Position numbers and translations under genes: made by a program | Source of the DNA: Demequina sp. NBRC 110052 | GTDB taxonomy: Bacteria > Actinomycetota > Actinomycetes > Actinomycetales > Demequinaceae | Length of the DNA: 64,000 nt | Reading direction: 5' to 3' | Assembly (NCBI RefSeq): GCF_002090075.1 | Contig: NZ_BBRI01000002.1 | Span: 744,001-808,000, forward strand | The notes under the pieces: model-generated | The model's database searches: none | What the model was told of the DNA's origin: nothing | What the model saw: the letters and a program-made list of their open reading frames with translations, nothing else | In this document: positions 1-64,000 of the stretch, piece by piece | Layout of the letters: every line of letters begins with the position of its first letter | Position numbering within the stretch: the stretch's first letter is position 1

Positions 1-1
1 C

Positions 2-502
2 CGCTCGCTCGCGTTCAACGTGCAGGGCTTCCGGGTCGCAGTGAACCCCTCCACGGGGTCCGTGAAGATCCTCCAGAGCGTGCAGGCTGCCGACGCCGGC
101 GTGGTCCTCAACCCCGCGCAGTGCCGCGGCCAGGTCGAGGGCGGCGTCGCTCAGGGCATCGGCTCGGCGCTGTACGAAGAGGTGCTCATCGGCGACGAGG
201 GCGCTCCCACGAACCCTGCGTTCCGCGTCTACCGCGTGCCGCAGATCGCGGACGTGCCCGTCACCGAGGTCTACTTCGCCGAGACTTCCGACGCGCTGGG
301 TCCGTTCGGCGCCAAGTCCATGTCCGAGTCGCCGTACAACCCCGTCGCACCCGCGCTCGCCAATGCGATCCGGCGTGCGATCGGAGCGCGACCCTACGAA
401 CTGCCGATGACGCGCGACCGCGTCTGGCGCCTCGCTCAGTCCACCTCCCCCGCGGTCCCGACTTCACCCCACCACCGAGACTCTCAGCCAGGCGCCTCAT
501 GA
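2..502 (+). CDS. Xanthine dehydrogenase molybdenum-binding subunit, C-terminal fragment
   Basis: This is the last 166 residues of a protein whose start lies outside the window; the frame is open from base 2. The visible part carries the C-terminal molybdopterin-binding hallmarks of the xanthine dehydrogenase/aldehyde oxidase family: NPAQCRGQVEGGVAQGIG followed by ALYEE, and then GPFGAKSMSESPYNP, where the family has its G-A-K-x-x-x-E active-site segment with the catalytic Glu. The tail after residue 135 is Pro/Ser-rich and not conserved. The enzyme oxidises hypoxanthine and xanthine to urate, feeding the uricase encoded at 8898. It is convergent with xdhC, whose stop lies 35 bp away. Assignment to xanthine rather than another aldehyde or purine rests on the ureide genes around it. 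Confidence 0.85.
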   Translation, partial: RSLAFNVQGFRVAVNPSTGSVKILQSVQAADAGVVLNPAQCRGQVEGGVAQGIGSALYEEVLIGDEGAPTNPAFRVYRVPQIADVPVTEVYFAETSDALGPFGAKSMSESPYNPVAPALANAIRRAIGARPYELPMTRDRVWRLAQSTSPAVPTSPHHRDSQPGAS

Positions 503-537
503 CTCCCGTCAGCGCGTCAGACGCTCACCCAGGGCCC

Positions 538-1482
538 TCACGCCTCCCGCGCGCGGTGAATCGGCCCGCGCCGCTCGCTCAGCCGCGCGCCACTCGCCCC
601 CGAGCGCTCCACGAGGATCTCCGCGACGATGGCGACTGCGGTCTCCGCGGGCGTCGATCCGCCAAGGTCCAGACCGATCGGCGACCTCATCCTCGCGAGC
701 TCGCTCTCGCTGAGCCCCGCCTCGCGCAGCAGCCCGATGCGACGCTCGTGCGTACGCCGCGAACCCATCGCGCCGACGTAGCCGGCCTCCGAACGCAGGG
801 CGAGCGCGAGCGTCGGGATGTCGAAGCGTTCCTCGTGCGTGAGCACACACACCACGTCGTTCGCGCTCAGCGTCTGCGAGCGGAGGTACCGATCGGGCCA
901 CATGGCGACCACCTCGTCGGCCTGCGGGAAGCGTGCCTCGGTCGCGAAGACCGGCCGCGCATCCACGACGGTAACGCGGTAGCCGAGCGCCTTCGCGGCG
1001 CTCGCGAGCGCGCCCGAGAAGTCGACGGCACCCACGATGATCATGCGCGGCGCCGCAGCACGCCTCAACGTGAAGACGCCCGACGCTCTGGCCGGGTCGC
1101 GCGGCACGTCCAGTTTGACATCGGCGCTGGTATCAAGGCTGTCGCGCAGCGCCTTGATGACCTCGGAGTCGCCCAGCTCGACACGCATCGCGACCACGCC
1201 GAGCGACCCTCCGCAGGCCAGCCCGGCGGCGTAGAGGTCGCCCTCGCCGCCCAGATCCACATCGATCAGACCGTCTTCGACGAGCACACGCTGGGCGAGG
1301 TCGTAGGCCTCGCCCTCGACGCAGCCGCCGCTGATGGACCCGATCGCACGCCCGTCGCGCGTGACCGCCATCGCGGAGCCCACTGCGCGCGGCGCCGAAC
1401 CGTGCACGGCCGTCACGACGACCACGCCCAGCGCATCGCCGGCATCCAGCTCGGCCAGCATCTCGCGGGCGATCTCGAACAC
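538..1482 (-). CDS. xdhC: XdhC/CoxI family molybdenum-cofactor maturation protein
   Basis: XdhC proteins bind molybdenum cofactor, promote its sulfuration and insert it into xanthine dehydrogenase. The N-terminal XdhC_CoxI domain (about residues 10-75) has the signature SISGGCVEGE. The C-terminal Rossmann-like domain (about 145-295) starts with RMIIVGAVDFSGALA and ends with YVGAMGSRRTHERR and SPIGLDLGG. The length of about 315 aa is normal. I chose GTG at 1482 because AGGAGG lies 7 nt before it; an ATG at 1488 is in frame but only one base from that ribosome site. It converges on the dehydrogenase fragment and diverges from allantoinase, which fits a shared purine-catabolism role. Confidence 0.88.
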   Translation of the reverse strand: MFEIAREMLAELDAGDALGVVVVTAVHGSAPRAVGSAMAVTRDGRAIGSISGGCVEGEAYDLAQRVLVEDGLIDVDLGGEGDLYAAGLACGGSLGVVAMRVELGDSEVIKALRDSLDTSADVKLDVPRDPARASGVFTLRRAAAPRMIIVGAVDFSGALASAAKALGYRVTVVDARPVFATEARFPQADEVVAMWPDRYLRSQTLSANDVVCVLTHEERFDIPTLALALRSEAGYVGAMGSRRTHERRIGLLREAGLSESELARMRSPIGLDLGGSTPAETAVAIVAEILVERSGASGARLSERRGPIHRAREA

Positions 1483-1535
1483 GTGCATCCCTCCTCAGTC
1501 GCCGCCAGTGTAGGCGCGGCGGCGCACCCGCCCAG

Positions 1536-1552
1536 CCCCAGCGTCGGGCATG
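1536..1552 (-). repeat. Recurring gene-border motif, copy 1
   Basis: The minus strand reads CATGCCCGACGCTGGGG, located between the divergent xdhC and allantoinase genes. The same 17 bases recur without change at 8705-8721, with near copies elsewhere (see findings). The core CCC...GGG arms could form a very small hairpin. Function unknown. Confidence 0.5.
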
Positions 1553-1600
1553 CCCCGCCGCGTGCGACCCCGAGACCGTCCCCGCTCCGGAGGCCCATTC

Positions 1601-2941
1601 ATGACTAATATCGACCTGGTGATCCGCGCCCCGCGCGCGGTCGTCGACGGCGCGGAGACTGCGGCCTCGGTCGCGATCTCGGGCGGCACGATCGTGGGGC
1701 TGGGCCCCGTGGACGCGCCGTGGCATGCCGCCGCCGAGCGCGTCCTGGCCGACGACGAGGTGCTGATCCCCGGCATCGTGGACACGCACGTGCACGTCAA
1801 CGAGCCCGGGCGCACCGAGTGGGAGGGCTTCGCGTCCGCGACCGCCGCTGCCGCCGCCGGAGGCGTCACGACGATCATCGACATGCCGCTGAACTCGATC
1901 CCGCCCACGACCACGCTCGACGCGCTCGAACTCAAGCGCTCGGTGGCTGCTCCCAAGGCGCGCGTCGATGTGGGCTTCTGGGGCGGCGCCATCCCGTCGT
2001 CGCTCGGGCATCTCCGCGATCTTCACGAGGCGGGGGTCTTCGGCTTCAAGTGCTTCCTCGCCCCCTCGGGCGTGGACGAGTTCCCCGAGCTCGACGCGGT
2101 CCAGCTGCGGTCCGCGATGGAGGAGATCGCCTCGTTCGGGGGGAGGCTCATCGTGCACGCGGAGGACCCGCGCCACCTGCACGAAGATGCACCCGGCACT
2201 GACCCCGTCGCGTTCGCCGGGACGCGGCCCGACGCGGCAGAGGTAGATGCGATCGGCGCCGTCATCGAGGGCGTCCGCGCCACGGGCGTGCGGGCGCACA
2301 TCCTGCACCTCTCATCCGCAGCGGCGCTGCCTGCGATCCGCGCGGCGAAGGCCGAGGGCCTGCCCCTGACGGTCGAGACCTGCCCCCACTACCTGACGTT
2401 CGACGCCGCCCACATCCCTGCCGGCGGCACGCAGTACAAGTGCTGCCCACCGATCCGCGACGAGGCGAATCGCGAGGCCCTGTGGGAGGCGCTGTTCGAC
2501 GGCACCATCGACATCGTCGCCTCGGACCACTCCCCCGCGACTGCGGATCTCAAGCTCGCGGGTGACGGCGACTTCGCGCTCGCATGGGGAGGCATCGCAG
2601 GACTCGAGGTGAGCCTCAGCGCGATCTGGACCGGGGCGTCGGCGCGGGGCCGTACGCTCGCCGACGTCGTCGGGTGGATGTCCACGGGAACAGCGACCTG
2701 GGCCGGGCTTGAGGCCAAGGGCGGCATCGCCGTGGGCAAGGATGCGGACCTCGTGGCCTTCGCGCCGGACGCCGAGCGCGTCATCCACGCGGGCGAACTG
2801 CACCACAAGAACCCTGTGACCGCATTCGACGGGCACGCCTTGCGCGGCGTCGCACGCACCACCTGGCTGCGCGGCACCGCGGTGCACGGCGAGGGCGCGG
2901 CGGGCAATTCCGAGGGCCGCCTGCTACTGCTTGGTACCTAG
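1601..2941 (+). CDS. allB: Allantoinase
   Basis: Allantoinase opens the hydantoin ring of allantoin to give allantoate. The 446-aa protein is a full-length cyclic amidohydrolase. The first metal site is DTHVHVNEPG (His63, His65); GVFGFKCFLAP carries Lys150, expected to be carboxylated and to bridge the two metals; further ligands are His186 (HAED), His236 (HLSS) and Asp309 (ASDHSP). CPHYLTF is typical of the allantoinase/dihydropyrimidinase group, and NEPGR..WEGF favours allantoinase. ATG at 1601 is preceded by GGAGG with 8-nt spacing; the frame is open further upstream but lacks a ribosome site. The last codons (WLRGT..HGEG) recur as a relic at 4044-4148, after the inserted gene 2997-3863. 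Confidence 0.93.
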   Translation: MTNIDLVIRAPRAVVDGAETAASVAISGGTIVGLGPVDAPWHAAAERVLADDEVLIPGIVDTHVHVNEPGRTEWEGFASATAAAAAGGVTTIIDMPLNSIPPTTTLDALELKRSVAAPKARVDVGFWGGAIPSSLGHLRDLHEAGVFGFKCFLAPSGVDEFPELDAVQLRSAMEEIASFGGRLIVHAEDPRHLHEDAPGTDPVAFAGTRPDAAEVDAIGAVIEGVRATGVRAHILHLSSAAALPAIRAAKAEGLPLTVETCPHYLTFDAAHIPAGGTQYKCCPPIRDEANREALWEALFDGTIDIVASDHSPATADLKLAGDGDFALAWGGIAGLEVSLSAIWTGASARGRTLADVVGWMSTGTATWAGLEAKGGIAVGKDADLVAFAPDAERVIHAGELHHKNPVTAFDGHALRGVARTTWLRGTAVHGEGAAGNSEGRLLLLGT

Positions 2942-2996
2942 TTCGGCACCCGCGTGGCGTCCCACACGGCGGCTCCGAGAGCCCGAGGCGGTCGGG

Positions 2997-3863
2997 CTAC
3001 CGGACGGCTCGACGCACGCGACGAGTACCCCAGAGAATCAACTCAACCAACGACGTCGCAGCTACTGCGGCGAAGACTCCCGCGAGGAAGAGTCTCGCAG
3101 GCTCACCGCGGACTTGGGTGGTGTTGATCCCAACGAGAGTGTGCCGAGGCAAGAACCCGTGCGTCTCTTCGGCAAGCAATGCATAGGTTACGACGACGTC
3201 GCCACCCACAGTCACGATCGGATCCAATTCGCCTGACCAGTCGTAGAACACTGGAAGTGACGGGTCAGCGTAGCCAGCAACGACGTGCGCCCCCTCGGCG
3301 ATCGGAGTGTCGTAGCCGACGACGAGCGTAGGGACCGCCGCAACGCACTCGCGTTCGGAGCACTCGAGCCCGGGCAGGTACCAATGGCTGCGCTCGTCGG
3401 CGGAGACCGAAGGCGCACCGCCGAGGGAGACCACGCCAGTCACGACGGCACCATCAGGGGTGCCCGTCCATTCCGACACCACTGAGACCCTGCTTCTCAC
3501 CAGCGACTGGCCCTGTGCTACTTCCGTGGATACAGCGCAGTTGTCTGGTTCACAAACAACATCGCTTGCAGAGAGCACACGCTCCAAGAACACGAGCTCA
3601 ATCTGAGCCTCGGTCCCCACAGCAGTCGACTCTCCAGTCCATGCGGTGACCGCAATATCGACTGGGTCTTCGAGCCCGAGCGCCAAGTCGGTACCGCCAA
3701 CAAGTACAAGCGCGTCCGCAACGCTCGCATCGCTGTTCACCGCGGCAAGCAAAGGTGCACGCGGCTCAACTGCCTCAGCCGCTGGGAAGAGTCCCCAAGC
3801 GAGGAGCGATGACCCGACGAGAAGCATGAGCGCCACGGCCGGGCGGGAAACCAAGATCCTCAC
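2997..3863 (-). CDS. Hypothetical membrane-anchored protein with two TM segments
   Basis: I do not recognise this protein. From the GTG at 3863 it is 288 aa. It has an N-terminal hydrophobic segment (about residues 5-24), a mostly polar and probably extracytoplasmic middle with two closely spaced Cys pairs (CEPDNC and CSERECV), a second hydrophobic segment near residues 258-278, and an Arg-rich tail (RRVRRAVR) that should be cytoplasmic. The frame continues upstream to 4043, but that part has no membrane or secretion logic and no ribosome site; GTG 3863 or the TTG three codons later is the likelier start. Base composition looks less GC-rich than the flanking catabolic genes. It sits exactly between the allantoinase 3' end and a diverged second copy of that end, so it looks inserted. 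Confidence 0.6.
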   Translation of the reverse strand: MRILVSRPAVALMLLVGSSLLAWGLFPAAEAVEPRAPLLAAVNSDASVADALVLVGGTDLALGLEDPVDIAVTAWTGESTAVGTEAQIELVFLERVLSASDVVCEPDNCAVSTEVAQGQSLVRSRVSVVSEWTGTPDGAVVTGVVSLGGAPSVSADERSHWYLPGLECSERECVAAVPTLVVGYDTPIAEGAHVVAGYADPSLPVFYDWSGELDPIVTVGGDVVVTYALLAEETHGFLPRHTLVGINTTQVRGEPARLFLAGVFAAVAATSLVELILWGTRRVRRAVR

Positions 3864-4043
3864 GACCGCATGTAGCCGATGAGCTGTTCGCACAGGCGAG
3901 ATGCTACGCGACCCCTCACCGGGAGGGCTCGGTCTCGGTACCCGAAGACGGGAGCAGCGATGGCACGCACCTCGATGGACGCGTGCACTGCACGCTTTCG
4001 CCAGGGAACCGACCGCGGGTACGAACCAGTTCGAAGGCGGCAC

Positions 4044-4148
4044 GGCTACGGCGCACGCGTGATCCGCGTCACGTGGCTGCGCGGCACCGTGGTCAATGGC
4101 GAGGGCCCGGCCGAGCAGCCAACGGGCTCGTTGCTGGAACGAACCTAG
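4044..4148 (+). pseudogene. Relic of an allantoinase 3' end
   Basis: In this frame the DNA encodes IRVTWLRGTVVNGEGPAE and then ends in a TAG. The intact allantoinase ends with ARTTWLRGTAVHGEGAAG, also shortly before TAG. Sixteen bases, TGGCTGCGCGGCACCG, are identical at 2864-2879 and 4074-4089. Similarity fades upstream of about 4044, and there is no start codon or domain, so this is a leftover and not a gene. It may mark the far edge of an insertion in the allantoinase 3' end or a decayed second allantoinase. Confidence 0.7.
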
Positions 4149-4384
4149 GCATCGACGCGGCTACGCGCCTGCACCAGGAGCGCAACGCCGAGGAGAACCA
4201 GCACGAGCGAGGCGCCGACACCGAACATCGAGGTGAGGGTCAGCGTCGGCAGTTCGGCTCCCTGGAACGCGCCATCCGACTCGGGCCGGTCGGCCACCAC
4301 TCCCAGGATGTACCCGTGGGCGATCCACGCTGCGCCGGTCAGCGCGCCCAGCACGACACAGATGACGCCTGCTATACGGTTCAT
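4145..4384 (-). CDS. Small membrane protein, two TM segments
   Basis: This 79-aa protein has two hydrophobic helices (about residues 3-24 and 50-72) separated by a polar loop containing DRPESDGAFQGAELP, and a short basic tail (QARSRVDA). I chose ATG 4384 because the helix starts there directly; the frame is open to 4444, but the extra N-terminus is polar and unlike a membrane protein. I recognise no family. It converges on the allantoinase relic: the two stop codons overlap in the sequence CTAG. The role is unknown. Confidence 0.5.
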   Translation of the reverse strand: MNRIAGVICVVLGALTGAAWIAHGYILGVVADRPESDGAFQGAELPTLTLTSMFGVGASLVLVLLGVALLVQARSRVDA

Positions 4385-4576
4385 TCCTGCAGTGTGGCAC
4401 GCGGGCTCGCGATCACTTCGCGGCCGCTGCGCGCTGGTAGCCATTCAGCGCTGCTGAGGAGGCAGTTTCCAACGCTCAGTGACTACCAGGAGACAGCGGG
4501 GTGCGCGGGCGCGGGCGGAGGGCGCGGGGCTACGTGCACGCAGGCACGCGGGCGTGCGGATCAGGCGCCGGACGCA

Positions 4577-4612
4577 CCGAGGGCCCCGGCGCTTGCGCGC
4601 TGGGGCCCTCGG
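4577..4612 (-). terminator. Terminator hairpin after nrdF
   Basis: CGAGGGCCCC (4578-4587) pairs with GGGGCCCTCG (4602-4611), with a nested GCGC/GCGC in the loop. It lies 22 bp past the nrdF stop. There is no U-run, as is common for GC-rich actinobacterial terminators. Confidence 0.7.
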
Positions 4613-4634
4613 CTGCTGATGGACTCGCTAGGGC

Positions 4635-7766
<3,132 letters not shown>

Positions 7767-7770
<4 letters not shown>

Positions 7771-8168
7771 TGTTGCTTCCACAGCACATCCAATCCATTG
7801 CGGACGGCTTCCACGTCGTCCTGTGTTCCGAAGAGTTCGAACTTGTACAGGTGCGGCACCTTGCACTTGGCGGCGACGATGTCGCCGGCGATGCAGTACG
7901 CCTCACCGAAGTTGGTGTTGCCCGCGGTGATCACTCCCCTGATGAGCGAGCGGTTGTGCTCGTCGTTCAGGAATTTGATGACCTGCTTGGGCACTGCGCC
8001 CTTGTCGTTGCCGCCGCCGTAGGTGGGGACGACGAGCACGTAGGGCTCGTCCACCTTGAGCGGAGCGTCGGTCGGGTAGAGCGGGATGCGCTCGGCGGGG
8101 ACCCCGAGCTTCTCGACGAACCTCTTGGTGTTGCCCGAGGTCGAGGAGAAGTAGACGAGGGAGGCCAC
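7767..8168 (-). CDS. nrdI: Flavodoxin-like NrdI, ribonucleotide reductase assembly protein
   Basis: NrdI is a flavodoxin-like protein that generates the oxidant needed to build the dimanganese-tyrosyl cofactor of NrdF. The 133-aa product begins [14 protein letters not shown], the FMN phosphate-binding loop, followed by [10 protein letters not shown] and the [17 protein letters not shown] segment typical of NrdI. It starts with GTG, 11 nt after the nrdH stop, and its own stop overlaps the nrdE start by 4 nt. Second gene of nrdHIEF. Confidence 0.95.
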
Positions 8169-8179
8169 GGGAGGTTCCG

Positions 8180-8416
8180 TCAGGAGGCGACCCGCTCGGC
8201 CAGCGCGGCGATGCGGTCGGGCTGGAAGCCTGACCAGTGCTCGTCGCCCGCGATGACCACGGGGGCCTGGAGGTAGCCGAGCTCCATGACGGTGTTGTAG
8301 GCGTCCTGGTCCTCGGTGACGTCGAAGATCTCGAACTCGATCTCGGCGCGCTCAAGCGCCCTCTTGGTGGCGGTGCACTGCACGCAGGCGGGCTTCGAGT
8401 AGACCGAGATCGTCAT
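8180..8416 (-). CDS. nrdH: Glutaredoxin-like NrdH redoxin
   Basis: NrdH is the small thioredoxin-reductase-dependent redoxin that reduces NrdE. The 78-aa protein has the active-site motif CVQC near the N-terminus ([19 protein letters not shown]), the cis-Pro region LQAPVVIAG, and the NrdH hallmark WSGFQPDRI near the C-terminus. ATG 8416 has AAAGGAAG just upstream; the longer frame to 8485 runs into the promoter and is rejected. First gene of the operon, downstream of paired NrdR boxes. Confidence 0.95.
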
Positions 8417-8456
8417 GAGGCTTCCTTTCGAGGTGTCGTCCCTGGCGGGGCGAGCA

Positions 8457-8504
8457 ACACTATATATGGGGTGTTGGCGCGTCAACCGGCACTAGATGGT
8501 GTGT
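8457..8504 (-). promoter_or_regulatory. nrdHIEF promoter with two NrdR boxes
   Basis: On the minus strand box 1 is ACCCCATATATAGTGT (8472-8457) and box 2 is ACACACCATCTAGTGC (8504-8489). Both resemble the NrdR consensus acaCwAtATATwgtGT (14/16 and 12/16), and their starts are 32 bp apart, three helical turns, the usual tandem layout. A -35 TTGACG (8485-8480) and -10 TATAGT (8464-8459) place box 1 over the -10. NrdR would repress the operon when dATP is high. Confidence 0.8.
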
Positions 8505-8897
8505 CACTAGGAAAACAGTGCCAGAGGGGTCTGACATTGCCCTCGCCCCGCACGGAGCGCCTGCGACACGCCGCACGCGACACGCCCGACACGCCGCCCG
8601 GCGACACGCCGAGCCGCTCCCCACCACCCGACAGATTGCGGTCAGCGACGCTTCGAACGCCGACTGGCGCGACAGATTGCACCGAGCGCCGGAGACCCAC
8701 CCGACCCCAGCGTCGGGCATGCGCCGCGCTGCCGACACCGCCCGAAATGTAGATGTAATCAACACGATCTACCGTGAGACTGCGCGTTTCGGGCGCGTGA
8801 ATTCTCCCGAGCGCCCCTGGAACCGCACGGGGCCGCCCGCCAGGATGGTGGACGGCCCCATGCGACCCCGGGGCCCGCAGCAAGAAAGGCCACAGTC
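8505..8897. other. Gene-free region before uricase with short repeats
   Basis: No credible gene is seen in these 393 bases. They hold four direct copies of CGACACGCC (8564, 8578, 8587, 8602), two copies of CGACAGATTGC 41 bp apart (8629 and 8670), one copy of the recurring border motif (8705-8721), and an inverted repeat GTAGAT-N12-ATCTAC (8749-8772). The last is the best candidate for an operator of the uricase operon; no regulator gene lies next to it. Confidence 0.4.
8705..8721 (-). repeat. Recurring gene-border motif, copy 2
   Basis: The minus strand reads CATGCCCGACGCTGGGG, identical to 1552-1536; with one more flanking base the two agree over 18 bp. It lies between the nrd promoter and uricase. 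Confidence 0.5.
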
Positions 8898-9812
8898 ATG
8901 GCGATCGTCCTCGGTGACCACCAGTACGGCAAGGCGGAGAACCGCGTGGTGCGGATCGTCCGCGACTCCCCCCGCCACGAGATTCGCGACATCAACGTGT
9001 CCTCGTGCCTGCGCGGCCGCTTCGATGACGCGCACCTCACCGGCGACCAGGCCACGGTGCTGCCCACGGACACCCAGAAGCAGACCATCTACGCGTACGC
9101 CAAGACCGTGGGGCTCACGAGCCTCGAGCGCTACGCCTACGCGCTCGCGACCCACTTCGTCGATGACGTGGAGCCCGTGGACCAGGCGCGCCTCGAGCTC
9201 GAGGAGTTCGCGTGGGACCGTGTCTCGGTCGAGGGATCCGAGCATGACTTCACGTGGGTGCGCGACGGCCAGGAGGTACGCCTGGTCTCCGTCACCACGG
9301 AGGGCACGCCCGACGCTCGGCGCACCTGGATCACCGGCGGCCTCAAGGACCTGACGATCCTGAAGTCGTCCGGCTCCGAGTTCCACGGCTTCCTCGAGGA
9401 CGAGTACACGGTGCTCGAGCCGACGAGCGACCGCATCATGGCGACCTCGCTCGAGGCCCGCTGGCGGTTCGGCGACGTGGACGTCGTGACCTTCGACTTC
9501 GACGCCGCGTACGCCGCGATCAAGACCGCGCTCGTGGAGACCTTCGCGTCTCACCACTCGCTCGCGCTCCAGCAGACGCTGTTCGAGATGGGCAAGGCCG
9601 CACTCGAGGCCGTGCCGGAGCTCGTCGAGGTGCGCCTCATCGCCCCCAACAAGCACCACTTCGCCTACGACCTCGCGCGCTTCGGCATCGACAACGCCAA
9701 CGAGGTCTTCCACGCTGACGACCGCCCCTACGGCCTCATCCAGGCCTCGGTCACCCGTGACGACGCGCCCGACGCCGGCCCCGCCTGGCAGCAGTACTCC
9801 GGCCTGGTCTGA
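8898..9812 (+). CDS. pucL: Urate oxidase (cofactor-independent uricase)
   Basis: Uricase oxidises urate to 5-hydroxyisourate with O2, without metal or flavin. The 304-aa protein has the two-fold T-fold architecture of the family. The catalytic Lys is Lys12 (HQYGKAENRVV), the catalytic Thr is in LPTDTQKQT (Thr57, Asp58), and the NKHH motif at 251-254 supplies the active-site His. The start ATG has AAGAAAGG upstream. The next gene (guanine deaminase) starts one base after its stop, so the two are cotranscribed and probably translationally coupled. UraH and UraD for the next two steps are at 24.4-25.2 kb. Confidence 0.95.
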   Translation: MAIVLGDHQYGKAENRVVRIVRDSPRHEIRDINVSSCLRGRFDDAHLTGDQATVLPTDTQKQTIYAYAKTVGLTSLERYAYALATHFVDDVEPVDQARLELEEFAWDRVSVEGSEHDFTWVRDGQEVRLVSVTTEGTPDARRTWITGGLKDLTILKSSGSEFHGFLEDEYTVLEPTSDRIMATSLEARWRFGDVDVVTFDFDAAYAAIKTALVETFASHHSLALQQTLFEMGKAALEAVPELVEVRLIAPNKHHFAYDLARFGIDNANEVFHADDRPYGLIQASVTRDDAPDAGPAWQQYSGLV

Positions 9813-9813
9813 G

Positions 9814-11283
9814 GTGAGCACCGCCTACCGCCGGGTTCCGCTGGCACCTGGCCTTCCAGTCGGGCCTGCGGATCCGGGCGGGACGCGCGTGTACCGCGCC
9901 CACATCTTCCACATCGCAGGCTCCCCCGCGCAGGAGACTGTCGCCGCGCACCTCGTGTCCCTGCCCGACGGTGCGCTCGCCGTAGACGCCGACGGTCGGG
10001 TCGCGTGGGTGGGGCCGTTCGACGCGCTGCCCGCGGACTACGCCGACGCGCCGGTCACCCGGGCGGACTACCTGATCCCCGGCTTCGTCGACGGGCACGT
10101 GCACTACCCCCAGTCGTACGCGACCGCGGCGCACGGCGGCGGCCAACTGCTCGAGTGGCTGGACCACTGCATCTTCCCCACCGAGGGGCAGTTCGCCGAC
10201 CCCGACTTCGCGCATCAGGCCGCGAGGTACTTCATCCGACGCCGCATCGCCGCCGGCACCACCTCGGCGATGGTCTTCGGCTCCGCCTTCCCGGTCGCCC
10301 AGGACGCGCTGTACGAGGGGACGTTGCGCTCTGGTCTGAGGACTGTGTCCGGTCGCGGCGTGCAGACCGTGGGGCCGTCCGCCGCCGCGGCGCTCATCAC
10401 CGGCGAGCGCGAGGCGATCGACCTGGTCGCGGACGAGATCGACCGTTGGCACGCCGTCGACACCGGCGACCCGCGCACCGCGCGCGTGCAGGTGGGCATC
10501 GTGCCGCGCTTCTCGCTGTCGGTGACGCGCCGCACGCTCGCCGCCATGGGCGAGCTCTACGACGGCGTGCGCGACCGCGGCGTGTACTTTCACTCGCACC
10601 TCAACGAGAACAACCGCAAGGGCGACGGTGAGATCGCCGCGGTGCTCGGCGCGTACGGGACCGAGTCCTACCTGGACACCTACGACGGCCGCTTCGAGGA
10701 GGGTTCACGCGTAGGCGGCTCGTCGTTGTTGGGCCGACGCTCCACGCTCGCGCATGCGGTGCACTGCCAGCCCTCCGAACTGGAGCGCATGGCCGAGACC
10801 GGCACCTCGATCGCCCACTGCCCCACGTCGCAACTGTTCTTGGGCTCCGGGACCATGCCCTGGCGTCGGACTGTTGCCGCGGGAGTGAACATCGGGCTCG
10901 GCACGGACATCGGCGCGGGCGACGAGTGGCTCATCTCCCGCGTGGCGGGCGACGCGTACAAGGTCCACATCTCCGAGGACGGCGATGCGGGCACCGCGCT
11001 GCACCCCGCCGAGCTGCTGTTCGCCGCGACCCTCGCGGGCGCCCGGGCGCTCGACATGGAGCACGCCTACGGCAATTTCGACGTGGGCAAGGACGCGGAC
11101 TTCCTGCTGATCGAGAAGGAACGCTGGGAGCCGCTGCACGGCATGCTCACCATGGGCATCCGCTCGGACGACGAGGAACAGGCCACGGAGGAGGAGCTGT
11201 TCACCCTGCTCATGGGATTGCGCCAGCCGGCCATCGCGGGCGTCTATGTGCAGGGTCGCCAGGTCGTGGCGCCCGAGCTCTAG
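9814..11283 (+). CDS. guaD: Guanine deaminase (amidohydrolase family)
   Basis: This converts guanine to xanthine, or performs a closely related deamination. The 489-aa metal-dependent amidohydrolase has the first zinc motif GFVDGHVHYPQ (His95, His97), the guanine-deaminase-like HSHLNEN (residues 260-266), and GLGTDIGAG with the metal/catalytic Asp365. I chose GTG 9814 because it follows the uricase TGA by a single base; the frame extends upstream inside uricase without a ribosome site. Pairing with uricase supports a purine substrate. 8-oxoguanine deaminase is the main alternative, but the HLNEN segment argues for guanine. Confidence 0.85.
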   Translation: MSTAYRRVPLAPGLPVGPADPGGTRVYRAHIFHIAGSPAQETVAAHLVSLPDGALAVDADGRVAWVGPFDALPADYADAPVTRADYLIPGFVDGHVHYPQSYATAAHGGGQLLEWLDHCIFPTEGQFADPDFAHQAARYFIRRRIAAGTTSAMVFGSAFPVAQDALYEGTLRSGLRTVSGRGVQTVGPSAAAALITGEREAIDLVADEIDRWHAVDTGDPRTARVQVGIVPRFSLSVTRRTLAAMGELYDGVRDRGVYFHSHLNENNRKGDGEIAAVLGAYGTESYLDTYDGRFEEGSRVGGSSLLGRRSTLAHAVHCQPSELERMAETGTSIAHCPTSQLFLGSGTMPWRRTVAAGVNIGLGTDIGAGDEWLISRVAGDAYKVHISEDGDAGTALHPAELLFAATLAGARALDMEHAYGNFDVGKDADFLLIEKERWEPLHGMLTMGIRSDDEEQATEEELFTLLMGLRQPAIAGVYVQGRQVVAPEL

Positions 11284-11286
11284 CGG

Positions 11287-12117
11287 TCAGTCGAGGTCGA
11301 ACGACGCCCCGGTCGCGGCCTCCGTGACCTCGAGAAGCCGCCTCCGCTGCTCCTCGTCCCTGGCGAAGCGCGGCAGGGCGCACGGCGCGCCCGACTCGTC
11401 GACATAGGCCGACGCTGGGGCCGCCCCCGTGGCGAGCGCGACGTAGGTCTGGGCCACCGCGTCGGGCTCGGCCGCTGCGCGATTCTTGGGCGCGTACAGC
11501 CACCGCTGGAGCCGTGGCTGGGCGGCCAGCTTCTCCGCGTCGAGCCGCACTGCGGGCACGCGCAGCGCCGTGACGTGCACCCGTGGGGACCACTGCTGCG
11601 CGAGGGACTCCGCGAGCATCACCTGGGCGAGCTTGGCGTGATAGTACGCCTTGGTAGGCGTGTACCAGGTGGTCGCATCCACGTCGTCCCAGCGGATGCG
11701 AATGCGCGGCATCGCCACGAGGCCCTTGGAGGCGATGAAGATGAGCCTCCCATCGTCCGATGCGGCGAGGGCGGGGCCGAGCTTCGCCGCGAGCGCTGCG
11801 GCGCCCAGGTGGTTCGTCGCCCACACGTACTCGTCGCCTGCGGCGGTCGTCTGGCGCTGCTTCATGCCAAGGTCGAAGGTCGCGGCGTTGTTGATCAGCA
11901 CGTCCACGCCGGCGTCAGCGACCTGCGCGGCCGCGCGCTCGATCGACGCGAGGTCGTCCATGTGCGTCTCGATCACGTCGACGGCTGGCCCGAGTGCCGC
12001 CCGGGCGCGATCGACAGAGCGACACAGGGCGAGCACGCGATGCCCCGCGTCCATGAGCTGCCTCGCGGCTCTCAGTCCGATGCCGGAGTTCGCTCCAGTG
12101 ATCGCCACAGTTGACAT
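11287..12117 (-). CDS. Short-chain dehydrogenase/reductase
   Basis: The 276-aa SDR starts with the nucleotide-binding motif TGANSGIG (residues 7-14), contains LINNAA, and has the catalytic YxxxK as YYHAK. The overall shape resembles the retinol dehydrogenase/WW-oxidoreductase branch (FIASKGLVAMP before the catalytic Tyr). The substrate cannot be told. ATG 12117 has GAGGAG 6 nt upstream; an in-frame ATG at 12138 has none. It is divergent from a TetR gene, and the interval holds a long perfect inverted repeat, so it is almost certainly the target of that regulator. Confidence 0.8.
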   Translation of the reverse strand: MSTVAITGANSGIGLRAARQLMDAGHRVLALCRSVDRARAALGPAVDVIETHMDDLASIERAAAQVADAGVDVLINNAATFDLGMKQRQTTAAGDEYVWATNHLGAAALAAKLGPALAASDDGRLIFIASKGLVAMPRIRIRWDDVDATTWYTPTKAYYHAKLAQVMLAESLAQQWSPRVHVTALRVPAVRLDAEKLAAQPRLQRWLYAPKNRAAAEPDAVAQTYVALATGAAPASAYVDESGAPCALPRFARDEEQRRRLLEVTEAATGASFDLD

Positions 12118-12148
12118 GTGCACTCCTCGTCGCGCCATCCGCCCTTCG

Positions 12149-12188
12149 GATTGAACGCATGTTTAAACTATAGATCATGCGTTCAATC
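12149..12188. promoter_or_regulatory. TetR operator, perfect 13-bp inverted repeat
   Basis: GATTGAACGCATG (12149-12161) and CATGCGTTCAATC (12176-12188) are perfect inverted arms around a 14-bp AT-rich spacer. The right arm covers the tetR start codon at 12177. TAAACT (12164-12169) in the spacer is a plausible -10 for a leaderless tetR transcript, and TATAGT on the minus strand (12174-12169) for the SDR gene. Binding would therefore block both promoters. Confidence 0.75.
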
Positions 12189-12758
12189 TCCGAGCAGTCG
12201 ACCCCCGCGCGCATCCGCGACGCCGCCATCCGCGCGTTCGCCCGCGACGGATACCAGGCGACCATCCGCGCCATCGCCGCAGAGGCCGGCGTCGCCCCCG
12301 GCCTCGTCATCCACCACTTCGGATCCAAGGACGATCTCCGCGAGCTGTGCGACGCGCACGTCACCACGCTCCTGCTGGACGAGAAGACCCAGGGCGCGGC
12401 CACCATCGCATCGATCGCGGATCACTTCGTGGGCGAGGACTCACCGCCGCTCATCGACTACGTGCGGCGGATGCTCAACTCAGACAGCCCTGCCGCGACC
12501 GCGCTCTTCGACAGACTCACCGAAGCGACACGACGCATGCTCCGCGACCAGCAGGCGGCCGGGCGCATTCGTGAGGATGTCGATGTGGAGGCACTCGCAC
12601 CCTTGCTCACTCTGTATGGACTCGCGCCGGTCGCGATGCCGGCGTTGCTCGCCCGCGCCACCGGGCGCGAGACCGTCGACGCCACGGCGCTCGAAGCCGC
12701 ATCGGCGGCAATGCTGCCGCTGCTCAGCGGCGGGCTGTACGGCGACACAAGCCAATAG
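12177..12758 (+). CDS. TetR/AcrR family transcriptional regulator
   Basis: The 193-aa protein has a TetR N-terminal DNA-binding domain: IRDAAIRAFARDGYQATIRAIAAEAG leads into the recognition helix region APGLVIHHFGSKDDL (about residues 38-55). The C-terminal ligand domain is not assignable. No ribosome site precedes the ATG, and a -10-like TAAACT sits 7 nt before it, so the mRNA may be leaderless. It is divergent from the SDR at 11287-12117 and shares the operator 12149-12188, part of which lies in its own first codons, so autorepression is likely. Confidence 0.9.
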   Translation: MRSISEQSTPARIRDAAIRAFARDGYQATIRAIAAEAGVAPGLVIHHFGSKDDLRELCDAHVTTLLLDEKTQGAATIASIADHFVGEDSPPLIDYVRRMLNSDSPAATALFDRLTEATRRMLRDQQAAGRIREDVDVEALAPLLTLYGLAPVAMPALLARATGRETVDATALEAASAAMLPLLSGGLYGDTSQ

Positions 12759-12853
12759 GGGGTTGACCCAAGCTGGCTTCGCGACTCACCCGTGCCCTAC
12801 GGGTGCATCGGCGCTGATCGGTGGCCACAAGCCAGCCCATACTGCAACGCCGA

Positions 12854-13291
12854 CTACACCGACCACCTAGTGAACAGCACCATCGGAAGCACCCCAAAGA
12901 ACAGCGCAATGTCTGCGCCGGCATGCGCGATGATCGAAGCGACGATGCCCCATCGGCGGTGCACCAAAAGAAAGAGCAGGGAGGCGATTCCAGTGAGGAG
13001 CACCCCCTTCCAGAGCCCCGGGATTCCATGCCAGTGTGCAGCGCCGAACGATACGACCTGGATTGCGTAGACCGCCGCGGTGCGCGCACCGCGTGACTCG
13101 GTGAGGAGCGCGCCTCTCCACACGAGCTCTTCGCCTGCCGCATTCGCGAGCGCCATCGCGACGACACCCAGCGCGATGACGAGCGCGCTGGGCCGCACGA
13201 GATCGAACACCACAGGAGATTCTGACAGTTGCCCCCTAGTTGGCACGGAAGCCATTACGCCCGCTGCCGCGCCAACACAGAGCAACAACAC
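12854..13291 (-). CDS. CPBP (CAAX-type) intramembrane protease, C-terminal part
   Basis: The 145-aa frame holds the conserved motifs of CPBP/Abi intramembrane glutamic proteases: EELVWRG (the Glu pair and Arg), FGAAHWHG with a conserved His, and HAGAD near the end. Family members are usually 200-300 aa with several helices before EExxxR, so this is short. The same frame continues upstream past a single TAA (13357-13355) into a hydrophobic 80-codon frame (13597-13355). Removing that stop would give a normal 247-aa protease. It may therefore be a nonsense-mutated gene or a split one. GTG 13291 is the first start after the stop. It converges on the TetR gene. Confidence 0.65.
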   Translation of the reverse strand: MLLLCVGAAAGVMASVPTRGQLSESPVVFDLVRPSALVIALGVVAMALANAAGEELVWRGALLTESRGARTAAVYAIQVVSFGAAHWHGIPGLWKGVLLTGIASLLFLLVHRRWGIVASIIAHAGADIALFFGVLPMVLFTRWSV

Positions 13292-13354
13292 ACCGCCACG
13301 CCACCCGACTGCACGAGCACTCGACGCGACGACTTGCCATGCCGATTTGCCGTG

Positions 13355-13597
13355 TTAGACGACGAGCCACACCACTCCAACCATGAGCGGTGCCGCGATC
13401 CACGGAACTCCTGCGGCCATCACGAATCCGAGGAGCCCGATCGCGACCCGCGTGGATACACGTGTCGCCGCGAAGACCCCTGCCAGCGCTGCCGTAGCCA
13501 CAATCCACAGGGCGTCTGACCTCGCAAGCACGAGACCTGTCGCGGAAACTGCGACGACCGCCGCGCGGATCTCAGTCGTCAGAGGGCGCAGCGTCAT
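13355..13597 (-). CDS. Hydrophobic 80-aa frame, likely N-terminal half of the adjacent CPBP protease
   Basis: ATG 13597 opens TLRPLTTEIRAAVVAVSATG and continues with three hydrophobic stretches to WLVV-stop. The protein would be almost wholly membrane-embedded. It overlaps the end of the upstream gene (13572-14027) by 26 nt in another frame, as in translational coupling. It is in the same frame as 12854-13291, separated by one TAA and 21 further codons with no start. I infer that both are parts of one broken or formerly single protease gene; an independent small membrane protein cannot be excluded. Confidence 0.5.
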   Translation of the reverse strand: MTLRPLTTEIRAAVVAVSATGLVLARSDALWIVATAALAGVFAATRVSTRVAIGLLGFVMAAGVPWIAAPLMVGVVWLVV

Positions 13598-14027
13598 CGC
13601 TTGCGGATGCGCGCACGAGCGGAACAGTCGAGAGCGACCCAAGCGGTACTGAGACGCCGCCGCCTGCCCAGACAGGGCCGGAGTTGCCTGCTGCGGGCTG
13701 AAGGAGACACACGAAGTCACCTTCAGAGTCAGCGAGCTCCGGCCACCCATGACCGAGCTCATCCATCGCCCACTCACTCGCGATATCTGCGATCGAGACC
13801 GCGCTAGGTGTGCCTTCCGCATCCGTATCGAGCAGCGTCTGCAGCCCGCGAAGCACCATGACGAAACCACTTCGAGGGAAGCCATCTGCTACGGCCGACG
13901 GCTTCCCGGCGATCCACTCATCACGAGCGAGGTCAAGCACCCCCGCATCGAAGTCGAGGCCAACCAGTGCCAGATCTGCGGCGATCGCACCAAGCACGTC
14001 GTGCAGCGAGATGTGTTGCTGGCCCAT
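13572..14027 (-). CDS. Hypothetical acidic protein
   Basis: I do not recognise this 151-aa protein. It is soluble and acidic, starting GQQHISLHDVLGAIAADLAL and ending in an Asp/Ser/Ala tail (ASASDDAAPSDD). No motif suggests an activity. ATG 14027 follows the upstream lipoprotein's TAG by two bases and has AGGA about 10 nt before it; a GTG at 14045 is in frame. It forms a tight minus-strand run with the lipoprotein 14030-14443 and the membrane frame 13355-13597, so the three are probably cotranscribed. Confidence 0.55.
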   Translation of the reverse strand: MGQQHISLHDVLGAIAADLALVGLDFDAGVLDLARDEWIAGKPSAVADGFPRSGFVMVLRGLQTLLDTDAEGTPSAVSIADIASEWAMDELGHGWPELADSEGDFVCLLQPAAGNSGPVWAGGGVSVPLGSLSTVPLVRASASDDAAPSDD

Positions 14028-14029
14028 GG

Positions 14030-14443
14030 CTACATGATCCTGCACTGCATGGAGAACTCAAGCACGACTTGCTTGCCGTATGTGACGTAGCCGGAGACGT
14101 TCATGATCTTGCCGGAGTTCTTGGCGGCAGTCGCGGCCGAGACGCTGCCATGCGGCGCATAGGTCTGCGACTTAGCGTCATAGCGCTTGCCGTTGACGTA
14201 GACGTCGACGACGTAGAGCGTTCCCGAGTAGGACGCGTTCGGATATGCCCCCCACTGGATCGCACGCCCGGTGGCCGCCTGCTGGATTGTGAAAGAACCG
14301 TACGAAGACGGCGCCTTGTAGCTATGGCAGCTACTGATCGGTGGCGACACCTCAACTGAAGCGCACCCGCCAAGCGTCATCGTGGCGAGCAACGCGCCTA
14401 CGATCACCGCCGCTACTCGCCGGACTGCCGACACTGTATTCAC
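14030..14443 (-). CDS. Hypothetical lipoprotein
   Basis: The 137-aa product has a classical lipoprotein signal: a basic start (VNTVSAVRR), a hydrophobic core (VAAVIVGALLATM) and lipobox TLGGC. The mature part is about 108 aa, polar, with CHSYKAPSSYGSFTIQQAATG near its start and MQCRIM at the end, giving a possible disulfide. No family is recognised. GTG 14443 is preceded by AAGGGGG; an upstream in-frame ATG at 14500 lacks one. It is divergent from another lipoprotein gene at 14693. Both look like accessory, strain-variable genes. Confidence 0.65.
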   Translation of the reverse strand: MNTVSAVRRVAAVIVGALLATMTLGGCASVEVSPPISSCHSYKAPSSYGSFTIQQAATGRAIQWGAYPNASYSGTLYVVDVYVNGKRYDAKSQTYAPHGSVSAATAAKNSGKIMNVSGYVTYGKQVVLEFSMQCRIM

Positions 14444-14692
14444 TTTTCCCCCTTGAATCGGCGCACGCCCGTACACGCGCAGCGTGCGATTTTCCCCCAT
14501 TACCAGGCACGCTACGGATCACTGGCGCCAGGTGCCAGAAGCCACTTATGGGGGCGGAAGCGGCCGAAGCTGACCATTGCTTCCAGCTCGACGACCCATG
14601 TCGCTGCTGTTGCCCCCGACTCAGTAGCGTTCGTAAGGTGCGTTTAGGGGGATCGCGTCCCTTCCAGCGCGAACACGCACTCAGGGGGACCT

Positions 14693-15148
14693 TTGACGGC
14701 AGTCAGACGCATCACGAGCGCCGCGTTCGTGGTGTCAGCGGCTACGTGGCTCGCGGGATGCACCGCCAGCTCTGACGCCCAGGTGCCCGACGAATCGGAC
14801 GTGGCGACTCTCGTGGAGCAGGCGTACAACTCACGCGACGACATGGCCACCCTGTGCGGCTTGGCGTCCTCACGAGGAATCTGCGAAGCGATGTTCCAAG
14901 GCGCTGGCGCCGCACCCACAGCCCAGCCGGAGGTTGTGTGCACTCAACCGTACGAGGGCCACGGGGACTACACGTCCGGACTGCTCGTGCGAACCGTGAC
15001 GAAGGACAGCGCTGGCGCCGACATCGTGTTCGACACGCTCGCAGTTGACACCGATCAGGGCGCGAGGCTCATGAACGTCATCTACTGGGTGCCGCTTCGG
15101 GTCTCATACGGAGACACAACAGAGGACCTGGTCGACCTCACCTGTTGA
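14693..15148 (+). CDS. Hypothetical lipoprotein
   Basis: The 151-aa product starts with TTG, with AGGGGG just upstream. It has a signal peptide (TAVRRITSAAFVVSAATW) and the lipobox LAGC at about residue 23. The mature domain contains four cysteines (CGLASSRGIC, VVC, and the C-terminal LTC) that could form two disulfides. I recognise no domain. It is divergent from lipoprotein 14030-14443; the 249-bp gap between them shows no clear operator. Confidence 0.65.
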   Translation: MTAVRRITSAAFVVSAATWLAGCTASSDAQVPDESDVATLVEQAYNSRDDMATLCGLASSRGICEAMFQGAGAAPTAQPEVVCTQPYEGHGDYTSGLLVRTVTKDSAGADIVFDTLAVDTDQGARLMNVIYWVPLRVSYGDTTEDLVDLTC

Positions 15149-15229
15149 CCACGGGCGGGGCCGTCTCCGTCGACGTCGAGATCGGCAGTATGGGAGTGTG
15201 GAGACCAGGGACGACGCAGGGGGGCGACC

Positions 15230-15748
15230 ATGGCCAACTCGATCGACGACCTCGCAGCGCAGCGCGAGTCGCGCCCGGCGCGCGAGAGGCCTCGATGGGG
15301 TGCTGGCATCGGCTTCGGGGCGGCGGCCGTCTTCATCGCTGCTCTGCTCCACACGTTCTCTCCGGGTTACACCCTGATCACCCACGGCGGCGCATTCATC
15401 GACGGACTGCACGCTCTTCTCGCGGCGATGTGGGGGCTTCTCTTCGCCGCCCTCTTCGCGGGCGTCATCGTGCTGGCAGCCCGCAACACCGATGCCGCAC
15501 TCGTGGCAGCCGGAACCGTGCTCGTACTCCAAGTGCTTGCGACCATCGTCGGAGTGTTGCTCGCGTACGACTACATCCCCGGCCTCGAAGCCGCGCAGGA
15601 GAACTCGATCGCGGAGGCTGCACTGAGGATGCAGTTCTCCACAAGCACCTCGCTCCTCATCACCTCACTCGCTGGAGCATTCGTCGGCGGATGGCTCGTC
15701 GCGCGCCGGGATGCCGTCAATGAGCAGGGCAATCAGGCGAGACCTTAG
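15230..15748 (+). CDS. Hypothetical integral membrane protein
   Basis: The 172-aa protein has a charged N-terminus (QRESRPARERPR), then four hydrophobic helices at about residues 25-42, 62-84, 91-113 and 136-155, and a short charged tail. GGGGGGCGACC precedes the ATG, a good ribosome site. No catalytic or transport motif is visible and I do not recognise the family. It stands alone between a lipoprotein gene and the MscS gene, each on the same strand but with gaps of 81 and 127 bp. Confidence 0.65.
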   Translation: MANSIDDLAAQRESRPARERPRWGAGIGFGAAAVFIAALLHTFSPGYTLITHGGAFIDGLHALLAAMWGLLFAALFAGVIVLAARNTDAALVAAGTVLVLQVLATIVGVLLAYDYIPGLEAAQENSIAEAALRMQFSTSTSLLITSLAGAFVGGWLVARRDAVNEQGNQARP

Positions 15749-15875
15749 GGCACTGCCCGCGCGCGGTCACCGCCTCGACCGCGAGCGCAGCGCGTAGCCA
15801 ATCCTCACTCTGGGGTCACGTCCCTGAAACACCCCTCTCCTACTGTCGAAGGAACGACGAACGATGGGGAGGACC

Positions 15876-17096
15876 ATGCTCGAGGACTGGATCACGTTCG
15901 GGGTCGCCGTGGCGATCAGCGTGGGCGCCGCCTTGCTTGCGGCGCTGGTGGTGGAGCTGGCGATGCGCGTGGTGGCGCGTCGGAACGACTGGGCGCGGTC
16001 CCTGATCAACCACACGCGCAAGCCCTTCTGGTCCCTAGCGCTGCTCGGCGGACTGTGGGCGGGCGTGGGCGCGGCCTTCCCCGCATCCTCGTGGCGCCCG
16101 ATGCTGCTGCAGCTGTTCACGATCCTCGCTGTCGGCGTGATCGCCTGGCTTCTGATCGCGTTCGTGCAGTTCGTCACGGATCTCACGCTCGTGCACACGC
16201 GGATCGACATCCCTGACAATCGGGTGGCGCGCAAGCTGCGCACCCAGACGTTGATCATGCGGCGCCTCGCGATCGCGCTGATCGTGATCATCGCCGTGGG
16301 CGCCGCGTTGTTCACGTTCGACGAGGTGCGCGCGCTGGGGGCGAGCATCCTCGCCTCGGCCGGCATCGCATCGATCGTCGCGGGTCTCGCGGCACAGTCA
16401 GTGCTGGGCAACATCTTCGCGGGAATCCAGCTTGTGTTCTCCGACGCGCTGCGCGTGGACGACGTCATCGTCGCCGAGGGCGAGTGGGGTCGCGTGGGCG
16501 AGATCACGCTCACGTACGTGGTGCTGGACCTGTGGGATGACCGGCGCCTGGTGCTCCCCTGCACGTACTTCACGACCACGCCCTATCAGAACTGGACCCG
16601 GCAGGGTTCAGAGTTGCTCGGCTCCGTAGAGTTCGACCTGGACTGGCGCGTCTCGCCGCAGAAGATGCGCGAGCACCTCGAGCAAGTTCTCGCTGACGCG
16701 CCGCTCTACGACGGCCGCGCGAACGTGTTGCAAGTCACCGAGGCCACGTCGGGCTACGTCCGCGTCCGCATCCTCGTCACCGCCAAGGACGCGCCGACGC
16801 TGTACGACCTCAGGTGCTTTGTGCGCGAGGCGATGGTGCTGTGGATCCAGAGCGTCATGCCCGACGCGGCGCCCGCCCAGCGCGTGCTGGTCGCCGAGAA
16901 CACACCCGCCAAGCCCACCCGACGCGGGAAGGCGCCGCAGAGCGAGCAGGCGGGCGAGAGCGGGCTGTTCACTGGCAGCGCCGAGGCGGAGGAGCGCGCC
17001 AGCCACTTCACCCACGGGGAGGCACGCGAGCGCCGTGACGACGACGTTCCGACGCCGATCGAGGAAAAGGTCACGGGTGAGGCGACGCGGCCCTGA
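15876..17096 (+). CDS. MscS-type mechanosensitive ion channel
   Basis: This small-conductance mechanosensitive channel protects against osmotic down-shock. The 406-aa protein has four TM helices (about 7-28, 50-68, 76-103, 127-148) and then the MscS pore signature: ASAGIASIVAGLAAQSVLGN followed by IFAGIQLVFSDALRVDDVIV (about residues 160-198), leading into the beta domain with EWGRVGEITLTYV. The cytoplasmic C-terminus is extended by about 75 polar residues, rich in Glu/Arg/Pro, that the core family lacks. I chose ATG 15876 because GGGGAGG sits 4 nt before it; ATG 15864 has none. It converges on the gene at 17100. Confidence 0.92.
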   Translation: MLEDWITFGVAVAISVGAALLAALVVELAMRVVARRNDWARSLINHTRKPFWSLALLGGLWAGVGAAFPASSWRPMLLQLFTILAVGVIAWLLIAFVQFVTDLTLVHTRIDIPDNRVARKLRTQTLIMRRLAIALIVIIAVGAALFTFDEVRALGASILASAGIASIVAGLAAQSVLGNIFAGIQLVFSDALRVDDVIVAEGEWGRVGEITLTYVVLDLWDDRRLVLPCTYFTTTPYQNWTRQGSELLGSVEFDLDWRVSPQKMREHLEQVLADAPLYDGRANVLQVTEATSGYVRVRILVTAKDAPTLYDLRCFVREAMVLWIQSVMPDAAPAQRVLVAENTPAKPTRRGKAPQSEQAGESGLFTGSAEAEERASHFTHGEARERRDDDVPTPIEEKVTGEATRP

Positions 17097-17099
17097 GGA

Positions 17100-17633
17100 T
17101 CAGTCCAGGGCGTAGGGCGACACGTAGGCGCGCAGCGCGTCGGGCATGATCGTGGCGCTGCCGAGCGTGACGTACGCCGTTCCGCCCTTACCCATGCCGA
17201 AGTCGCCGAGCATCGGTTGCAGCTCGGCGAAGTCCACGCCGACGGGCTCGCCCTCCTCGTACCGCGAGGCCGAGAAGAAGAAGTTGTAGTTGACCGTGCC
17301 TCCGAGCACGTCGCGCGCGATCACGAGGACCTCGTCGACCACCCGCGCCTGCTCGGCGGGCGTGAGCCCCTCGGCGAGGATGATCTGCGACGAGTACTGC
17401 ACGTTGATTGGCAAGCCCGGCCGGGCGGAGGAGACGAAGCCATCCACCACGCCGTCCACCTCGAGGACGAGAGCCTCGGCCTCGTCGGCCACGACCTCGC
17501 CACCCGTCCACTGGGGCCACGCGCGTCCGATCGCGACGGCTGCGGTGACAAGCAGCACTACGACTACTACGCCCGACGCTATCCAGAGCACGCGGCGTGG
17601 CGTGCGTGTGCGCGGCGAGACAGTCTCAGTCAC
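17100..17633 (-). CDS. Hypothetical membrane-anchored protein
   Basis: From GTG 17633 the protein is 177 aa: a short basic cytoplasmic tail (SPRTRTPRR), one TM helix (about 15-37), then an extracytoplasmic domain. GGGGGAGGAG lies immediately upstream, a very strong ribosome site that rules out the longer frame to 17702. The external domain contains LTPAEQARVVDEVLVIARDV and NYNFFFSAS, with no family I recognise. Convergent with mscS, 3 bp apart. Confidence 0.6.
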   Translation of the reverse strand: MTETVSPRTRTPRRVLWIASGVVVVVLLVTAAVAIGRAWPQWTGGEVVADEAEALVLEVDGVVDGFVSSARPGLPINVQYSSQIILAEGLTPAEQARVVDEVLVIARDVLGGTVNYNFFFSASRYEEGEPVGVDFAELQPMLGDFGMGKGGTAYVTLGSATIMPDALRAYVSPYALD

Positions 17634-17659
17634 GTTGCTCCTCCCCCTTGCGTGGCAGG

Positions 17660-17914
17660 CTAACCGATCCTGCTGAGCGGGCGGCACTGGATCAACACCC
17701 ACGAGAACCCATCCTGGCCATCTGTTGCTCTGTACGTGATTTCCAGGCGCGCATTCTCGAAGAAGATCTCGCTACCGAACCCCTGGGCGTGCATCGAGTA
17801 GTGAAGCCACACCCGGCAAGCTGAGTTCTCCGTCACGGCTTCGCCGATTCCCTCCGGATCGTCCCAAACCACGACAGTCGCCGCATCGTGCAGAACGTCG
17901 TCGCCATTCGTCAT
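17660..17914 (-). CDS. Cold-shock-domain-like small protein
   Basis: The 84-aa product resembles a diverged cold-shock (OB-fold) domain: ATVVVWDDPEGIGEAV corresponds to the strand-turn region GTVKWFNxxKGFGFI, VWLHYSMHAQGFGSE to VFVHxSAI, and ARLEITYRATDGQDGFSWVL followed by IQCRPL to the last strands. The aromatic RNA-binding residues of strands 2 and 3 are mostly absent, so nucleic-acid binding is uncertain. ATG 17914 has GAGG 9 nt upstream. It is the tail of a very long antisense frame across pgi, which is an artefact; only this part is plausible. Confidence 0.5.
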   Translation of the reverse strand: MTNGDDVLHDAATVVVWDDPEGIGEAVTENSACRVWLHYSMHAQGFGSEIFFENARLEITYRATDGQDGFSWVLIQCRPLSRIG

Positions 17915-18052
17915 CACAGAAGCCTCACCTTGGCGGCAACGAGCAGGAATCCCTGGGCGAATGTGTTGTCCACCCTCGCCTGGAAGTTGAAGGTATCTGA
18001 GAAGTCGAATGGGATGGGACGCTGAGACGCCCAGCATGCGAGAATCGCGCCC

Positions 18053-18337
18053 ATGCCCGTGGTCAGCAAGCGTATCGCCGAACGCATTGCCGACGACTTC
18101 GGCACCTCCGCGCCTCAGGTGATGAGCGCGCTCGAACGGCTGGACCTCAGCCACGAGGCAGACCCCGAGCGCGTGCACGCCGCGGTGACGCTCGTGGCGA
18201 AGGGCAACCGGGTGATGTTCGATGACGCGCTCGAGCACGCCCGCGAGGACTGGCGCGACCTGCTCACGCGCGCTCGCCTCGAGACCGACGGCTGGCGCGC
18301 GAAGCTCGACTACGAGCTCGGCCTCGACGAGCACTGA
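18053..18337 (+). CDS. Hypothetical small helical protein
   Basis: The 94-aa charged protein appears all-helical and begins MPVVSKRIAERIADDFG. It contains APQVMSALERLDLSHEADPE and ends LDYELGLDEH. No domain is recognised. Codon use and the even charge distribution suggest a real coding region. It is divergent from the cold-shock-like gene, with 138 bp between. No strong ribosome site is visible before the ATG. Confidence 0.55.
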   Translation: MPVVSKRIAERIADDFGTSAPQVMSALERLDLSHEADPERVHAAVTLVAKGNRVMFDDALEHAREDWRDLLTRARLETDGWRAKLDYELGLDEH

Positions 18338-18355
18338 GCGGCACAGGACACTCAG

Positions 18356-18372
18356 CCCCGGCGTCGGGCGTG
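18356..18372 (-). repeat. Recurring gene-border motif, copy 3
   Basis: The minus strand reads CACGCCCGACGCCGGGG, two mismatches from copies 1 and 2. It lies in the 96-bp gap before pgi. Confidence 0.4.
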
Positions 18373-18433
18373 TCCCCCACCCAAGCCCACGGTCCCGGTG
18401 ACGCGTCCTCTCAACGGCACTAGCCTGGAGGGC

Positions 18434-20113
18434 GTGAACGCACCCATCGATTGCACCGCTACGTCCGCCTGGGCCGAGCTCGAGGCCCACAAGTCCGCCT
18501 TCACCCCCGATCTGCGCGGCTGGTTCGCCGCCGACGCGGGCCGTGTGGAGCGCTTCAGCCTTCCGCTGGCCGACCTGCACGTGGACCTGTCCAAGAACCT
18601 CGTGACCGACGAGATCCTCGCCAGCCTCGTGAAGCTCGCCGAGGAGACCGGCGTCGCCGACCGCTACGCCGCGATGCTCGCGGGCGAGCACATCAACACC
18701 ACCGAGGACCGCGCCGTGCTGCACACCGCGCTGCGCCGTCCTGCCGGCGCGGAGCCGCAGCTCGTCGTCGACGGCCAGAACGTGGACGAGGACGTGCACG
18801 AGGTCCTGAGCGCCATGTCCGAGTTCGCCGAGCGCGTCCGCTCCGGCGAATGGTTGGGCATCACCGGCAAGAAGGTCGAGACGGTCGTCAACATCGGCAT
18901 CGGCGGCTCCGACCTGGGCCCCGTCATGGTCTACGAGGCACTCGAGCCCTACGCGACCGCCGGCATCGAGGCACGCTTCGTCTCGAACATCGACCCCACG
19001 GACATGGGTCAGAAGGTCAAGGGCCTCGACCCCGAGACCACGCTGTTCATCGTCGCCTCGAAGACCTTCACCACGCTCGAGACCCTCACCAACGCGCGCC
19101 TCGCACGCGACTGGCTGTGGACCGCGCTGGCCGAGGCCGGCGTCTCCGTCGCCACCGACGAGGAGAAGTCCGACGCCGTGGCCCATCACTTCGTCGCCGT
19201 CTCCACCGCACTCGACAAGGTCGCGGCCTTCGGCATCGACCCGACCAACGCGTTCGGCTTCTGGGATTGGGTGGGCGGCCGCTACAGCGTCGACTCGGCC
19301 ATCGGCCTGTCGCTGTCCATCTCGCTCGGCCCCGACGTCTTCGGCGACCTGCTCGAGGGCTTCCACGCCGTCGACCGCCACGTGGCCGAGACCCCGCTCG
19401 AGAAGAACGTGCCCGTCCTCATGGGCCTTCTCAACGTCTGGTACGTGAACTTCCTGGGCGCGCAGTCGCACGCCGTGCTGCCCTACGCCCAGCAGTTGCA
19501 CCGCTTCGCGGCGTACCTGCAGCAGCTCACCATGGAGTCCAACGGGAAGTCGGTCCGCTGGGACGGCTCCCCCGTCACCACGGAGACCGGCGAGATCTTC
19601 TGGGGCGAGCCCGGCACCAACGGCCAGCACGCGTTCTACCAGCTGATCCACCAGGGCACGAAGCTCATCCCGGCTGACTTCATCGCCGTGGTCAACCCCG
19701 CTTACCCGCTTGAGGACGGCGGCCAGGACGTGCACGCGCTGTTCCTCGCCAACTTCCTCGCGCAGACCAAGGCGCTGGCGTTCGGCAAGACGGCCGACGA
19801 GGTGCGTGCCGAAGGCACCGAGGGCCCCCTCGTGGCCGCGCGCACGTTCGCAGGCAACCGACCGACCACGTCGATCTTCGCGCCCTCGCTGACGCCGCAG
19901 GTGCTCGGCCAGCTCATCGCACTGTACGAGCACATCACCTTCACGCAGGGCGTGATCTGGGGCATCAACTCGTTCGACCAGTGGGGCGTGGAGCTGGGCA
20001 AGAAGCTCGCGCTCGAGATCGCGCCGGCGATCGAGGGCGACGACGAGGCCCTCGCTTCGCAGGACGCCTCGACGCAGGCGCTCATCGCGTACTACCGGGC
20101 GAACCGCAAGTAG
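18434..20113 (+). CDS. pgi: Glucose-6-phosphate isomerase
   Basis: This interconverts glucose 6-phosphate and fructose 6-phosphate in glycolysis and gluconeogenesis. The 559-aa protein has the family signatures: [18 protein letters not shown] for phosphate binding, [13 protein letters not shown], the catalytic-Glu region [12 protein letters not shown], and [17 protein letters not shown]. Length is normal for the long bacterial form. GTG 18434 follows GGAGGGC closely; the frame is open to 18398 without a better site. It stands alone and is followed by two hairpins. Confidence 0.97.
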
Positions 20114-20144
20114 TCAGCGCCCGGCGCACACCGCGCCCGCTGAC
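20113..20144 (+). terminator. Terminator hairpin after pgi
   Basis: GTCAGCG (20113-20119) pairs with CGCTGAC (20138-20144), and GGCGC (20123-20127) with GCGCC (20133-20137) inside. The stem begins at the last base of the pgi stop codon. Confidence 0.65.
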
Positions 20145-20165
20145 AGTGTGAACCACTCTCAGATC

Positions 20166-20213
20166 CGACACCCCGCGATCCCGACCAGCATCGGTCGAGA
20201 TCGCGGGGTGTCG
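20166..20213. terminator. Very long perfect hairpin after pgi
   Basis: CGACACCCCGCGATC (20166-20180) is the exact reverse complement of 20199-20213, and CGACC (20182-20186) pairs with GGTCG (20193-20197) further in. The 20-bp stem has only single-base interruptions and no U-run. A second terminator insulating pgi from the MerR-controlled promoter downstream is the simplest reading. Confidence 0.6.
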
Positions 20214-20262
20214 CGCGTCGGCTCGGTTCGCACTGTTGGGGTACTCAGGCCCATTGGCCGGC

Positions 20263-20293
20263 TTGACCTGGAGCGCGCTCCAGGGTCTTCACT
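20263..20293 (+). promoter_or_regulatory. MerR-type promoter/operator
   Basis: A -35 TTGACC (20263-20268) runs into the perfect 18-bp palindrome CCTGGAGCGCGCTCCAGG (20267-20284). With the 19-bp spacing that MerR regulators require, the -10 falls at TTCACT (20288-20293), which puts transcription start at or next to the ATG at 20300. The MerR gene is the second gene of the unit, so the system is probably self-controlled. Confidence 0.75.
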
Positions 20294-20299
20294 GGCGGC

Positions 20300-21247
20300 A
20301 TGGACACCACCTTCACAGGACAGATCGCGCTCGGCGCGATGTACTTCGGCACCCGGCAGAGCCGGGACGAATCGTTCGCGATCCTCGATCGTTTCGCCGA
20401 GCTCGGCGGACGCTGGCTCGACACCTCCGACAACTACAGCTTCTGGGAGAGCGAGACCGGCCACGGCGGAGCGAGCGAGCGCATGCTCGGAGACTGGTTC
20501 GCCGCCAACCCCGGCGCCCGGGAGCGCATGTGGATCTCCACCAAGCTGGGCGCCGAACCGCTCGTCGCAGGCCGCTGGCCCGAAACGATGGAAGGACTCT
20601 CGCGGGACGCGGTCGAGCGGGCGCTCGCCGGATCGCTGGAACGCCTCGGCACCGACCACGTCGACCTGCTGTGGGCGCACGTCGAGGACCGCGCGACGCC
20701 GCTGGACGAACAGGTCGAGGCGCTCGGCGCGACCGTCGCGGACGGGCGCGTGGGCCGGCTCGGCGCCTCCAACCACGCGACCTGGCGCGTCGAACGCGCC
20801 CGTGCCATCGCATCGGGCATGGGCCTCGCCGGCTACAGCGCGCTGCAGCTCCGTCACACCTACCTGCAGCCGGTGCCGTTCGTGCCGCTCGTGGAAGGCG
20901 GGCACGTGACGGCCTCGCCAGAGGCCCTCGACTATGCGCGAGTGGAGGAGCTGGGCCTGTGGGCGTACAGCACCCTCCTCAGCGGCGCCTACGCCCGCGA
21001 CGATAGGCCACTCCAGGAGGCCTACGTGCACGGGGACACGACGAGGCGCCTCGCCGCGCTCGACGCGGTCGCCAGAGATGTGGGAGCCACGCGCAACCAG
21101 GTGGTGCTGGCCTGGCTGCTCCAGAACGATCCCGCTGTCACGCCCATCGTCGGGGTCTCCTCCATCGCCCAGTTGGACGAGATGATGGCATCCCGCGAAC
21201 TGACCCTCGACGACGATGCCCGAGCCATGCTGGACTTGGCCTCATGA
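20300..21247 (+). CDS. Aldo/keto reductase
   Basis: The NADPH-dependent oxidoreductase has the AKR catalytic tetrad: Asp41 and Tyr46 (WLDTSDNY), Lys82 (ISTKLG) and His127 (LWAHVED). The C-terminal cofactor region has NQVVLAWLLQND and GVSSIAQLDE. It is 315 aa, as expected. The substrate is unknown. No ribosome site precedes the ATG; the MerR-type promoter just upstream implies a leaderless mRNA. Its stop overlaps the MerR start by 4 nt (ATGA), so the two are translated from one message. Induction by whatever the MerR protein senses, possibly an electrophile or aldehyde, is an inference. Confidence 0.9.
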   Translation: MDTTFTGQIALGAMYFGTRQSRDESFAILDRFAELGGRWLDTSDNYSFWESETGHGGASERMLGDWFAANPGARERMWISTKLGAEPLVAGRWPETMEGLSRDAVERALAGSLERLGTDHVDLLWAHVEDRATPLDEQVEALGATVADGRVGRLGASNHATWRVERARAIASGMGLAGYSALQLRHTYLQPVPFVPLVEGGHVTASPEALDYARVEELGLWAYSTLLSGAYARDDRPLQEAYVHGDTTRRLAALDAVARDVGATRNQVVLAWLLQNDPAVTPIVGVSSIAQLDEMMASRELTLDDDARAMLDLAS

Positions 21248-21612
21248 CAGTCATCCAGGGCAGCAGCATCGGCGAGGCCGCCGACGCCACCGGGCTCACC
21301 GAGGACGCGCTGCGCTACTACGAGCGAGAGGGGCTCGTGGGTCCGATCGCGCGGGACGCCTTCGGACACCGGCGCTACACGGAGCAGGACCTCGCGTGGA
21401 TCGGCATCGTCACGTGCTTGCGCGACGCCGGGCTCGGCATCGCCGACCTCCGCAGGTTCACGACGCTGCTCCATGCGGACGGCGAACCGACCGAGCGTGC
21501 GACCTTCCTGCTCCGCCGGCGAGCGGAACTCGTGCGACAGCGCGAGTCGCTGGACGCGGCCATCACAGTGCTCGACGGCAAGATCGCCTACTACGGCGCC
21601 GACGGTGCCTAG
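21244..21612 (+). CDS. MerR family transcriptional regulator
   Basis: The 122-aa protein has the MerR winged-helix domain: IGEAADATGLTEDALRYYER, EGLVGPIARDAFGHRRYTEQDLAW, then the dimerisation coiled coil (about residues 80-113). There are no C-terminal cysteines for metal binding and no B12-type light-sensing domain, so it is neither a typical metal sensor nor LitR-like. It should act on the palindrome at 20267-20284 upstream of its own operon. It overlaps the aldo/keto reductase by 4 nt. The heliorhodopsin gene follows 82 bp later on the same strand. Confidence 0.9.
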   Translation: MTVIQGSSIGEAADATGLTEDALRYYEREGLVGPIARDAFGHRRYTEQDLAWIGIVTCLRDAGLGIADLRRFTTLLHADGEPTERATFLLRRRAELVRQRESLDAAITVLDGKIAYYGADGA

Positions 21613-21694
21613 CCCTGCCGCCTGGGGAGTCCCGCGCGAGGCGAACAGGTTGCCCCTCACAGCACCGTTCACCGTCGAACGCTGAGGAGGCACC

Positions 21695-22453
21695 GTGGAC
21701 ACGGCACTGGCACGACTGAGGCCCTTCAACCTGATCGCAGGCCTGCTGCACCTGGCGTCTTTCGTCGGGATCCTGATCCTCGCCAACGACGCCTCGCTCC
21801 CCGTACGCGCGACCTACCTCAACGGGCCGCCCGGCTCGGACGCCTTCGGGGACCCGGTCACCCTGTTCTCGATCAACATCGCACACGCCGTCGCAGGCTT
21901 CCTGCTGCTGTCCGCGATCTTCCACTTCTTGGTGATCTCGCCGGTGTTCTTCCCCCGCTACACCGCGGGTCTCAAGCAGAACCGCAACACGTTCCGCTGG
22001 GTCGAGTACTCGCTGTCGTCGTCGATCATGATCGTGCTGATCCTGCAGCTGAACGGCATCGCCGACTACGCCGCTCTCGCGGGACTGTTCGCCGTGAACG
22101 CCAGCATGATCCTGTTCGGCTGGCTGCAGGAGCGCTACGCGACGCCCGGAGACGGCGACCTGCTGCCGTTCATCTTCGGCAGCATGGTCGGGATCGTGCC
22201 GTGGCTGATCATCGCGATCAACCTCATCGGCCCCGGCAATACGAGCGACGTGACGGTGCCCGGCTTCGTGTGGGGCATCATCGTGTCGCTGTTCGTCTTC
22301 TTCAACGCTTTCGCGGTGGTCCAATGGCTGCAGTACCGCGCCAAGGGCAAGTGGGCCGACTATCTACGCGGCGAGCGCGCCTACATCGTGCTCAGTCTCG
22401 TCGCCAAGACCGCCCTCGCATGGCAGGTCTTCTCGGGAGCGCTCGCCGCGTAG
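21695..22453 (+). CDS. Heliorhodopsin
   Basis: This is a retinal-binding seven-helix membrane protein of the heliorhodopsin family, which is inverted in the membrane relative to type-1 rhodopsins. The 252-aa protein has the family hallmarks: NTFRWVEYSLSSSIMI in helix 3 with the counterion Glu104, and SLVAKTALAWQVF in helix 7 with the Schiff-base Lys238. His19 and His77 match the conserved histidines near the counterion. GTG 21695 has GAGGAGG just upstream. Family function is debated; no ion pumping is expected. It follows the aldo/keto reductase-MerR pair and converges on deoD, 13 bp away. No retinal biosynthesis gene is in the window. Confidence 0.95.
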   Translation: MDTALARLRPFNLIAGLLHLASFVGILILANDASLPVRATYLNGPPGSDAFGDPVTLFSINIAHAVAGFLLLSAIFHFLVISPVFFPRYTAGLKQNRNTFRWVEYSLSSSIMIVLILQLNGIADYAALAGLFAVNASMILFGWLQERYATPGDGDLLPFIFGSMVGIVPWLIIAINLIGPGNTSDVTVPGFVWGIIVSLFVFFNAFAVVQWLQYRAKGKWADYLRGERAYIVLSLVAKTALAWQVFSGALAA

Positions 22454-22466
22454 CGGCACACCGCCG

Positions 22467-23177
22467 TCAGGCGCGCGTCAGCGCTCCGAGAGCGACGGAG
22501 ACCATGCCTGCGAACGTCTTCTCGCGATCGTCGGCGTCGAGGAACTCGCCGCGCACCACGTGGTCGGACACGGTGCCGATCATGAGCGCCTCGACACCCT
22601 CGGCTGCTGCCACGGCGTAGAGCCCCGCGGCCTCCATCTCCACCGCGAGGGTGCCGTAGGCCGCGAGGCGCGGCACGAGCGTCTCGTCGGGCTGGTAGAA
22701 CGCATCGGACGTGAGCACAGGGCCCACGCGCAGAGGCGTGCCCGAAGCGTCGGCATGCTCGGCGGCCGCACGCAGCAGCGCGAACGACGGCGCATGCGAG
22801 TAGTGCACTCCCGGAAGACGGTGCGCGGTCATCGCTGAGTCGGTGTGCGCCGCAGAGGCTGCGACCACGTCGCCCAGCTGCAGGTCCTCGTGGATGCCAC
22901 CCACCGTTCCCACGCGCACGAGCCGCTTCACGCCGTAGTGGCGGATCAGCTCTGTCGTGTAGATGGTGGCGGACGGCATGCCCATCCCCGTTGCCATGAC
23001 GGACATCGGCCGGCCCTGGTAGGTGCCGGTGTACCCGAGGATGCCGCGCACCTCTGTCACGAGTTCGGCGCCGTCAAGGAACGTCTCGGCGATGCGGGTG
23101 GCGCGGCGCGGGTCGCCGGGAAGCAGGACGTCGGGGGCGAAGGCGCCGTCAGGCGCGGAGATGTGCGGAGTAGGCAT
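22467..23177 (-). CDS. deoD: Purine nucleoside phosphorylase, DeoD type
   Basis: This enzyme splits purine (deoxy)nucleosides with phosphate, releasing free bases that can feed the guanine deaminase/xanthine dehydrogenase route. The 236-aa protein has the phosphate-binding GDPRRA, the GMGMPS loop, RVGTVGGI, the nucleoside-binding VEMEAAGLY, and GTVSDHVVRGE with the catalytic Asp. Length and motifs match hexameric DeoD and not trimeric PNP. It begins MPTPHISAPDG, as such enzymes often do. Monocistronic; convergent with heliorhodopsin. Confidence 0.95.
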   Translation of the reverse strand: MPTPHISAPDGAFAPDVLLPGDPRRATRIAETFLDGAELVTEVRGILGYTGTYQGRPMSVMATGMGMPSATIYTTELIRHYGVKRLVRVGTVGGIHEDLQLGDVVAASAAHTDSAMTAHRLPGVHYSHAPSFALLRAAAEHADASGTPLRVGPVLTSDAFYQPDETLVPRLAAYGTLAVEMEAAGLYAVAAAEGVEALMIGTVSDHVVRGEFLDADDREKTFAGMVSVALGALTRA

Positions 23178-23218
23178 GGCCCGAGCCTACGTCCCGCAGA
23201 TGACGCTCAGATGTCGGA

Positions 23219-23872
23219 TCAGGCCTCGAGCACCGCAGCCTCGGCGTGCTCCTTGGAGCGCTGCAGCGCGGTCTCGAACACCTCGGTGGGTTGCGCACCG
23301 GAGACGGCGAAGGCCCGGTCGAACACGAAGAACGGCACACCACTCGCACCGAGTGCGGCCGCCTCGTCGATGTCGGCCTGGACCGCAGCGTCGTACTCGT
23401 CGGTGGCAAGCATCGCCCGCACCGCCTCGGCGTCAAGCCCCACCTCGGCCGCGAGGGAAGCGAGCACGGAGGCGTCGTCCACGACGGCACCCTCGGTGAA
23501 CTGCGCGCGGAGCAGTCGATCCTTCATCGCGTCGCCGAGACCGTGCCCCTGTGCCATGTGCAGCACACGGTGCGCGTCGCGCGTGTTCGCCTGGATGTAG
23601 GAATCGAAGTTGTACTCGAGCCCCTCCTCGGCGCCCAGGTCGATGAGCCGCTGGTTCATCTGCTGGATCTGCTCGGGCGGGGCGTTGAACTTCTTCGCGA
23701 GCGCCTCTGCGTGGGGAGTGTGCTCGCCGTGCGGGATCGACGGGTCGAGCTGGAAGCTCTTCCACGTGATGGACACCGCGCCGTCGAAGCCGTCGATCGC
23801 GTTCTCGAGGCGACGCTTGCCCAGGTAGCACCACGGGCACGCGACATCGGACCAGACTTCGACAGAGATCAT
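23219..23872 (-). CDS. DsbA family oxidoreductase (FrnE-like)
   Basis: The 217-aa protein has a thioredoxin fold with the active site C12-P-W-C15 (EVWSDVACPWCYLGKRRLE) and a long helical insertion. GVPFFVFDRAFAVSGAQP supplies the cis-Pro and last strand typical of FrnE/2-hydroxychromene isomerase-like DsbA proteins. There is no signal peptide, so it is cytoplasmic. GGAAGG precedes ATG 23872; the longer frame to 24016 crosses a hairpin and is rejected. FrnE proteins elsewhere have roles in redox stress; the substrate here is unknown. Confidence 0.88.
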   Translation of the reverse strand: MISVEVWSDVACPWCYLGKRRLENAIDGFDGAVSITWKSFQLDPSIPHGEHTPHAEALAKKFNAPPEQIQQMNQRLIDLGAEEGLEYNFDSYIQANTRDAHRVLHMAQGHGLGDAMKDRLLRAQFTEGAVVDDASVLASLAAEVGLDAEAVRAMLATDEYDAAVQADIDEAAALGASGVPFFVFDRAFAVSGAQPTEVFETALQRSKEHAEAAVLEA

Positions 23873-23958
23873 GGGGTTCCTTCCAGGATGCGGGGCGCGC
23901 ACGGGGCGGCTCTCGCCAGGCCGACGCGCGTCACGCTGATCACGAGGATCGTGCAATG

Positions 23959-23994
23959 AAAGAGGATTCGCCCGGGGACTGGCGAACCCTCTTT
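23959..23994 (-). terminator. Hairpin between the uraD-uraH operon and the FrnE-like gene
   Basis: The arms 23959-23972 and 23981-23994 (minus strand AAAGAGGGTTCGCC and its partner) pair over 14 bp with one mismatch and an 8-nt loop. On the minus strand it is followed by CATTGCACG. It probably ends the uraD-uraH-membrane protein transcript before the FrnE-like gene. Confidence 0.65.
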
Positions 23995-24043
23995 CGCCAC
24001 CAACGAACCTTCCCACCGGGGTATTCCCGCGCGCTCAGAGAAG

Positions 24044-24403
24044 TCAGAGGAGATCCCGACGCGGCGGCTGCTCACCTTCCTGCACCTCGAATGCGGGATG
24101 GCGCCGCTGCTCTGGTTGCGCCGCTGGCGGCTCGGAGTCAGGCAGGGCATGCGGGCCGACGGCACTCACCACAAGCCGGTACGCGAGCGCGAGCAGCCCG
24201 ATGCTGACCATCGCTCGGAACACGAAGATGAACGCGAAAGCGTTGCGCGCCTCGGGGATGTCCTCGGTGGCGTAGCTCACGACGAAGTTGATCCACCACA
24301 GCACCACGGCTGCCACGATCACGCCTGCCCAGATCACGCGGCGCCGGGCGCGCGGCTCGGACGGCATGCGCCACCGCACTCGCCAGTCGCGGTCCACGCG
24401 CAT
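24044..24403 (-). CDS. Membrane protein with two TM segments, in the uraD-uraH operon
   Basis: The 119-aa product has a basic N-terminus (RWRMPSEPRARRR), two hydrophobic helices (about 23-43 and 57-80) and a polar tail rich in Pro/Gln/Glu. Its ATG lies one base after the uraH stop, so it belongs to the same transcript. I recognise no family and cannot say whether it has a ureide-related role; two-helix proteins of this kind are not known parts of the pathway. Confidence 0.6.
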   Translation of the reverse strand: MRVDRDWRVRWRMPSEPRARRRVIWAGVIVAAVVLWWINFVVSYATEDIPEARNAFAFIFVFRAMVSIGLLALAYRLVVSAVGPHALPDSEPPAAQPEQRRHPAFEVQEGEQPPRRDLL

Positions 24404-24404
24404 G

Positions 24405-24740
24405 TCAGCTCCCGCGATACGTCGAGTACGCGAACGGGCTGAGGAGCAGCGGCACGTGATAGTGGTCGTCGCCGGTGACCTCGAACGCGATCTCCACCTC
24501 GGGGTAGAACGTGGGGACGCTGCGTCGCGCGAAGTAGACGCCGGTGTCGAAGCGCACCTGGTAGACGCCGGGCTCGAGCCGCTCGGGCCCCAGGTCCTTG
24601 ACGCGCCCGTCGGCGTCCGTCAGACCCTGAGCGACGGCTTCCCAGCCCTCGGCGCCTCGGCGCGACAGGGTCACGGCAATGCCCGACGCTGGGGTTCCGG
24701 CGACGGCGTCGAGCACGTGGGTGGTCACATGGCTCACCAT
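24405..24740 (-). CDS. uraH: 5-hydroxyisourate hydrolase (transthyretin-like)
   Basis: This hydrolyses 5-hydroxyisourate, the uricase product, to OHCU. The 111-aa transthyretin-fold protein has HVLDAVAGTPASG at the N-terminus with the catalytic His, LEPGVYQVRFDTGVYF, HYHVPLLLSPFAYSTYRGS, and the C-terminal YRGS signature that separates these hydrolases from transthyretins. The ATG shares one base with the uraD stop (TGATG), so the two are coupled. The start codon region encodes PASG with the same DNA word as the recurring border motif, probably by chance. Confidence 0.95.
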   Translation of the reverse strand: MVSHVTTHVLDAVAGTPASGIAVTLSRRGAEGWEAVAQGLTDADGRVKDLGPERLEPGVYQVRFDTGVYFARRSVPTFYPEVEIAFEVTGDDHYHVPLLLSPFAYSTYRGS

Positions 24741-25216
24741 CAGAACTTCTCCTCGTACGTCGCGCGGAGCCGCAACAGGGCGATGCCGCGCAGCTGGTCC
24801 GCGACCTCGGCGAGCTCGGCCTTCGCGGGGTTCCCGAGCCGGCGTTCGAGCTCGGCGACGATCTCCGCACGCGAGCGCCCGGCGGCGCGGATCAGGAACA
24901 CGCGCCCGAACCTGCGCTCGTACAGCGCGTTGAGGTCGGCAAGGTGCGCGGCGAGCACCTCGTCCTCGTCGGCGGAGGCGGCCTGCTCGGAGGCGGAGAA
25001 CGCGGCCTCGGCGCCAGAACCGGTGGCCTTCTCCCCGATGCGCGGGTGGGCGGCGAGCGCCTCCTCGATCTCCGCTTCGCTGAGCGGGGTCGCGATGGAG
25101 ACGGCGGTGCGCTCCATCTCGAGCATCGAGTCGAAGTCCTGCTCCGCCATCGCATCGGCCCAGCGTGCTACCCGCAGGCAGGCGAGCAACTCCTCACGAT
25201 TCGGCGTCACGGTCAC
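24740..25216 (-). CDS. uraD: OHCU decarboxylase
   Basis: This decarboxylates 2-oxo-4-hydroxy-4-carboxy-5-ureidoimidazoline stereospecifically to S-allantoin, the substrate of the allantoinase at 1.6 kb. The 158-aa all-helical protein has AHPRIGEKATG with the catalytic His, the acidic SASEQAASADEDEVLAAHLADLNALY region compressed from the usual SxxEQ..., and ERRFGRVFLIRAAGRS, matching the family's RFGFPFVI-ARG motif. GTG 25216 has GGGGAG 6 nt before it; the upstream frame is not used. First gene of the uraD-uraH-membrane protein transcript. Confidence 0.92.
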   Translation of the reverse strand: MTVTPNREELLACLRVARWADAMAEQDFDSMLEMERTAVSIATPLSEAEIEEALAAHPRIGEKATGSGAEAAFSASEQAASADEDEVLAAHLADLNALYERRFGRVFLIRAAGRSRAEIVAELERRLGNPAKAELAEVADQLRGIALLRLRATYEEKF

Positions 25217-25273
25217 GGCATCTCCCCTGGTTCGGCGGCTGGCACGCGGCAAGCCTTGCGTACTGTGTCCAGT

Positions 25274-25831
25274 ATGACAACGCACGTGGCCGGAGTAGTG
25301 CTCGCGGCGGGCGACGGCAGCCGCGCGGGGGGTCCCAAGGCTCTGCGGCATGCGCCCGACGGGCGGGCGTGGCTCACGCTCGCAGCCGAGGCTCTGCGGA
25401 CCGCTGGCTGCTCTCCGGTGTTCGTGGTGCTGGGGGCCGAGGCGCAGAGGGCGTTGGCCCTGGTGCCGCAGTGGGCCATGCCGGTGGTCGCCCGCGACTG
25501 GATGGAGGGACAGTCAGCGTCGCTTCGGGCGGCACTGCGGGCGGCAGGAACGACTCCTGCCGACGCGCTCCTCATCACCCTCGTGGACCTTCCCGAGCAG
25601 ACGCCCGACGCTGCACGCCGAGTGCTCGCCGCCGCGCAGGGCACCGCTTCGCTCGCCCGGGCGACGTTCGACGGCGCGCCCGGGCATCCCGTACTGATCG
25701 GCCGGGATCACTGGGCGCCGCTGCGCGAGACCCTGACTGGAGACGAGGGCGCGCGCGCCTACCTGGCCGACCACGGCGTCGGGCTGGTGGACTGCACTGA
25801 CCTGGGCGGCGGGGCGGACGTCGACGACTGA
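25274..25831 (+). CDS. MocA-like molybdenum-cofactor nucleotidyltransferase
   Basis: The 185-aa protein is a MobA/MocA-family NTP transferase: VVLAAGDGSRAGGPKAL is the nucleotide-binding loop, LLITLVDLPEQTPDA the metal-binding segment, and APGHPVLIGRDHW the C-terminal pterin-side motif. MocA attaches CMP to molybdopterin for xanthine-dehydrogenase-type enzymes, which fits the neighbourhood. It is divergent from uraD. There is no ribosome site; TACTGT (25261-25266) sits 7 nt before the ATG, so the mRNA is probably leaderless. Confidence 0.85.
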   Translation: MTTHVAGVVLAAGDGSRAGGPKALRHAPDGRAWLTLAAEALRTAGCSPVFVVLGAEAQRALALVPQWAMPVVARDWMEGQSASLRAALRAAGTTPADALLITLVDLPEQTPDAARRVLAAAQGTASLARATFDGAPGHPVLIGRDHWAPLRETLTGDEGARAYLADHGVGLVDCTDLGGGADVDD

Positions 25832-25856
25832 CCCGGCCACGTCGTCGGGCCGTCTC

Positions 25857-26711
25857 CTACGTGGTCTGCCGCACGGGAATGGCTCGCACCGCGAGGCCCA
25901 TCAGCCACCGCGGCAACGGGCGGCGGCCACGTCCGCGATCCAGCCCCGCGATGGAGGCCATCTCCTCATCGCTGAGCGCGAAGTCGAAGATCGCGATGTT
26001 CTCGGCGATGTGACCGGCGCTAGTGGACTTGGGGATCGCGACGTAGCCGGACTGCACCTGCCAGCGCAGGATGACCTGCGCCACGCTCTTGCCGTACTTG
26101 TCCGCGAGTGCGACGAGGACGGGATCGCGAAGGAGCTCGGGCGAGGCCTTGCCGATCGGCTCCCACGCCTCGGGCACGGTGCCGTCGGCGGCGTGCGCGG
26201 CATCGAGTTCCGGGCGCTGTATGTAGGGGTGACGCTCCACCTGATTCACGGCCGGCGGGACCGAGGCGAAGGAGCGCAGCCGCTCCAGGTCGGACGGGAT
26301 GAAGTTGCTGACGCCGATGGCGCGTGCGCGGCCCGCGGCCACCTCCGGCTCGAGCGCACGCCACGCGGCAGGCCAGTCGCCGTACGGCTGGTGGAGGAGC
26401 ATGAGGTCCACGTAGTCGGTGCCGAGGCGCTCAAGCGACTCACTGAAGGCCACAGGCGTACGCGTTGCCCCGAAGTCACGCACCCAGATCTTGGTGGTGA
26501 GGAAGATCTCCTCGCGAGGCACTCCCGACTCGGCGATCGCGCGACCCACCGCACTCTCGTTTCCGTACACCGCGGCGGTGTCGATGAGGCGGTAGCCGGC
26601 ATCGAGCGCCGTGCGGACGGCACGGATGCAGTCCTCGGCCCGGGTGACGCGATAGACGCCGAGGCCCAGCATCGGCATCTCGACGCCGTTGTTCAGCGTG
26701 ACGGTCTCCAT
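25857..26711 (-). CDS. Aldo/keto reductase (2,5-diketo-D-gluconate reductase-like)
   Basis: The 284-aa protein has a full AKR tetrad: Asp44 and Tyr49 (LIDTAAVYGNE), Lys74 (LTTKIW), His107 (LLHQPYGDW). GVSNFIPSDLERL and PAVNQVERHPYIQ are typical of the AKR5 group, and IPKSTSAGHIAENI is the NADPH phosphate-binding segment. The substrate cannot be told. It converges on the MocA-like gene and stands alone on the minus strand, 39 bp downstream of the HNH nuclease stop. Confidence 0.92.
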   Translation of the reverse strand: METVTLNNGVEMPMLGLGVYRVTRAEDCIRAVRTALDAGYRLIDTAAVYGNESAVGRAIAESGVPREEIFLTTKIWVRDFGATRTPVAFSESLERLGTDYVDLMLLHQPYGDWPAAWRALEPEVAAGRARAIGVSNFIPSDLERLRSFASVPPAVNQVERHPYIQRPELDAAHAADGTVPEAWEPIGKASPELLRDPVLVALADKYGKSVAQVILRWQVQSGYVAIPKSTSAGHIAENIAIFDFALSDEEMASIAGLDRGRGRRPLPRWLMGLAVRAIPVRQTT

Positions 26712-26750
26712 GTGTTCTCTCCTCGTGGCTGGCGGGCCGGGCGCGCGAAC

Positions 26751-27494
26751 TCAGCGCCCCACGTTGTCAGCAACGATGGGCTGCGCGCCAAAATTCGGCA
26801 GCGGCTCGTCGGGGCACGTGTCGAGCACATCGAGCATCGCGTCGAGCTCGGCCTGCGTGACCCACACGTCGTACTTGGTCTTCACCGCCACCTGGCGCGC
26901 GACGTACTCGCAGCGATAGGTGCGGTCCGGCGGGAGCCACGTCGCAGCGTCGGAGTCTCCCTTGGCGCGGTTCTCTGCGGCGGAGACGGGCTCGAGGTTG
27001 AGAGGGTCGTTCGCGAACGCGACGCGCTGGGCGTACTCCCACTGCGCGGCGCCCTTCTGCCAGGCATCCGAGAGCGCGACCAGGTGGTCGATGTCCACCT
27101 CGCTCGCGCCCCCGCGCTCGAACACGATCAGCTCGCCCGTGAACGGGTCGTCGAGCGTGCCGCTGAGGACGACGCAGTCCCCGTCCATCACGAGCGCGGT
27201 CAGCCGCAGCGCGAGCTCGTCGTTGCGGGTGTCGCAGCCGTTGCGGTCCACATCCACCCAGCCCGAACCGAACTCGTCGCGCTCGTAGCCGGTCTTCGCC
27301 GCACGGCCCTTGACGGTCAGGTCCAGAGCCGCCGCATGTGCCGTGCCGTAGGCCGTGGGAGGCTTGGGTTCTGACTGCTCGGCATTGCGCGTCCACGCCT
27401 GGATCGACCCCAATACCAGGACTATCGCGATCACCGGCAGCGCGATCGCCCTGACGTTGCCTCCCGGGCCGCGCGCCATGCGCCGTCGTGCCAC
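26751..27494 (-). CDS. Secreted HNH-type nuclease (DUF1524 family)
   Basis: The 247-aa protein has an N-terminal hydrophobic segment (about residues 14-33) after a basic start, acting as signal or anchor, then a GmrSD C-terminal/DUF1524-type HNH fold: VDIDHLVALSDAW (Asp136, His137), FANDPLNLEPVSAAENRAKGD (Asn166, Asn175, Lys178) and TYRCEYVARQVAVKTKY. Such exported single-domain proteins are common in actinobacteria and probably degrade extracellular nucleic acids. It has no specificity domain of a Type IV restriction enzyme. Start ATG 27494; an ATG five codons later is equally possible. Confidence 0.85.
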   Translation of the reverse strand: MARRRMARGPGGNVRAIALPVIAIVLVLGSIQAWTRNAEQSEPKPPTAYGTAHAAALDLTVKGRAAKTGYERDEFGSGWVDVDRNGCDTRNDELALRLTALVMDGDCVVLSGTLDDPFTGELIVFERGGASEVDIDHLVALSDAWQKGAAQWEYAQRVAFANDPLNLEPVSAAENRAKGDSDAATWLPPDRTYRCEYVARQVAVKTKYDVWVTQAELDAMLDVLDTCPDEPLPNFGAQPIVADNVGR

Positions 27495-27524
27495 GCTCGC
27501 CTCCCGGGGTCAGTATCGGCATCG

Positions 27525-27541
27525 CATGTCCGACGCTCGGG
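27525..27541 (+). repeat. Recurring gene-border motif, copy 4
   Basis: CATGTCCGACGCTCGGG, two or three mismatches from the identical pair at 1536 and 8705, in the divergent gap between the HNH nuclease and the small membrane protein. Confidence 0.35.
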
Positions 27542-27679
27542 CCCGATTCTCCCCCGCGCCGCCTCACGCTCGGGGAGGGCACGCCGCCTTGATCCCCAGT
27601 CCCGCGCCTTGCGATGACGGCGCGGGTAGGCTCGCCCGCATCGGCGTCACCGTGGACGCCCCTGCGAGTGGAGGTCGCG

Positions 27680-27904
27680 ATGGCGAAGTGGAGCACCGGC
27701 GAGAAGGGCATCGCATGGCTGGGGGTCGGCATCGCGCTCATCGTCGTCGCACCCGTGGGCTTCGACGGCGCGTGGACCGGCGTCGCGGTCGTGCTCGGCG
27801 CGATCGCTCTCGCCTATGGCGGCTGGCTCGCGTGGACCGGAATGCGCAAGGACAAGGACGACGCACCCGGCTCCGACGACGAGCCGACGACGCCGGAGAG
27901 CTAG
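27680..27904 (+). CDS. Small membrane protein, two TM segments
   Basis: The 74-aa protein has two helices (about 11-29 and 33-51) and an acidic tail (GSDDEPTTPES). GGAGG precedes ATG 27680 by 6 nt, which rejects the longer frame to 27614. No family is recognised. Its TAG and the phzF-like stop overlap in CTAG. Confidence 0.6.
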   Translation: MAKWSTGEKGIAWLGVGIALIVVAPVGFDGAWTGVAVVLGAIALAYGGWLAWTGMRKDKDDAPGSDDEPTTPES

Positions 27905-28758
27905 ACCGAGATCGTCCCGCTGATCGCCACGTCGGAGGCGCCGCCCACCCAGATCTGCCCCTCGCCGTCCTGCGTGAGGAACACGCGGCCGTCGCGGCCC
28001 AGCGCGGTCCCCTGACGCGCGGTGTACGGCGCGGCGACATGACCGGACTCGGTGAGCCATTGTGCGAGCGACGCATTGAGGCTGCCGGTGACGGGGTCCT
28101 CGCGCAGCGGCCCGGCGTCGTGGCCGAAGAAGGCGCGCACTTCCACGTCGGCGGGCCCGTCGGAGGCGTGCAGCCCTGCGACGCCGATGTCCCAACGGCC
28201 TTCGCTGGACGAGCCGGGGGCGAGCGAGGGCTCGAGGGCGAGCACCGCGTCGGCGTCGCGCAGCAGCAAGCCCACCCAGCCCGGACCGTTGTCGACCCAC
28301 GCGGAGTCGACCACGGCGTCAGGCTCGATGCCAAGCACCGCGCACACCTCGGCGAGGTACTGGTCGGAGACCGCGCCGGTGCGCACGCGCGGTGGCGCGG
28401 CGAAGGCCAGAGTGTCGTCCTCGATCCTGACCGGCACCAGGCCGGCACCGCACTCCTGGATGACCACACCGTCGGACGCGGGCACTCCCCCGGCATCGAG
28501 CCACGCGCGCGCGGTGCCGAGCGTCGGGTGTCCCGCGAAGGGCAGTTCAGTGGAGAGCGAGAAGATGCGGACGCGGTAGTCGGCCTCGGGCGTGGTGGGC
28601 GGAAGCACGAACGTGCACTCCGAGAGGTTCGTCCACTCGGAGATCGCGACCATCTGCTCGGTGGTGAGGCCCTCGGCGTCCAGCAACACGGCGAGGGGGT
28701 TGCCGGAGAAGGGGCCGGAGCCGAAGACGTCGAGCTGGCGGAATGGGTGCGTCGTCAT
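27901..28758 (-). CDS. PhzF family isomerase/epimerase
   Basis: PhzF-fold proteins catalyse isomerisation or epimerisation without cofactor; most genomic members have unknown substrates. The 285-aa protein has FRQLDVFGSGPFSGNPLAV, the catalytic-Glu motif NLSECTFV (Glu47), LPFAGHPTLGTA and the second-half motif EDPVTGSLNASLAQWL. Both halves of the duplicated diaminopimelate-epimerase-like fold are present. There is no phenazine cluster, so that name is only a family label. Stop overlaps that of 27680-27904. Confidence 0.9.
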   Translation of the reverse strand: MTTHPFRQLDVFGSGPFSGNPLAVLLDAEGLTTEQMVAISEWTNLSECTFVLPPTTPEADYRVRIFSLSTELPFAGHPTLGTARAWLDAGGVPASDGVVIQECGAGLVPVRIEDDTLAFAAPPRVRTGAVSDQYLAEVCAVLGIEPDAVVDSAWVDNGPGWVGLLLRDADAVLALEPSLAPGSSSEGRWDIGVAGLHASDGPADVEVRAFFGHDAGPLREDPVTGSLNASLAQWLTESGHVAAPYTARQGTALGRDGRVFLTQDGEGQIWVGGASDVAISGTISV

Positions 28759-28842
28759 ACGCCCGACGCTACGGCCAGCACGCAGGGCAGGTCGCCTTCG
28801 ACTGGCACCGGTTGAGCAGCGGTGGTGTACCCGGAGTTGGAG

Positions 28843-30117
28843 TCAGAAGGTGCGGGCGAGGTCCAGGACCGCCGCCTCGAAGGCGTCGAGCGCGAGCGCC
28901 ACATCAGCTTCGATCACCGACTCGTCCTTGTGATGCGAGATCCCGCCACCGCAGCGAATGAACAGCATCGCGTAGTCCGTGAGCGACGCGATGGCCATCG
29001 CATCGTGACCAGCCTTGGACAACAGCTCCAGCGGAGCGGTGTCACCGGTCGCGGCGATGCCTGCGCGGATCGCCTCGGCGAGCCGCTCCCCCACCACGGT
29101 CGCCTCGGCGTCATGGCGTTCGACGGCCTGGAAGTCGAGGTTCCTCGCGGCCGCGACCTTCGCAGCCTGCTCCTGGATGAGATCCCAGACGCGGTCGCGC
29201 AGTTCGTCGGTCTCCGCGCGCAGGTCAAGCGAGAACTCGGCGCGGCCGGGAATGACGTTGGCCGCGCCCGGATACGCCTGCATGCGTCCGACGGTGCCGA
29301 TCGCCCCGTGATCGCGGGCGAGGGTCTCTATCACGGTGACCACCTCGGACGCACCGAGCAGCGCGTCGCGTCGACGGCCATACGGCATGCCGCCCGCGTG
29401 GCCAGCCTCCCCCACCATGGTGAGGTCGAAGCGGCGCGCGCCCATGATGCCGGTGACGACGCCGAGCGCTCGGTCGGCATCCTCGAGCAGCGGGCCCTGC
29501 TCGATGTGTGCCTCGAGGTAGCCGAGGACCCGCTCACGCGGCAGCGCCGCCTCCTCGATGCGCGCCGGGTCGAGGCCGAATGCCTCGAAGGCGGTGCGCA
29601 GCGAAATGCCTTGCGCGTCGCGCAGTTCCCACCACGAGTCCTGCCATGCGCCCGCGACCGCGCACGAGCCGAGCAGAGTGCGGCCGAAGCGAGTGCCCTC
29701 CTCGTCCGCGAAGCCGAGCACCTCGATGCCGAACGGGAGGCGCACGCCCTTGGCCTCCAGTCGCCCCACGACCGCGATGGCCATGAGAGTGCCAAGGATG
29801 CCGTCGTAGCGACCGGCTCCCGGCACGGTGTCCAGGTGGGATCCGAGCAGCAGCACAGGCGAGTCGTCCCGCGGGCCCGCGAGTGTGCCGCGCTGATTGC
29901 CTGCCGCGTCCTGCCACGGCTCGAGTCCGGCCTGCGCCATCCACTCGCCCACGGTCCAGTTGGTGCGCGCGTGCTCCGCGGTCAGGTACGACCGCTCGAT
30001 CGCGCCCACGCGCGAGCTGTGCGTGGCGAGGATGTCGCAGCGCTCCAGGATCTCGGCGGCTGAGAACGGCACATCGCCGTCCTTGTCGTCGCCGTTCAGC
30101 CACTCGGGAAGGCTCAC
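28843..30117 (-). CDS. allC: Allantoate amidohydrolase (M20 family)
   Basis: This hydrolyses allantoate to ureidoglycine, CO2 and ammonia. The 424-aa M20 metallopeptidase-fold protein has LLGSHLDTVPGAGRYDG (His94, Asp105), FADEEGTRFG (Glu139/140), EAHIEQGP, and GHAGGMPYGRRRDAL in the dimerisation domain. The family also includes N-carbamoyl-L-amino-acid hydrolases; the coupling to a PucG-type aminotransferase makes allantoate the likely substrate. GTG 30117 overlaps the upstream gene's stop in GTGA. Last gene of the operon running from 34077 to 28843. Confidence 0.9.
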   Translation of the reverse strand: MSLPEWLNGDDKDGDVPFSAAEILERCDILATHSSRVGAIERSYLTAEHARTNWTVGEWMAQAGLEPWQDAAGNQRGTLAGPRDDSPVLLLGSHLDTVPGAGRYDGILGTLMAIAVVGRLEAKGVRLPFGIEVLGFADEEGTRFGRTLLGSCAVAGAWQDSWWELRDAQGISLRTAFEAFGLDPARIEEAALPRERVLGYLEAHIEQGPLLEDADRALGVVTGIMGARRFDLTMVGEAGHAGGMPYGRRRDALLGASEVVTVIETLARDHGAIGTVGRMQAYPGAANVIPGRAEFSLDLRAETDELRDRVWDLIQEQAAKVAAARNLDFQAVERHDAEATVVGERLAEAIRAGIAATGDTAPLELLSKAGHDAMAIASLTDYAMLFIRCGGGISHHKDESVIEADVALALDAFEAAVLDLARTF

Positions 30118-31343
30118 GCGTCGACCTCCGCGTAGACGCGGTAGGCCTCGTCGACGCCGCCGCCGGCCGGCAGGCCGAAGCCGTGGCGTCGCAGCACCGC
30201 CTCAAGGGCCGCCAAGGTGGTCAGCACCGCGTCCTGGCGGGCGTTGTAGCCCATGGTGCCGATGCGCCACACCTTGCCCTGCAGCGGGCCGAAGCTCGTG
30301 CCGATCTCGATGCCGAAGTCGAGCAGCATCGCGGATCGCACCGCCTCGCCCTCGACGCCCTCAGGAATCACGACGCCGACGATGTTTGACATCTTGTGCT
30401 CCAGGTCACCGAAGACCTCGAGACCCAGCCCCTGCACGCCGGCCATCATCGCGCGGCCGTGCAGCGCGTGGCGGGCCTGGAAGCGACTGAGCCCCTCCTC
30501 GAGCACAATGCGGGCGCACTCGCGCGCGCCGTAGAGCATGGTCGTGGCCTCAGTGTGGTGGTTGAGGCGTCGCTCGGACCAGTAGTCGAAGACCATCGAC
30601 ATGTCGAAGTAGTTGGAGCGAATGGGGTGGGCCGCGACGGCATCGCCTTCGGTACGGATGCCCGCTTCGATGCTCTTGCGGGAGTTGATGACTCCCTCGG
30701 CACGAGGGCTGAAGGTCGCGGGCGCCGAACCGGAGGGCCCACCGAGGCACTTCTGCAGGCCACCGGTCGCGATGTCCACGCCCCACTCGTCGGTGAGGAA
30801 CTCATTGCCGCCGATCGATGCGGTCACGTCTGCGTACAGCAGCGTGCCGTACTTCGCGCACAGCTCCGCGAGTCCGTCGAACGGCTGCACCACCGTGGTC
30901 GAGGTGTCGCCGTGCACCACCGCGAGGAGCTTGGGCTGGACCTTCGCCATCGCCTCCGCGATCAGCTCGTACGGCGCCACCTGGCCCCAGGGGATGTCCA
31001 CAGTGTGCACCTCGGCGTCGCAGCGTCGGGCGATCTCGACGAGCAGGTGGCCGAAGCGACCCATGACGGGGACCAGCACCTTGTCGCCCGGCTCGAGCAC
31101 CGAGACGAGGGCGGCCTCGATCGCGCCGCGCGAGGTCGAGTCCACGAGCAGCGTCTGCTCATGCGAAGTGACGAAGACTCGGCGGTAGAGCTCCATGACC
31201 TCGTTCATCGCGTGGGTCATGAACGGGTCGTACTGACCCACCAGCTGGGCCGACATTGCACGCAGCACGCGCGGGTCGGCCGTGATGGGGCCGGGCCCCA
31301 TGAGCAGGCGCGCCGGCGGGTTGATCGGCCCGGGCAGGGTCAT
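30114..31343 (-). CDS. pucG: Ureidoglycine-glyoxylate aminotransferase (PucG-like)
   Basis: PucG moves the amino group of ureidoglycine to glyoxylate, giving oxalurate and glycine. The 409-aa class V PLP enzyme has MGPGPITADPRVLRAM at the substrate end, HGDTSTTVVQP, LYADVTASIGG, and the PLP-lysine motif TGGLQKCLGGPSG (Lys198). Alanine- or serine-glyoxylate aminotransferases share this fold; the operon with allantoate amidohydrolase favours ureidoglycine. ATG 31343 has GGAGGAG 3 nt upstream. It overlaps allC by 4 nt and follows the amidase by 26 bp. Confidence 0.88.
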   Translation of the reverse strand: MTLPGPINPPARLLMGPGPITADPRVLRAMSAQLVGQYDPFMTHAMNEVMELYRRVFVTSHEQTLLVDSTSRGAIEAALVSVLEPGDKVLVPVMGRFGHLLVEIARRCDAEVHTVDIPWGQVAPYELIAEAMAKVQPKLLAVVHGDTSTTVVQPFDGLAELCAKYGTLLYADVTASIGGNEFLTDEWGVDIATGGLQKCLGGPSGSAPATFSPRAEGVINSRKSIEAGIRTEGDAVAAHPIRSNYFDMSMVFDYWSERRLNHHTEATTMLYGARECARIVLEEGLSRFQARHALHGRAMMAGVQGLGLEVFGDLEHKMSNIVGVVIPEGVEGEAVRSAMLLDFGIEIGTSFGPLQGKVWRIGTMGYNARQDAVLTTLAALEAVLRRHGFGLPAGGGVDEAYRVYAEVDA

Positions 31344-31369
31344 CGCTCCTCCAGGAATGTTGATGTGAC

Positions 31370-32962
31370 CTACATAGTGTGCCGTGTCGAGGTTTCGTGA
31401 GCGTTTCGCAGCGCCTTCTGCCACCGAAGCCCCAGCTCGATGAGCGCCAGATCCGAGTTCCGGGGCCCCACGAGGCACACTCCGACGGGCCCGCTCAGCG
31501 TCGACATCAGCGGCACCGTGAGGGCAGGTCTTCCCGTGAAACCAGCGATGGCCGTCATGGACAGGGTCGCCTCGCGCACACGCTGCAGGTCCTCGGCAGC
31601 GGCGTCCAGTCGGGGCGCGGCCGACGCGGCGGCGGGCAGCACCAGCACCGCGCCTCCGAGCGCCTCGTTGATCTCCTCTGCGAGGGCCGCAACCTCCAAC
31701 AGGCCCTCGGCCTCCTGCTCCGGCGTCACCGACGCCGCGAACGCGAACCGCTCAGCCACGTCGGGCGCGACCGCGCCCGGGTGCGCGGTGATCCACTCGC
31801 CGTCCGAGCGCCAGGCCTCGGCGGACTGCGTCACACGGAAGCCGTCGTAGAGGCGCCGCAGCTCCGGGAGCTCGACCGTCTCGAGATCCACGTGCACCTG
31901 CAGGTGCTCCAGGAGCTCGTGGAACGCCTGCCGCACCTCCGGCTCGACGACCACGCCCACCTGCGGCGAGGCCAGCACCACGTCTGAGGGCTCGACATGG
32001 GGGTCGCCCGAGAAGCTCGCGCGCGCAGCCGCCAGCAGCGTCTCGCCGTCGCGCGTCATCCAGCCGACAGTGTCGTAGCGCGGCGCGAGCGGCGCGACGC
32101 CCTCAAGGCTGACCGCCCCGTGCGTCGTGCGCAGTCCCCACAGCCCCTGGTAGGAGGCCGGAACGCGGATCGAACCCGCCGTGTCCGTGCCGAGCCCGAT
32201 GCTCGCCTGGCCCAGAGCGACGGCCGACGCCGGTCCCGACGACGAGCCCCCAGGAATCGCCCCCGGCACCGCCCCGTTGGGGGGCGTCCCGTAGTCGGGA
32301 TTGAGGCCCGCGATCGAGTACGCGAACTGATCGGTCTGCGCGATGCCCAGCACGTCCGCGCCCGCATCGAGCAGCGACTGCACCGACGGCGCGGTACGCT
32401 CCTCGATCGGCGCGTCGGCCAGGTACGCACGCACGCCGACGCCGATCCGCTGGCCTGCGATCGCGTACAGGTCCTTCACCGCGACCGTGTGACCCGCGAG
32501 CGGACCCTCGCCCGCGCCGCGCACAAGGGGTGCGCCGAGGAGGCGCCAGATACGGGAGTCCATCGCCTTGGCGGGCGCCGTGACGTGCGCGGCGCAGATG
32601 ACCCAGCCCTTGCCGGGGCCGGCCGACAAGCCATCATGCGACCACAGCTGCGTGACGAGGCCCTTGCCCCCAGCGTCGGGCGCATTGACCGAGACGGCGA
32701 GCCAGGCGTCGCCCGCAGGGACCAGGCGCAGCTCGCGCACCGTGCGCGCGCCGATGCCACCACGCCCGCCCCGGAACGACGTGATCGCCTCATGCCCCAC
32801 GAGCAGGCCGTTCGCGTCGCCGCGCAGCGTCTCGTCGCCGGGCGCGAAGAAGCCCGCGAGCGCGTCCAGGTCATCCGCCACCAGCGCCGCCTCGTAGGCC
32901 AGCACCGCCTCGATCAGACCCTCGGGAGCCTCGCCCCCTCCGGCCACGTGCACCAGGGTCAT
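31370..32962 (-). CDS. Amidase with N-terminal AtzH/HpxZ-like domain
   Basis: The 530-aa protein is a fusion. Residues 1 to about 130 resemble the AtzH/HpxZ (DUF3225, NTF2-like) family: EAVLAYEAALVADDLDALAG, FFAPGDETLRGDANGLLVG, and AHVTAPA at the end. Residues 140-530 are an amidase-signature enzyme with Lys163 (AVKDLY), GGSSSGPASAVA (240-251) and the nucleophile Ser264 (GTDTAGSIRVPAS). In Klebsiella hpx loci an AtzE-like amidase and an HpxZ protein are separate and act near oxalurate; here they are one chain next to PucG, so oxalurate or a related ureide is the likely substrate (inference). Its ATG overlaps the upstream stop by 4 nt. Confidence 0.85.
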   Translation of the reverse strand: MTLVHVAGGGEAPEGLIEAVLAYEAALVADDLDALAGFFAPGDETLRGDANGLLVGHEAITSFRGGRGGIGARTVRELRLVPAGDAWLAVSVNAPDAGGKGLVTQLWSHDGLSAGPGKGWVICAAHVTAPAKAMDSRIWRLLGAPLVRGAGEGPLAGHTVAVKDLYAIAGQRIGVGVRAYLADAPIEERTAPSVQSLLDAGADVLGIAQTDQFAYSIAGLNPDYGTPPNGAVPGAIPGGSSSGPASAVALGQASIGLGTDTAGSIRVPASYQGLWGLRTTHGAVSLEGVAPLAPRYDTVGWMTRDGETLLAAARASFSGDPHVEPSDVVLASPQVGVVVEPEVRQAFHELLEHLQVHVDLETVELPELRRLYDGFRVTQSAEAWRSDGEWITAHPGAVAPDVAERFAFAASVTPEQEAEGLLEVAALAEEINEALGGAVLVLPAAASAAPRLDAAAEDLQRVREATLSMTAIAGFTGRPALTVPLMSTLSGPVGVCLVGPRNSDLALIELGLRWQKALRNAHETSTRHTM

Positions 32963-34077
32963 GCGGTCTCTCCTTCCCACGCGTCGCGCGGCGCGAAGTC
33001 TGACTTCCTGATCATCGCGTGGCTGCCGCACACCAGATCCACCACCTGCGAGATGCGCAGGTCTGTCGCGGCGCTCAGGTACGCGTACGCGAGGTGCGGC
33101 TCCATGCCGTAGCGCGCTGCAAGGATCGCGATCGCCGCGCGCGTGGCCTTGCGCATCGCCTCGTCGAGGTCGGCGTCGATGCCCGTCGGCATCAGGAACT
33201 CTGCGGTCTCGCCGAGCGGACCCGCCAACTCGCCGAACGTCCGCGCGGCCTCGCGTGCGGGGATGAGGTCCAGGCGGATCGTCACTCGCAGCGACGCCTC
33301 GAGCGCGGTGAGCGCGACCTCGCCGTCACCTTGGGCGAAGTGCGGATCGCCCACATACGCGAGCGCACCTGCGACCTGCACGGGCAGGTACAGCGTGGAG
33401 CCCACGACGAGCTCCTTGATGTCGATGTTGCCGCCGTGGGGCCCGGGGGGCACCGAATGGGCCCGCTCGTCGGTGTCCGTCGCGACGCCCATGATCCCCA
33501 GGAACGGCGCCAGCGGGAAAGCGACATCGCGCGGCCCACCCTCGCGGCGCGGCAACCAGCCCTTCCACACGCCCGACGCATCGGGCGCGATGGGCGCGAA
33601 CACGGACACCGCGTCGGCCCCGTTCGCCGGCATCTCGCCAGGCAGCGCCCCGCGACCGTGACGGTTGGAGATGACGCCGTACGGCACGCGCGGCGTGGCG
33701 TCCAGCAGCGTGATCGCGAGCACGTCGCCAGGCGTCGCGCCCGCGACCTCAATGGGGCCCGTGACCACGTGCGGGCCATCGGCCTGCGAGTCGCGTCGCC
33801 CCGACCGGGACAGCGCGACCGCCTCGGCGAGTACCGCGTCGGGCGCCACCCCCTGTGCGGTGAAGTACGCGAGCGCGTCCGAGCCCTGGTCCGGCAGCAG
33901 GCCCTCGTGGCTGAGCGTGTCGACCACGACCTCGGTGCCCGGTGCGACCGTGAGGGCCGGCGCGTCTGCCCGGCTCGGCAGGCGGCCCCACAGAACCGCG
34001 TCGGACTCCGCGGGGAGGTAGACCGCCGCGTCGGGCACGCGCTCACCGCTACGCAGGACGCCGTCGAAATCTGCCAT
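32959..34077 (-). CDS. Acetamidase/formamidase family protein
   Basis: The 372-aa protein belongs to the FmdA/AmdA amidase family: GATPGDVLAITLLDATP, GPHGGNIDIKELVVGSTLYLPV with metal-binding residues, and GDPHFAQGDGEV. It releases ammonia from a small amide, classically formamide or acetamide. As first gene of a ureide operon it may act on a late small-amide product such as oxamate (inference). ATG 34077 has GGAGG 9 nt upstream; the frame is open to 34248 without support. It is divergent from the DUF1275 gene. Confidence 0.88.
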   Translation of the reverse strand: MADFDGVLRSGERVPDAAVYLPAESDAVLWGRLPSRADAPALTVAPGTEVVVDTLSHEGLLPDQGSDALAYFTAQGVAPDAVLAEAVALSRSGRRDSQADGPHVVTGPIEVAGATPGDVLAITLLDATPRVPYGVISNRHGRGALPGEMPANGADAVSVFAPIAPDASGVWKGWLPRREGGPRDVAFPLAPFLGIMGVATDTDERAHSVPPGPHGGNIDIKELVVGSTLYLPVQVAGALAYVGDPHFAQGDGEVALTALEASLRVTIRLDLIPAREAARTFGELAGPLGETAEFLMPTGIDADLDEAMRKATRAAIAILAARYGMEPHLAYAYLSAATDLRISQVVDLVCGSHAMIRKSDFAPRDAWEGETA

Positions 34078-34225
34078 GCCATGCCCTCCAGCGCGGACCG
34101 CGAGACGTGCGGGCCGGGGTGCCCGCACCCCGCCGTGCCCTACTCTGGCTCCGAGACTACCGCCGCCCGCGCCGCGCGCCTCGTCCCCGTGAGGCAGCGC
34201 GCCGGGCCCGTCCCCGGAGGAATCG

Positions 34226-34942
34226 ATGCTCGACCGCATGCGCGCCAACCCCGCTGGCAGCTACCTGGGGCTGATGCTCGCCCTGACATTCTCCACAGGC
34301 ATCATCGACGCCGTCGGCTACCTGGGCCTGGACCGCGTCTTCACGGGCAACATGACCGGCAACGTGGTCATTCTTGGCATGGGTCTCGCGGGCGCCGACG
34401 ACCTGCCGGTGCTGGGCCCCGCGATCGCGCTCGCGGCGTTCATGCTTGGCGCGGCACTGGGCGGGCGCGTGCTGCGCGGCTCGCGCGACGGGTGGACGGG
34501 CAAGCACACGGCGCTGTTCGGTGCGGTCGCAGGGGTGCTCGTGGTCGGCGCGCTGACCGTGTTCTTCGTCGAGGTGGTGCAGGGCTCGGTGCTCGCCTAC
34601 TCCGCGACGGCGGCGCTGGGACTCGCGATGGGATGCCAGGCGGCGACCGCGCGCCACATCGCGGTCAAGGACGTGACGACAGTGGTGGTGACCTCGACGA
34701 TCACGGGGTTGGCCTCGGACTCGACGCTCGGCAAGGGCGGCGGCCAGCCGTGGCGCCGCCGCGCGGGAGCCGTGGTGCTCATCGGCGCTGGCGCCGCGAC
34801 GGGAGCGCTGCTGCTGAACCTGCACCTGGGCGCCGGCATGCTGCTCTCGGCGCTCATCACGGTCGTGGTGCTCGCCCTGGGCCACATCACGCGACCGGGA
34901 CGTGGGCCGCGCGTGCCCTACGACGGCGCGGTCAGCCAGTAG
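34226..34942 (+). CDS. DUF1275 (YoaK-type) membrane protein
   Basis: The 238-aa protein has about six TM helices and the DUF1275 motif FTGNMTGNVVILG (residues 39-51), with ALGLAMGCQAATARHIAVKDVTTVVVTSTITGLASD split over two later helices, as in the family. Function is unknown; transport is often assumed. GGAGGAATCG precedes the ATG. Divergent from the formamidase gene with 148 bp between, so its presence beside the ureide operon may or may not be meaningful. Confidence 0.88.
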   Translation: MLDRMRANPAGSYLGLMLALTFSTGIIDAVGYLGLDRVFTGNMTGNVVILGMGLAGADDLPVLGPAIALAAFMLGAALGGRVLRGSRDGWTGKHTALFGAVAGVLVVGALTVFFVEVVQGSVLAYSATAALGLAMGCQAATARHIAVKDVTTVVVTSTITGLASDSTLGKGGGQPWRRRAGAVVLIGAGAATGALLLNLHLGAGMLLSALITVVVLALGHITRPGRGPRVPYDGAVSQ

Positions 34943-35059
34943 CCCCACCCCACCTCTTCGACGCTCCGCACGGATTCTGCGGCGACGCGCCGCTGAACCC
35001 GCTCACGAGGCGCGCGCCACCGGCGTGTCGCGCGGACTTCCGTGCGGACTGTCAGCGCG

Positions 35060-35245
35060 TCAGGCGTTGAGGTACTCGAAGACGTCGAAGATCAGGAAGG
35101 CCGGCCACACGAGCGCCTGGAACAGCGCACCCACGTGCTCCCAGAAGCCCTCGGCCTGCTGCCAGAACCACACGGCCGAGCCGATCATGGCGAGGAAGTA
35201 GCCTCCACCCCATCCGGCTGCCGCGCCGCTGCTCGAACTGCTCAT
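35060..35245 (-). CDS. Small membrane protein
   Basis: The 61-aa product starts MSSSSSGAAAGWGGGYFLAM and has one or two hydrophobic helices with several aromatic residues (AVWFWQQAEGFWEHV, LVWPAFLIFDVFEYL). GGGGGTGTGAC precedes ATG 35245. The longer frame to 35536 has no support. The type is common in actinobacteria but has no assigned function. Confidence 0.6.
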   Translation of the reverse strand: MSSSSSGAAAGWGGGYFLAMIGSAVWFWQQAEGFWEHVGALFQALVWPAFLIFDVFEYLNA

Positions 35246-35542
35246 GTCACACCCCCGGTCGGCGCGCGCATCGCGCCACGTTTCCAGGTCTACCAGGCAC
35301 AGGGACGCGCTGCAGGGTGGGCGTCCCACTGCGACTGATCGCCGTCCCACTGCCCCGCCGCAGCCCTCGCCCGCCCCCGGAACAGTGCGAACCAAAGACG
35401 CTCTCGACACCCCGGCAGGCTCGCGCGAGAAGCAGTTGACGCCGGAGTGTCGTTCCAGGATTGGTTCGGAGTGTCCAAGGGCGAGGCGCGAAAGGCCTGC
35501 TCTGCCAGGGACGACGCCTCGCCGATCACCGCTCACGCTCGA

Positions 35543-35598
35543 CTTGAGCGAACATCGCTCAACTTTGACTTGAGCGGATGCCGCTCAAGTCTTATAGT
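35543..35598 (+). promoter_or_regulatory. hsp20 promoter with two HspR (HAIR) operators
   Basis: Site 1 (35543-35563) is CTTGAGC-N7-GCTCAAC; site 2 (35569-35589) is CTTGAGC-N7-GCTCAAG, a perfect HAIR palindrome. Site 2 covers the -35 TTGAGC (35570-35575), 17 bp before the -10 TATAGT (35593-35598). HspR bound here would silence hsp20 until heat shock. The rest of the 476-bp gap (35246-35721) shows nothing else convincing. Confidence 0.85.
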
Positions 35599-35721
35599 CG
35601 GAAGTGAGCGACGGGCCCGCGGGGGTCACCAGCAGGGACCGGCCGACCGGGTCCGCCGCCCTCCGCGGGCGACCGCCCGCGGACACAGACCACACGACCT
35701 ACACATCCCAGGAGGTTCACG

Positions 35722-36174
35722 ATGATGGCTCGAGAGATCACTCGCCACACGGTTCCGGCGACGTCCGCTTCCCTGTGGCAGGACGATCTGAACAGGGTCT
35801 TCCGCCAGTTCTTCGGCGACGCCGACGCCCCGCTCGCCGGCGCCTTCTCCCCCGCGCTCGACGTCAAGGAGACTGACGACGCCTTCACGCTCCACGTCGA
35901 GCTGCCGGGCATGTCCGCCGAGGACGTCGACCTCTCGCTCGAGGACAACGTGCTCACCGTCTCGGGCGAGCGCAACTTCTACGACGAGTCCGACGCCGAG
36001 GGCTTCCGCCGCATCGAGCGACGCTTCGGCAAGTTCCACCGCGCGGTGCGCCTGCCGGACCGCGTCTCGCCCGACAAGGTCGAGGCCTCGTACAAGGACG
36101 GCATCCTTACGGTCGTGGTTCCCAAGGCCGAGGAGGCCAAGCCGCGCAAGATCGCTGTGAGCTCGGGCGCGTAA
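35722..36174 (+). CDS. Hsp20/alpha-crystallin small heat-shock protein
   Basis: This ATP-independent holdase binds unfolding proteins during heat stress. The 150-aa protein has an N-terminal arm (LNRVFRQFFGD), the alpha-crystallin domain (about 43-140) with ALDVKETDDAFTLHVELPGM, VLTVSGERNF, GKFHRAVRLPDRVSPDKVEA and YKDGILTVVVPK, and a short C-terminal tail. AGGAGG lies 7 nt before the ATG. Two HspR operators and a good promoter lie 120-180 bp upstream, giving a long leader. A terminator follows. Confidence 0.96.
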   Translation: MMAREITRHTVPATSASLWQDDLNRVFRQFFGDADAPLAGAFSPALDVKETDDAFTLHVELPGMSAEDVDLSLEDNVLTVSGERNFYDESDAEGFRRIERRFGKFHRAVRLPDRVSPDKVEASYKDGILTVVVPKAEEAKPRKIAVSSGA

Positions 36175-36254
36175 CGCACCGAGCAGTCCGCGGGGTCACC
36201 GATCCCGCGTCCCGTCGCGCCGCCCGTTCTCCCCCTCGCGGCGGCGCAGACGAC

Positions 36255-36287
36255 AGGACCCCCGGAGGCCACGCCTCCGGGGGTCCT
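36255..36287 (+). terminator. Terminator hairpin after hsp20
   Basis: A perfect 15-bp stem, AGGACCCCCGGAGGC with its exact complement, closes on a 3-nt loop. It lies 80 bp after the hsp20 stop and may also serve the convergent amidohydrolase gene. Confidence 0.85.
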
Positions 36288-36331
36288 CGCTTGAGCGGCA
36301 TCCGGCATCGCGTCAATGCCCGACGCGGCGC

Positions 36332-37804
36332 TCAGTAGGTGCGGTGCGTCACCCGACCCGCGCTCACCGTGAGCGCCACATACATGCCCCGCAGCGTCGG
36401 CATGTCAGCGGTGCGCGGGTCATCGTCGAGCACCGCGATATCGGCGGGCCCGCCCTCGACGAGCGCCGGAGAGCCCCACGAGGCGGCAAGCGCCTGCTCG
36501 ATGGAGACGGCGTTGGCGGGCTCCCACGGCTCGCGCAGATCCCGCGTCCGATGCACCGCCGCCGAGATCGCGAACCACGGGTCCAGCGGCGCGACGGGCG
36601 CGTCGGACCCGAACTGCAGAGCCGCCCCGGCATCCGCGAGCGCGCCGTAGGGGAAGGCGCGGCTCTTGCGGTCGGCCCATAGGCTGTCGGTCACGTCCCT
36701 GTCGTCGAGCGCGTGCTCGGGGTGGACCGAGGCACCCACGCCGAGTTCGGCGAAGCGCGGCAGATCCCCCGGCGCGACGAGCTGCGCGTGCTCGACCGTG
36801 CCGCGTGCACCTGAGGCCTCGAACGCATCGAGCGCGCGCTGCACTGCCAGGTCGCCGATGGCGTGCAGCGCCACCGAGAAGCCCTTCGCATGAGCGTCCG
36901 CCATCACTGCCTCGAGCTCCCCCTCCCCGTACACGGCATGACCGCGCCCCCCGCCGGGGTACGGCTCGTGACACAGCGCGGTGCGGGAGTTCAGCGCTCC
37001 ATCCGCGAAGAGCTTGAGGGAGCCGACCGTCACCAGGCCTTCCGTGTCCGGCACCACCGTGCCGGTGCGCTCGCGGCGTGCCACCGAGAGCGCGAGATGC
37101 TCCGGATAGACGTTCGCCGTCACGCGCACGGCATCCAGCCCTCGCCTGATGCGCCCTGCCCACACGCTCGGGTTGTCCGCCATCTCCAAGTCGGTGATCG
37201 CGGTGACGCCGCGCGCGGCGGCTGCGGCAAGCGCCGCGCCGACGAGCTCGTCCTCGCCCTCGCCCGCCTCACGGTCGACCGCCTGCTCCACCGCGAACGC
37301 GGCGTCCTCGCGCAGGACGCCGGCACGGGGCGCACCGAAGCGCTGCGCCGCCGCTTCGTTCAGCCACACCGTGTGCAGATCGTGCGAGACGACAACGATC
37401 GCGCGACCGTCCTGCCCCGCCGCCAGGGCCGCACCGTCCAGCAGCGCGCCCGTGGGCTCGTGACTCCACAGCGCGTCCTGGAACCCCCGCGCCACGAACG
37501 CCGTGTGCTCGACGACGTGCTCGCTCGCGAGCGCGACGCGGATCGCCTCGGCGGCGTCCTCGGGCTCACGCGCCGCGGAGACATCGAGACGGGACAGGTG
37601 CTTGGCCCACATCGTGAAGTGCACGTGGTGATCCGCGTAGCCCGGAGTCGCCCACCGGCCCTCGAGTTCCACGACCTGCGCGTCGGCGCCGGGACTCAGC
37701 TCCCCGCTGGGAGCGATGCGCGCGATGCGGTCACCCTCGATCGCCAGGTCCACCGGGGCGTCGGGGCCATCCAGCAGCCTCACGCCTCTCACGAGCAGCG
37801 TCAC
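36332..37804 (-). CDS. Amidohydrolase family protein (YtcJ-like)
   Basis: The 490-aa protein matches the amidohydrolase_3 group: a composite beta-domain at both ends, the metal site GYADHHVHFTMW (His60, His62), TAITDLEM, LKLFADGALNSRTALCHEPY, VALHAIGDLAVQRALDAFE, VEHAQLV, and QFGSDAPVAPLDPW with the metal Asp. Substrates of this group are poorly known. GTG 37804 has GGAGGAGG upstream. It lies 50 bp after lacI on the same strand and could be the last gene of the sugar-importer transcript. Confidence 0.85.
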   Translation of the reverse strand: MTLLVRGVRLLDGPDAPVDLAIEGDRIARIAPSGELSPGADAQVVELEGRWATPGYADHHVHFTMWAKHLSRLDVSAAREPEDAAEAIRVALASEHVVEHTAFVARGFQDALWSHEPTGALLDGAALAAGQDGRAIVVVSHDLHTVWLNEAAAQRFGAPRAGVLREDAAFAVEQAVDREAGEGEDELVGAALAAAAARGVTAITDLEMADNPSVWAGRIRRGLDAVRVTANVYPEHLALSVARRERTGTVVPDTEGLVTVGSLKLFADGALNSRTALCHEPYPGGGRGHAVYGEGELEAVMADAHAKGFSVALHAIGDLAVQRALDAFEASGARGTVEHAQLVAPGDLPRFAELGVGASVHPEHALDDRDVTDSLWADRKSRAFPYGALADAGAALQFGSDAPVAPLDPWFAISAAVHRTRDLREPWEPANAVSIEQALAASWGSPALVEGGPADIAVLDDDPRTADMPTLRGMYVALTVSAGRVTHRTY

Positions 37805-37854
37805 CGTGCCTCCTCCTGCACCTGGGGTTCAGGCCGACGCTACACCTGACGCGT

Positions 37855-38868
37855 TCAGGCCGAGACGCGCTCGACGAGGCTGATCGGCATGATCGACGAC
37901 CGCGGGCGGTCGTCGTTCCCGGCGAGCACGTCGATCAGGATGTCCGCCATCATGCGCCCCATCTCCTCCGAGGGCTGGCGCACGGTCGTGAGCGGGACCG
38001 GGCACGCGAGCGCGGCAGGGCTGTCGTCGTAGCCGACGATCGCGACGTCCTCCGGGACGCGCTTGCCTGCATCGAGCAGCACCGGCATCGCGCCCGACGC
38101 CATGAGGTCGGAGGCGACGAACACGCCGTCCATCTCGGGGTACGTCTCGAGCAGCCGCCGCGCGGCACGCGCGCCACCCATCATCGAGAAGTCACCGTCA
38201 ACCTCGGGGCCCGGCTCGAGGCCTGCGTCCACGAGCACCCGGCGCCATCCGTCGGTGCGCTCGAGTGCGGACTGCATGTCCGTGGGTCCCGTGATGGTCG
38301 CAATGTGCTTGCAGCCTCGCTCGACGAGGCGACGCGCGGCAACAGCGCCGCCCTCCTCGTTGTCGACGTCGACGACCCATGTGTCGATGCCTGCAAGGCC
38401 AGGGCGACCGCCGAACACCAGGGGGATCGTGTCCGCGATGCGCTCAAGGAAGTGGTCCGCCGTGTGGTGCGAGACCACGACCGCACCATCCACGGCGCCA
38501 CCCGTCAGGTAACGCATGGTCTTCGCACCCTCGGACTGAGTCGCGACCATGAGGTTCAGTGCGTAGTCAGTCTGCTCGAGGCGTGCGTTGATGCCCGCGA
38601 CGATCGAAGCGAAGAACACGTCGCCGAAGAACCTCGTGACGTCCTCAGGGACGATCAGCGCGATCGCGTGGCTCTGGGCGCTCGCGAGCGACCTCGCGGC
38701 CCGGTTGGGCACATAGCCGAGCTCATCGATCGCCGCCTGCACCAGCTTGACGCTGCTGGGATTGACCTTGTCCGAGCCGTTGACGACCCTCGAGACGGTC
38801 GCACGCGACACCCCCGCGCGCGCCGCGACCATCTCGAGGGTGGGCGCCGCATGGCGCACCAGGCTCAT
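37855..38868 (-). CDS. LacI family transcriptional regulator
   Basis: The 337-aa repressor has the LacI helix-turn-helix LEMVAARAGVSRATVSRVVN (about 11-30), the hinge-helix region NRAARSLASAQSHAIALIV, and a periplasmic-binding-protein-like effector domain with GVFVASDLMASGAM and VGYDDSPAALACPVPLTTVRQP. ATG 38868 has GGAGA upstream; ATG 38895 has none. Lying directly downstream of the permease genes, it probably controls the importer through the palindromes at 42336-42520. The inducer is unknown; the operator type (GAGAGCGCTCTC) resembles those of CebR-like regulators of beta-glucoside uptake. Confidence 0.92.
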   Translation of the reverse strand: MSLVRHAAPTLEMVAARAGVSRATVSRVVNGSDKVNPSSVKLVQAAIDELGYVPNRAARSLASAQSHAIALIVPEDVTRFFGDVFFASIVAGINARLEQTDYALNLMVATQSEGAKTMRYLTGGAVDGAVVVSHHTADHFLERIADTIPLVFGGRPGLAGIDTWVVDVDNEEGGAVAARRLVERGCKHIATITGPTDMQSALERTDGWRRVLVDAGLEPGPEVDGDFSMMGGARAARRLLETYPEMDGVFVASDLMASGAMPVLLDAGKRVPEDVAIVGYDDSPAALACPVPLTTVRQPSEEMGRMMADILIDVLAGNDDRPRSSIMPISLVERVSA

Positions 38869-38959
38869 CTCTGCGTCTCCATCCACCGGGGGCATGCGGT
38901 CATCCTTGCAGATGCAACCTCATGCCCCACGGCGGGCGGAAGAGAGATGAGCACGGTCG

Positions 38960-39838
38960 TCAGCCCTTGACCGCACCCGCCATGATGCCGGAGACCAGCT
39001 GGCGGCCGGCGAACATGAACAGCAGCATCAGCGGCACGGTCGCCAGCAGCACGCCCGCGAGCACGAGCGAGTAGTCGACGAAGTAGTTCGCCTGCAGGAT
39101 CGACAGCGACACGGGCAGCGTCGGGTTCTGCGGGTCCAGCACGATGTACGGCCACATGAAGTTGTTCCACTGCGTCACGAACGTGAACAGGAACAGCATC
39201 GCAGCGGCCGGTCGCGCGGCGGGCAGACCTACATGCCAGAACGTGCGGATCATCGAGCAGCCGTCCACGCGCGCAGCCTCGATGAGCTCCGTGGGCAGCG
39301 CCTGCGAGATGTACTGCGTCATCCAGAACACACCGAACGCGGTCACCAGGACCGGCAGGATCACGGCGCCGATGCTGCCGGTCCAGCCGAACTTCTGCAT
39401 GAGGATGTAGAGCGGCACGATGCCGAGCTGGACGGGCACGGCCATGGTCGCGATGACGCCAACCAGCAGCGGACCGGAGCCCTTGAAGCGCAGCTTGGCG
39501 AACGCGTAGCCCGCCAGGGTGGACAGCACGACCGTGGAGATACCCGAGACCGTCGAGACGACGATCGAGTTCCACAGCGCCTTCCAGAAGTTCACGGCCG
39601 GGTTGTTGATGACCGTCGCCGCATTCTCGAGGAAGTTGCCGCCCGGCCACCACGACAGGTTCGGGTCGTTGATGGTGAAGCGGTCGCCCGAGGCGATCAG
39701 GAAGGACCAGTAGAACGGGAACACCGAGGCGATCAGGAACACCGCCAGCACCGCGTACACCGTCCAGTGGGGACGCATCGTGCTCACCGCTGCCGCGTAC
39801 TTGGGACGGCGCTTGAGGGGGTTGGAGATGGCGGTCAC
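38960..39838 (-). CDS. Sugar ABC transporter permease (MalG type)
   Basis: The 292-aa inner-membrane subunit has six TM helices and the EAA loop that contacts the ATPase: LIEAARVDGCSMIRTFWHVGLP. FWMTQYISQALPTE and TQWNNFMWPYIVL are typical MalG-side motifs of CUT1 importers. GTG 39838 overlaps the upstream permease stop (GTGA), giving coupled synthesis with MalF-like. No ATPase gene is nearby, so a shared MsiK-type ATPase encoded elsewhere is likely, as is common in actinobacteria. Confidence 0.93.
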   Translation of the reverse strand: MTAISNPLKRRPKYAAAVSTMRPHWTVYAVLAVFLIASVFPFYWSFLIASGDRFTINDPNLSWWPGGNFLENAATVINNPAVNFWKALWNSIVVSTVSGISTVVLSTLAGYAFAKLRFKGSGPLLVGVIATMAVPVQLGIVPLYILMQKFGWTGSIGAVILPVLVTAFGVFWMTQYISQALPTELIEAARVDGCSMIRTFWHVGLPAARPAAAMLFLFTFVTQWNNFMWPYIVLDPQNPTLPVSLSILQANYFVDYSLVLAGVLLATVPLMLLFMFAGRQLVSGIMAGAVKG

Positions 39839-40842
39839 TTGGTCACCTTCTTCAGGTTCTTCGACTTCTTGGCCATGGTGTCCGTGGCGATGAGTCTCTG
39901 CGTCACGGCGAAGTTGAGCAGGCCGATGGCGACGATGATGATGAACAGGAGCCAGGCGACTGCCGCGGCCCTGCCGAAGTTGAACTCGCCCCAACCCGTC
40001 TTGTACAGGTAGAGCGTGATGGTCTCCCATTGATGGTTGGAGCCGCCCTGGCCGTTCGTGTCGTACATGCGCGGCTCGTCGAAGATCTGCAGGCCACCGA
40101 TGGTCGAGGTGATGATGACGAAGATCATCGTGGGGCGGATCTGCGGCAGCGTCACAGAGAAGAAGCGACGCCACGTGCCCGCGCCGTCGATCGCGGCGGC
40201 CTCGTACAGGTCGCGCGGGATCGCCTGCATCGCGGCGAGGAGGATCAGCGCGTTGTAGCCGGTCCAGCGGAAGTTCACCATCGTGGCGATCGCGATGTGG
40301 CTGGGGATGATGTCGACGTGCCACGCGATGGGGTCGATGCCGAAGTCTCCGAGCACGGAGTTCACGAGGCCGTAGCGGTCGCCGAACATGTTGGAGAAGA
40401 TCAGCGCGACGGCGACGGGCGCCACCACGTACGGGAGCAGCACTCCCATGCGCCAGAAGGTCTTGGAGCGGATGTTCTTATCGAGCATCGCGGCGATGAC
40501 CGTGGCGACGATCACCTGCGGCACAGACGAGAGCAGGAAGATGGAGAAGGTGTTGCGCAGCGAGAACCAGAACTCACGGTCCTGAAGCACGAAGGCGAAG
40601 TTGTCCCAGCCGGTGAACTCACCCGTGTTGCGCACGAGGTCCCAGTCCTGGAAAGCGATGACGGCCGTGTAGATGATCGGGAACAGGCCCACGAGGGCGA
40701 ACACGATCCAGAACGGCGCGATGTAGAGGTAGGGCGACAGCTTGACGTCGAGGCGTCCGAGTCGCTGCCTGAACGTCGGCGGCGCGGGCTTGCGAGGCTC
40801 GGACGCGGGGGTGTCGACGCCAGGGGGCTGCGTGATGGTCAT
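39835..40842 (-). CDS. Sugar ABC transporter permease (MalF type)
   Basis: The 335-aa subunit has a cytoplasmic N-terminus rich in Pro, a first helix YLYIAPFWIVFALVGLFPII, and the EAA loop YEAAAIDGAGTWRRFFSVTLP. It pairs with the MalG-type protein to form the CUT1 channel. The ATG follows a ribosome site in GGAGACCC. It is separated from the binding-protein gene by 130 bp containing a strong hairpin that should lower its expression relative to the binding protein. Confidence 0.93.
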   Translation of the reverse strand: MTITQPPGVDTPASEPRKPAPPTFRQRLGRLDVKLSPYLYIAPFWIVFALVGLFPIIYTAVIAFQDWDLVRNTGEFTGWDNFAFVLQDREFWFSLRNTFSIFLLSSVPQVIVATVIAAMLDKNIRSKTFWRMGVLLPYVVAPVAVALIFSNMFGDRYGLVNSVLGDFGIDPIAWHVDIIPSHIAIATMVNFRWTGYNALILLAAMQAIPRDLYEAAAIDGAGTWRRFFSVTLPQIRPTMIFVIITSTIGGLQIFDEPRMYDTNGQGGSNHQWETITLYLYKTGWGEFNFGRAAAVAWLLFIIIVAIGLLNFAVTQRLIATDTMAKKSKNLKKVTK

Positions 40843-40920
40843 GCGAAGGGTCTCCTAGGTGAGGAGGAGGTGGTCGAGGATGGGGGACGTTCAGTGCGGC
40901 CAGCGGCCGGGCCGTCGGCC

Positions 40921-40957
40921 GGTGCGGGCCGCCTCCACGAAGGAGACGGCCCGCACC
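40921..40957 (-). terminator. Intercistronic hairpin between binding protein and permease
   Basis: GGTGCGGGCCG (40921-40931) pairs with CGGCCCGCACC (40947-40957), with CCTCC/GGAG pairing inside. It lies just after the binding-protein stop. Such hairpins act as partial terminators or 3'-end stabilisers so that more binding protein than permease is made. Confidence 0.75.
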
Positions 40958-40972
40958 GCCAGCGGTGTGTGA

Positions 40973-42304
40973 CTAGCTGATCGCCTGGACGTCAGCCTCG
41001 AACTGCGCCCACGACTCGTCGGCGGACATGACACCCTCGTCCACGCGGCGGAGCGCGTTGACCATGGCGTCGTTCACCTGGAAGTACAGGGCACCCTTGT
41101 ACGGGGCGACCTCGACAGCGGCGGCACGCTCGGCGAAGATCTCACCGATCGGAGCGTCGTTGAAGAACGCGTTGGTGGCCTCCTGGACCTCGGTCGACGC
41201 AGCGGCGTCGATCTGGCTCGGGAAGGCACCGACGTTCGCGAAGGCCTTGGCCTGCTGCTCGGGGGCGGTCAGCCACGCGGCGAGCTCGGTGGCAGCCTCG
41301 ACGTTGGCGCCGGAGGCCGGAACGGTCAGGTACGAACCGCCCCAGTTGCCGCCGCCACCCGGGAAGGCGTTGGCGATGTCCCAGTTGCCGTCAGGCGCGT
41401 TGCCGTTGATGACACCGAGCATCCAGGACGGGCAGGGCATCACGGCGAAGTCACCGTTGGCCATACCGGCGGCCCAGTCGTCGCCCCACTGCGAGAGGCC
41501 CGCAGAGAGACCCGCAGCCGAAGCGGCGGTGAGCTGGTCGTAGATGGCCTTGACCTCGGGGTTGTCGAGGGCGATGATCTCGCCGGTCGACTGGTCCTCG
41601 TAAGGCACGGCGACCTGGCCGATCATGGCCTGGAGCACGGCAGCGTTCTCCTCGTAGAAGCCCTTGCCGGTCGCGTCGGTGTACTGCTGGCCGAGCGCGA
41701 AGAAGTTGTCCCAGTCACCGTCGATGGCGGCGGTCATGGCCTCACGCGAGGCGTCCATGCCGGCGGCCTCGATGGCGTCCACGTTGTAGCAGATCGCCTC
41801 GGGGCCGATGTCGGTGCCGTAGCCGATGAGGCGGCCGTCAGCGTCGGTCGCCGCAGCGGTCTTCCAGTCGAGCCAGCGGCCGTCGAGCTCAGGGTTCGAG
41901 AGGTCCGCGAGGAGGTCCGAGTACTGCAGCGCCTCGGCGAGCCAGTCCACCTCGATGGCCTCGATGTCGGCGAGACCGCCGGGGCCGAGCTTGGTGAAGA
42001 AGTTCTCGCGAGCGGTGTTGGAGGTGTCCGCAACGTTGTAGACGATGTCCACGTTGGGGTGCGCCTCCTCGTACTCCGCGATGAGGTCGTACATGTAGTC
42101 GCCGCCCTCGGACTCGCCCGAGTAGCCGAACTGGTTGAACGTGGCGAGAGTCAGGGTGACCGGCTCGTCGCTGGAACCCGTGTCCGACGTGGTCGGGTCG
42201 TCCGTGGTGTCACCGCCCGAGCAGGCGGCGAGGGTGAGGGTCAGGACGGCCGCTCCTGCGGCGATCCCGAGGTGCGTACTGCGTCGTGAGAGGCTCACGT
42301 TCAC
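40973..42304 (-). CDS. Sugar ABC transporter substrate-binding lipoprotein
   Basis: The 443-aa CUT1 binding protein has a lipoprotein signal ending in LAAC (Cys28), a Ser/Thr/Asp linker, and a two-lobe binding domain starting VTLTLATFNQFGYSGES. WGGSYLTVPASGAN and ELAAWLTAPEQQAKAF are typical of group 1 solute-binding proteins. The many Trp residues (WLDWKTAA, SQWGDDWAAGM) fit stacking on an oligosaccharide. GTG 42304 has AGGGAG upstream. It is the first gene of the importer operon, downstream of five LacI-type operators. The exact sugar is not readable from sequence. Confidence 0.93.
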   Translation of the reverse strand: MNVSLSRRSTHLGIAAGAAVLTLTLAACSGGDTTDDPTTSDTGSSDEPVTLTLATFNQFGYSGESEGGDYMYDLIAEYEEAHPNVDIVYNVADTSNTARENFFTKLGPGGLADIEAIEVDWLAEALQYSDLLADLSNPELDGRWLDWKTAAATDADGRLIGYGTDIGPEAICYNVDAIEAAGMDASREAMTAAIDGDWDNFFALGQQYTDATGKGFYEENAAVLQAMIGQVAVPYEDQSTGEIIALDNPEVKAIYDQLTAASAAGLSAGLSQWGDDWAAGMANGDFAVMPCPSWMLGVINGNAPDGNWDIANAFPGGGGNWGGSYLTVPASGANVEAATELAAWLTAPEQQAKAFANVGAFPSQIDAAASTEVQEATNAFFNDAPIGEIFAERAAAVEVAPYKGALYFQVNDAMVNALRRVDEGVMSADESWAQFEADVQAIS

Positions 42305-42335
42305 TCCCTTGTGAAGTAGGTGTCGGTCCGACTCT

Positions 42336-42520
42336 TGAGAGCGCTCTCCTCTTTCGTGAAAGCGCTCTCACGAATCGCCTTCAAACTAGGCCCGACCAAG
42401 GTTCCGGTCAAACCTTGCAAGCGCTTGCATACCGTTCCGATACCCATTCGTTACCAACATGTGTCGCGCAACCGGTTCGCAGCGTGAGAGCGCGTTCACG
42501 TGCTTGCGAGAGCGCTCTCA
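42336..42520. promoter_or_regulatory. Array of five LacI-type operator palindromes
   Basis: TGAGAGCGCTCTCC (42336-42349), TGAAAGCGCTCTCA (42357-42370), TGCAAGCGCTTGCA (42416-42429), TGAGAGCGCGTTCA (42485-42498) and CGAGAGCGCTCTCA (42507-42520) share the core of LacI-family operators around a central CG. The first two are 21 bp apart and the last two 22 bp apart, two helical turns. They lie upstream of the binding-protein gene. Bases 42521-42699 hold no gene; GGGTACACCA occurs twice (42595 and 42613). Confidence 0.8.
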
Positions 42521-42699
42521 CGCGAGCGCAGTCGATGCGAGCGCAGCGAATCGGACACATCGCCTCCAAGCCCCCTCCCGGGCCGGGTACACCACCGTCG
42601 CGCCCGCCCTAGGGGTACACCAACGGCGCTTCGCGGGCGCGACCGCGCGTCAGAGGTACGTCAGCGCCGCAGACTCGCGCCAGGCCCGCGATACTCGCG

Positions 42700-43740
<1,041 letters not shown>

Positions 43741-43801
43741 GGCGGAGCTCCTTCGATCAGCGGTGGCCGGGGATGACACCAGCCTGCCACTTCGCGGGGC
43801 A

Positions 43802-43818
43802 CATGCCCGACGCGCGGG
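43802..43818 (+). repeat. Recurring gene-border motif, copy 5
   Basis: CATGCCCGACGCGCGGG, two mismatches from copies 1 and 2, ends directly at the mnmA stop codon. The inner CCCGACGCGCGGG recurs exactly at 58448-58460. Confidence 0.4.
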
Positions 43819-44895
43819 TCACCTCGTCAGCGTCGCCTGGCCCAGCACTCGCGAGCCCGCGTAGACCACGAGCGACTGGCCCGCGGCGATGCCCCTGATC
43901 GGCGCATCGAGCTCGACGATCAGACGGTCCCCATCACGGCGCACCGCGCCCGGGGCGGGCTCGCCATGCGCGCGCACCTGTGCCTCGCAGCGCACGGGCT
44001 CGTCAGCGGAGACGTCCGGTGCCAGCCACACGGCCTTCTCCCCCACCAGCGTGGACACGGACAGCAGGGTCTCCGGTCCCACCGTCACCACGTTGCGCAC
44101 CGTGTCGACCTCGGTGACGTAGCGGGGCCGTCCGTCCGGTGCAGGACGACCGAGACCCAGACCCTTGCGCTGACCCACCGTGTACGCATACGCGCCCGTG
44201 TGCGCGCCCACCACGGCTCCGGAGTCGTCGACGATGTCGCCCGGCCGCTCCCCGAGCTCGCGTTCGAGGAAGCCCTTGGTGTCGCCGTCGGCGACGAAGC
44301 AGATGTCATAGCTGTCGGGCTTGTTCGAGACGCCCAACCCACGCGCGGCGGCCTCGGCGCGCACCTGAGACTTCGAGGTGGTGATGCCGAGCGGGAACAT
44401 CGAGCGCGCAAGCTTGTCGGGGCCCATCACGGCGAGCACGTACGACTGATCCTTCGCAGCGTCGGCGGCACGGTGCAGCTCCCGCACGCCATCGTCCCGA
44501 ACGTCGATCCTGGCGTAGTGGCCCGTGACGACTGCATCGAAGCCGAGCGCCGAAGCACGCTCGAGCAGAGTCTCGAACTTGATGTGCTCGTTGCAGCGCA
44601 CGCACGGGTTGGGCGTGCGACCCGCCTCGTACTCCGAGAGGAAGTCCGCCACCACAGTGTCGTGGAACTCGTCGCTCAGGTCCCACACGTAGTACGGGAT
44701 GCCCAAGTTGTCGGCCGCGCGGCGCGCATCGTTCGCGTCCTCGATGGAGCAGCAGCCACGCGAGCCGTTGCGGTGCAGGTCGCGGTTGCGGCTGAGCGCC
44801 ATGTGAACGCCCGTGACATCGTGGCCCGCCTCGACGGCACGGGCCGCGGCGACGGCCGAGTCGACCCCCCCGGAGAGGGCGGCGAGCACGCGCAT
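43819..44895 (-). CDS. mnmA: tRNA 2-thiouridylase MnmA
   Basis: MnmA puts sulfur on U34 of tRNAs for Lys, Glu and Gln, using persulfide sulfur from a cysteine desulfurase. The 358-aa protein has the ATP PP-loop [11 protein letters not shown] (8-17), the substrate motif [12 protein letters not shown] with Cys101, and YDICFV with Cys199, the two catalytic cysteines. GQRKGLGLG and a C-terminal beta-barrel complete it. GAAGGAGG precedes the ATG and a -10-like TACACT (44936-44931) lies upstream. The desulfurase expected next to it is 4.7 kb away at 49637. Confidence 0.96.
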
Positions 44896-45214
44896 GACCC
44901 TCCTTCACGGGCCGGGGACAGGACTCCACAAGTGTAGGCGAGAGTCCGCACGACCGATTCTGTCCGCGCGCTCGCGAACCTGGCCGAGAGAAGGTGGGAC
45001 GCGCTGCCCCGCTGCCTACTCGACGAACACGCCCTCAGGATGCTCCTTGCAGGCGGTGCCACGCAGGCGGCGACCACCCTGTTCATCTCCGCGGGCGCGA
45101 CCACTGTCGACGGGATTCGGCACCTGCTCGCCATGAAGCGGCCGTCCGCCGGGGCGCAGACTTCGACCGCATCGTCTGTGAACGTTGACCGGCACACCGC
45201 AGGTCGCGACCGAA
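44896..45214. other. Gene-poor gap between mnmA and the DUF998 gene
   Basis: Apart from the mnmA promoter area, I see no supported gene. A plus-strand frame from 45040 (starting MLLAGGATQAATTLFISAG) runs into the promoter of the next gene, has no ribosome site, and matches nothing I know. It could be a gene remnant. Confidence 0.4.
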
Positions 45215-45245
45215 TTGGACGCATAGTGACCGAATCGGTTACAGT
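45215..45245 (+). promoter_or_regulatory. Promoter and TetR-type operator of the DUF998-TetR operon
   Basis: A -35-like TTGGAC (45215-45220) and -10 TACAGT (45240-45245) are 19 bp apart, and the imperfect palindrome GTGACCGAATCGGTTAC (45226-45242) fills the spacer and overlaps the -10. A half-like copy CGACCGAATTGGAC lies just upstream. The ATG is 6 nt after the -10, so the transcript should be leaderless. The regulator is probably the TetR encoded second in the operon. Confidence 0.65.
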
Positions 45246-45251
45246 GCCGAT

Positions 45252-45971
45252 ATGAGCCTCACCGAATCCTCCGTCACAGCCAAGACCGTCCACGACCACC
45301 GCAACGGATTGTCCGCGCGGCTTCGCAGTGCCCCACGCGAAGTTGCCGGCGCAGCATTGTGGGCGTTCGTCGTGCAGTACTTCGTGATGCTGCTGGTAGT
45401 TCAGGCGGCCTGGCGTGAGCCGTACAGCATCGTTGCGCACACGATCAGCGACCTCGGGGCGGTCGACTGCGGCGTCTTCGAAGGGCGCAGCGTGTGTTCG
45501 CCATGGCATGCCGCGGCGAACACCTCGTGGGTAGTGGCCGGAGCCAGCATCGCATTGGGCGGCGTCCTCCTGTGGCGTACGCTCGCGCGCACCGTGGCAA
45601 GTCGGGTAGGCATGGCGTTGCTCGTGCTCGCAGGCCTGGCAGAACTTGCCGTGGGACTGAACCCCGAGGACGCCAGCTCCTGGCACATTCCTGCTGCAGC
45701 CGTCGCAATCATCAGCGGACTCGCCGGCATCACCACGCTGGGCGCCTCGCTGTCGCGCATCCCTGCGCTGCGATGGCTCGGACGTACGGGCATCGGCCTC
45801 GGCGCGCTCGGCATCACGTCCCTCCTCACCGCCTTCCTGATCGCACCTGAGCGACTGTTCGGACTGTTCGAGCGCCTCGCCGTCTACCCGATCCTGGTGT
45901 GGGTCATCCTCGCCGGGTCGTCGGTCCTGGCGGGAGTCCACACGCCGCGCAGCCAGGGGGACCGTCGATGA
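45252..45971 (+). CDS. DUF998 family membrane protein
   Basis: The 239-aa protein has about six TM helices. The first (AALWAFVVQYFVMLLVVQAAW) is followed by YSIVAHTISDLGAVDCG and CSPWHAAANTSWVVAG, the sequence signature of the DUF998 family. The biochemical role is unknown. There is no ribosome site; the promoter puts transcription start at the ATG. The stop overlaps the TetR start (ATGA), so regulator and membrane protein are cotranslated. Confidence 0.85.
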   Translation: MSLTESSVTAKTVHDHRNGLSARLRSAPREVAGAALWAFVVQYFVMLLVVQAAWREPYSIVAHTISDLGAVDCGVFEGRSVCSPWHAAANTSWVVAGASIALGGVLLWRTLARTVASRVGMALLVLAGLAELAVGLNPEDASSWHIPAAAVAIISGLAGITTLGASLSRIPALRWLGRTGIGLGALGITSLLTAFLIAPERLFGLFERLAVYPILVWVILAGSSVLAGVHTPRSQGDRR

Positions 45972-46561
45972 GCGGCCGTACCGTGCGGCCGACGAGCGCA
46001 CAGATCGACGCCCAGATGCTCGACCTCACCGCAGGGCTGCTCGCACAGCACGGGGTGCAAGCCATGAGCGTCAGCATGGTCGCCACAGCGAGCGGCTACT
46101 CCAAGGCCGGGGTCTTCCGCCGCTTCGGAGACAAGGACGCCCTCGTTGACGCCACGCTGCGCCGCTGCGTCCAGATCGGGCACGAGGCGTTGGAGCGCGT
46201 CGAGCACGAGGCGAGCCCGGCGCACCGTCAGTCGACGGCAGCTCGCGTCATGCTCGATGCCGCTCTGGATTGGCCCGGCTTCATCGCGCTCGCGCTGGCC
46301 TCCATCACCGTGCGTGAGCATGATGAGTTCGGCGGACGGCTCGACGAGCTCGGCGACGCGCTTCTGCGCATGTTCGATCTGCCGCCCCTGGATGAGATCG
46401 ACGACGTCGCACCGCTGTTCCGCGCGCTCGCCGCACTGAGCTCCATCTCCGTGCTTAGCCTGTTCCACCGCGACATCACCGACACCGCCACCGCCAAGAA
46501 GGTGATTCTCGAGACTGCCGAGGCCGTCCTGCAAGCACACCCGGACGCTGCGACGGAGTGA
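45968..46561 (+). CDS. TetR family transcriptional regulator
   Basis: The 197-aa protein has a TetR DNA-binding domain (about 10-60): IDAQMLDLTAGLLAQHGVQA, MSVSMVATASGYSKAGVFRR and FGDKDALVDATL. The C-terminal domain is unassigned. AGGGGG lies upstream of ATG 45968, and the 4-nt overlap with the DUF998 gene makes them one unit, probably autorepressed through 45226-45242. It is followed by 106 bp with no gene before the convergent MFS gene. Confidence 0.9.
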   Translation: MSGRTVRPTSAQIDAQMLDLTAGLLAQHGVQAMSVSMVATASGYSKAGVFRRFGDKDALVDATLRRCVQIGHEALERVEHEASPAHRQSTAARVMLDAALDWPGFIALALASITVREHDEFGGRLDELGDALLRMFDLPPLDEIDDVAPLFRALAALSSISVLSLFHRDITDTATAKKVILETAEAVLQAHPDAATE

Positions 46562-46667
46562 CCGACCGGGCAATGCCCACGCCGATCGCGTGGCCAGAGT
46601 GACGCCGTGAAGCCGACACCGATGACCCCCACCGCCGCGATCCGTCGCCCTTGCCTCCGCCGCCCTC

Positions 46668-48128
46668 CTAGTGCACCTCCTCCACGTCACGCGAGTCGGT
46701 GAGCGTCAGCGCCCCGAAGCCTGCGATCACGCCGACCACCACTGCGAGCACGGCGAAGACAACCGCCGCACCGTGCACGAACGTGGCGACGAGCGCGGCG
46801 CTCCACGCCCCGTCGGGCAGGACGGTGCCCACCAGGACTGCAAGCAGTGTTCCCACCAAGGCAGTTCCGACGCTGGAGCCGACCTCTTGGGCGGTGTCGT
46901 TGAGCGCAGCGCCGAGCGATGTCCGGTTCTGTGGCATGGCCCCGACGAGCGCGACAGCCCCGATGGTCATGACAGTGCGCAACCCGATCGCGAACACCAT
47001 GAGAGACGCCGCGATCGCCGGGTAGCCGTGCTCCACTCCCCACGCGAGCGAGGCGAGCCCCGCCGTGAGCGCGCCCGCGCCGACGGCGCATGCGATCCGA
47101 TGACCGAAGCGTCGGGCGAGGCCTTCTGACAGCGGCGACGCAAGCAGCATGGTCACGATGGCTGGCAGGTTCGCGAGTCCAGCCTTCATGGGGCTCCACC
47201 CGTAGGCGTACTGGAAGAGCAGGATCAGCCCGAACATGGAGCCGGCCATCGCGATCGACGTGCCTGCCTGGGCGATGGTGGCGCCGCGCACGGTGCGGTC
47301 GCGGAACACTGTGAGGTCGAGCATCGGCGAGGAGGCCCGACGCTCGTGGCGAACGAAGGCGACGACGGAGAGTGCTGCGCCCGCGACGCAGACCAGGGTG
47401 AGGATGTCCGTCCAGCCGCGCTCGACGCCGCTCGTGAAGGTGTAGCACGCGAGGCCGATCGCGGCGATGCTGAGCAGAGAGCCTCCGAGGTCGAGTCGGC
47501 CATGCGTGAGCCCGGTCGCGTCGTCGGCTGGCACTCCCGCGCGAACGCCGAGCCACGCGAGGAGCGCGATGGGCGCGTTGACGAGCAGCAGCCAGTGCCA
47601 GCTGGCGTGGGCGAGGGCTGTGCCGCCCAGCACGGGGCCGAGGATGAAGCCGCTCATACCGACGGTGATCATCAGCGCCATGGCCTTACGCCGCAGTTCC
47701 TCGGTCTCGAAGAGCCGGAAGACCAGGGAGTTCGTGATCGGCGCCATGGCGGCGGCTGCCACTCCGAGTGCAGCCCGTAGTGCGATCAGGCCGGTGGCGG
47801 TTTCGACAAGGAGTGCGCCGAGGCTCACGAGGCCGAAGGCGGCGAGACCGATCTCGAGCACGCGCCGTCGGCCGAAGCGGTCGGCGATGGACCCGGCGGT
47901 GAGCAGCAGTCCACCGAAGGTGAGCGAGTAGGCGCCGTTCACCCATTGGAGTGCGGTGGTGCTTGCCCCGAGGTCACGTCCGATGGTGGGGAGCGCGATC
48001 GAGAGGAGCGTGTTGTCGGTCATCTCGACGAAGAACGCGAGGCACAGCGCAGTGAGGGGGACGGCCGCCGCGCGTAGGGATGTGTAGGTGCGGGGACCTG
48101 AGGTCTGGATCGTGGTGGTGGAGCTCAT
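46668..48128 (-). CDS. MFS drug/proton antiporter (DHA2, EmrB/QacA type)
   Basis: The 486-aa protein has about 14 TM helices. Helix 1 contains LAFFVEMTDNTLLSIALPTIGRDL, the DHA2 motif D1 with Asp; GSIADRFGRRRVLEIGL is the loop 2-3 motif A; and GPVLGGTALAHASWHWLLLVN is motif C, specific to antiporters. It should export cationic or amphiphilic drugs. ATG 48128 has AGGAGG 7 nt upstream; a GTG two codons earlier sits inside that site. It is divergent from a TetR gene with three operator sites between them. Confidence 0.92.
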   Translation of the reverse strand: MSSTTTIQTSGPRTYTSLRAAAVPLTALCLAFFVEMTDNTLLSIALPTIGRDLGASTTALQWVNGAYSLTFGGLLLTAGSIADRFGRRRVLEIGLAAFGLVSLGALLVETATGLIALRAALGVAAAAMAPITNSLVFRLFETEELRRKAMALMITVGMSGFILGPVLGGTALAHASWHWLLLVNAPIALLAWLGVRAGVPADDATGLTHGRLDLGGSLLSIAAIGLACYTFTSGVERGWTDILTLVCVAGAALSVVAFVRHERRASSPMLDLTVFRDRTVRGATIAQAGTSIAMAGSMFGLILLFQYAYGWSPMKAGLANLPAIVTMLLASPLSEGLARRFGHRIACAVGAGALTAGLASLAWGVEHGYPAIAASLMVFAIGLRTVMTIGAVALVGAMPQNRTSLGAALNDTAQEVGSSVGTALVGTLLAVLVGTVLPDGAWSAALVATFVHGAAVVFAVLAVVVGVIAGFGALTLTDSRDVEEVH

Positions 48129-48144
48129 GGGCACCTCCTAGTAT

Positions 48145-48194
48145 CGAACGCCGTTCGTTTATCGAACAACGTTCGAGAGAATAGAACAGTGTTC
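48145..48194. promoter_or_regulatory. Three tandem TetR operator sites
   Basis: GAACGCCGTTC (48146-48156), GAACAACGTTC (48164-48174) and GAACAGTGTTC (48184-48194) all fit GAAC-N3-GTTC, with centres 18 and 20 bp apart. The middle site extends to a perfect TCGAAC-AAC-GTTCGA. They fill the gap between the divergent MFS and TetR genes. Confidence 0.75.
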
Positions 48195-48225
48195 GACTCA
48201 CCGCAAGATGTGATGGAATGACGCC

Positions 48226-48924
48226 ATGGCCGCCACCGACAAGCGCACCCGCACACGCGCCACGCACTCGATGGAGGCCGTCGTGACAGAGGCCGTCGCA
48301 CTGCTCGACGCAGCAGGCGAATCCGCGCTCACCTTCCGCGCCCTCGCCGCACGACTCGGCGGCGGCGTCGGGAGCATCTACTGGTACGTCTCCAACAAGG
48401 ACGAGCTTCTTGACCGCGCGAGCGACCACGTCCTCGCCGACGTGCTCGCGGCCACGGAGGACCTGCACGGCCCCGACCCCCTCGACGACGCGAGAACGAT
48501 CGCCGTCACCCTCTTCGACACGATCGTCCAACGCTCGTGGCTCGCCGCCTACTTCATGCGCGATGGGGAGCAGCAACCGAACGCGCTGCGCCTCTACGAC
48601 CGCCTTGGCAGACAGGTCATGCGACTCGGGTTGAGCGCGCGCGACACATTCAACGCAGTCTCAGCGATCGTCGGGTTCGTCATCGGTACGGCGGCCGACC
48701 TCAGCCAGCAGCACTCAGCGTCGGCGCCAGATGCCGGCGCCTCGGGCCAGGACCTCGAGGGCGCGGTCGCGCAGTGGCGCGCGCTCGACGGCGAGGCGTT
48801 CCCCTACCTCCACTTCATCCTGGACGAGTTCGCGGCACACGACGACGGCGTGCAGTTCCGCGCCGGGCTCGACCTCCTGCTCGCGGGAATCCGCCTCCAG
48901 GCTGCCGACAGCCACAAGCCCTGA
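48226..48924 (+). CDS. TetR/AcrR family regulator of the MFS pump
   Basis: The 232-aa protein has a TetR N-terminal domain (about 12-65): AVVTEAVALLDAAGESALTF, RALAARLGGGVGSIYWYVSN and KDELLDRASDHVL, with a C-terminal ligand-binding domain of the TetR_C (tetracycline repressor-like) layout. It is divergent from the MFS gene and almost surely represses it and itself through the three GAAC-N3-GTTC sites. The inducing drug is unknown. Confidence 0.92.
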   Translation: MAATDKRTRTRATHSMEAVVTEAVALLDAAGESALTFRALAARLGGGVGSIYWYVSNKDELLDRASDHVLADVLAATEDLHGPDPLDDARTIAVTLFDTIVQRSWLAAYFMRDGEQQPNALRLYDRLGRQVMRLGLSARDTFNAVSAIVGFVIGTAADLSQQHSASAPDAGASGQDLEGAVAQWRALDGEAFPYLHFILDEFAAHDDGVQFRAGLDLLLAGIRLQAADSHKP

Positions 48925-49004
48925 CGCCCCCTGTGTCGCACCCTTCAGCGGACCGTTAGCCCGCTCCCAGCGCCCTCTCAGCCTCGGCTGATGAACTGTC
49001 CACC

Positions 49005-49562
49005 ATGAAGCGCCGTCCGCTGATCGTCACGTCTGCCGCCCTCATCGGGGTTCTCGCTCTCGCCGTCGCGGCCGAGTTCGTGGTCCGCCACAGCATCGAC
49101 GCACGGCTGGCCGCCGCGCCAGTGCCGTTCTCGCTGAGACTCTCCAGCCCCTCCGCGTTGGTCGCTCTTGTCACAGGCCACGTCAGCGTCACCGCTTCGC
49201 TGACTCCCGACGATGCGTCCTCCCTGCTATCCGCGCGCCTTCCAGGCGCCGGGGACGTGGAGCTGGCGGAGGGAGCGGTAGGTATGGGCATGATGATCGG
49301 CGGACAGGAAGCGACAGCGTGGGTGTCGCTGACAGCCGTCGACGGCGCGATCACGGCTGACGTCGACACGTTGGAGGTTGCAGGCCTCAGAATCGATCCG
49401 GCGATGCTACTCGGGGAGGACGTCACTACGCTGACCCTGGCGAACCCTGTGAGCGAATGCCCCGGCGCAGCCGTGTCCGACATCCGCGTCACGCCGCCCC
49501 ACGTGAACATCACGGTGGAGGCCAGCCGCGATGCGCTTGCCTGCCTCAGCCAGAGCACGTGA
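49005..49562 (+). CDS. LmeA-like (DUF2993) exported protein
   Basis: The 185-aa protein has an N-terminal signal anchor (RPLIVTSAALIGVLALAVAA) and a beta-rich exported domain: VVRHSIDARLA, GHVSVTASLTPDDAS, AWVSLTAVDGAITADVDTLEV and PPHVNITVEASRDALACLSQ. This layout resembles DUF2993/LmeA proteins, lipid-binding envelope proteins of actinobacteria. Similarity is judged by shape and not by strong motifs, so the family call is tentative. It stands alone between a TetR gene and the convergent cysteine desulfurase. Confidence 0.6.
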   Translation: MKRRPLIVTSAALIGVLALAVAAEFVVRHSIDARLAAAPVPFSLRLSSPSALVALVTGHVSVTASLTPDDASSLLSARLPGAGDVELAEGAVGMGMMIGGQEATAWVSLTAVDGAITADVDTLEVAGLRIDPAMLLGEDVTTLTLANPVSECPGAAVSDIRVTPPHVNITVEASRDALACLSQST

Positions 49563-49636
49563 CCCCCTTGGAACTTCATCGGGCGACGCACGACCCGAGT
49601 CGGCGAAGCATCGGCCTGGCTCTGTGCGCGCGTACG

Positions 49637-50779
49637 TCAGCCGCGCGAGCCAGCCGCCCTGGCACGCGCGACGGCGTCGGGAACGGCTGCAAGCGCCGCG
49701 TCCACGTCGGCATCGGTCGACGACCACCCCAGGCTGAACCGCACCGCCGACCGCGACTCTTCGGGCGTGTGCCCCATCGCCAGCAACACGTGGCTGCGTT
49801 CCACCACCCCTGCAGTGCAGGCCGACCCTGAGGACACGGCGACTCCAGCGGCGTCGAACAGCATCAGCATCGCCTCAGAGGAAGCGCCTGGGATCACGGC
49901 GTGGACGATGTGGGCGGCATAGCCGTCCTCTGAGCCGCGCACCACCGCATCGGGCACGGCCGCGCGAACGCCGACGACGAGGCGCGAGGCGAGCCTTGCG
50001 ATTCGCTCACGCTCGGAGGCCCGTGCGGCCACCGCGTCCTCGAGAGCGGCTGCGAACGCTGCCGCACCGGCCGCATCGACGGTGCCTGAGCGCACCTTGC
50101 GTTCCTGACCGCCGCCGTGGAGGAGCGGGCTCAGTGGAGCGGCACGCCGCGCGAGCAGCGCACCGACACCCACCGGTCCGCCGATCTTGTGGGCACTGAC
50201 CGCCATCGTCGTCACGCCAGACGCAGCGAAGTCCACGTTCTCGTAGCCGACGGCCTGCACCGCGTCGCAGTGGATCGGCACCCCCGCTGCGGTTGCAGCA
50301 GCGGCGAGCTCGCGCACCGGCTGGATCGCACCTACCTCGTTGTTGACCCACATCGCCGACGCGAGCGTCGCCCCTGGCAGGGACGCAGCGAACTCGTCGA
50401 CGTCGACGCGACCCCACGCATCCACGCCTCTCTCGACCACCTCCGCGCCCTCGCGGTCGACAAGCCATCGCGCGGGATCCAGTGCTGCGTGATGCTCCAC
50501 TGAGGTCGTCACGATCCGTCCGGTACCGCCGCGACCCCACCACAGGCCCTTGAGTGCCATGTTGTCCGCCTCCGTGCCGCCGCTCAGCAGGATCACTTCG
50601 GCGGCGTCGGCGCCGAGCGCGGCGGCGATTCGCTCGCGTGAGTCCTCCACGAGCGCACGGCGGCGACGCCCGTCGCCGTGCAAGGCGGACGGATTGCCTA
50701 CCGCATCCGCAGCCGCGAGCCACGCCTCGCGTGCGGCGGGACGCAGCGGCGATGTGGCGGCGTGGTCGAGGTAGTGCAC
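49637..50779 (-). CDS. Cysteine desulfurase (NifS/IscS family)
   Basis: This PLP enzyme takes sulfur from cysteine and passes it as persulfide to acceptors such as MnmA. The 380-aa protein has YLDHAATSPLRP, LLSGGTEADNMALKG, HCDAVQAVGYENVDF, the PLP lysine Lys198 (SAHKIGGPVGVGALL) and the persulfide Cys321 in SSGSACTAG. It starts with GTG. In many actinobacteria this gene sits directly before mnmA; here mnmA is about 4.7 kb downstream, with unrelated genes between. Confidence 0.95.
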   Translation of the reverse strand: MHYLDHAATSPLRPAAREAWLAAADAVGNPSALHGDGRRRRALVEDSRERIAAALGADAAEVILLSGGTEADNMALKGLWWGRGGTGRIVTTSVEHHAALDPARWLVDREGAEVVERGVDAWGRVDVDEFAASLPGATLASAMWVNNEVGAIQPVRELAAAATAAGVPIHCDAVQAVGYENVDFAASGVTTMAVSAHKIGGPVGVGALLARRAAPLSPLLHGGGQERKVRSGTVDAAGAAAFAAALEDAVAARASERERIARLASRLVVGVRAAVPDAVVRGSEDGYAAHIVHAVIPGASSEAMLMLFDAAGVAVSSGSACTAGVVERSHVLLAMGHTPEESRSAVRFSLGWSSTDADVDAALAAVPDAVARARAAGSRG

Positions 50780-50846
50780 GGTTGCACCCTACGACCCCGC
50801 CCCCTGCGATGCCGCCGCAGGCCTCGCGTTCGCACGAGTCCTGGAC

Positions 50847-50863
50847 CGTCAGCGAATCGTCAG
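50847..50863. promoter_or_regulatory. Candidate response-regulator direct repeat
   Basis: CGTCAG occurs at 50847-50852 and 50858-50863, 11 bp apart, the phasing typical of OmpR-family half-sites. It lies about 80 bp before the MMPL gene whose operon encodes an OmpR-type regulator. Autoregulation is inferred. Confidence 0.4.
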
Positions 50864-50943
50864 GTTCATGAGCGGGGCGCGCTCAGGTGGGCGGGGTGAA
50901 CTGGACGCCGTCACCCGCCCTCCACGGAACGGAATGCCCACCC

Positions 50944-53688
50944 ATGTCGCTCGCACTGCACCGGCTCGGCCACCTCGTCGGCCGCCACCGCGGCACCTTC
51001 ATCGCCGCCTGGATGCTGCTCCTGCTGCTCGTTGGCGGCGCCTCGCAGCTGCTCGGCTCGTCGTTCGCCGACGACTACACCATCTCGGGTACGGAGTCGC
51101 AGGAGGGCCAGGACGTGCTCGCGGCGCGCTTCGGCGACGCCGCCGCCGGGGCGACCGGGCAGGTGCTGTATCGCGTCGAGGCGGGATCGGACGTCACCAG
51201 CGATGAAACGATGGCGGTGATCGAGGAGAGCCTGGCCGCCATCTCCGGGATCGACGGTGTCGCGGGGGTTCCCGACGCCGAGGACCTGGGTATCGACGAG
51301 GCTGGCGATGCCGCGCTCGGCACAGTCCAGTTCGAGGACGCGAAGCCGAGCGCGGAGACGCTTGACGCGGTCACGGAGGCCGCGACGGTCGCTGCCTCGG
51401 GCGTGAGCTCCACGATCGGAGGTTCCGCATTCTCCGAGACGCCCGAGCCCGAGGGCCACACGTCGGAGATCATCGGCATCGTCGTGGCACTGCTGGTCAT
51501 GGTCCTCACGTTCGGATCGCTGCTCGCCGCAGGAATGCCAATCCTGACTGCACTGCTGGGCGTCGGGACCACGCTGTCGGCGATCACGCTGCTCACCCAC
51601 GTCACCTCGGTCTCGAACGCGTCACCCGCATTCGCCTCGATGCTCGGGCTCGCGGTCGCGATCGACTACTCGCTGTTCATCCTCTCCCGCCACCGCGCCG
51701 AGCTCGCGACGGGCGCCACGCCCCGCGAGGCCATGGCCCGCGCACTGGCCACGTCCGGCTCGGCCGTCGTCTTCGCGGGCCTCACGGTCATCGTGTCGCT
51801 CGTGGGCCTCGTGGTGGTGAACATTCCTCTGCTCACGGTGATGGCGCTCGCTGGCGCGATGGCCGTTGCGATGGCCGTGCTCGCCGCGCTCACGCTGCTT
51901 CCGGCGGTGGCGCTGCTCGCGGGCGCCCGTCTCACCCCGCGCACGCGCCGGGGGCCGAGCACGGGCGAGCGCGTCTCGTCACGTTGGATCGACACGGTCA
52001 CCCGCAGGCCGCGCATCACGATCGCGGCCGTGGTGGCAGTCCTGGGGATCGTCGCGGTGCCAGCGTTCTCGCTGCAGCTCGCACTGCCCGACGCCGGCCA
52101 CGAGCCCGAGGGGACCGCCGCGCGCGAGCACTTCGACGCGGTCGCGGAGACGTTCGGCCCCGGCTGGAACGCGCCGCTGCTCATCACCGCCGACATCCTC
52201 GCTTCCGACAACCCGCTGCGCGCGGTTGAGGACCTCGAGGAGGCGGTGGCGGCGCTTCCCGGGGTGGCGGCGGTGGACATGGCGACCCCGAATGCCGCGG
52301 CAGACACGGCGCTGCTGCGCGTCATCCCCGAAGGGGGGCAGTCGGATCCCGCCACGGAGGACCTGGTTCACACGATCCGCGAGCACGCGGACCAGGTGGA
52401 GACCGATCTCGGCATCGACGACATCCGCGTGACCGGCACCACTGCGATCAACATCGACGTCTCCGAGCGGCTTGAGGCGGCGCTGCTGCCGTTCGGGCTC
52501 ACCGTCGTGGGCCTGTCGCTCGTGCTGCTGCTGATCGTGTTCCGCTCTGTCGCCGTCCCCGTCAAGGCCACGGCGGGCTACGTGCTTTCCGTCGGCGCGG
52601 CTTTCGGCGCGATCGTGGCAGTCTTCCAGTGGGGTTGGCTTCCCTTCATCCTGGGGGATACGGTCCCCGGCCCGCTCGTGAGCTTCCTGCCGATCCTCGT
52701 GATGGGCGTGCTGTTCGGGCTCGCGATGGACTACGAGATGTTCCTGGTGAGCCGCATGCGCGAGGAGTACGCCCACACCGGCGACCCGCACCGCGCGATC
52801 CGCGCAGGCTTCGCGCATTCAGCCCCGGTCGTGACTGCCGCCGCGATCATCATGGTCAGCGTCTTCGTGGCCTTCCTTCCCGGCGGCTCGGCGACTATCA
52901 AGCCCATCGCCTTCGGACTCGCCGTGGGCGTCGCGGTGGACGCATTCCTCATCCGCATGACTCTCGTGCCGGCCGTGCTCACCTTGCTCGAGGACCGCGC
53001 ATGGTGGATCCCCGACTGGCTCGATCGACGCCTGCCGGTCGTCGACGTCGAGGGCGATGCGCTCGTGCGCCAGACGGCCGTCGACGGCTCCCCCGAGGCA
53101 TCGTGTGCGGTCGCAGCCCGTGGCCTCGTGGCGCGGCGAGGAGACGTGCCGCTCGACATCGACGCCGCTCCTGGGGACATCGTGACGCTCCCAGTGCCCG
53201 ACGCCGACGCCCAGATCGCCATCGCCGCAGTCCTCACGGGGCGCTCGCGATCGTATGCGGGCGAGCTCGTCGTGGACGGCATGATCCTGCCCGAGCGATC
53301 CGAGGAAGTGCGCTCCCGGTCCGCCGTCGCGTTGCCGGACGCCGCCGATGAACGGGTCTGCGCGATCGCGATGGTCGACGCCGAGCTGGGCCTCGCGGGC
53401 GTGCGAGGCCAGCGCCGTCGCGAGAACTTGGACCACGCCGCCGGTCTGCTCTCGGCGCTCGGCATCGCGCACGACGCCCCGGTGGCGACGCTCGGCGCAG
53501 CGGACCGGCGCGCGCTCGTCGCGGTGACCTCTCTCGCTGCCGGCGCACGCGTCATCGTGCTGCCCGGCGCCCCGGATGAGCGGCTGTGCGCACTGCTCAC
53601 CGGTCATGGCGCCGCCGTCGTCGCGTTCCCCCCGTCCCGCGCCACCCTCGCACGAGCCGGCGCCACGCCGCTCGAGATCGGAGCCTGA
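50944..53688 (+). CDS. MMPL family transporter with C-terminal degenerate ABC-ATPase-like domain
   Basis: The 914-aa protein is an RND-superfamily MMPL transporter, with two repeats of one plus five TM helices and extracytoplasmic domains between (TM1 about 17-37). LGLAVAIDYSLFILSRHR and LFGLAMDYEMFLVSRMREEY carry the conserved Asp-Tyr pairs of the proton path. Residues 700-914 are extra. They read like an ABC ATPase that has lost its catalytic residues: AARGLVARRG, AVLTGRSRSYAGELVVDG, LGAADRRALVAVTSLAAGAR (signature-like) and VIVLPGAPDE (Walker-B-like without Asp-Glu), with no Walker A lysine. ATG 50944 is chosen; a GTG at 50887 has no support. First gene of a four-gene operon. Confidence 0.88.
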   Translation: MSLALHRLGHLVGRHRGTFIAAWMLLLLLVGGASQLLGSSFADDYTISGTESQEGQDVLAARFGDAAAGATGQVLYRVEAGSDVTSDETMAVIEESLAAISGIDGVAGVPDAEDLGIDEAGDAALGTVQFEDAKPSAETLDAVTEAATVAASGVSSTIGGSAFSETPEPEGHTSEIIGIVVALLVMVLTFGSLLAAGMPILTALLGVGTTLSAITLLTHVTSVSNASPAFASMLGLAVAIDYSLFILSRHRAELATGATPREAMARALATSGSAVVFAGLTVIVSLVGLVVVNIPLLTVMALAGAMAVAMAVLAALTLLPAVALLAGARLTPRTRRGPSTGERVSSRWIDTVTRRPRITIAAVVAVLGIVAVPAFSLQLALPDAGHEPEGTAAREHFDAVAETFGPGWNAPLLITADILASDNPLRAVEDLEEAVAALPGVAAVDMATPNAAADTALLRVIPEGGQSDPATEDLVHTIREHADQVETDLGIDDIRVTGTTAINIDVSERLEAALLPFGLTVVGLSLVLLLIVFRSVAVPVKATAGYVLSVGAAFGAIVAVFQWGWLPFILGDTVPGPLVSFLPILVMGVLFGLAMDYEMFLVSRMREEYAHTGDPHRAIRAGFAHSAPVVTAAAIIMVSVFVAFLPGGSATIKPIAFGLAVGVAVDAFLIRMTLVPAVLTLLEDRAWWIPDWLDRRLPVVDVEGDALVRQTAVDGSPEASCAVAARGLVARRGDVPLDIDAAPGDIVTLPVPDADAQIAIAAVLTGRSRSYAGELVVDGMILPERSEEVRSRSAVALPDAADERVCAIAMVDAELGLAGVRGQRRRENLDHAAGLLSALGIAHDAPVATLGAADRRALVAVTSLAAGARVIVLPGAPDERLCALLTGHGAAVVAFPPSRATLARAGATPLEIGA

Positions 53689-53689
53689 G

Positions 53690-55636
53690 ATGCGCATGCG
53701 CCTCACCCGCAGCACTGTCCTCGTCGCTCTCGCCGCCGTCGCACTGCCCGCCATCGGCGCGGCCGTCCTGTCGTGGAGCGTGTCTGACCGCACCGAGTCC
53801 CTCGCATCGGTCCCGGTCGCGATCGTCAACGACGATCAGATCGTCACCGGCGAGACTCCGATGGCGGCCGGCCGTGCGCTGAGCGACGCGCTCGTACACC
53901 CGGATGACGGCGAGGAGACGCTCGATTGGACCGTCACCAGTGCGTCCGCCGCCGAGCAGGGACTCGAGGATGGCACGTACCTCGCGGTGCTCACGATCCC
54001 CGAGGACTTCTCGGCCTCCGTGCTGTCGATCAGCTCGGAGGACCCGGAGCAGGCCGCGCTCACGCTCGAGACCGATCCCGCCGCCTCCGCCAGCACCGCG
54101 CTGATCTCGACGGCGTTGAGCACGGCCGCGGCGGACACGCTCGGCACGCAGATCGCCGAGACCGTGCTCACCGCCACGTACACGGGGCTTGGGGATCTCT
54201 CCCTCGCACTCACCCAGGCTGCTGACGGAGCGGACCAGCTCGCCGACGGAGCCGATGAGCTCGCCGAGGGCACCGCGCAGGTGGCCGATGGTGCCGACGC
54301 GCTTGCGGATGGCATCGCGACGCTCGCCGACGGAGCGGACCAGGTCTACGGCGGCGCCGCAGCTCTTGCGGACGGAGCCGCACAGGCGGCGACGGGAGTC
54401 GAGCAGCTCTCCGATGGCGCCGAGGCGCTGGCCACCGGGGCGACGTCGCTCGCGTCCGGATCGCGCGGCGTCTCGACGGGCGTCGCCGGTTCCGCCGACG
54501 GCGCCGGCACACTGGCACAGTCACTTGTGGACCTCGCAGCGACCTGCACCGCCTCGGGCGCTTCCGCCCAGTACTGCGCCTCCATCGCCGGTGTCGCGGC
54601 AGGGGCCTCCGAGCTCGCGGACGGCCTCGGCACGCTAGCGGGCGCGGCCGACGCGACGGCCAGCGGAGCCTCGGCGCTCGCCGCCTCGACGGTTCAGTAC
54701 GCTGACGGTGCCGACGCAGCGGCGAGCGGTCTCGACGGTCTCGCCGACGGCGCGAGCCAGGTGGCGCAGGGCACCGCCAGCATCGCCGACGGCCTGGCAG
54801 CCTCGGCCGATGGCGCACGGCAGCTCACCGATGGCACTGCGGGGATCGCCGAAGGTGCGTCGTCGCTCGCCGAGGGAAGCGTCGCTCTGGCCGACGGGCT
54901 CGCGCAGGGCGCTTCCCAGGCGCCCTCGTACACCGAGGACCAGGCTGCCGAACTCGCGTCGGTGGTGGCCTCCCCGGTCGCGCTGAGCGCCTCGGCGGAG
55001 AGCAGCGGCTCGGGCTGGGCAGCCGCCGCCATCCTCGCCATCGTGCTGTGGCTCGCACCGCTCACCGTGTGGGCTCCGGGCCGCCGCGCGGATGGGGCCG
55101 CACTGCTCGCAGCGCCCGCCACGTCGCGCCGGGTGGCACGCGCCCTGGCACGACCCGTCGTGCTCCTGGCAGCAGGACAGGCCGTCGCGACGGTGCTCGT
55201 GCTCGCGCTGATGGGGATCTCGATGGACGCGATCGTGGGAGTCACCCTGCTGTCCGTCCTCGCGGGAGTGACGTTCGCGCTCTTCGCCGCCGGGCTGCGG
55301 GCGGCCCTCGGCCGATTCGCACTCGCGGCGTACGCGCTGCTGACGCTCGTGCAGGTGGGCACGCTCACCGGCGTGCTGCCGCTCGAGTCCGCTCCGGCGC
55401 CGTTGGCTGCCGTCTCGGGCCTCATGCCCGCGACCGCCTTCATGAACGCTGCCGCAACGTTGGCTGGCGATCCGACCGGCGCGTCCGTCGCGGGCGCCGC
55501 GGTGTGCCTTCTCGGCTGGGCGGTGGTGGGCATGGCACTCATCCGCCGCCGTGTGGCGCTGGTCCGGATGCCCCGCGCGCTCACGGCGCGCGGCCCCTTC
55601 ACCGCGTTGACCTCCGATGGCAGGATGACGGCATGA
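53690..55636 (+). CDS. YhgE/Pip family membrane protein with long Ala/Asp/Gly repeat region
   Basis: The 648-aa protein has TM1 near the N-terminus (VLVALAAVALPAIGAAVLSW), a YhgE/Pip N-terminal domain (VPVAIVNDDQIVTGETPMAAG, GTYLAVLTIPEDFSASVL), a long extracytoplasmic stretch (about 175-425) of imperfect 7-residue repeats of the form DGAxxLA, and five C-terminal TM helices with an ABC-2-like layout. The repeats should form a long amphipathic helix or coiled coil. ATG 53690 follows the MMPL stop by one base. Homologues are called phage infection protein or ESX-like export subunits; the function is open. The stop overlaps the response regulator (ATGA). Confidence 0.88.
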   Translation: MRMRLTRSTVLVALAAVALPAIGAAVLSWSVSDRTESLASVPVAIVNDDQIVTGETPMAAGRALSDALVHPDDGEETLDWTVTSASAAEQGLEDGTYLAVLTIPEDFSASVLSISSEDPEQAALTLETDPAASASTALISTALSTAAADTLGTQIAETVLTATYTGLGDLSLALTQAADGADQLADGADELAEGTAQVADGADALADGIATLADGADQVYGGAAALADGAAQAATGVEQLSDGAEALATGATSLASGSRGVSTGVAGSADGAGTLAQSLVDLAATCTASGASAQYCASIAGVAAGASELADGLGTLAGAADATASGASALAASTVQYADGADAAASGLDGLADGASQVAQGTASIADGLAASADGARQLTDGTAGIAEGASSLAEGSVALADGLAQGASQAPSYTEDQAAELASVVASPVALSASAESSGSGWAAAAILAIVLWLAPLTVWAPGRRADGAALLAAPATSRRVARALARPVVLLAAGQAVATVLVLALMGISMDAIVGVTLLSVLAGVTFALFAAGLRAALGRFALAAYALLTLVQVGTLTGVLPLESAPAPLAAVSGLMPATAFMNAAATLAGDPTGASVAGAAVCLLGWAVVGMALIRRRVALVRMPRALTARGPFTALTSDGRMTA

Positions 55637-56328
55637 CCGCGCGCGTGCTCGTCGTCGATGACGACGAGGAGATCCGCACCATGCTCGCCTCGACCCTCAC
55701 GTTCGCGGGTTTCGAGGTTGGCCTCGCCGACGGCGCGGCCGCCGCCCTCGATGCGATCGCCTCGGACCGCCCCGACGTCGTCGTGCTCGACGTGTCGATG
55801 CCGGGCGCGGACGGCTTCGAGGTGGTCCAGCTCATCCGTGGCCGCGACTCGGCGCTGCCCGTGCTGTTCCTGTCCGCACGCGACTCGGTCGAGGACCGCG
55901 TACGAGGGCTTCGGCTCGGCGGCGACGACTACGTCACGAAGCCGTTCAGCGCGGTCGAGGTGGCGGCTCGCATCGAGGCGCTGCTGCGTCGGGGGGCGCC
56001 CGCGACTGCGTCCGACGCCCATGAGGTGCTCCGATACGAGGACCTCACGATGGACCTCGCGGCGCACCGGGTGGAACGCGCAGGCAGCGAGGTCGCCCTC
56101 TCTCCCACCGAGTACCGTCTGCTCGAACTCCTGCTGATCAACGCGGGCCGCGTGCTCTCCAAGGGACAGATCCTGGAGAACATCTGGGTATACGACTTCG
56201 GCGGCGACACCAACGTCGTCGAGCGCTTCATCTCGAATATCCGCCGCAAGGTCGACGACGGCAGACCGCCGCTGATCCACACGGTCCGCGGCTTCGGCTA
56301 CACCCTGCGCTCGGGCGATGGTTCCTGA
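55633..56328 (+). CDS. Response regulator, OmpR family
   Basis: The 231-aa protein has a receiver domain (1-115) with acidic Asp10/Asp11, phospho-acceptor Asp53 (VVLDVSMPG) and Lys103 (YVTKPF), and an OmpR-type winged-helix domain (about 135-228) ending PPLIHTVRGFGYTLR. It resembles actinobacterial MprA/TcrA-like regulators. The ATG overlaps the YhgE stop, and the kinase ATG follows its own stop directly, so all four genes form one transcript. The CGTCAG direct repeat before the MMPL gene is a candidate target. Confidence 0.95.
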   Translation: MTARVLVVDDDEEIRTMLASTLTFAGFEVGLADGAAAALDAIASDRPDVVVLDVSMPGADGFEVVQLIRGRDSALPVLFLSARDSVEDRVRGLRLGGDDYVTKPFSAVEVAARIEALLRRGAPATASDAHEVLRYEDLTMDLAAHRVERAGSEVALSPTEYRLLELLLINAGRVLSKGQILENIWVYDFGGDTNVVERFISNIRRKVDDGRPPLIHTVRGFGYTLRSGDGS

Positions 56329-57696
56329 ATGAGGTCCATCCGTGCGCGGCTCACTCTTGCCCTGTCGGCCATCACCCTCGTGATCGTGCTCGGGGCCGCG
56401 GGCATCGGGTCCATCGCGATCCCTCGCGTGCTCGAACAGCGCGATACCGACAGGCTCACCACTGCAGCGGCGAGGTCCATCGCCAGCCTCGAGGCCACCG
56501 GGGGTGCGGTGCTGATCGAGGGGTCGCTCACCGGGGTGGCGGGCGATGCGCTCGGGGTGGTGCTCGTGGCCGACGATATGCCGATCGCGGCGGCTGGAGT
56601 TGCGAGCGAGGACAGCCCAGCACTGTCGAGCGTCACGTCGAGCGACCCGGTGAAGGTCGCCGAGCACTACCTCGCCGTCGGCATCGATGTCGCCGACCTC
56701 AACCTGGTGTTCAGCGACGGCGACGGCTCGGTGACCGTCGACCGCGCCGTTCTCGCTGTCCGCACCGCCGACCGTGAGGCGGCAGTGAGCGAGATCGCCA
56801 CATGGCTGCTCCTCGGCGCTGTGGCGGTCACGTCGCTGCTGATCGGCGTCGCCACGGTGGTGGTCGCGCGCGGACTGCGGCCCCTGGATGACATGGCCGA
56901 CCGCGCGCAGCGCATCGCGGACGGCGACCGGACCCTGCGCCTCGCCTCAGACGATGCAGCGGACCCGTCGATCGCGCGCACCGCGCGCACCGTCAATGCG
57001 GCGCTCGATGCTCAAGAACTCGCGGAGCGAAGACTGCGGTCGTTCCTCGCCGATGCCTCGCATGAGCTGCGCACACCGCTCACGACCGCGAGCGGCTGGG
57101 TCGATCTGTACCTGCGCGGCGGCCTCGACGACCGTGCGAGGCTCGACGACGCGATGACCCGGGTCGACGCCCAGCTCACACGGATGCGGCTCATGACCGA
57201 CGAGATGCTTCAACTCGCGCGCACGGACGCAGGCCGCCCGCTCGAGCGCGAGGCCGTCGACCTTGCGCAGGTGGCGCGAGACGTCGTCGAGGACGCGCGC
57301 GTGGCGTCCCCAGAGCGTCGCATCGACATCGAGGCACGGGAACCTGCGATCGTGAGCGGGGATGAGCCTCGCCTCGCGCAGGTACTGCGCAACCTCGTCG
57401 GCAACGCGGCACAGCACACGGCTGCCGACGCGCGCATCGCCGTCATCGTCACTCCGGGCGCCGACCACCACACGGTGACGGTGGTCGACACCGGTGCAGG
57501 GATCCCCGCGACTGACCTCCCGCACCTCTTCGACCGCTTCTGGCGCGGCGGCAGCGCTCGCTCCGCGAAGGGCGGAGCCGGTCTGGGGCTCGCGATCGTG
57601 CGCTCGCTCGTCGAGGCGCATGAGGGGTCGGTCGTCGTCTCGAGCATCGTGGGCACCGGCACCGAGTTCACGGTGACCCTGCCCGCAGCACGCTAG
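56329..57696 (+). CDS. Sensor histidine kinase
   Basis: The 455-aa kinase has TM1 (about 9-31), an extracytoplasmic sensor of roughly 125 residues, TM2 (159-181), a HAMP domain (RGLRPLDDMADRAQRIADGD), and the dimerisation domain with phospho-acceptor His245 (FLADASHELRTPLT). The catalytic domain has the N box NLVGNAAQH, G1 DTGAGIPATD, F box and G2 GGAGLGLAIV. It starts right after the regulator's TGA. The sensor is unassigned; coupling to MMPL/YhgE suggests an envelope signal. Its stop overlaps the convergent phosphatase stop in CTAG. Confidence 0.95.
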   Translation: MRSIRARLTLALSAITLVIVLGAAGIGSIAIPRVLEQRDTDRLTTAAARSIASLEATGGAVLIEGSLTGVAGDALGVVLVADDMPIAAAGVASEDSPALSSVTSSDPVKVAEHYLAVGIDVADLNLVFSDGDGSVTVDRAVLAVRTADREAAVSEIATWLLLGAVAVTSLLIGVATVVVARGLRPLDDMADRAQRIADGDRTLRLASDDAADPSIARTARTVNAALDAQELAERRLRSFLADASHELRTPLTTASGWVDLYLRGGLDDRARLDDAMTRVDAQLTRMRLMTDEMLQLARTDAGRPLEREAVDLAQVARDVVEDARVASPERRIDIEAREPAIVSGDEPRLAQVLRNLVGNAAQHTAADARIAVIVTPGADHHTVTVVDTGAGIPATDLPHLFDRFWRGGSARSAKGGAGLGLAIVRSLVEAHEGSVVVSSIVGTGTEFTVTLPAAR

Positions 57697-58385
57697 AGCG
57701 CGAGCAGCCGCTGCTTGAGCGACGTCACGACGGCCGCATCGCCACCCGCCGAGACGAACCAGGCCTCCACGCCACCCGGATGCGCGTCCCACGTGTCGAG
57801 CACGAGCTCGATCGCGTGTGCAGGCGCCTCGAGGACCTCACGCGGGATGTCGGCGAGGTTGGCGGCACCGTCGCCGATGCCGAACTGACGCGCCATGCGC
57901 GCGAGCACCCCAGGCATCGACGCGGTCGTCAGCACGTAGTCCTCGACGATGTGCCGGCGCTCCACACCGATCAGCGCGAGCGCGAGCGCGACGGTCACGC
58001 CGGTGCGGTCCTTGCCCGCGGAGCAGTGCACGAGCGCCGACCCGTCGGCCTGCGCCACGATGGTGACGGCCTCGACGAACCTGGCCGCGGCGTCGGGCTG
58101 GAGCATGCGTCCGTAGAGCCCGGCGATCGTGCCGCCCGCGGCCTGCGACGCGAGCGCGGCATCCGCGAAGACCGGCACCTCGACCACCGTGGTGAGCGAC
58201 GCGAGCGGGTGACCATGCGAGCGCTCCGCGTCGTCGCGCAGGTCGATCACGACGGACGGCGGCCATGGCTCATGGCCCGTGGGCACCTCATCGCCGACGT
58301 GCGGTGCATCCGACCGCCACAGGATCCCCGGCCGCAGACCGGGAGTGCGATGCGCCACGTCGCGCAGGTTGGCAAGGGAGTTCAC
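57693..58385 (-). CDS. Tyrosine-protein phosphatase (DSP/PTP family)
   Basis: The 230-aa protein has the phosphatase P-loop HCSAGKDRTG (Cys121, Arg127) and the N-terminal NLRDVAHRTPGLRPGILWRSD, typical of actinobacterial protein tyrosine/serine phosphatases of the PtpB-like group; IDLRDDAER and the C-terminal helical part fit. Substrates are unknown; such enzymes dephosphorylate proteins or phosphoinositides. GTG 58385 has GGTGGA upstream; GTG 58415 is an alternative. Convergent with the kinase, sharing CTAG. Confidence 0.88.
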   Translation of the reverse strand: MNSLANLRDVAHRTPGLRPGILWRSDAPHVGDEVPTGHEPWPPSVVIDLRDDAERSHGHPLASLTTVVEVPVFADAALASQAAGGTIAGLYGRMLQPDAAARFVEAVTIVAQADGSALVHCSAGKDRTGVTVALALALIGVERRHIVEDYVLTTASMPGVLARMARQFGIGDGAANLADIPREVLEAPAHAIELVLDTWDAHPGGVEAWFVSAGGDAAVVTSLKQRLLAL

Positions 58386-58508
58386 GCACAGCAGTCCACC
58401 ACACACCACCGACACTCACCAATGGCCCCAGGTCCCGGGCGCACCCGCCCGACGCGCGGGTAGCGTGGGACGGGCACGGCGCCGACGCTCGGGCCGGGAA
58501 GGAGCACC

Positions 58509-59336
58509 ATGGCCACCTGGTTCATCACGGGCTGCTCGACGGGCATCGGCCGCGCCACAGCCGAAGCGGCAGCCGCGGCCGGGCACACGGTCGTCGCGAC
58601 TGCGCGCCGCACCGAGACGCTCGACGACCTCGTCGCCCGCTTCCCCGACCTGGTGCACGTGGAACCGCTCGACGTCACCGACGACGCCTCGATCGCGGCC
58701 GCGGTGGACGCGGCGGTGCACCGCGTCGGCGAGATCGACGTGCTCGTCAACAACGCCGGCATCGGCTACTTCGCCGCCATCGAGGAGTCCGACCCTGCCG
58801 AGGCGCAGCGCGTCATGGATGTGAACTTCTGGGGCTCCGCCAAGGTGACGACAGCCCTGCTGCCGCATCTGCGCGCACAGCGCAACGGCCATATCTTCAC
58901 GATCTCGTCGATCGCCGGAGTCCGCGGCTCGGCGGGGCTCGGCTACTACTGCGCGTCAAAGTTCGCCGTCTCCGGGTTCATGGAGGCGCTCGCCGCTGAG
59001 GTCGCCCACCTGGACATCACCGTCACCCTCGTGGAGCCCGGCCCCGTGCGATCCGAATGGATCCCCTCCGGCGCGAAGGTCGAGGACGGCCTCGCCGACT
59101 ATCGCCCGGTGATGCGCCCCTTCTGGGAGCGCATCCACGCGCTGCCGGGCAACCAGCCGGGCTCACCCGCCGCACTTGCCGAGGCGATGCTCACGCTCGC
59201 CTCGTCCGCCGCTCCCCCGCTGCACTTCATCGCCGGTGGACACGCATTGACGCAGACGCGCGCCAAGCTCCAGCGACTCGCGGCGGACGTGGACGCGTGG
59301 GAGGACCTCACCCGGTCCGTCGACCGCGAGGACTAG
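58509..59336 (+). CDS. Short-chain dehydrogenase/reductase
   Basis: The 275-aa classical SDR has the Rossmann motif TGCSTGIG (7-14), LVNNAGIG, the Ser of SSIAG, and Tyr147-Lys151 (YCASK). EPGPVRSEW follows the active site. The group resembles the oxidoreductases often annotated as 3-ketoacyl reductase- or NADP-dependent retinol dehydrogenase-like; the substrate is unknown. AAGGAG precedes the ATG. Two variants of the recurring border motif lie just before it (58447-58460 and 58479-58494) and a diverged one just after. Confidence 0.92.
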   Translation: MATWFITGCSTGIGRATAEAAAAAGHTVVATARRTETLDDLVARFPDLVHVEPLDVTDDASIAAAVDAAVHRVGEIDVLVNNAGIGYFAAIEESDPAEAQRVMDVNFWGSAKVTTALLPHLRAQRNGHIFTISSIAGVRGSAGLGYYCASKFAVSGFMEALAAEVAHLDITVTLVEPGPVRSEWIPSGAKVEDGLADYRPVMRPFWERIHALPGNQPGSPAALAEAMLTLASSAAPPLHFIAGGHALTQTRAKLQRLAADVDAWEDLTRSVDRED

Positions 59337-59384
59337 GCACGTCTTCGCCCCCGGCCACGGCATCGGGCATGTGCCTTGCGCGAC

Positions 59385-59424
59385 GGAGCCCGCGCCGCTC
59401 ACCGAGGTGAGGGACGCGGGTTCC
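59385..59424. terminator. Bidirectional terminator between the SDR and nuclease genes
   Basis: GGAGCCCGCG (59385-59394) pairs with CGCGGGTTCC (59415-59424) with one G-U wobble, and CTCAC pairs with GTGAG around a CGAG loop. Both flanking genes end toward it. Confidence 0.75.
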
Positions 59425-59445
59425 GTCTGCGTATGACGCCGTGCG

Positions 59446-62253
59446 TCAGGCGAACGAACCGCCCATGCGACGGCGGACGAGCGCCGCTCCGGCTGCCAGC
59501 AGCGACACGGTCAGCAGCACCATGATCGCCGGGTCGGCACCGGTCTGAGGCATCTCGGCCAGCACCTCGATCTCGGCCTCGGCGAGCACCTGGCCGTCCG
59601 CGGCGCGGACCTGGATGTGGTGCGTGCCAGGCTCCAGGCTCTCGGGCAGAGTCACCTGGACCGTGACCTCGCCCGAGCCGAGCGTGATGTCGGCCAGCTT
59701 CTGGTACGTGCTGGCCACGCCGACCTGGAACTTGCTCGCGAAGAGGTCGAGCAGCTTCTGAGGCACATTGCCGCTGATCTTGATCGGCAGAGACTGCCCG
59801 GGGAAGAAGGTGCCGGCGGGCGTCGTCACCGTGAGCGGAGCACCCACGAGCGACAGGCCCACGAGCACCGGATCGTGGTCGGACGACCGGTACGCCGTTC
59901 CCGCGGCGAGCTCCGGGAAGTCGCCGTAGTACTGCAGATCCGACGCCTCGTCGGCGTTGATATGCAGATGCGCTGCGCCCGTCACCGCCCCCACGAGCGA
60001 GTCCGAGGCGAACGCGTAGTCGAGCTGGCCCCACTCGGCGAAGTACACGTACGAGTAGTCGCCGCCTGCGACGAGGCTCGTGAAACCCGCTCCCGTGATG
60101 ACGTCGATCGGGTTCTCCTGCTCGTAGGCGTTGTAGTCACCCAGCATCAGGACGCGGTCCTCGCCGGTACCCGTCGGGTCGTCGTTCGCCCAGTCGACCA
60201 GCGCCTCCGCGGCTGCGGTACGCGTCTGGTCGCAGTTGCCGGCGAGGGTGTCCTCGCCCGGCTCGTCGCATGCCGAGCCCTTGGACTTGAGGTGGTTGAC
60301 GACGATCGTGAGGGACTCGCCCGTGGCGATCTCGGTGAACGTCTGCGCGAGCGCAGGGCGGTTGCGATCGTCGTCGAAGCGGGCGTCCACACTCGAGTCG
60401 AGGATTGCGAAGTCGCCGGTCGGCTCGACGGTGGTCTGGTCGTAGATCGCACCGACCTTGATGACGTCGGTGCCGATCACGCCGGTGTCGAGCACCGCGT
60501 AGCGGTCCTCGCCAAGGGCGTCGTTGACGGCATCGACGAGCCCGTCCAGCGCCTCGACGTCGACCGTGTTCTCGATCTCCATGACGCCGACGATGTCCGC
60601 GTCGAGCATCGTGATCGCCTCGACGTGCTTGGCGAGCTGGAGCGCATACTGCGCCTCATCGTCGGCGCCGCGGCAGTTCTCGTCTCCCTCGGGCCCGCAC
60701 AGCGGAGCGTCGTAGCCCAGGGTGGCGAAGAAGTTGAGCATGTTGAAGCTGGCGACGGTGAGGTCACCGCCCACCTCGGGAGCCTCGGTGGGACGAGGGT
60801 TGGAGTCCACGAAGCTCGCAGTGTTGTCCTCGCCCTCGGCTGCGAGCGAGCCGTTGCTGTAGAGCCGCCAGTCGTTGAAGGCATAGCTCATGACGCCGGT
60901 GAGTCCGCTGACCGTGGCGCCTGCGCGCAGCGGGTTGTCCGCCGTGGTGGCGTCGCCGCCGATGCCGAACGGGATCTCGACGATGTCCTCCTTCGACTTC
61001 GCCGACGCGTCGTCGAGGACCAGCATGTTGAGCAGGTTCGCGGCGCGGACCTCGTCGGCGGGTGCGCCCGGGTCGGCGACCGACGTCGGATTCCAGAGGC
61101 GGCCGTTGGCGGACAAGGTGATCTCGCCGTAGTTGTACAGGTCGTACACGTCCGAGACGGTGAGAGTCTGCTCGAAGGTGACGAGCATGCCCTCGTAGCG
61201 CTCGAAGTAGTCCTCCGAGGGCTGCGGGAGGGTGACCTGGGTCGGCGCGACGGTCGCAGTGCCGTCGATGATCACGTCCTCGGAGTCGATCCACTTGATC
61301 TGCGTGAGGCCGTTGTACTCGTCGATGGTTCCGGTGATGGTGACGACGTCTCCCAGCTCGACGTCCGGCGAGTAGTCGTATACGAAGAGACCCTCCGACG
61401 TGGCGGGGTCGTCGTCCTCGTCCGCAGCCAGCGACTGAATGAAGTAGCCGGAGAGCTGGTAGTCGCCGCCCTGGCCCTGGTAGTCGCCCACGACCACGCC
61501 GGTGGTGGTGACGATCTCACCCTTGTAGGGCGAGTCCTCGCCCGAACCCTGAATCTCACTGATGAGCAGCTCCTCGGGGCCGGTCGGCTCGCCGCCATCG
61601 CCCGCGGGAGCCACGTAGGCGCCTGCCGCGCACGATGTCGAGTGCGAGCCGATGTAGTCGAACGTGTCCTGCGCATACACGGTCCAGTCATCCGTGCTGG
61701 GCGCGTACACGTCACTGGGATCGGTATCACCCGCACAGACCGATGCGTTGCGCACCATCGTGTGCTCGCCGGTGGCGCCGGTGGTGCCGGCCACGGCCCA
61801 CGCCGCGCCCGGGTCGAAACCCACCTGGCCGATCGAGTCCACCACGATCGCGCTGCCGCCAGTGGGTGTGTAACTGAGGACGACGGCGTCGTCCCCGTTG
61901 TAGTACGTCACCGTGCTGTCAGTGCCGGGGGTGACCTTCAGCGCTGGGTCCGCGCTGGCGTTGTAGACGACATAGGTCCCGCCCGGCGCGATGCTGTCGC
62001 CCGACGTGAAGGTGATGCTGTTGGTCACGGAGGTGCCGCCGTTGTTGTACGCAGCGAGGGTGTAGCCCTCAAGGCTGACCGTGTCCGTGGTGCCGTTGTA
62101 GATCTCGATCGCCTTGTTGTTCGACGAACCCTCGATGTACTCCGAGATGAGTAGTCCTGTGATCTCCCCGTCGGCCGCGGTGGCGGGGGCTGCGACGGCG
62201 ATCGCGCTCCCCATGCTCAGCAGGCCGATGGAGAGGAGTGCGCGCAGACGCAT
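59446..62253 (-). CDS. Cell-wall-anchored ExeM/NucH-type extracellular nuclease
   Basis: The 935-aa protein has a signal peptide (residues 1-28, cleaved after APATA), a lamin-tail domain (about 30-170: GLLISEYIEGSSNNKAIEIY), an OB-fold region (about 230-360: YKGEIVTTTGVVVGDYQG), and an exonuclease/endonuclease/phosphatase domain (about 500-860) with ASFNMLNFF, MEIENT, NHLKSKGSACDEPG, LGDYNAYEQENP and SDHDPVLVGL. The C-terminus is a sorting signal: MPQTG, a hydrophobic helix and RRRMGG. It should degrade extracellular DNA, giving phosphate and purines. GGGGGAACC precedes ATG 62253. Confidence 0.92.
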   Translation of the reverse strand: MRLRALLSIGLLSMGSAIAVAAPATAADGEITGLLISEYIEGSSNNKAIEIYNGTTDTVSLEGYTLAAYNNGGTSVTNSITFTSGDSIAPGGTYVVYNASADPALKVTPGTDSTVTYYNGDDAVVLSYTPTGGSAIVVDSIGQVGFDPGAAWAVAGTTGATGEHTMVRNASVCAGDTDPSDVYAPSTDDWTVYAQDTFDYIGSHSTSCAAGAYVAPAGDGGEPTGPEELLISEIQGSGEDSPYKGEIVTTTGVVVGDYQGQGGDYQLSGYFIQSLAADEDDDPATSEGLFVYDYSPDVELGDVVTITGTIDEYNGLTQIKWIDSEDVIIDGTATVAPTQVTLPQPSEDYFERYEGMLVTFEQTLTVSDVYDLYNYGEITLSANGRLWNPTSVADPGAPADEVRAANLLNMLVLDDASAKSKEDIVEIPFGIGGDATTADNPLRAGATVSGLTGVMSYAFNDWRLYSNGSLAAEGEDNTASFVDSNPRPTEAPEVGGDLTVASFNMLNFFATLGYDAPLCGPEGDENCRGADDEAQYALQLAKHVEAITMLDADIVGVMEIENTVDVEALDGLVDAVNDALGEDRYAVLDTGVIGTDVIKVGAIYDQTTVEPTGDFAILDSSVDARFDDDRNRPALAQTFTEIATGESLTIVVNHLKSKGSACDEPGEDTLAGNCDQTRTAAAEALVDWANDDPTGTGEDRVLMLGDYNAYEQENPIDVITGAGFTSLVAGGDYSYVYFAEWGQLDYAFASDSLVGAVTGAAHLHINADEASDLQYYGDFPELAAGTAYRSSDHDPVLVGLSLVGAPLTVTTPAGTFFPGQSLPIKISGNVPQKLLDLFASKFQVGVASTYQKLADITLGSGEVTVQVTLPESLEPGTHHIQVRAADGQVLAEAEIEVLAEMPQTGADPAIMVLLTVSLLAAGAALVRRRMGGSFA

Positions 62254-62421
62254 GGTTCCCCCATTGGGTTTGTTCTTCCGGGACCAGTCCAACCTAGGCA
62301 CGCGAGGTGACGACCGAAATGTTCATCTCGTTAACAGTGTGTGAATTCTCCCTGGCAGTGGACGCCGGCGCCGCCCGACGCAGGGGTTGCGATTCGAATG
62401 GAAGAGACGCATACTTCACGC

Positions 62422-62751
62422 ATGGTTGAATCAACTTCTATTGAACTGACAGCGCGAGCAGACGCGGATCCCCTCGCTGCCGAGAGCGCCGCGGTGCTCG
62501 CCGCAGTGGCGGATCCGCTGCGCTTCAGCATCCTGCGGTTCCTGGGCGCCGAGGGCGAGCAGTGCGTGTGCGACATTCAGGCTGTCTTCCCCGTCGCCGG
62601 GAATCGCATGAGCTACCACCTCAAGACGCTGCGCGAGGCCGGGCTCGTCGCCTCGGACAAGCGCGGGCGCTGGGTGCACTACCGCGTGGCAGACGGCGCC
62701 GCGCAACGGCTCCAGGCCTCGCTTCCGCTCACGCAGGGTTCGCTCGCATGA
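62422..62751 (+). CDS. ArsR family transcriptional regulator
   Basis: The 109-aa winged-helix repressor has VADPLRFSILRFLG, a CVC metal-binding-like pair (Cys48, Cys50) in EQCVCDIQ at the recognition helix, and RMSYHLKTLREAGLVASDKRGRWVHYRV. This cysteine placement is that of As(III)/Sb(III)-sensing ArsR proteins. No ribosome site precedes ATG 62422 and a -10-like CATACT lies 6 nt before it, so a leaderless mRNA is likely. The near-palindrome GTTGAATCAAC (62425-62435) right after the start codon could be its operator. The stop overlaps the permease start (ATGA). Confidence 0.88.
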   Translation: MVESTSIELTARADADPLAAESAAVLAAVADPLRFSILRFLGAEGEQCVCDIQAVFPVAGNRMSYHLKTLREAGLVASDKRGRWVHYRVADGAAQRLQASLPLTQGSLA

Positions 62752-63848
62752 CGACTGAGGCCGCCTGCTGCACCGGTCCGGCCGCGATCCCCGCCACCCC
62801 TGCCGAGACGACGTGCTGCCCCGCGACGCCTGCGGCATCCGCGCTCGCCGTCTCATCGACGCGCCTAAGGCTGGGCATCGTGCTGGGCGGCGCGGGCGCC
62901 GCCGCGCTGATCACCGTCGCTGACCCGATCTGGGCGCGGACGCTCACCGGCGTCGGCCTCGGTCTCGACTCCGCACTCGGCACCGCGGTCCACTTCGCGC
63001 TCTACGAGACGGGAAAGATCCTCGCGCTCATCGCCGTGCTGGTGTTCGCGATCGGCGTGCTCGGCACGTGGCTCACGCCCGCACGGCTCCAGCGCCTGCT
63101 CGCGGGACGGGGCCAGGTCGCCGGCCACGCGATCGCGGCGGGCTTCGGCGCGGTCACGCCCTTCTGCTCGTGCTCCTCGGTGCCGTTGTACGTGGGCATG
63201 ACGCGCGCGGGCGTGCCGACGGGCGTCGGGCTCACGTTCCTCGTGGCGAGCCCACTCGTCAACGAGGTCGCGCTGGCCCTGCTCGCCTCCATGGCGGGCT
63301 GGGCCGTCGCGGCGGCCTACCTCGCGCTCGGACTCACGATCGCCGTCGCCACCGGCGCGACGGTCGGGGCGCTCGCCCGACGCCGTGAGGCCTCCGCGCC
63401 GAGCCTCCTGCCACTCGCCATGCCCGCGCCACGCCCGACGCTGGACGACCGCCTGCGCGCAGGCCTCGCCGAGGCGAAGGGCACACTGCGCAAGCTCTGG
63501 CCGTTCGTCGTCGGCGCGATCACGGTCGGCGCGGTGATCCACGGCTGGATCCCCACCGACGTCATCGCCCGCCTGGGCGACCAGTGGTGGGGCGTGCCCG
63601 CGGCGGTGCTGCTGGGGATCCCGCTGTACTCGGCGACCGCGACCGCGGTGCCGCTGATCGCACCGCTGTATGCCGCGGGCATTCCGCTCGGCACGCTGAT
63701 CGCTCTCATGATGGCCGTGGTCGGCCTGTCCGCACCGGAACTGATCATGCTCCGCAAGGCGATGCCCGCGCGCGTGCTCGTCACCTTCGTCGGGGTGGTC
63801 GCCTCCGGCATCGTCGCGGCCGGCTACCTGCTCAACGCGTTGACCTGA
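62748..63848 (+). CDS. arsP: ArsP/DUF318-type permease
   Basis: The 366-aa permease has about eight to ten TM helices and the family signature GAVTPFCSCSSVPLYVGM (Cys140, Cys142), with VASPLVNEVAL following; the second half repeats this as IPLYSATATAVPLIAPL. ArsP proteins export trivalent organoarsenicals. The N-terminus adds two Cys-Cys pairs (7-8 and 23-24) before TM1, which may hand on metalloid. Coupling to a CVC-type ArsR supports arsenic. The symbol is by family; inorganic arsenite or another metalloid is possible. Confidence 0.85.
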   Translation: MTTEAACCTGPAAIPATPAETTCCPATPAASALAVSSTRLRLGIVLGGAGAAALITVADPIWARTLTGVGLGLDSALGTAVHFALYETGKILALIAVLVFAIGVLGTWLTPARLQRLLAGRGQVAGHAIAAGFGAVTPFCSCSSVPLYVGMTRAGVPTGVGLTFLVASPLVNEVALALLASMAGWAVAAAYLALGLTIAVATGATVGALARRREASAPSLLPLAMPAPRPTLDDRLRAGLAEAKGTLRKLWPFVVGAITVGAVIHGWIPTDVIARLGDQWWGVPAAVLLGIPLYSATATAVPLIAPLYAAGIPLGTLIALMMAVVGLSAPELIMLRKAMPARVLVTFVGVVASGIVAAGYLLNALT

Positions 63849-63869
63849 CGCAGTCCCCGGCACCGAGAG

Positions 63870-64000
63870 TCATTGCAGGAGCGCGAGCATCGGCGAGTCG
63901 CTCGGCACCACGATCGGCAACGCACTCCCGCCGGCACGGAACCGCACGCGCACAGCGTCCGGGTAGCGACCGTCGGGCTCGACCTCGATGCCGTCCACCG
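63870..64000 (-). CDS. C-terminal fragment of an unidentified protein
   Basis: The frame is open from the window edge and encodes 42 whole residues, including VEPDGRYPDAVRVRFRAGG and PIVVPSDSPMLALLQ before TGA. Codon bias looks coding. The rest lies beyond the window and no family can be named. Confidence 0.5.
   Translation of the reverse strand, partial: VDGIEVEPDGRYPDAVRVRFRAGGSALPIVVPSDSPMLALLQ

Follow-up and report, generated by a model that had tools for sequence, protein, structure and literature searches.

The C-terminal tail (residues 700-914) of an MMPL (RND-type) transporter of Demequina sp. NBRC 110052 is an ABC nucleotide-binding domain (NBD) deprived of its catalytic residues, and the gene directly downstream encodes a YhgE/Pip membrane protein. 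The reading that we favour, with a probability of about 60%, is that a pump driven by the proton-motive force (PMF) acquired the NBD belonging to a YhgE (ABC-2-like) system and is now coupled to YhgE through it, ATP no longer being needed. The genes belong to a window of 64,000 nucleotides (contig NZ_BBRI01000002.1, positions 744,001 to 808,000), and the features relevant to the analysis are listed here in window coordinates.

50944..53688, + strand: MMPL (RND-type) transporter with C-terminal pseudo-NBD, 914 aa (Pfam MMPL, E 1.9e-79; 75% identical orthologue in genome G001, fusion shared)
51664..51669, + strand: Asp241-Tyr242, first proton-relay pair of the MMPL core (motif AIDYSLF, 47/47 fused proteins)
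52729..52734, + strand: Asp596-Tyr597, second proton-relay pair of the MMPL core (motif AMDYEMF, 47/47 fused proteins)
53041..53685, + strand: pseudo-ABC nucleotide-binding domain, residues 700-914, full length with helical subdomain (AlphaFold2 fold, structure match, profile match)
53044..53064, + strand: linker motif DVEGDAL, from the last MMPL helix to the pseudo-NBD (a DVEGEGL-like motif opens the tail in fused homologues)
53194..53217, + strand: degenerate Walker A, VPDADAQI for GxxGxGKT, Lys replaced by Gln (alignment)
53236..53244, + strand: TGR (AGR) motif past the P-loop helix, with a near-invariant Arg (alignment of the family against canonical proteins)
53491..53550, + strand: signature-region remnant LGAADRRALVAVTSLAAGAR (aligned with the signature region of relatives)
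53551..53568, + strand: degenerate Walker B VIVLPG, Asp replaced by Pro and catalytic Glu by Gly (alignment)
53690..55636, + strand: YhgE/Pip family protein, 648 aa, with ABC-2-like membrane domain and xxxLxxG stalk (TIGR03061, E 9.4e-31; ABC2_membrane_3, E 1.8e-12)
55633..56328, + strand: OmpR-type response regulator, its start overlapping the yhgE stop (ATGA) (Response_reg, Trans_reg_C)
56329..57696, + strand: histidine kinase, closing the probable operon (HisKA, HATPase_c)

The MMPL gene starts with an ATG at 50944 and ends with a stop codon at 53686-53688, in a frame already open from a GTG at 50887; the reading frame, its coordinates and the motifs quoted by the first-pass annotation were all found as described. 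The ATG of yhgE, at 53690, is one base past that stop codon. As the MMPL gene, yhgE, and the response regulator and histidine kinase genes are closely spaced on one strand, they likely form one operon. On the minus strand, a gene of the tyrosine phosphatase family (Y_phosphatase3, 57693-58415) adjoins the two-component system. Beside two other loci (L036 and L133) TetR genes were found, whereas the window has its response regulator and histidine kinase genes directly 3' of yhgE; flanking regulators thus vary, and regulation of the operon differs between loci.

A Pfam search with the single sequence matched the MMPL part only, with no match in the tail and ABC_tran not reached, and phmmer of the domain against the PDB gave nothing significant (best match TAP1, E 0.14, collinear), so that the similarity noticed in the first-pass annotation is not reported by ordinary annotation. 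Profiles gave a clear answer. When a profile built from seven fused tails (profile A1) was run against the PDB, MlaF was the best match (2.4e-7) and the 60 matches listed were all ABC-type ATPases; with the free-standing partners described below added to the profile, the best E value became 7e-20 (ABCA3). By hhalign, the fused-only alignment matched the Walker-A-intact free partners (99.5%, 3e-23) as well as five canonical ABC ATPases (97.3%, E 1.7e-11), the five being chosen among weak matches of the window domain itself. Alone, the window domain scored 32-33 bits against both the canonical ABC and the all-free-partner profiles, with a maximum of 9.6 bits among 500 shuffles.

The AlphaFold2 model of the domain has a mean pLDDT of 91.9 and a pTM of 0.88; its input alignment included intact relatives, possibly aiding the prediction, and the fused-only PDB profile contained none of these. 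The Foldseek matches listed for this model were ABC proteins (best E 1.7e-10), and VIA-align placed it at Z 19.3 from the ABC ATPase 4yer (195 residues, rmsd 2.7 A), followed by FtsE, MlaF and LptB at Z near 17.8. In the structure alignment the ABC NBD fold spans domain residues 20-215. The two checks proposed with the first-pass annotation, structure prediction and profile search, therefore both returned an ABC NBD. A chance resemblance arising in a high-GC, Ala-rich tail would account for the silent Pfam and single-sequence PDB searches, and for the spurious antisense frames that a search with the domain alone also produced, but it is hardly credible given the fold match, the profile matches, the shuffle test and the relatives with intact Walker A that occupy the same gene position; we regard the fold match and the profiles as having refuted it. 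We conclude that the ABC origin of the MMPL tail is firmly supported, and that residues 700-914 are confirmed as an ABC NBD minus its catalytic residues. The domain shares fold and motif order with known ABC NBDs (ABC_tran PF00005; MlaF, FtsE, LptB, NodI/DrrA type), and differs from them in having lost both Walker motifs and the catalytic Glu, in its fusion to an MMPL protein, and in the absence of the helical subdomain from most fused relatives.

Motifs were compared in an alignment of 76 relatives (47 fused proteins and 29 free partners) with the 5 canonical ABC ATPases. The first-pass annotation had the Walker A Lys and the Walker B Asp-Glu missing from the window domain; the alignment bears this out, with Q, P and G at the positions of the Walker A Lys, Walker B Asp and catalytic Glu. 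The domain has no GxxGxGK[ST] and no LSGGQ signature, the position of the latter being taken by LGAADRR. Because the catalytic residues are gone, it should not hydrolyse ATP. None of the 47 fused proteins has K at the Walker A Lys position, which is R in 24 and V, S, A, Q or P in the rest; the Walker B Asp is retained in 34. The catalytic Glu is found in none of the 47, nor in any of the 29 free partners, 13 of which have an Asp there. The Arg of the AGR motif is present in all fused proteins and in 28 of the 29 free partners, versus 0/5 canonical ABC ATPases. The spacing between Walker A and Walker B in fused proteins has two peaks, at 56-73 residues (42/47) and at 117-138 (5/47, window included). 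The 42 proteins with short spacing have the helical subdomain deleted; the window, belonging to the other class, keeps a fuller form of the domain.

One fused MMPL, from an actinomycete MAG (L191:1286-4210), has a Walker A-like GARPCGKS and a DD Walker B (VLVDDAD), without helical subdomain, and is a possible intermediate. It bears on the order of events put forward in the first-pass annotation, catalysis being lost and fusion coming afterwards: the absence of the Glu from all 29 free partners agrees with this order, but the Walker A-like motif kept in a fused protein does not. These residues also invite a different function, that of a non-hydrolytic regulator which would sense a nucleotide or another ligand and gate the MMPL pump, with no contact to YhgE. 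Pseudo-NBDs that bind ATP without hydrolysing it are known, and the Walker B Asp in 34/47 fused proteins, the Arg at the Walker A Lys position in 24/47 and the full Walker A of L191 would suit such a role. We nevertheless consider it unlikely, since the window domain has kept neither Walker motif nor the catalytic Glu, and since the strict linkage to yhgE has no role in it.

This linkage was found in every assessable fused locus: yhgE lies directly 3' of the fused gene in 62 out of 62 (46/46 in the genome set, 16/16 in named genomes), a count that leaves aside loci ending at a contig edge, a duplicate (L189 = L033) and the frameshifted L082. Where measured, yhgE starts -23 to +3 nt from the end of the fused gene, a 4-nt overlap being the commonest arrangement. 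YhgE was present in 0 of the 68 loci whose MMPL lacks the domain, some of these loci being short. In a survey started from YhgE, 18 of the 20 loci without fused MMPL have a free ABC-like gene directly upstream of yhgE, and the remaining 2 have tandem YhgE genes. The free-standing homologues for which the first-pass annotation suggested a survey therefore exist, and exactly upstream of yhgE. Walker A is kept in some of these genes and lost in many. In the rest of the phylum, a free ABC-like gene was found at 8 of the 12 full-length YhgE loci, short weak YhgE-N matches (L152, L163-L165) being excluded; Walker A of these partners is intact (GRNGSGKT in L156), has its K replaced by R, or is lost.

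A tree was built from 74 YhgE proteins. Those partnered with fused MMPLs fall into a single clade (SH-aLRT 100, one change); the free-partner classes group by type. A single fusion event is likely, because the YhgE partners of the fused proteins form one clade. The MMPL tree, with 7 plain MMPLs in total and long branches, needs two changes, and is compatible with one fusion as well as with a fusion plus a loss. The first-pass annotation had placed an ATPase gene once between the MMPL and yhgE genes. The fused NBD, the free homologues and the single YhgE clade favour this scenario, but no three-gene MMPL-ATPase-YhgE intermediate was seen among the loci surveyed.

An ATP-driven YhgE system would persist if the dead domain dimerised with an active NBD from another locus and this NBD burned ATP for YhgE. 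Heterodimeric ABC exporters in which one site is degenerate are common, and some genomes (G042 and G116, for example) hold, in addition to the fused locus, a second locus where YhgE has a free partner with intact Walker A. Such a pairing appears quite unlikely: the window genome has one YhgE match only, the ABC-like gene coupled to yhgE in fused loci is the domain itself, and the canonical NBD sandwich requires the helical subdomain, which is missing from most fused domains.

Of the 396 genomes of the order searched with profile A1, well over 100 carry the fusion. Well over 100 matches were in open frames of ~900-1300 aa; frames of ~300-600 aa held fewer. About 55 more loci were examined: long frames were MMPL fusions followed by YhgE, and short ones were free-standing ABC-like genes directly upstream of yhgE, nine with Walker A intact and two with K replaced by R. 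Left out were L080, where a canonical ABC ATPase occurs with no YhgE, and L082, an MMPL-pseudo-NBD-YhgE locus. In L082 both the domain and YhgE show apparent frameshifts, which reflect either pseudogenes or assembly errors. With the whole protein as query, the orthologue of G001, a genome of the same genus, was 75% identical (62% in the tail), and fused proteins were also found in other families of the order; among named genomes, fused relatives occur in Microbacterium, Nocardioides, Marmoricola, Mumia and Brachybacterium. A scan of the named genomes with the domain alone as query gave no match. The search for relatives with the domain alone was discarded, as it yielded mostly spurious antisense frames of high-GC DNA, along with genuine ABC ATPases and a single true orthologue, a difficulty resolved by the fused-family profiles. 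The free-standing relatives score over the ABC_tran cut-off, but under those of the NodI, CcmA and DrrA models. The family to which the domain belongs is large and, apparently, undescribed.

Between the window and G001, the MMPL core had a dN/dS of 0.21, the domain one of 0.41 and YhgE one of 0.33, and six other pairs of domains gave 0.06-0.40, values that are rough at such divergence, yet well under 1. To judge from these coding sequences, the pseudo-NBD is under purifying selection. This is difficult to reconcile with a decaying relic, that is, a functionless leftover of the fusion. The loss of the catalytic motifs, the deletion of the helical subdomain in 42/47 proteins and, in the MMPL tree, some MMPLs near the fused group without the domain are what a relic might leave, but the dN/dS of 0.06-0.41 in the domain, the invariant AGR Arg, the frames kept open across well over 100 genomes from many families and the confident AlphaFold2 fold make it very unlikely.

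As for the transporter core, it has the MMPL domain (PF03176, two stretches) and both Asp-Tyr pairs in common with MMPL/RND proteins (MmpL3-like, TIGR00833 actII, HAE3), and differs from them by the C-terminal pseudo-NBD and the obligate yhgE neighbour. In MmpL3 these Asp-Tyr pairs make up the proton relay; since both are present in 47/47 fused proteins, the pump part looks active. The window protein scores under the cut-off of every named NCBIfam model, and its identification as MmpL3, the trehalose monomycolate exporter, was rejected (178 versus 1400 bits, cut-off of NF052608).

YhgE/Pip is a common Gram-positive family whose role is unclear. The first-pass annotation had assigned the window protein to it, rightly so, as the N-terminal domain TIGR03061 scores over its cut-off (106.6 versus 96.15 bits). 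The protein resembles YhgE/Pip (phage infection protein, TC 9.B.74) and EsaA/YueB in this domain, in an EsaA N-terminal similarity and in the xxxLxxG stalk, but differs in a divergent C-terminal half, where TIGR03062 remains under its cut-off (43.5 versus 102.2 bits, E 2.6e-11). Its relatives weakly match DrrB-type permeases. The model (pLDDT 78) has a long helical stalk surrounded by TM helices, and a fold search with it gave weak matches only, none below E 0.001, with 3cni (ABC type-2 domain), ABCH, ABCG and KpsM-type chains among coiled coils. Homologues of the PIP family include transport proteins of the ABC-2 superfamily (PMC3924187).

Taking these results together, the reading of coupling without an ATPase fits the ABC fold, the yhgE linkage, the free homologues, the single clade, the proton relay and the purifying selection. 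The pseudo-NBD would descend from an ABC-type ATPase subunit serving YhgE. YhgE itself, ABC-2-like and with a long extracytoplasmic stalk, would supply the membrane half of this ABC-like system. In one lineage, the ATPase gene would have become fused to that of an MMPL/RND pump driven by protons, and the domain would retain the face gripping the cytoplasmic side of YhgE. Pump and YhgE would then make one export unit, with energy coming from the MMPL part and an outward path or scaffold from YhgE. Contact with YhgE, the PMF as energy source and export of a substrate are what we infer. In working ABC proteins the helical subdomain carries part of the docking groove; as most fused homologues lack this subdomain, their mode of contact with YhgE would have to differ. 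The first-pass annotation had proposed an ATPase that lost catalysis, fused to MMPL, and perhaps serves as a dock between the two membrane proteins. Its evolutionary part is largely supported, and its interpretation overall partly so, a putative docking of the MMPL tail to YhgE being the best explanation.

At odds slightly below even, we would go further and propose a hybrid of two superfamilies, in which a PMF-driven RND/MMPL pump with a dead ABC NBD as built-in adapter grips YhgE, the ABC-2-like stalk protein. The result would be an exporter of Gram-positive actinobacteria that spans the envelope and works without ATP. In Actinomycetota more broadly, YhgE/Pip would then provide the membrane half, and an NBD that has lost catalysis repeatedly the other half, of an ABC-like system. 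RND and ABC exporters are regarded as separate superfamilies with separate energy sources. If true, a transporter would have swapped its energy source while the docking part stayed, and YhgE/Pip would gain a dedicated partner, hence a testable function. In the open-licence literature we found no description of an MMPL-ABC fusion, or of a dedicated ABC-like partner of YhgE, free or MMPL-fused, in line with the first-pass annotation, which knew of none for this architecture; the texts found to name both YhgE and MMPL do so in unrelated lists.

Two observations concern other arrangements of YhgE-like genes. Tandem YhgE-YhgE pairs, of about 750-950 and 720-755 aa, occur in several families (L145, L149, L159 and L160), with no adjoining ABC-like gene. 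In the same genus, the G001 locus has its fused MMPL gene preceded, at a distance of ~2 kb, by a gene for a 331-aa ABC2_membrane_3 (YhgE-N-like) protein (L031:2347-3339).
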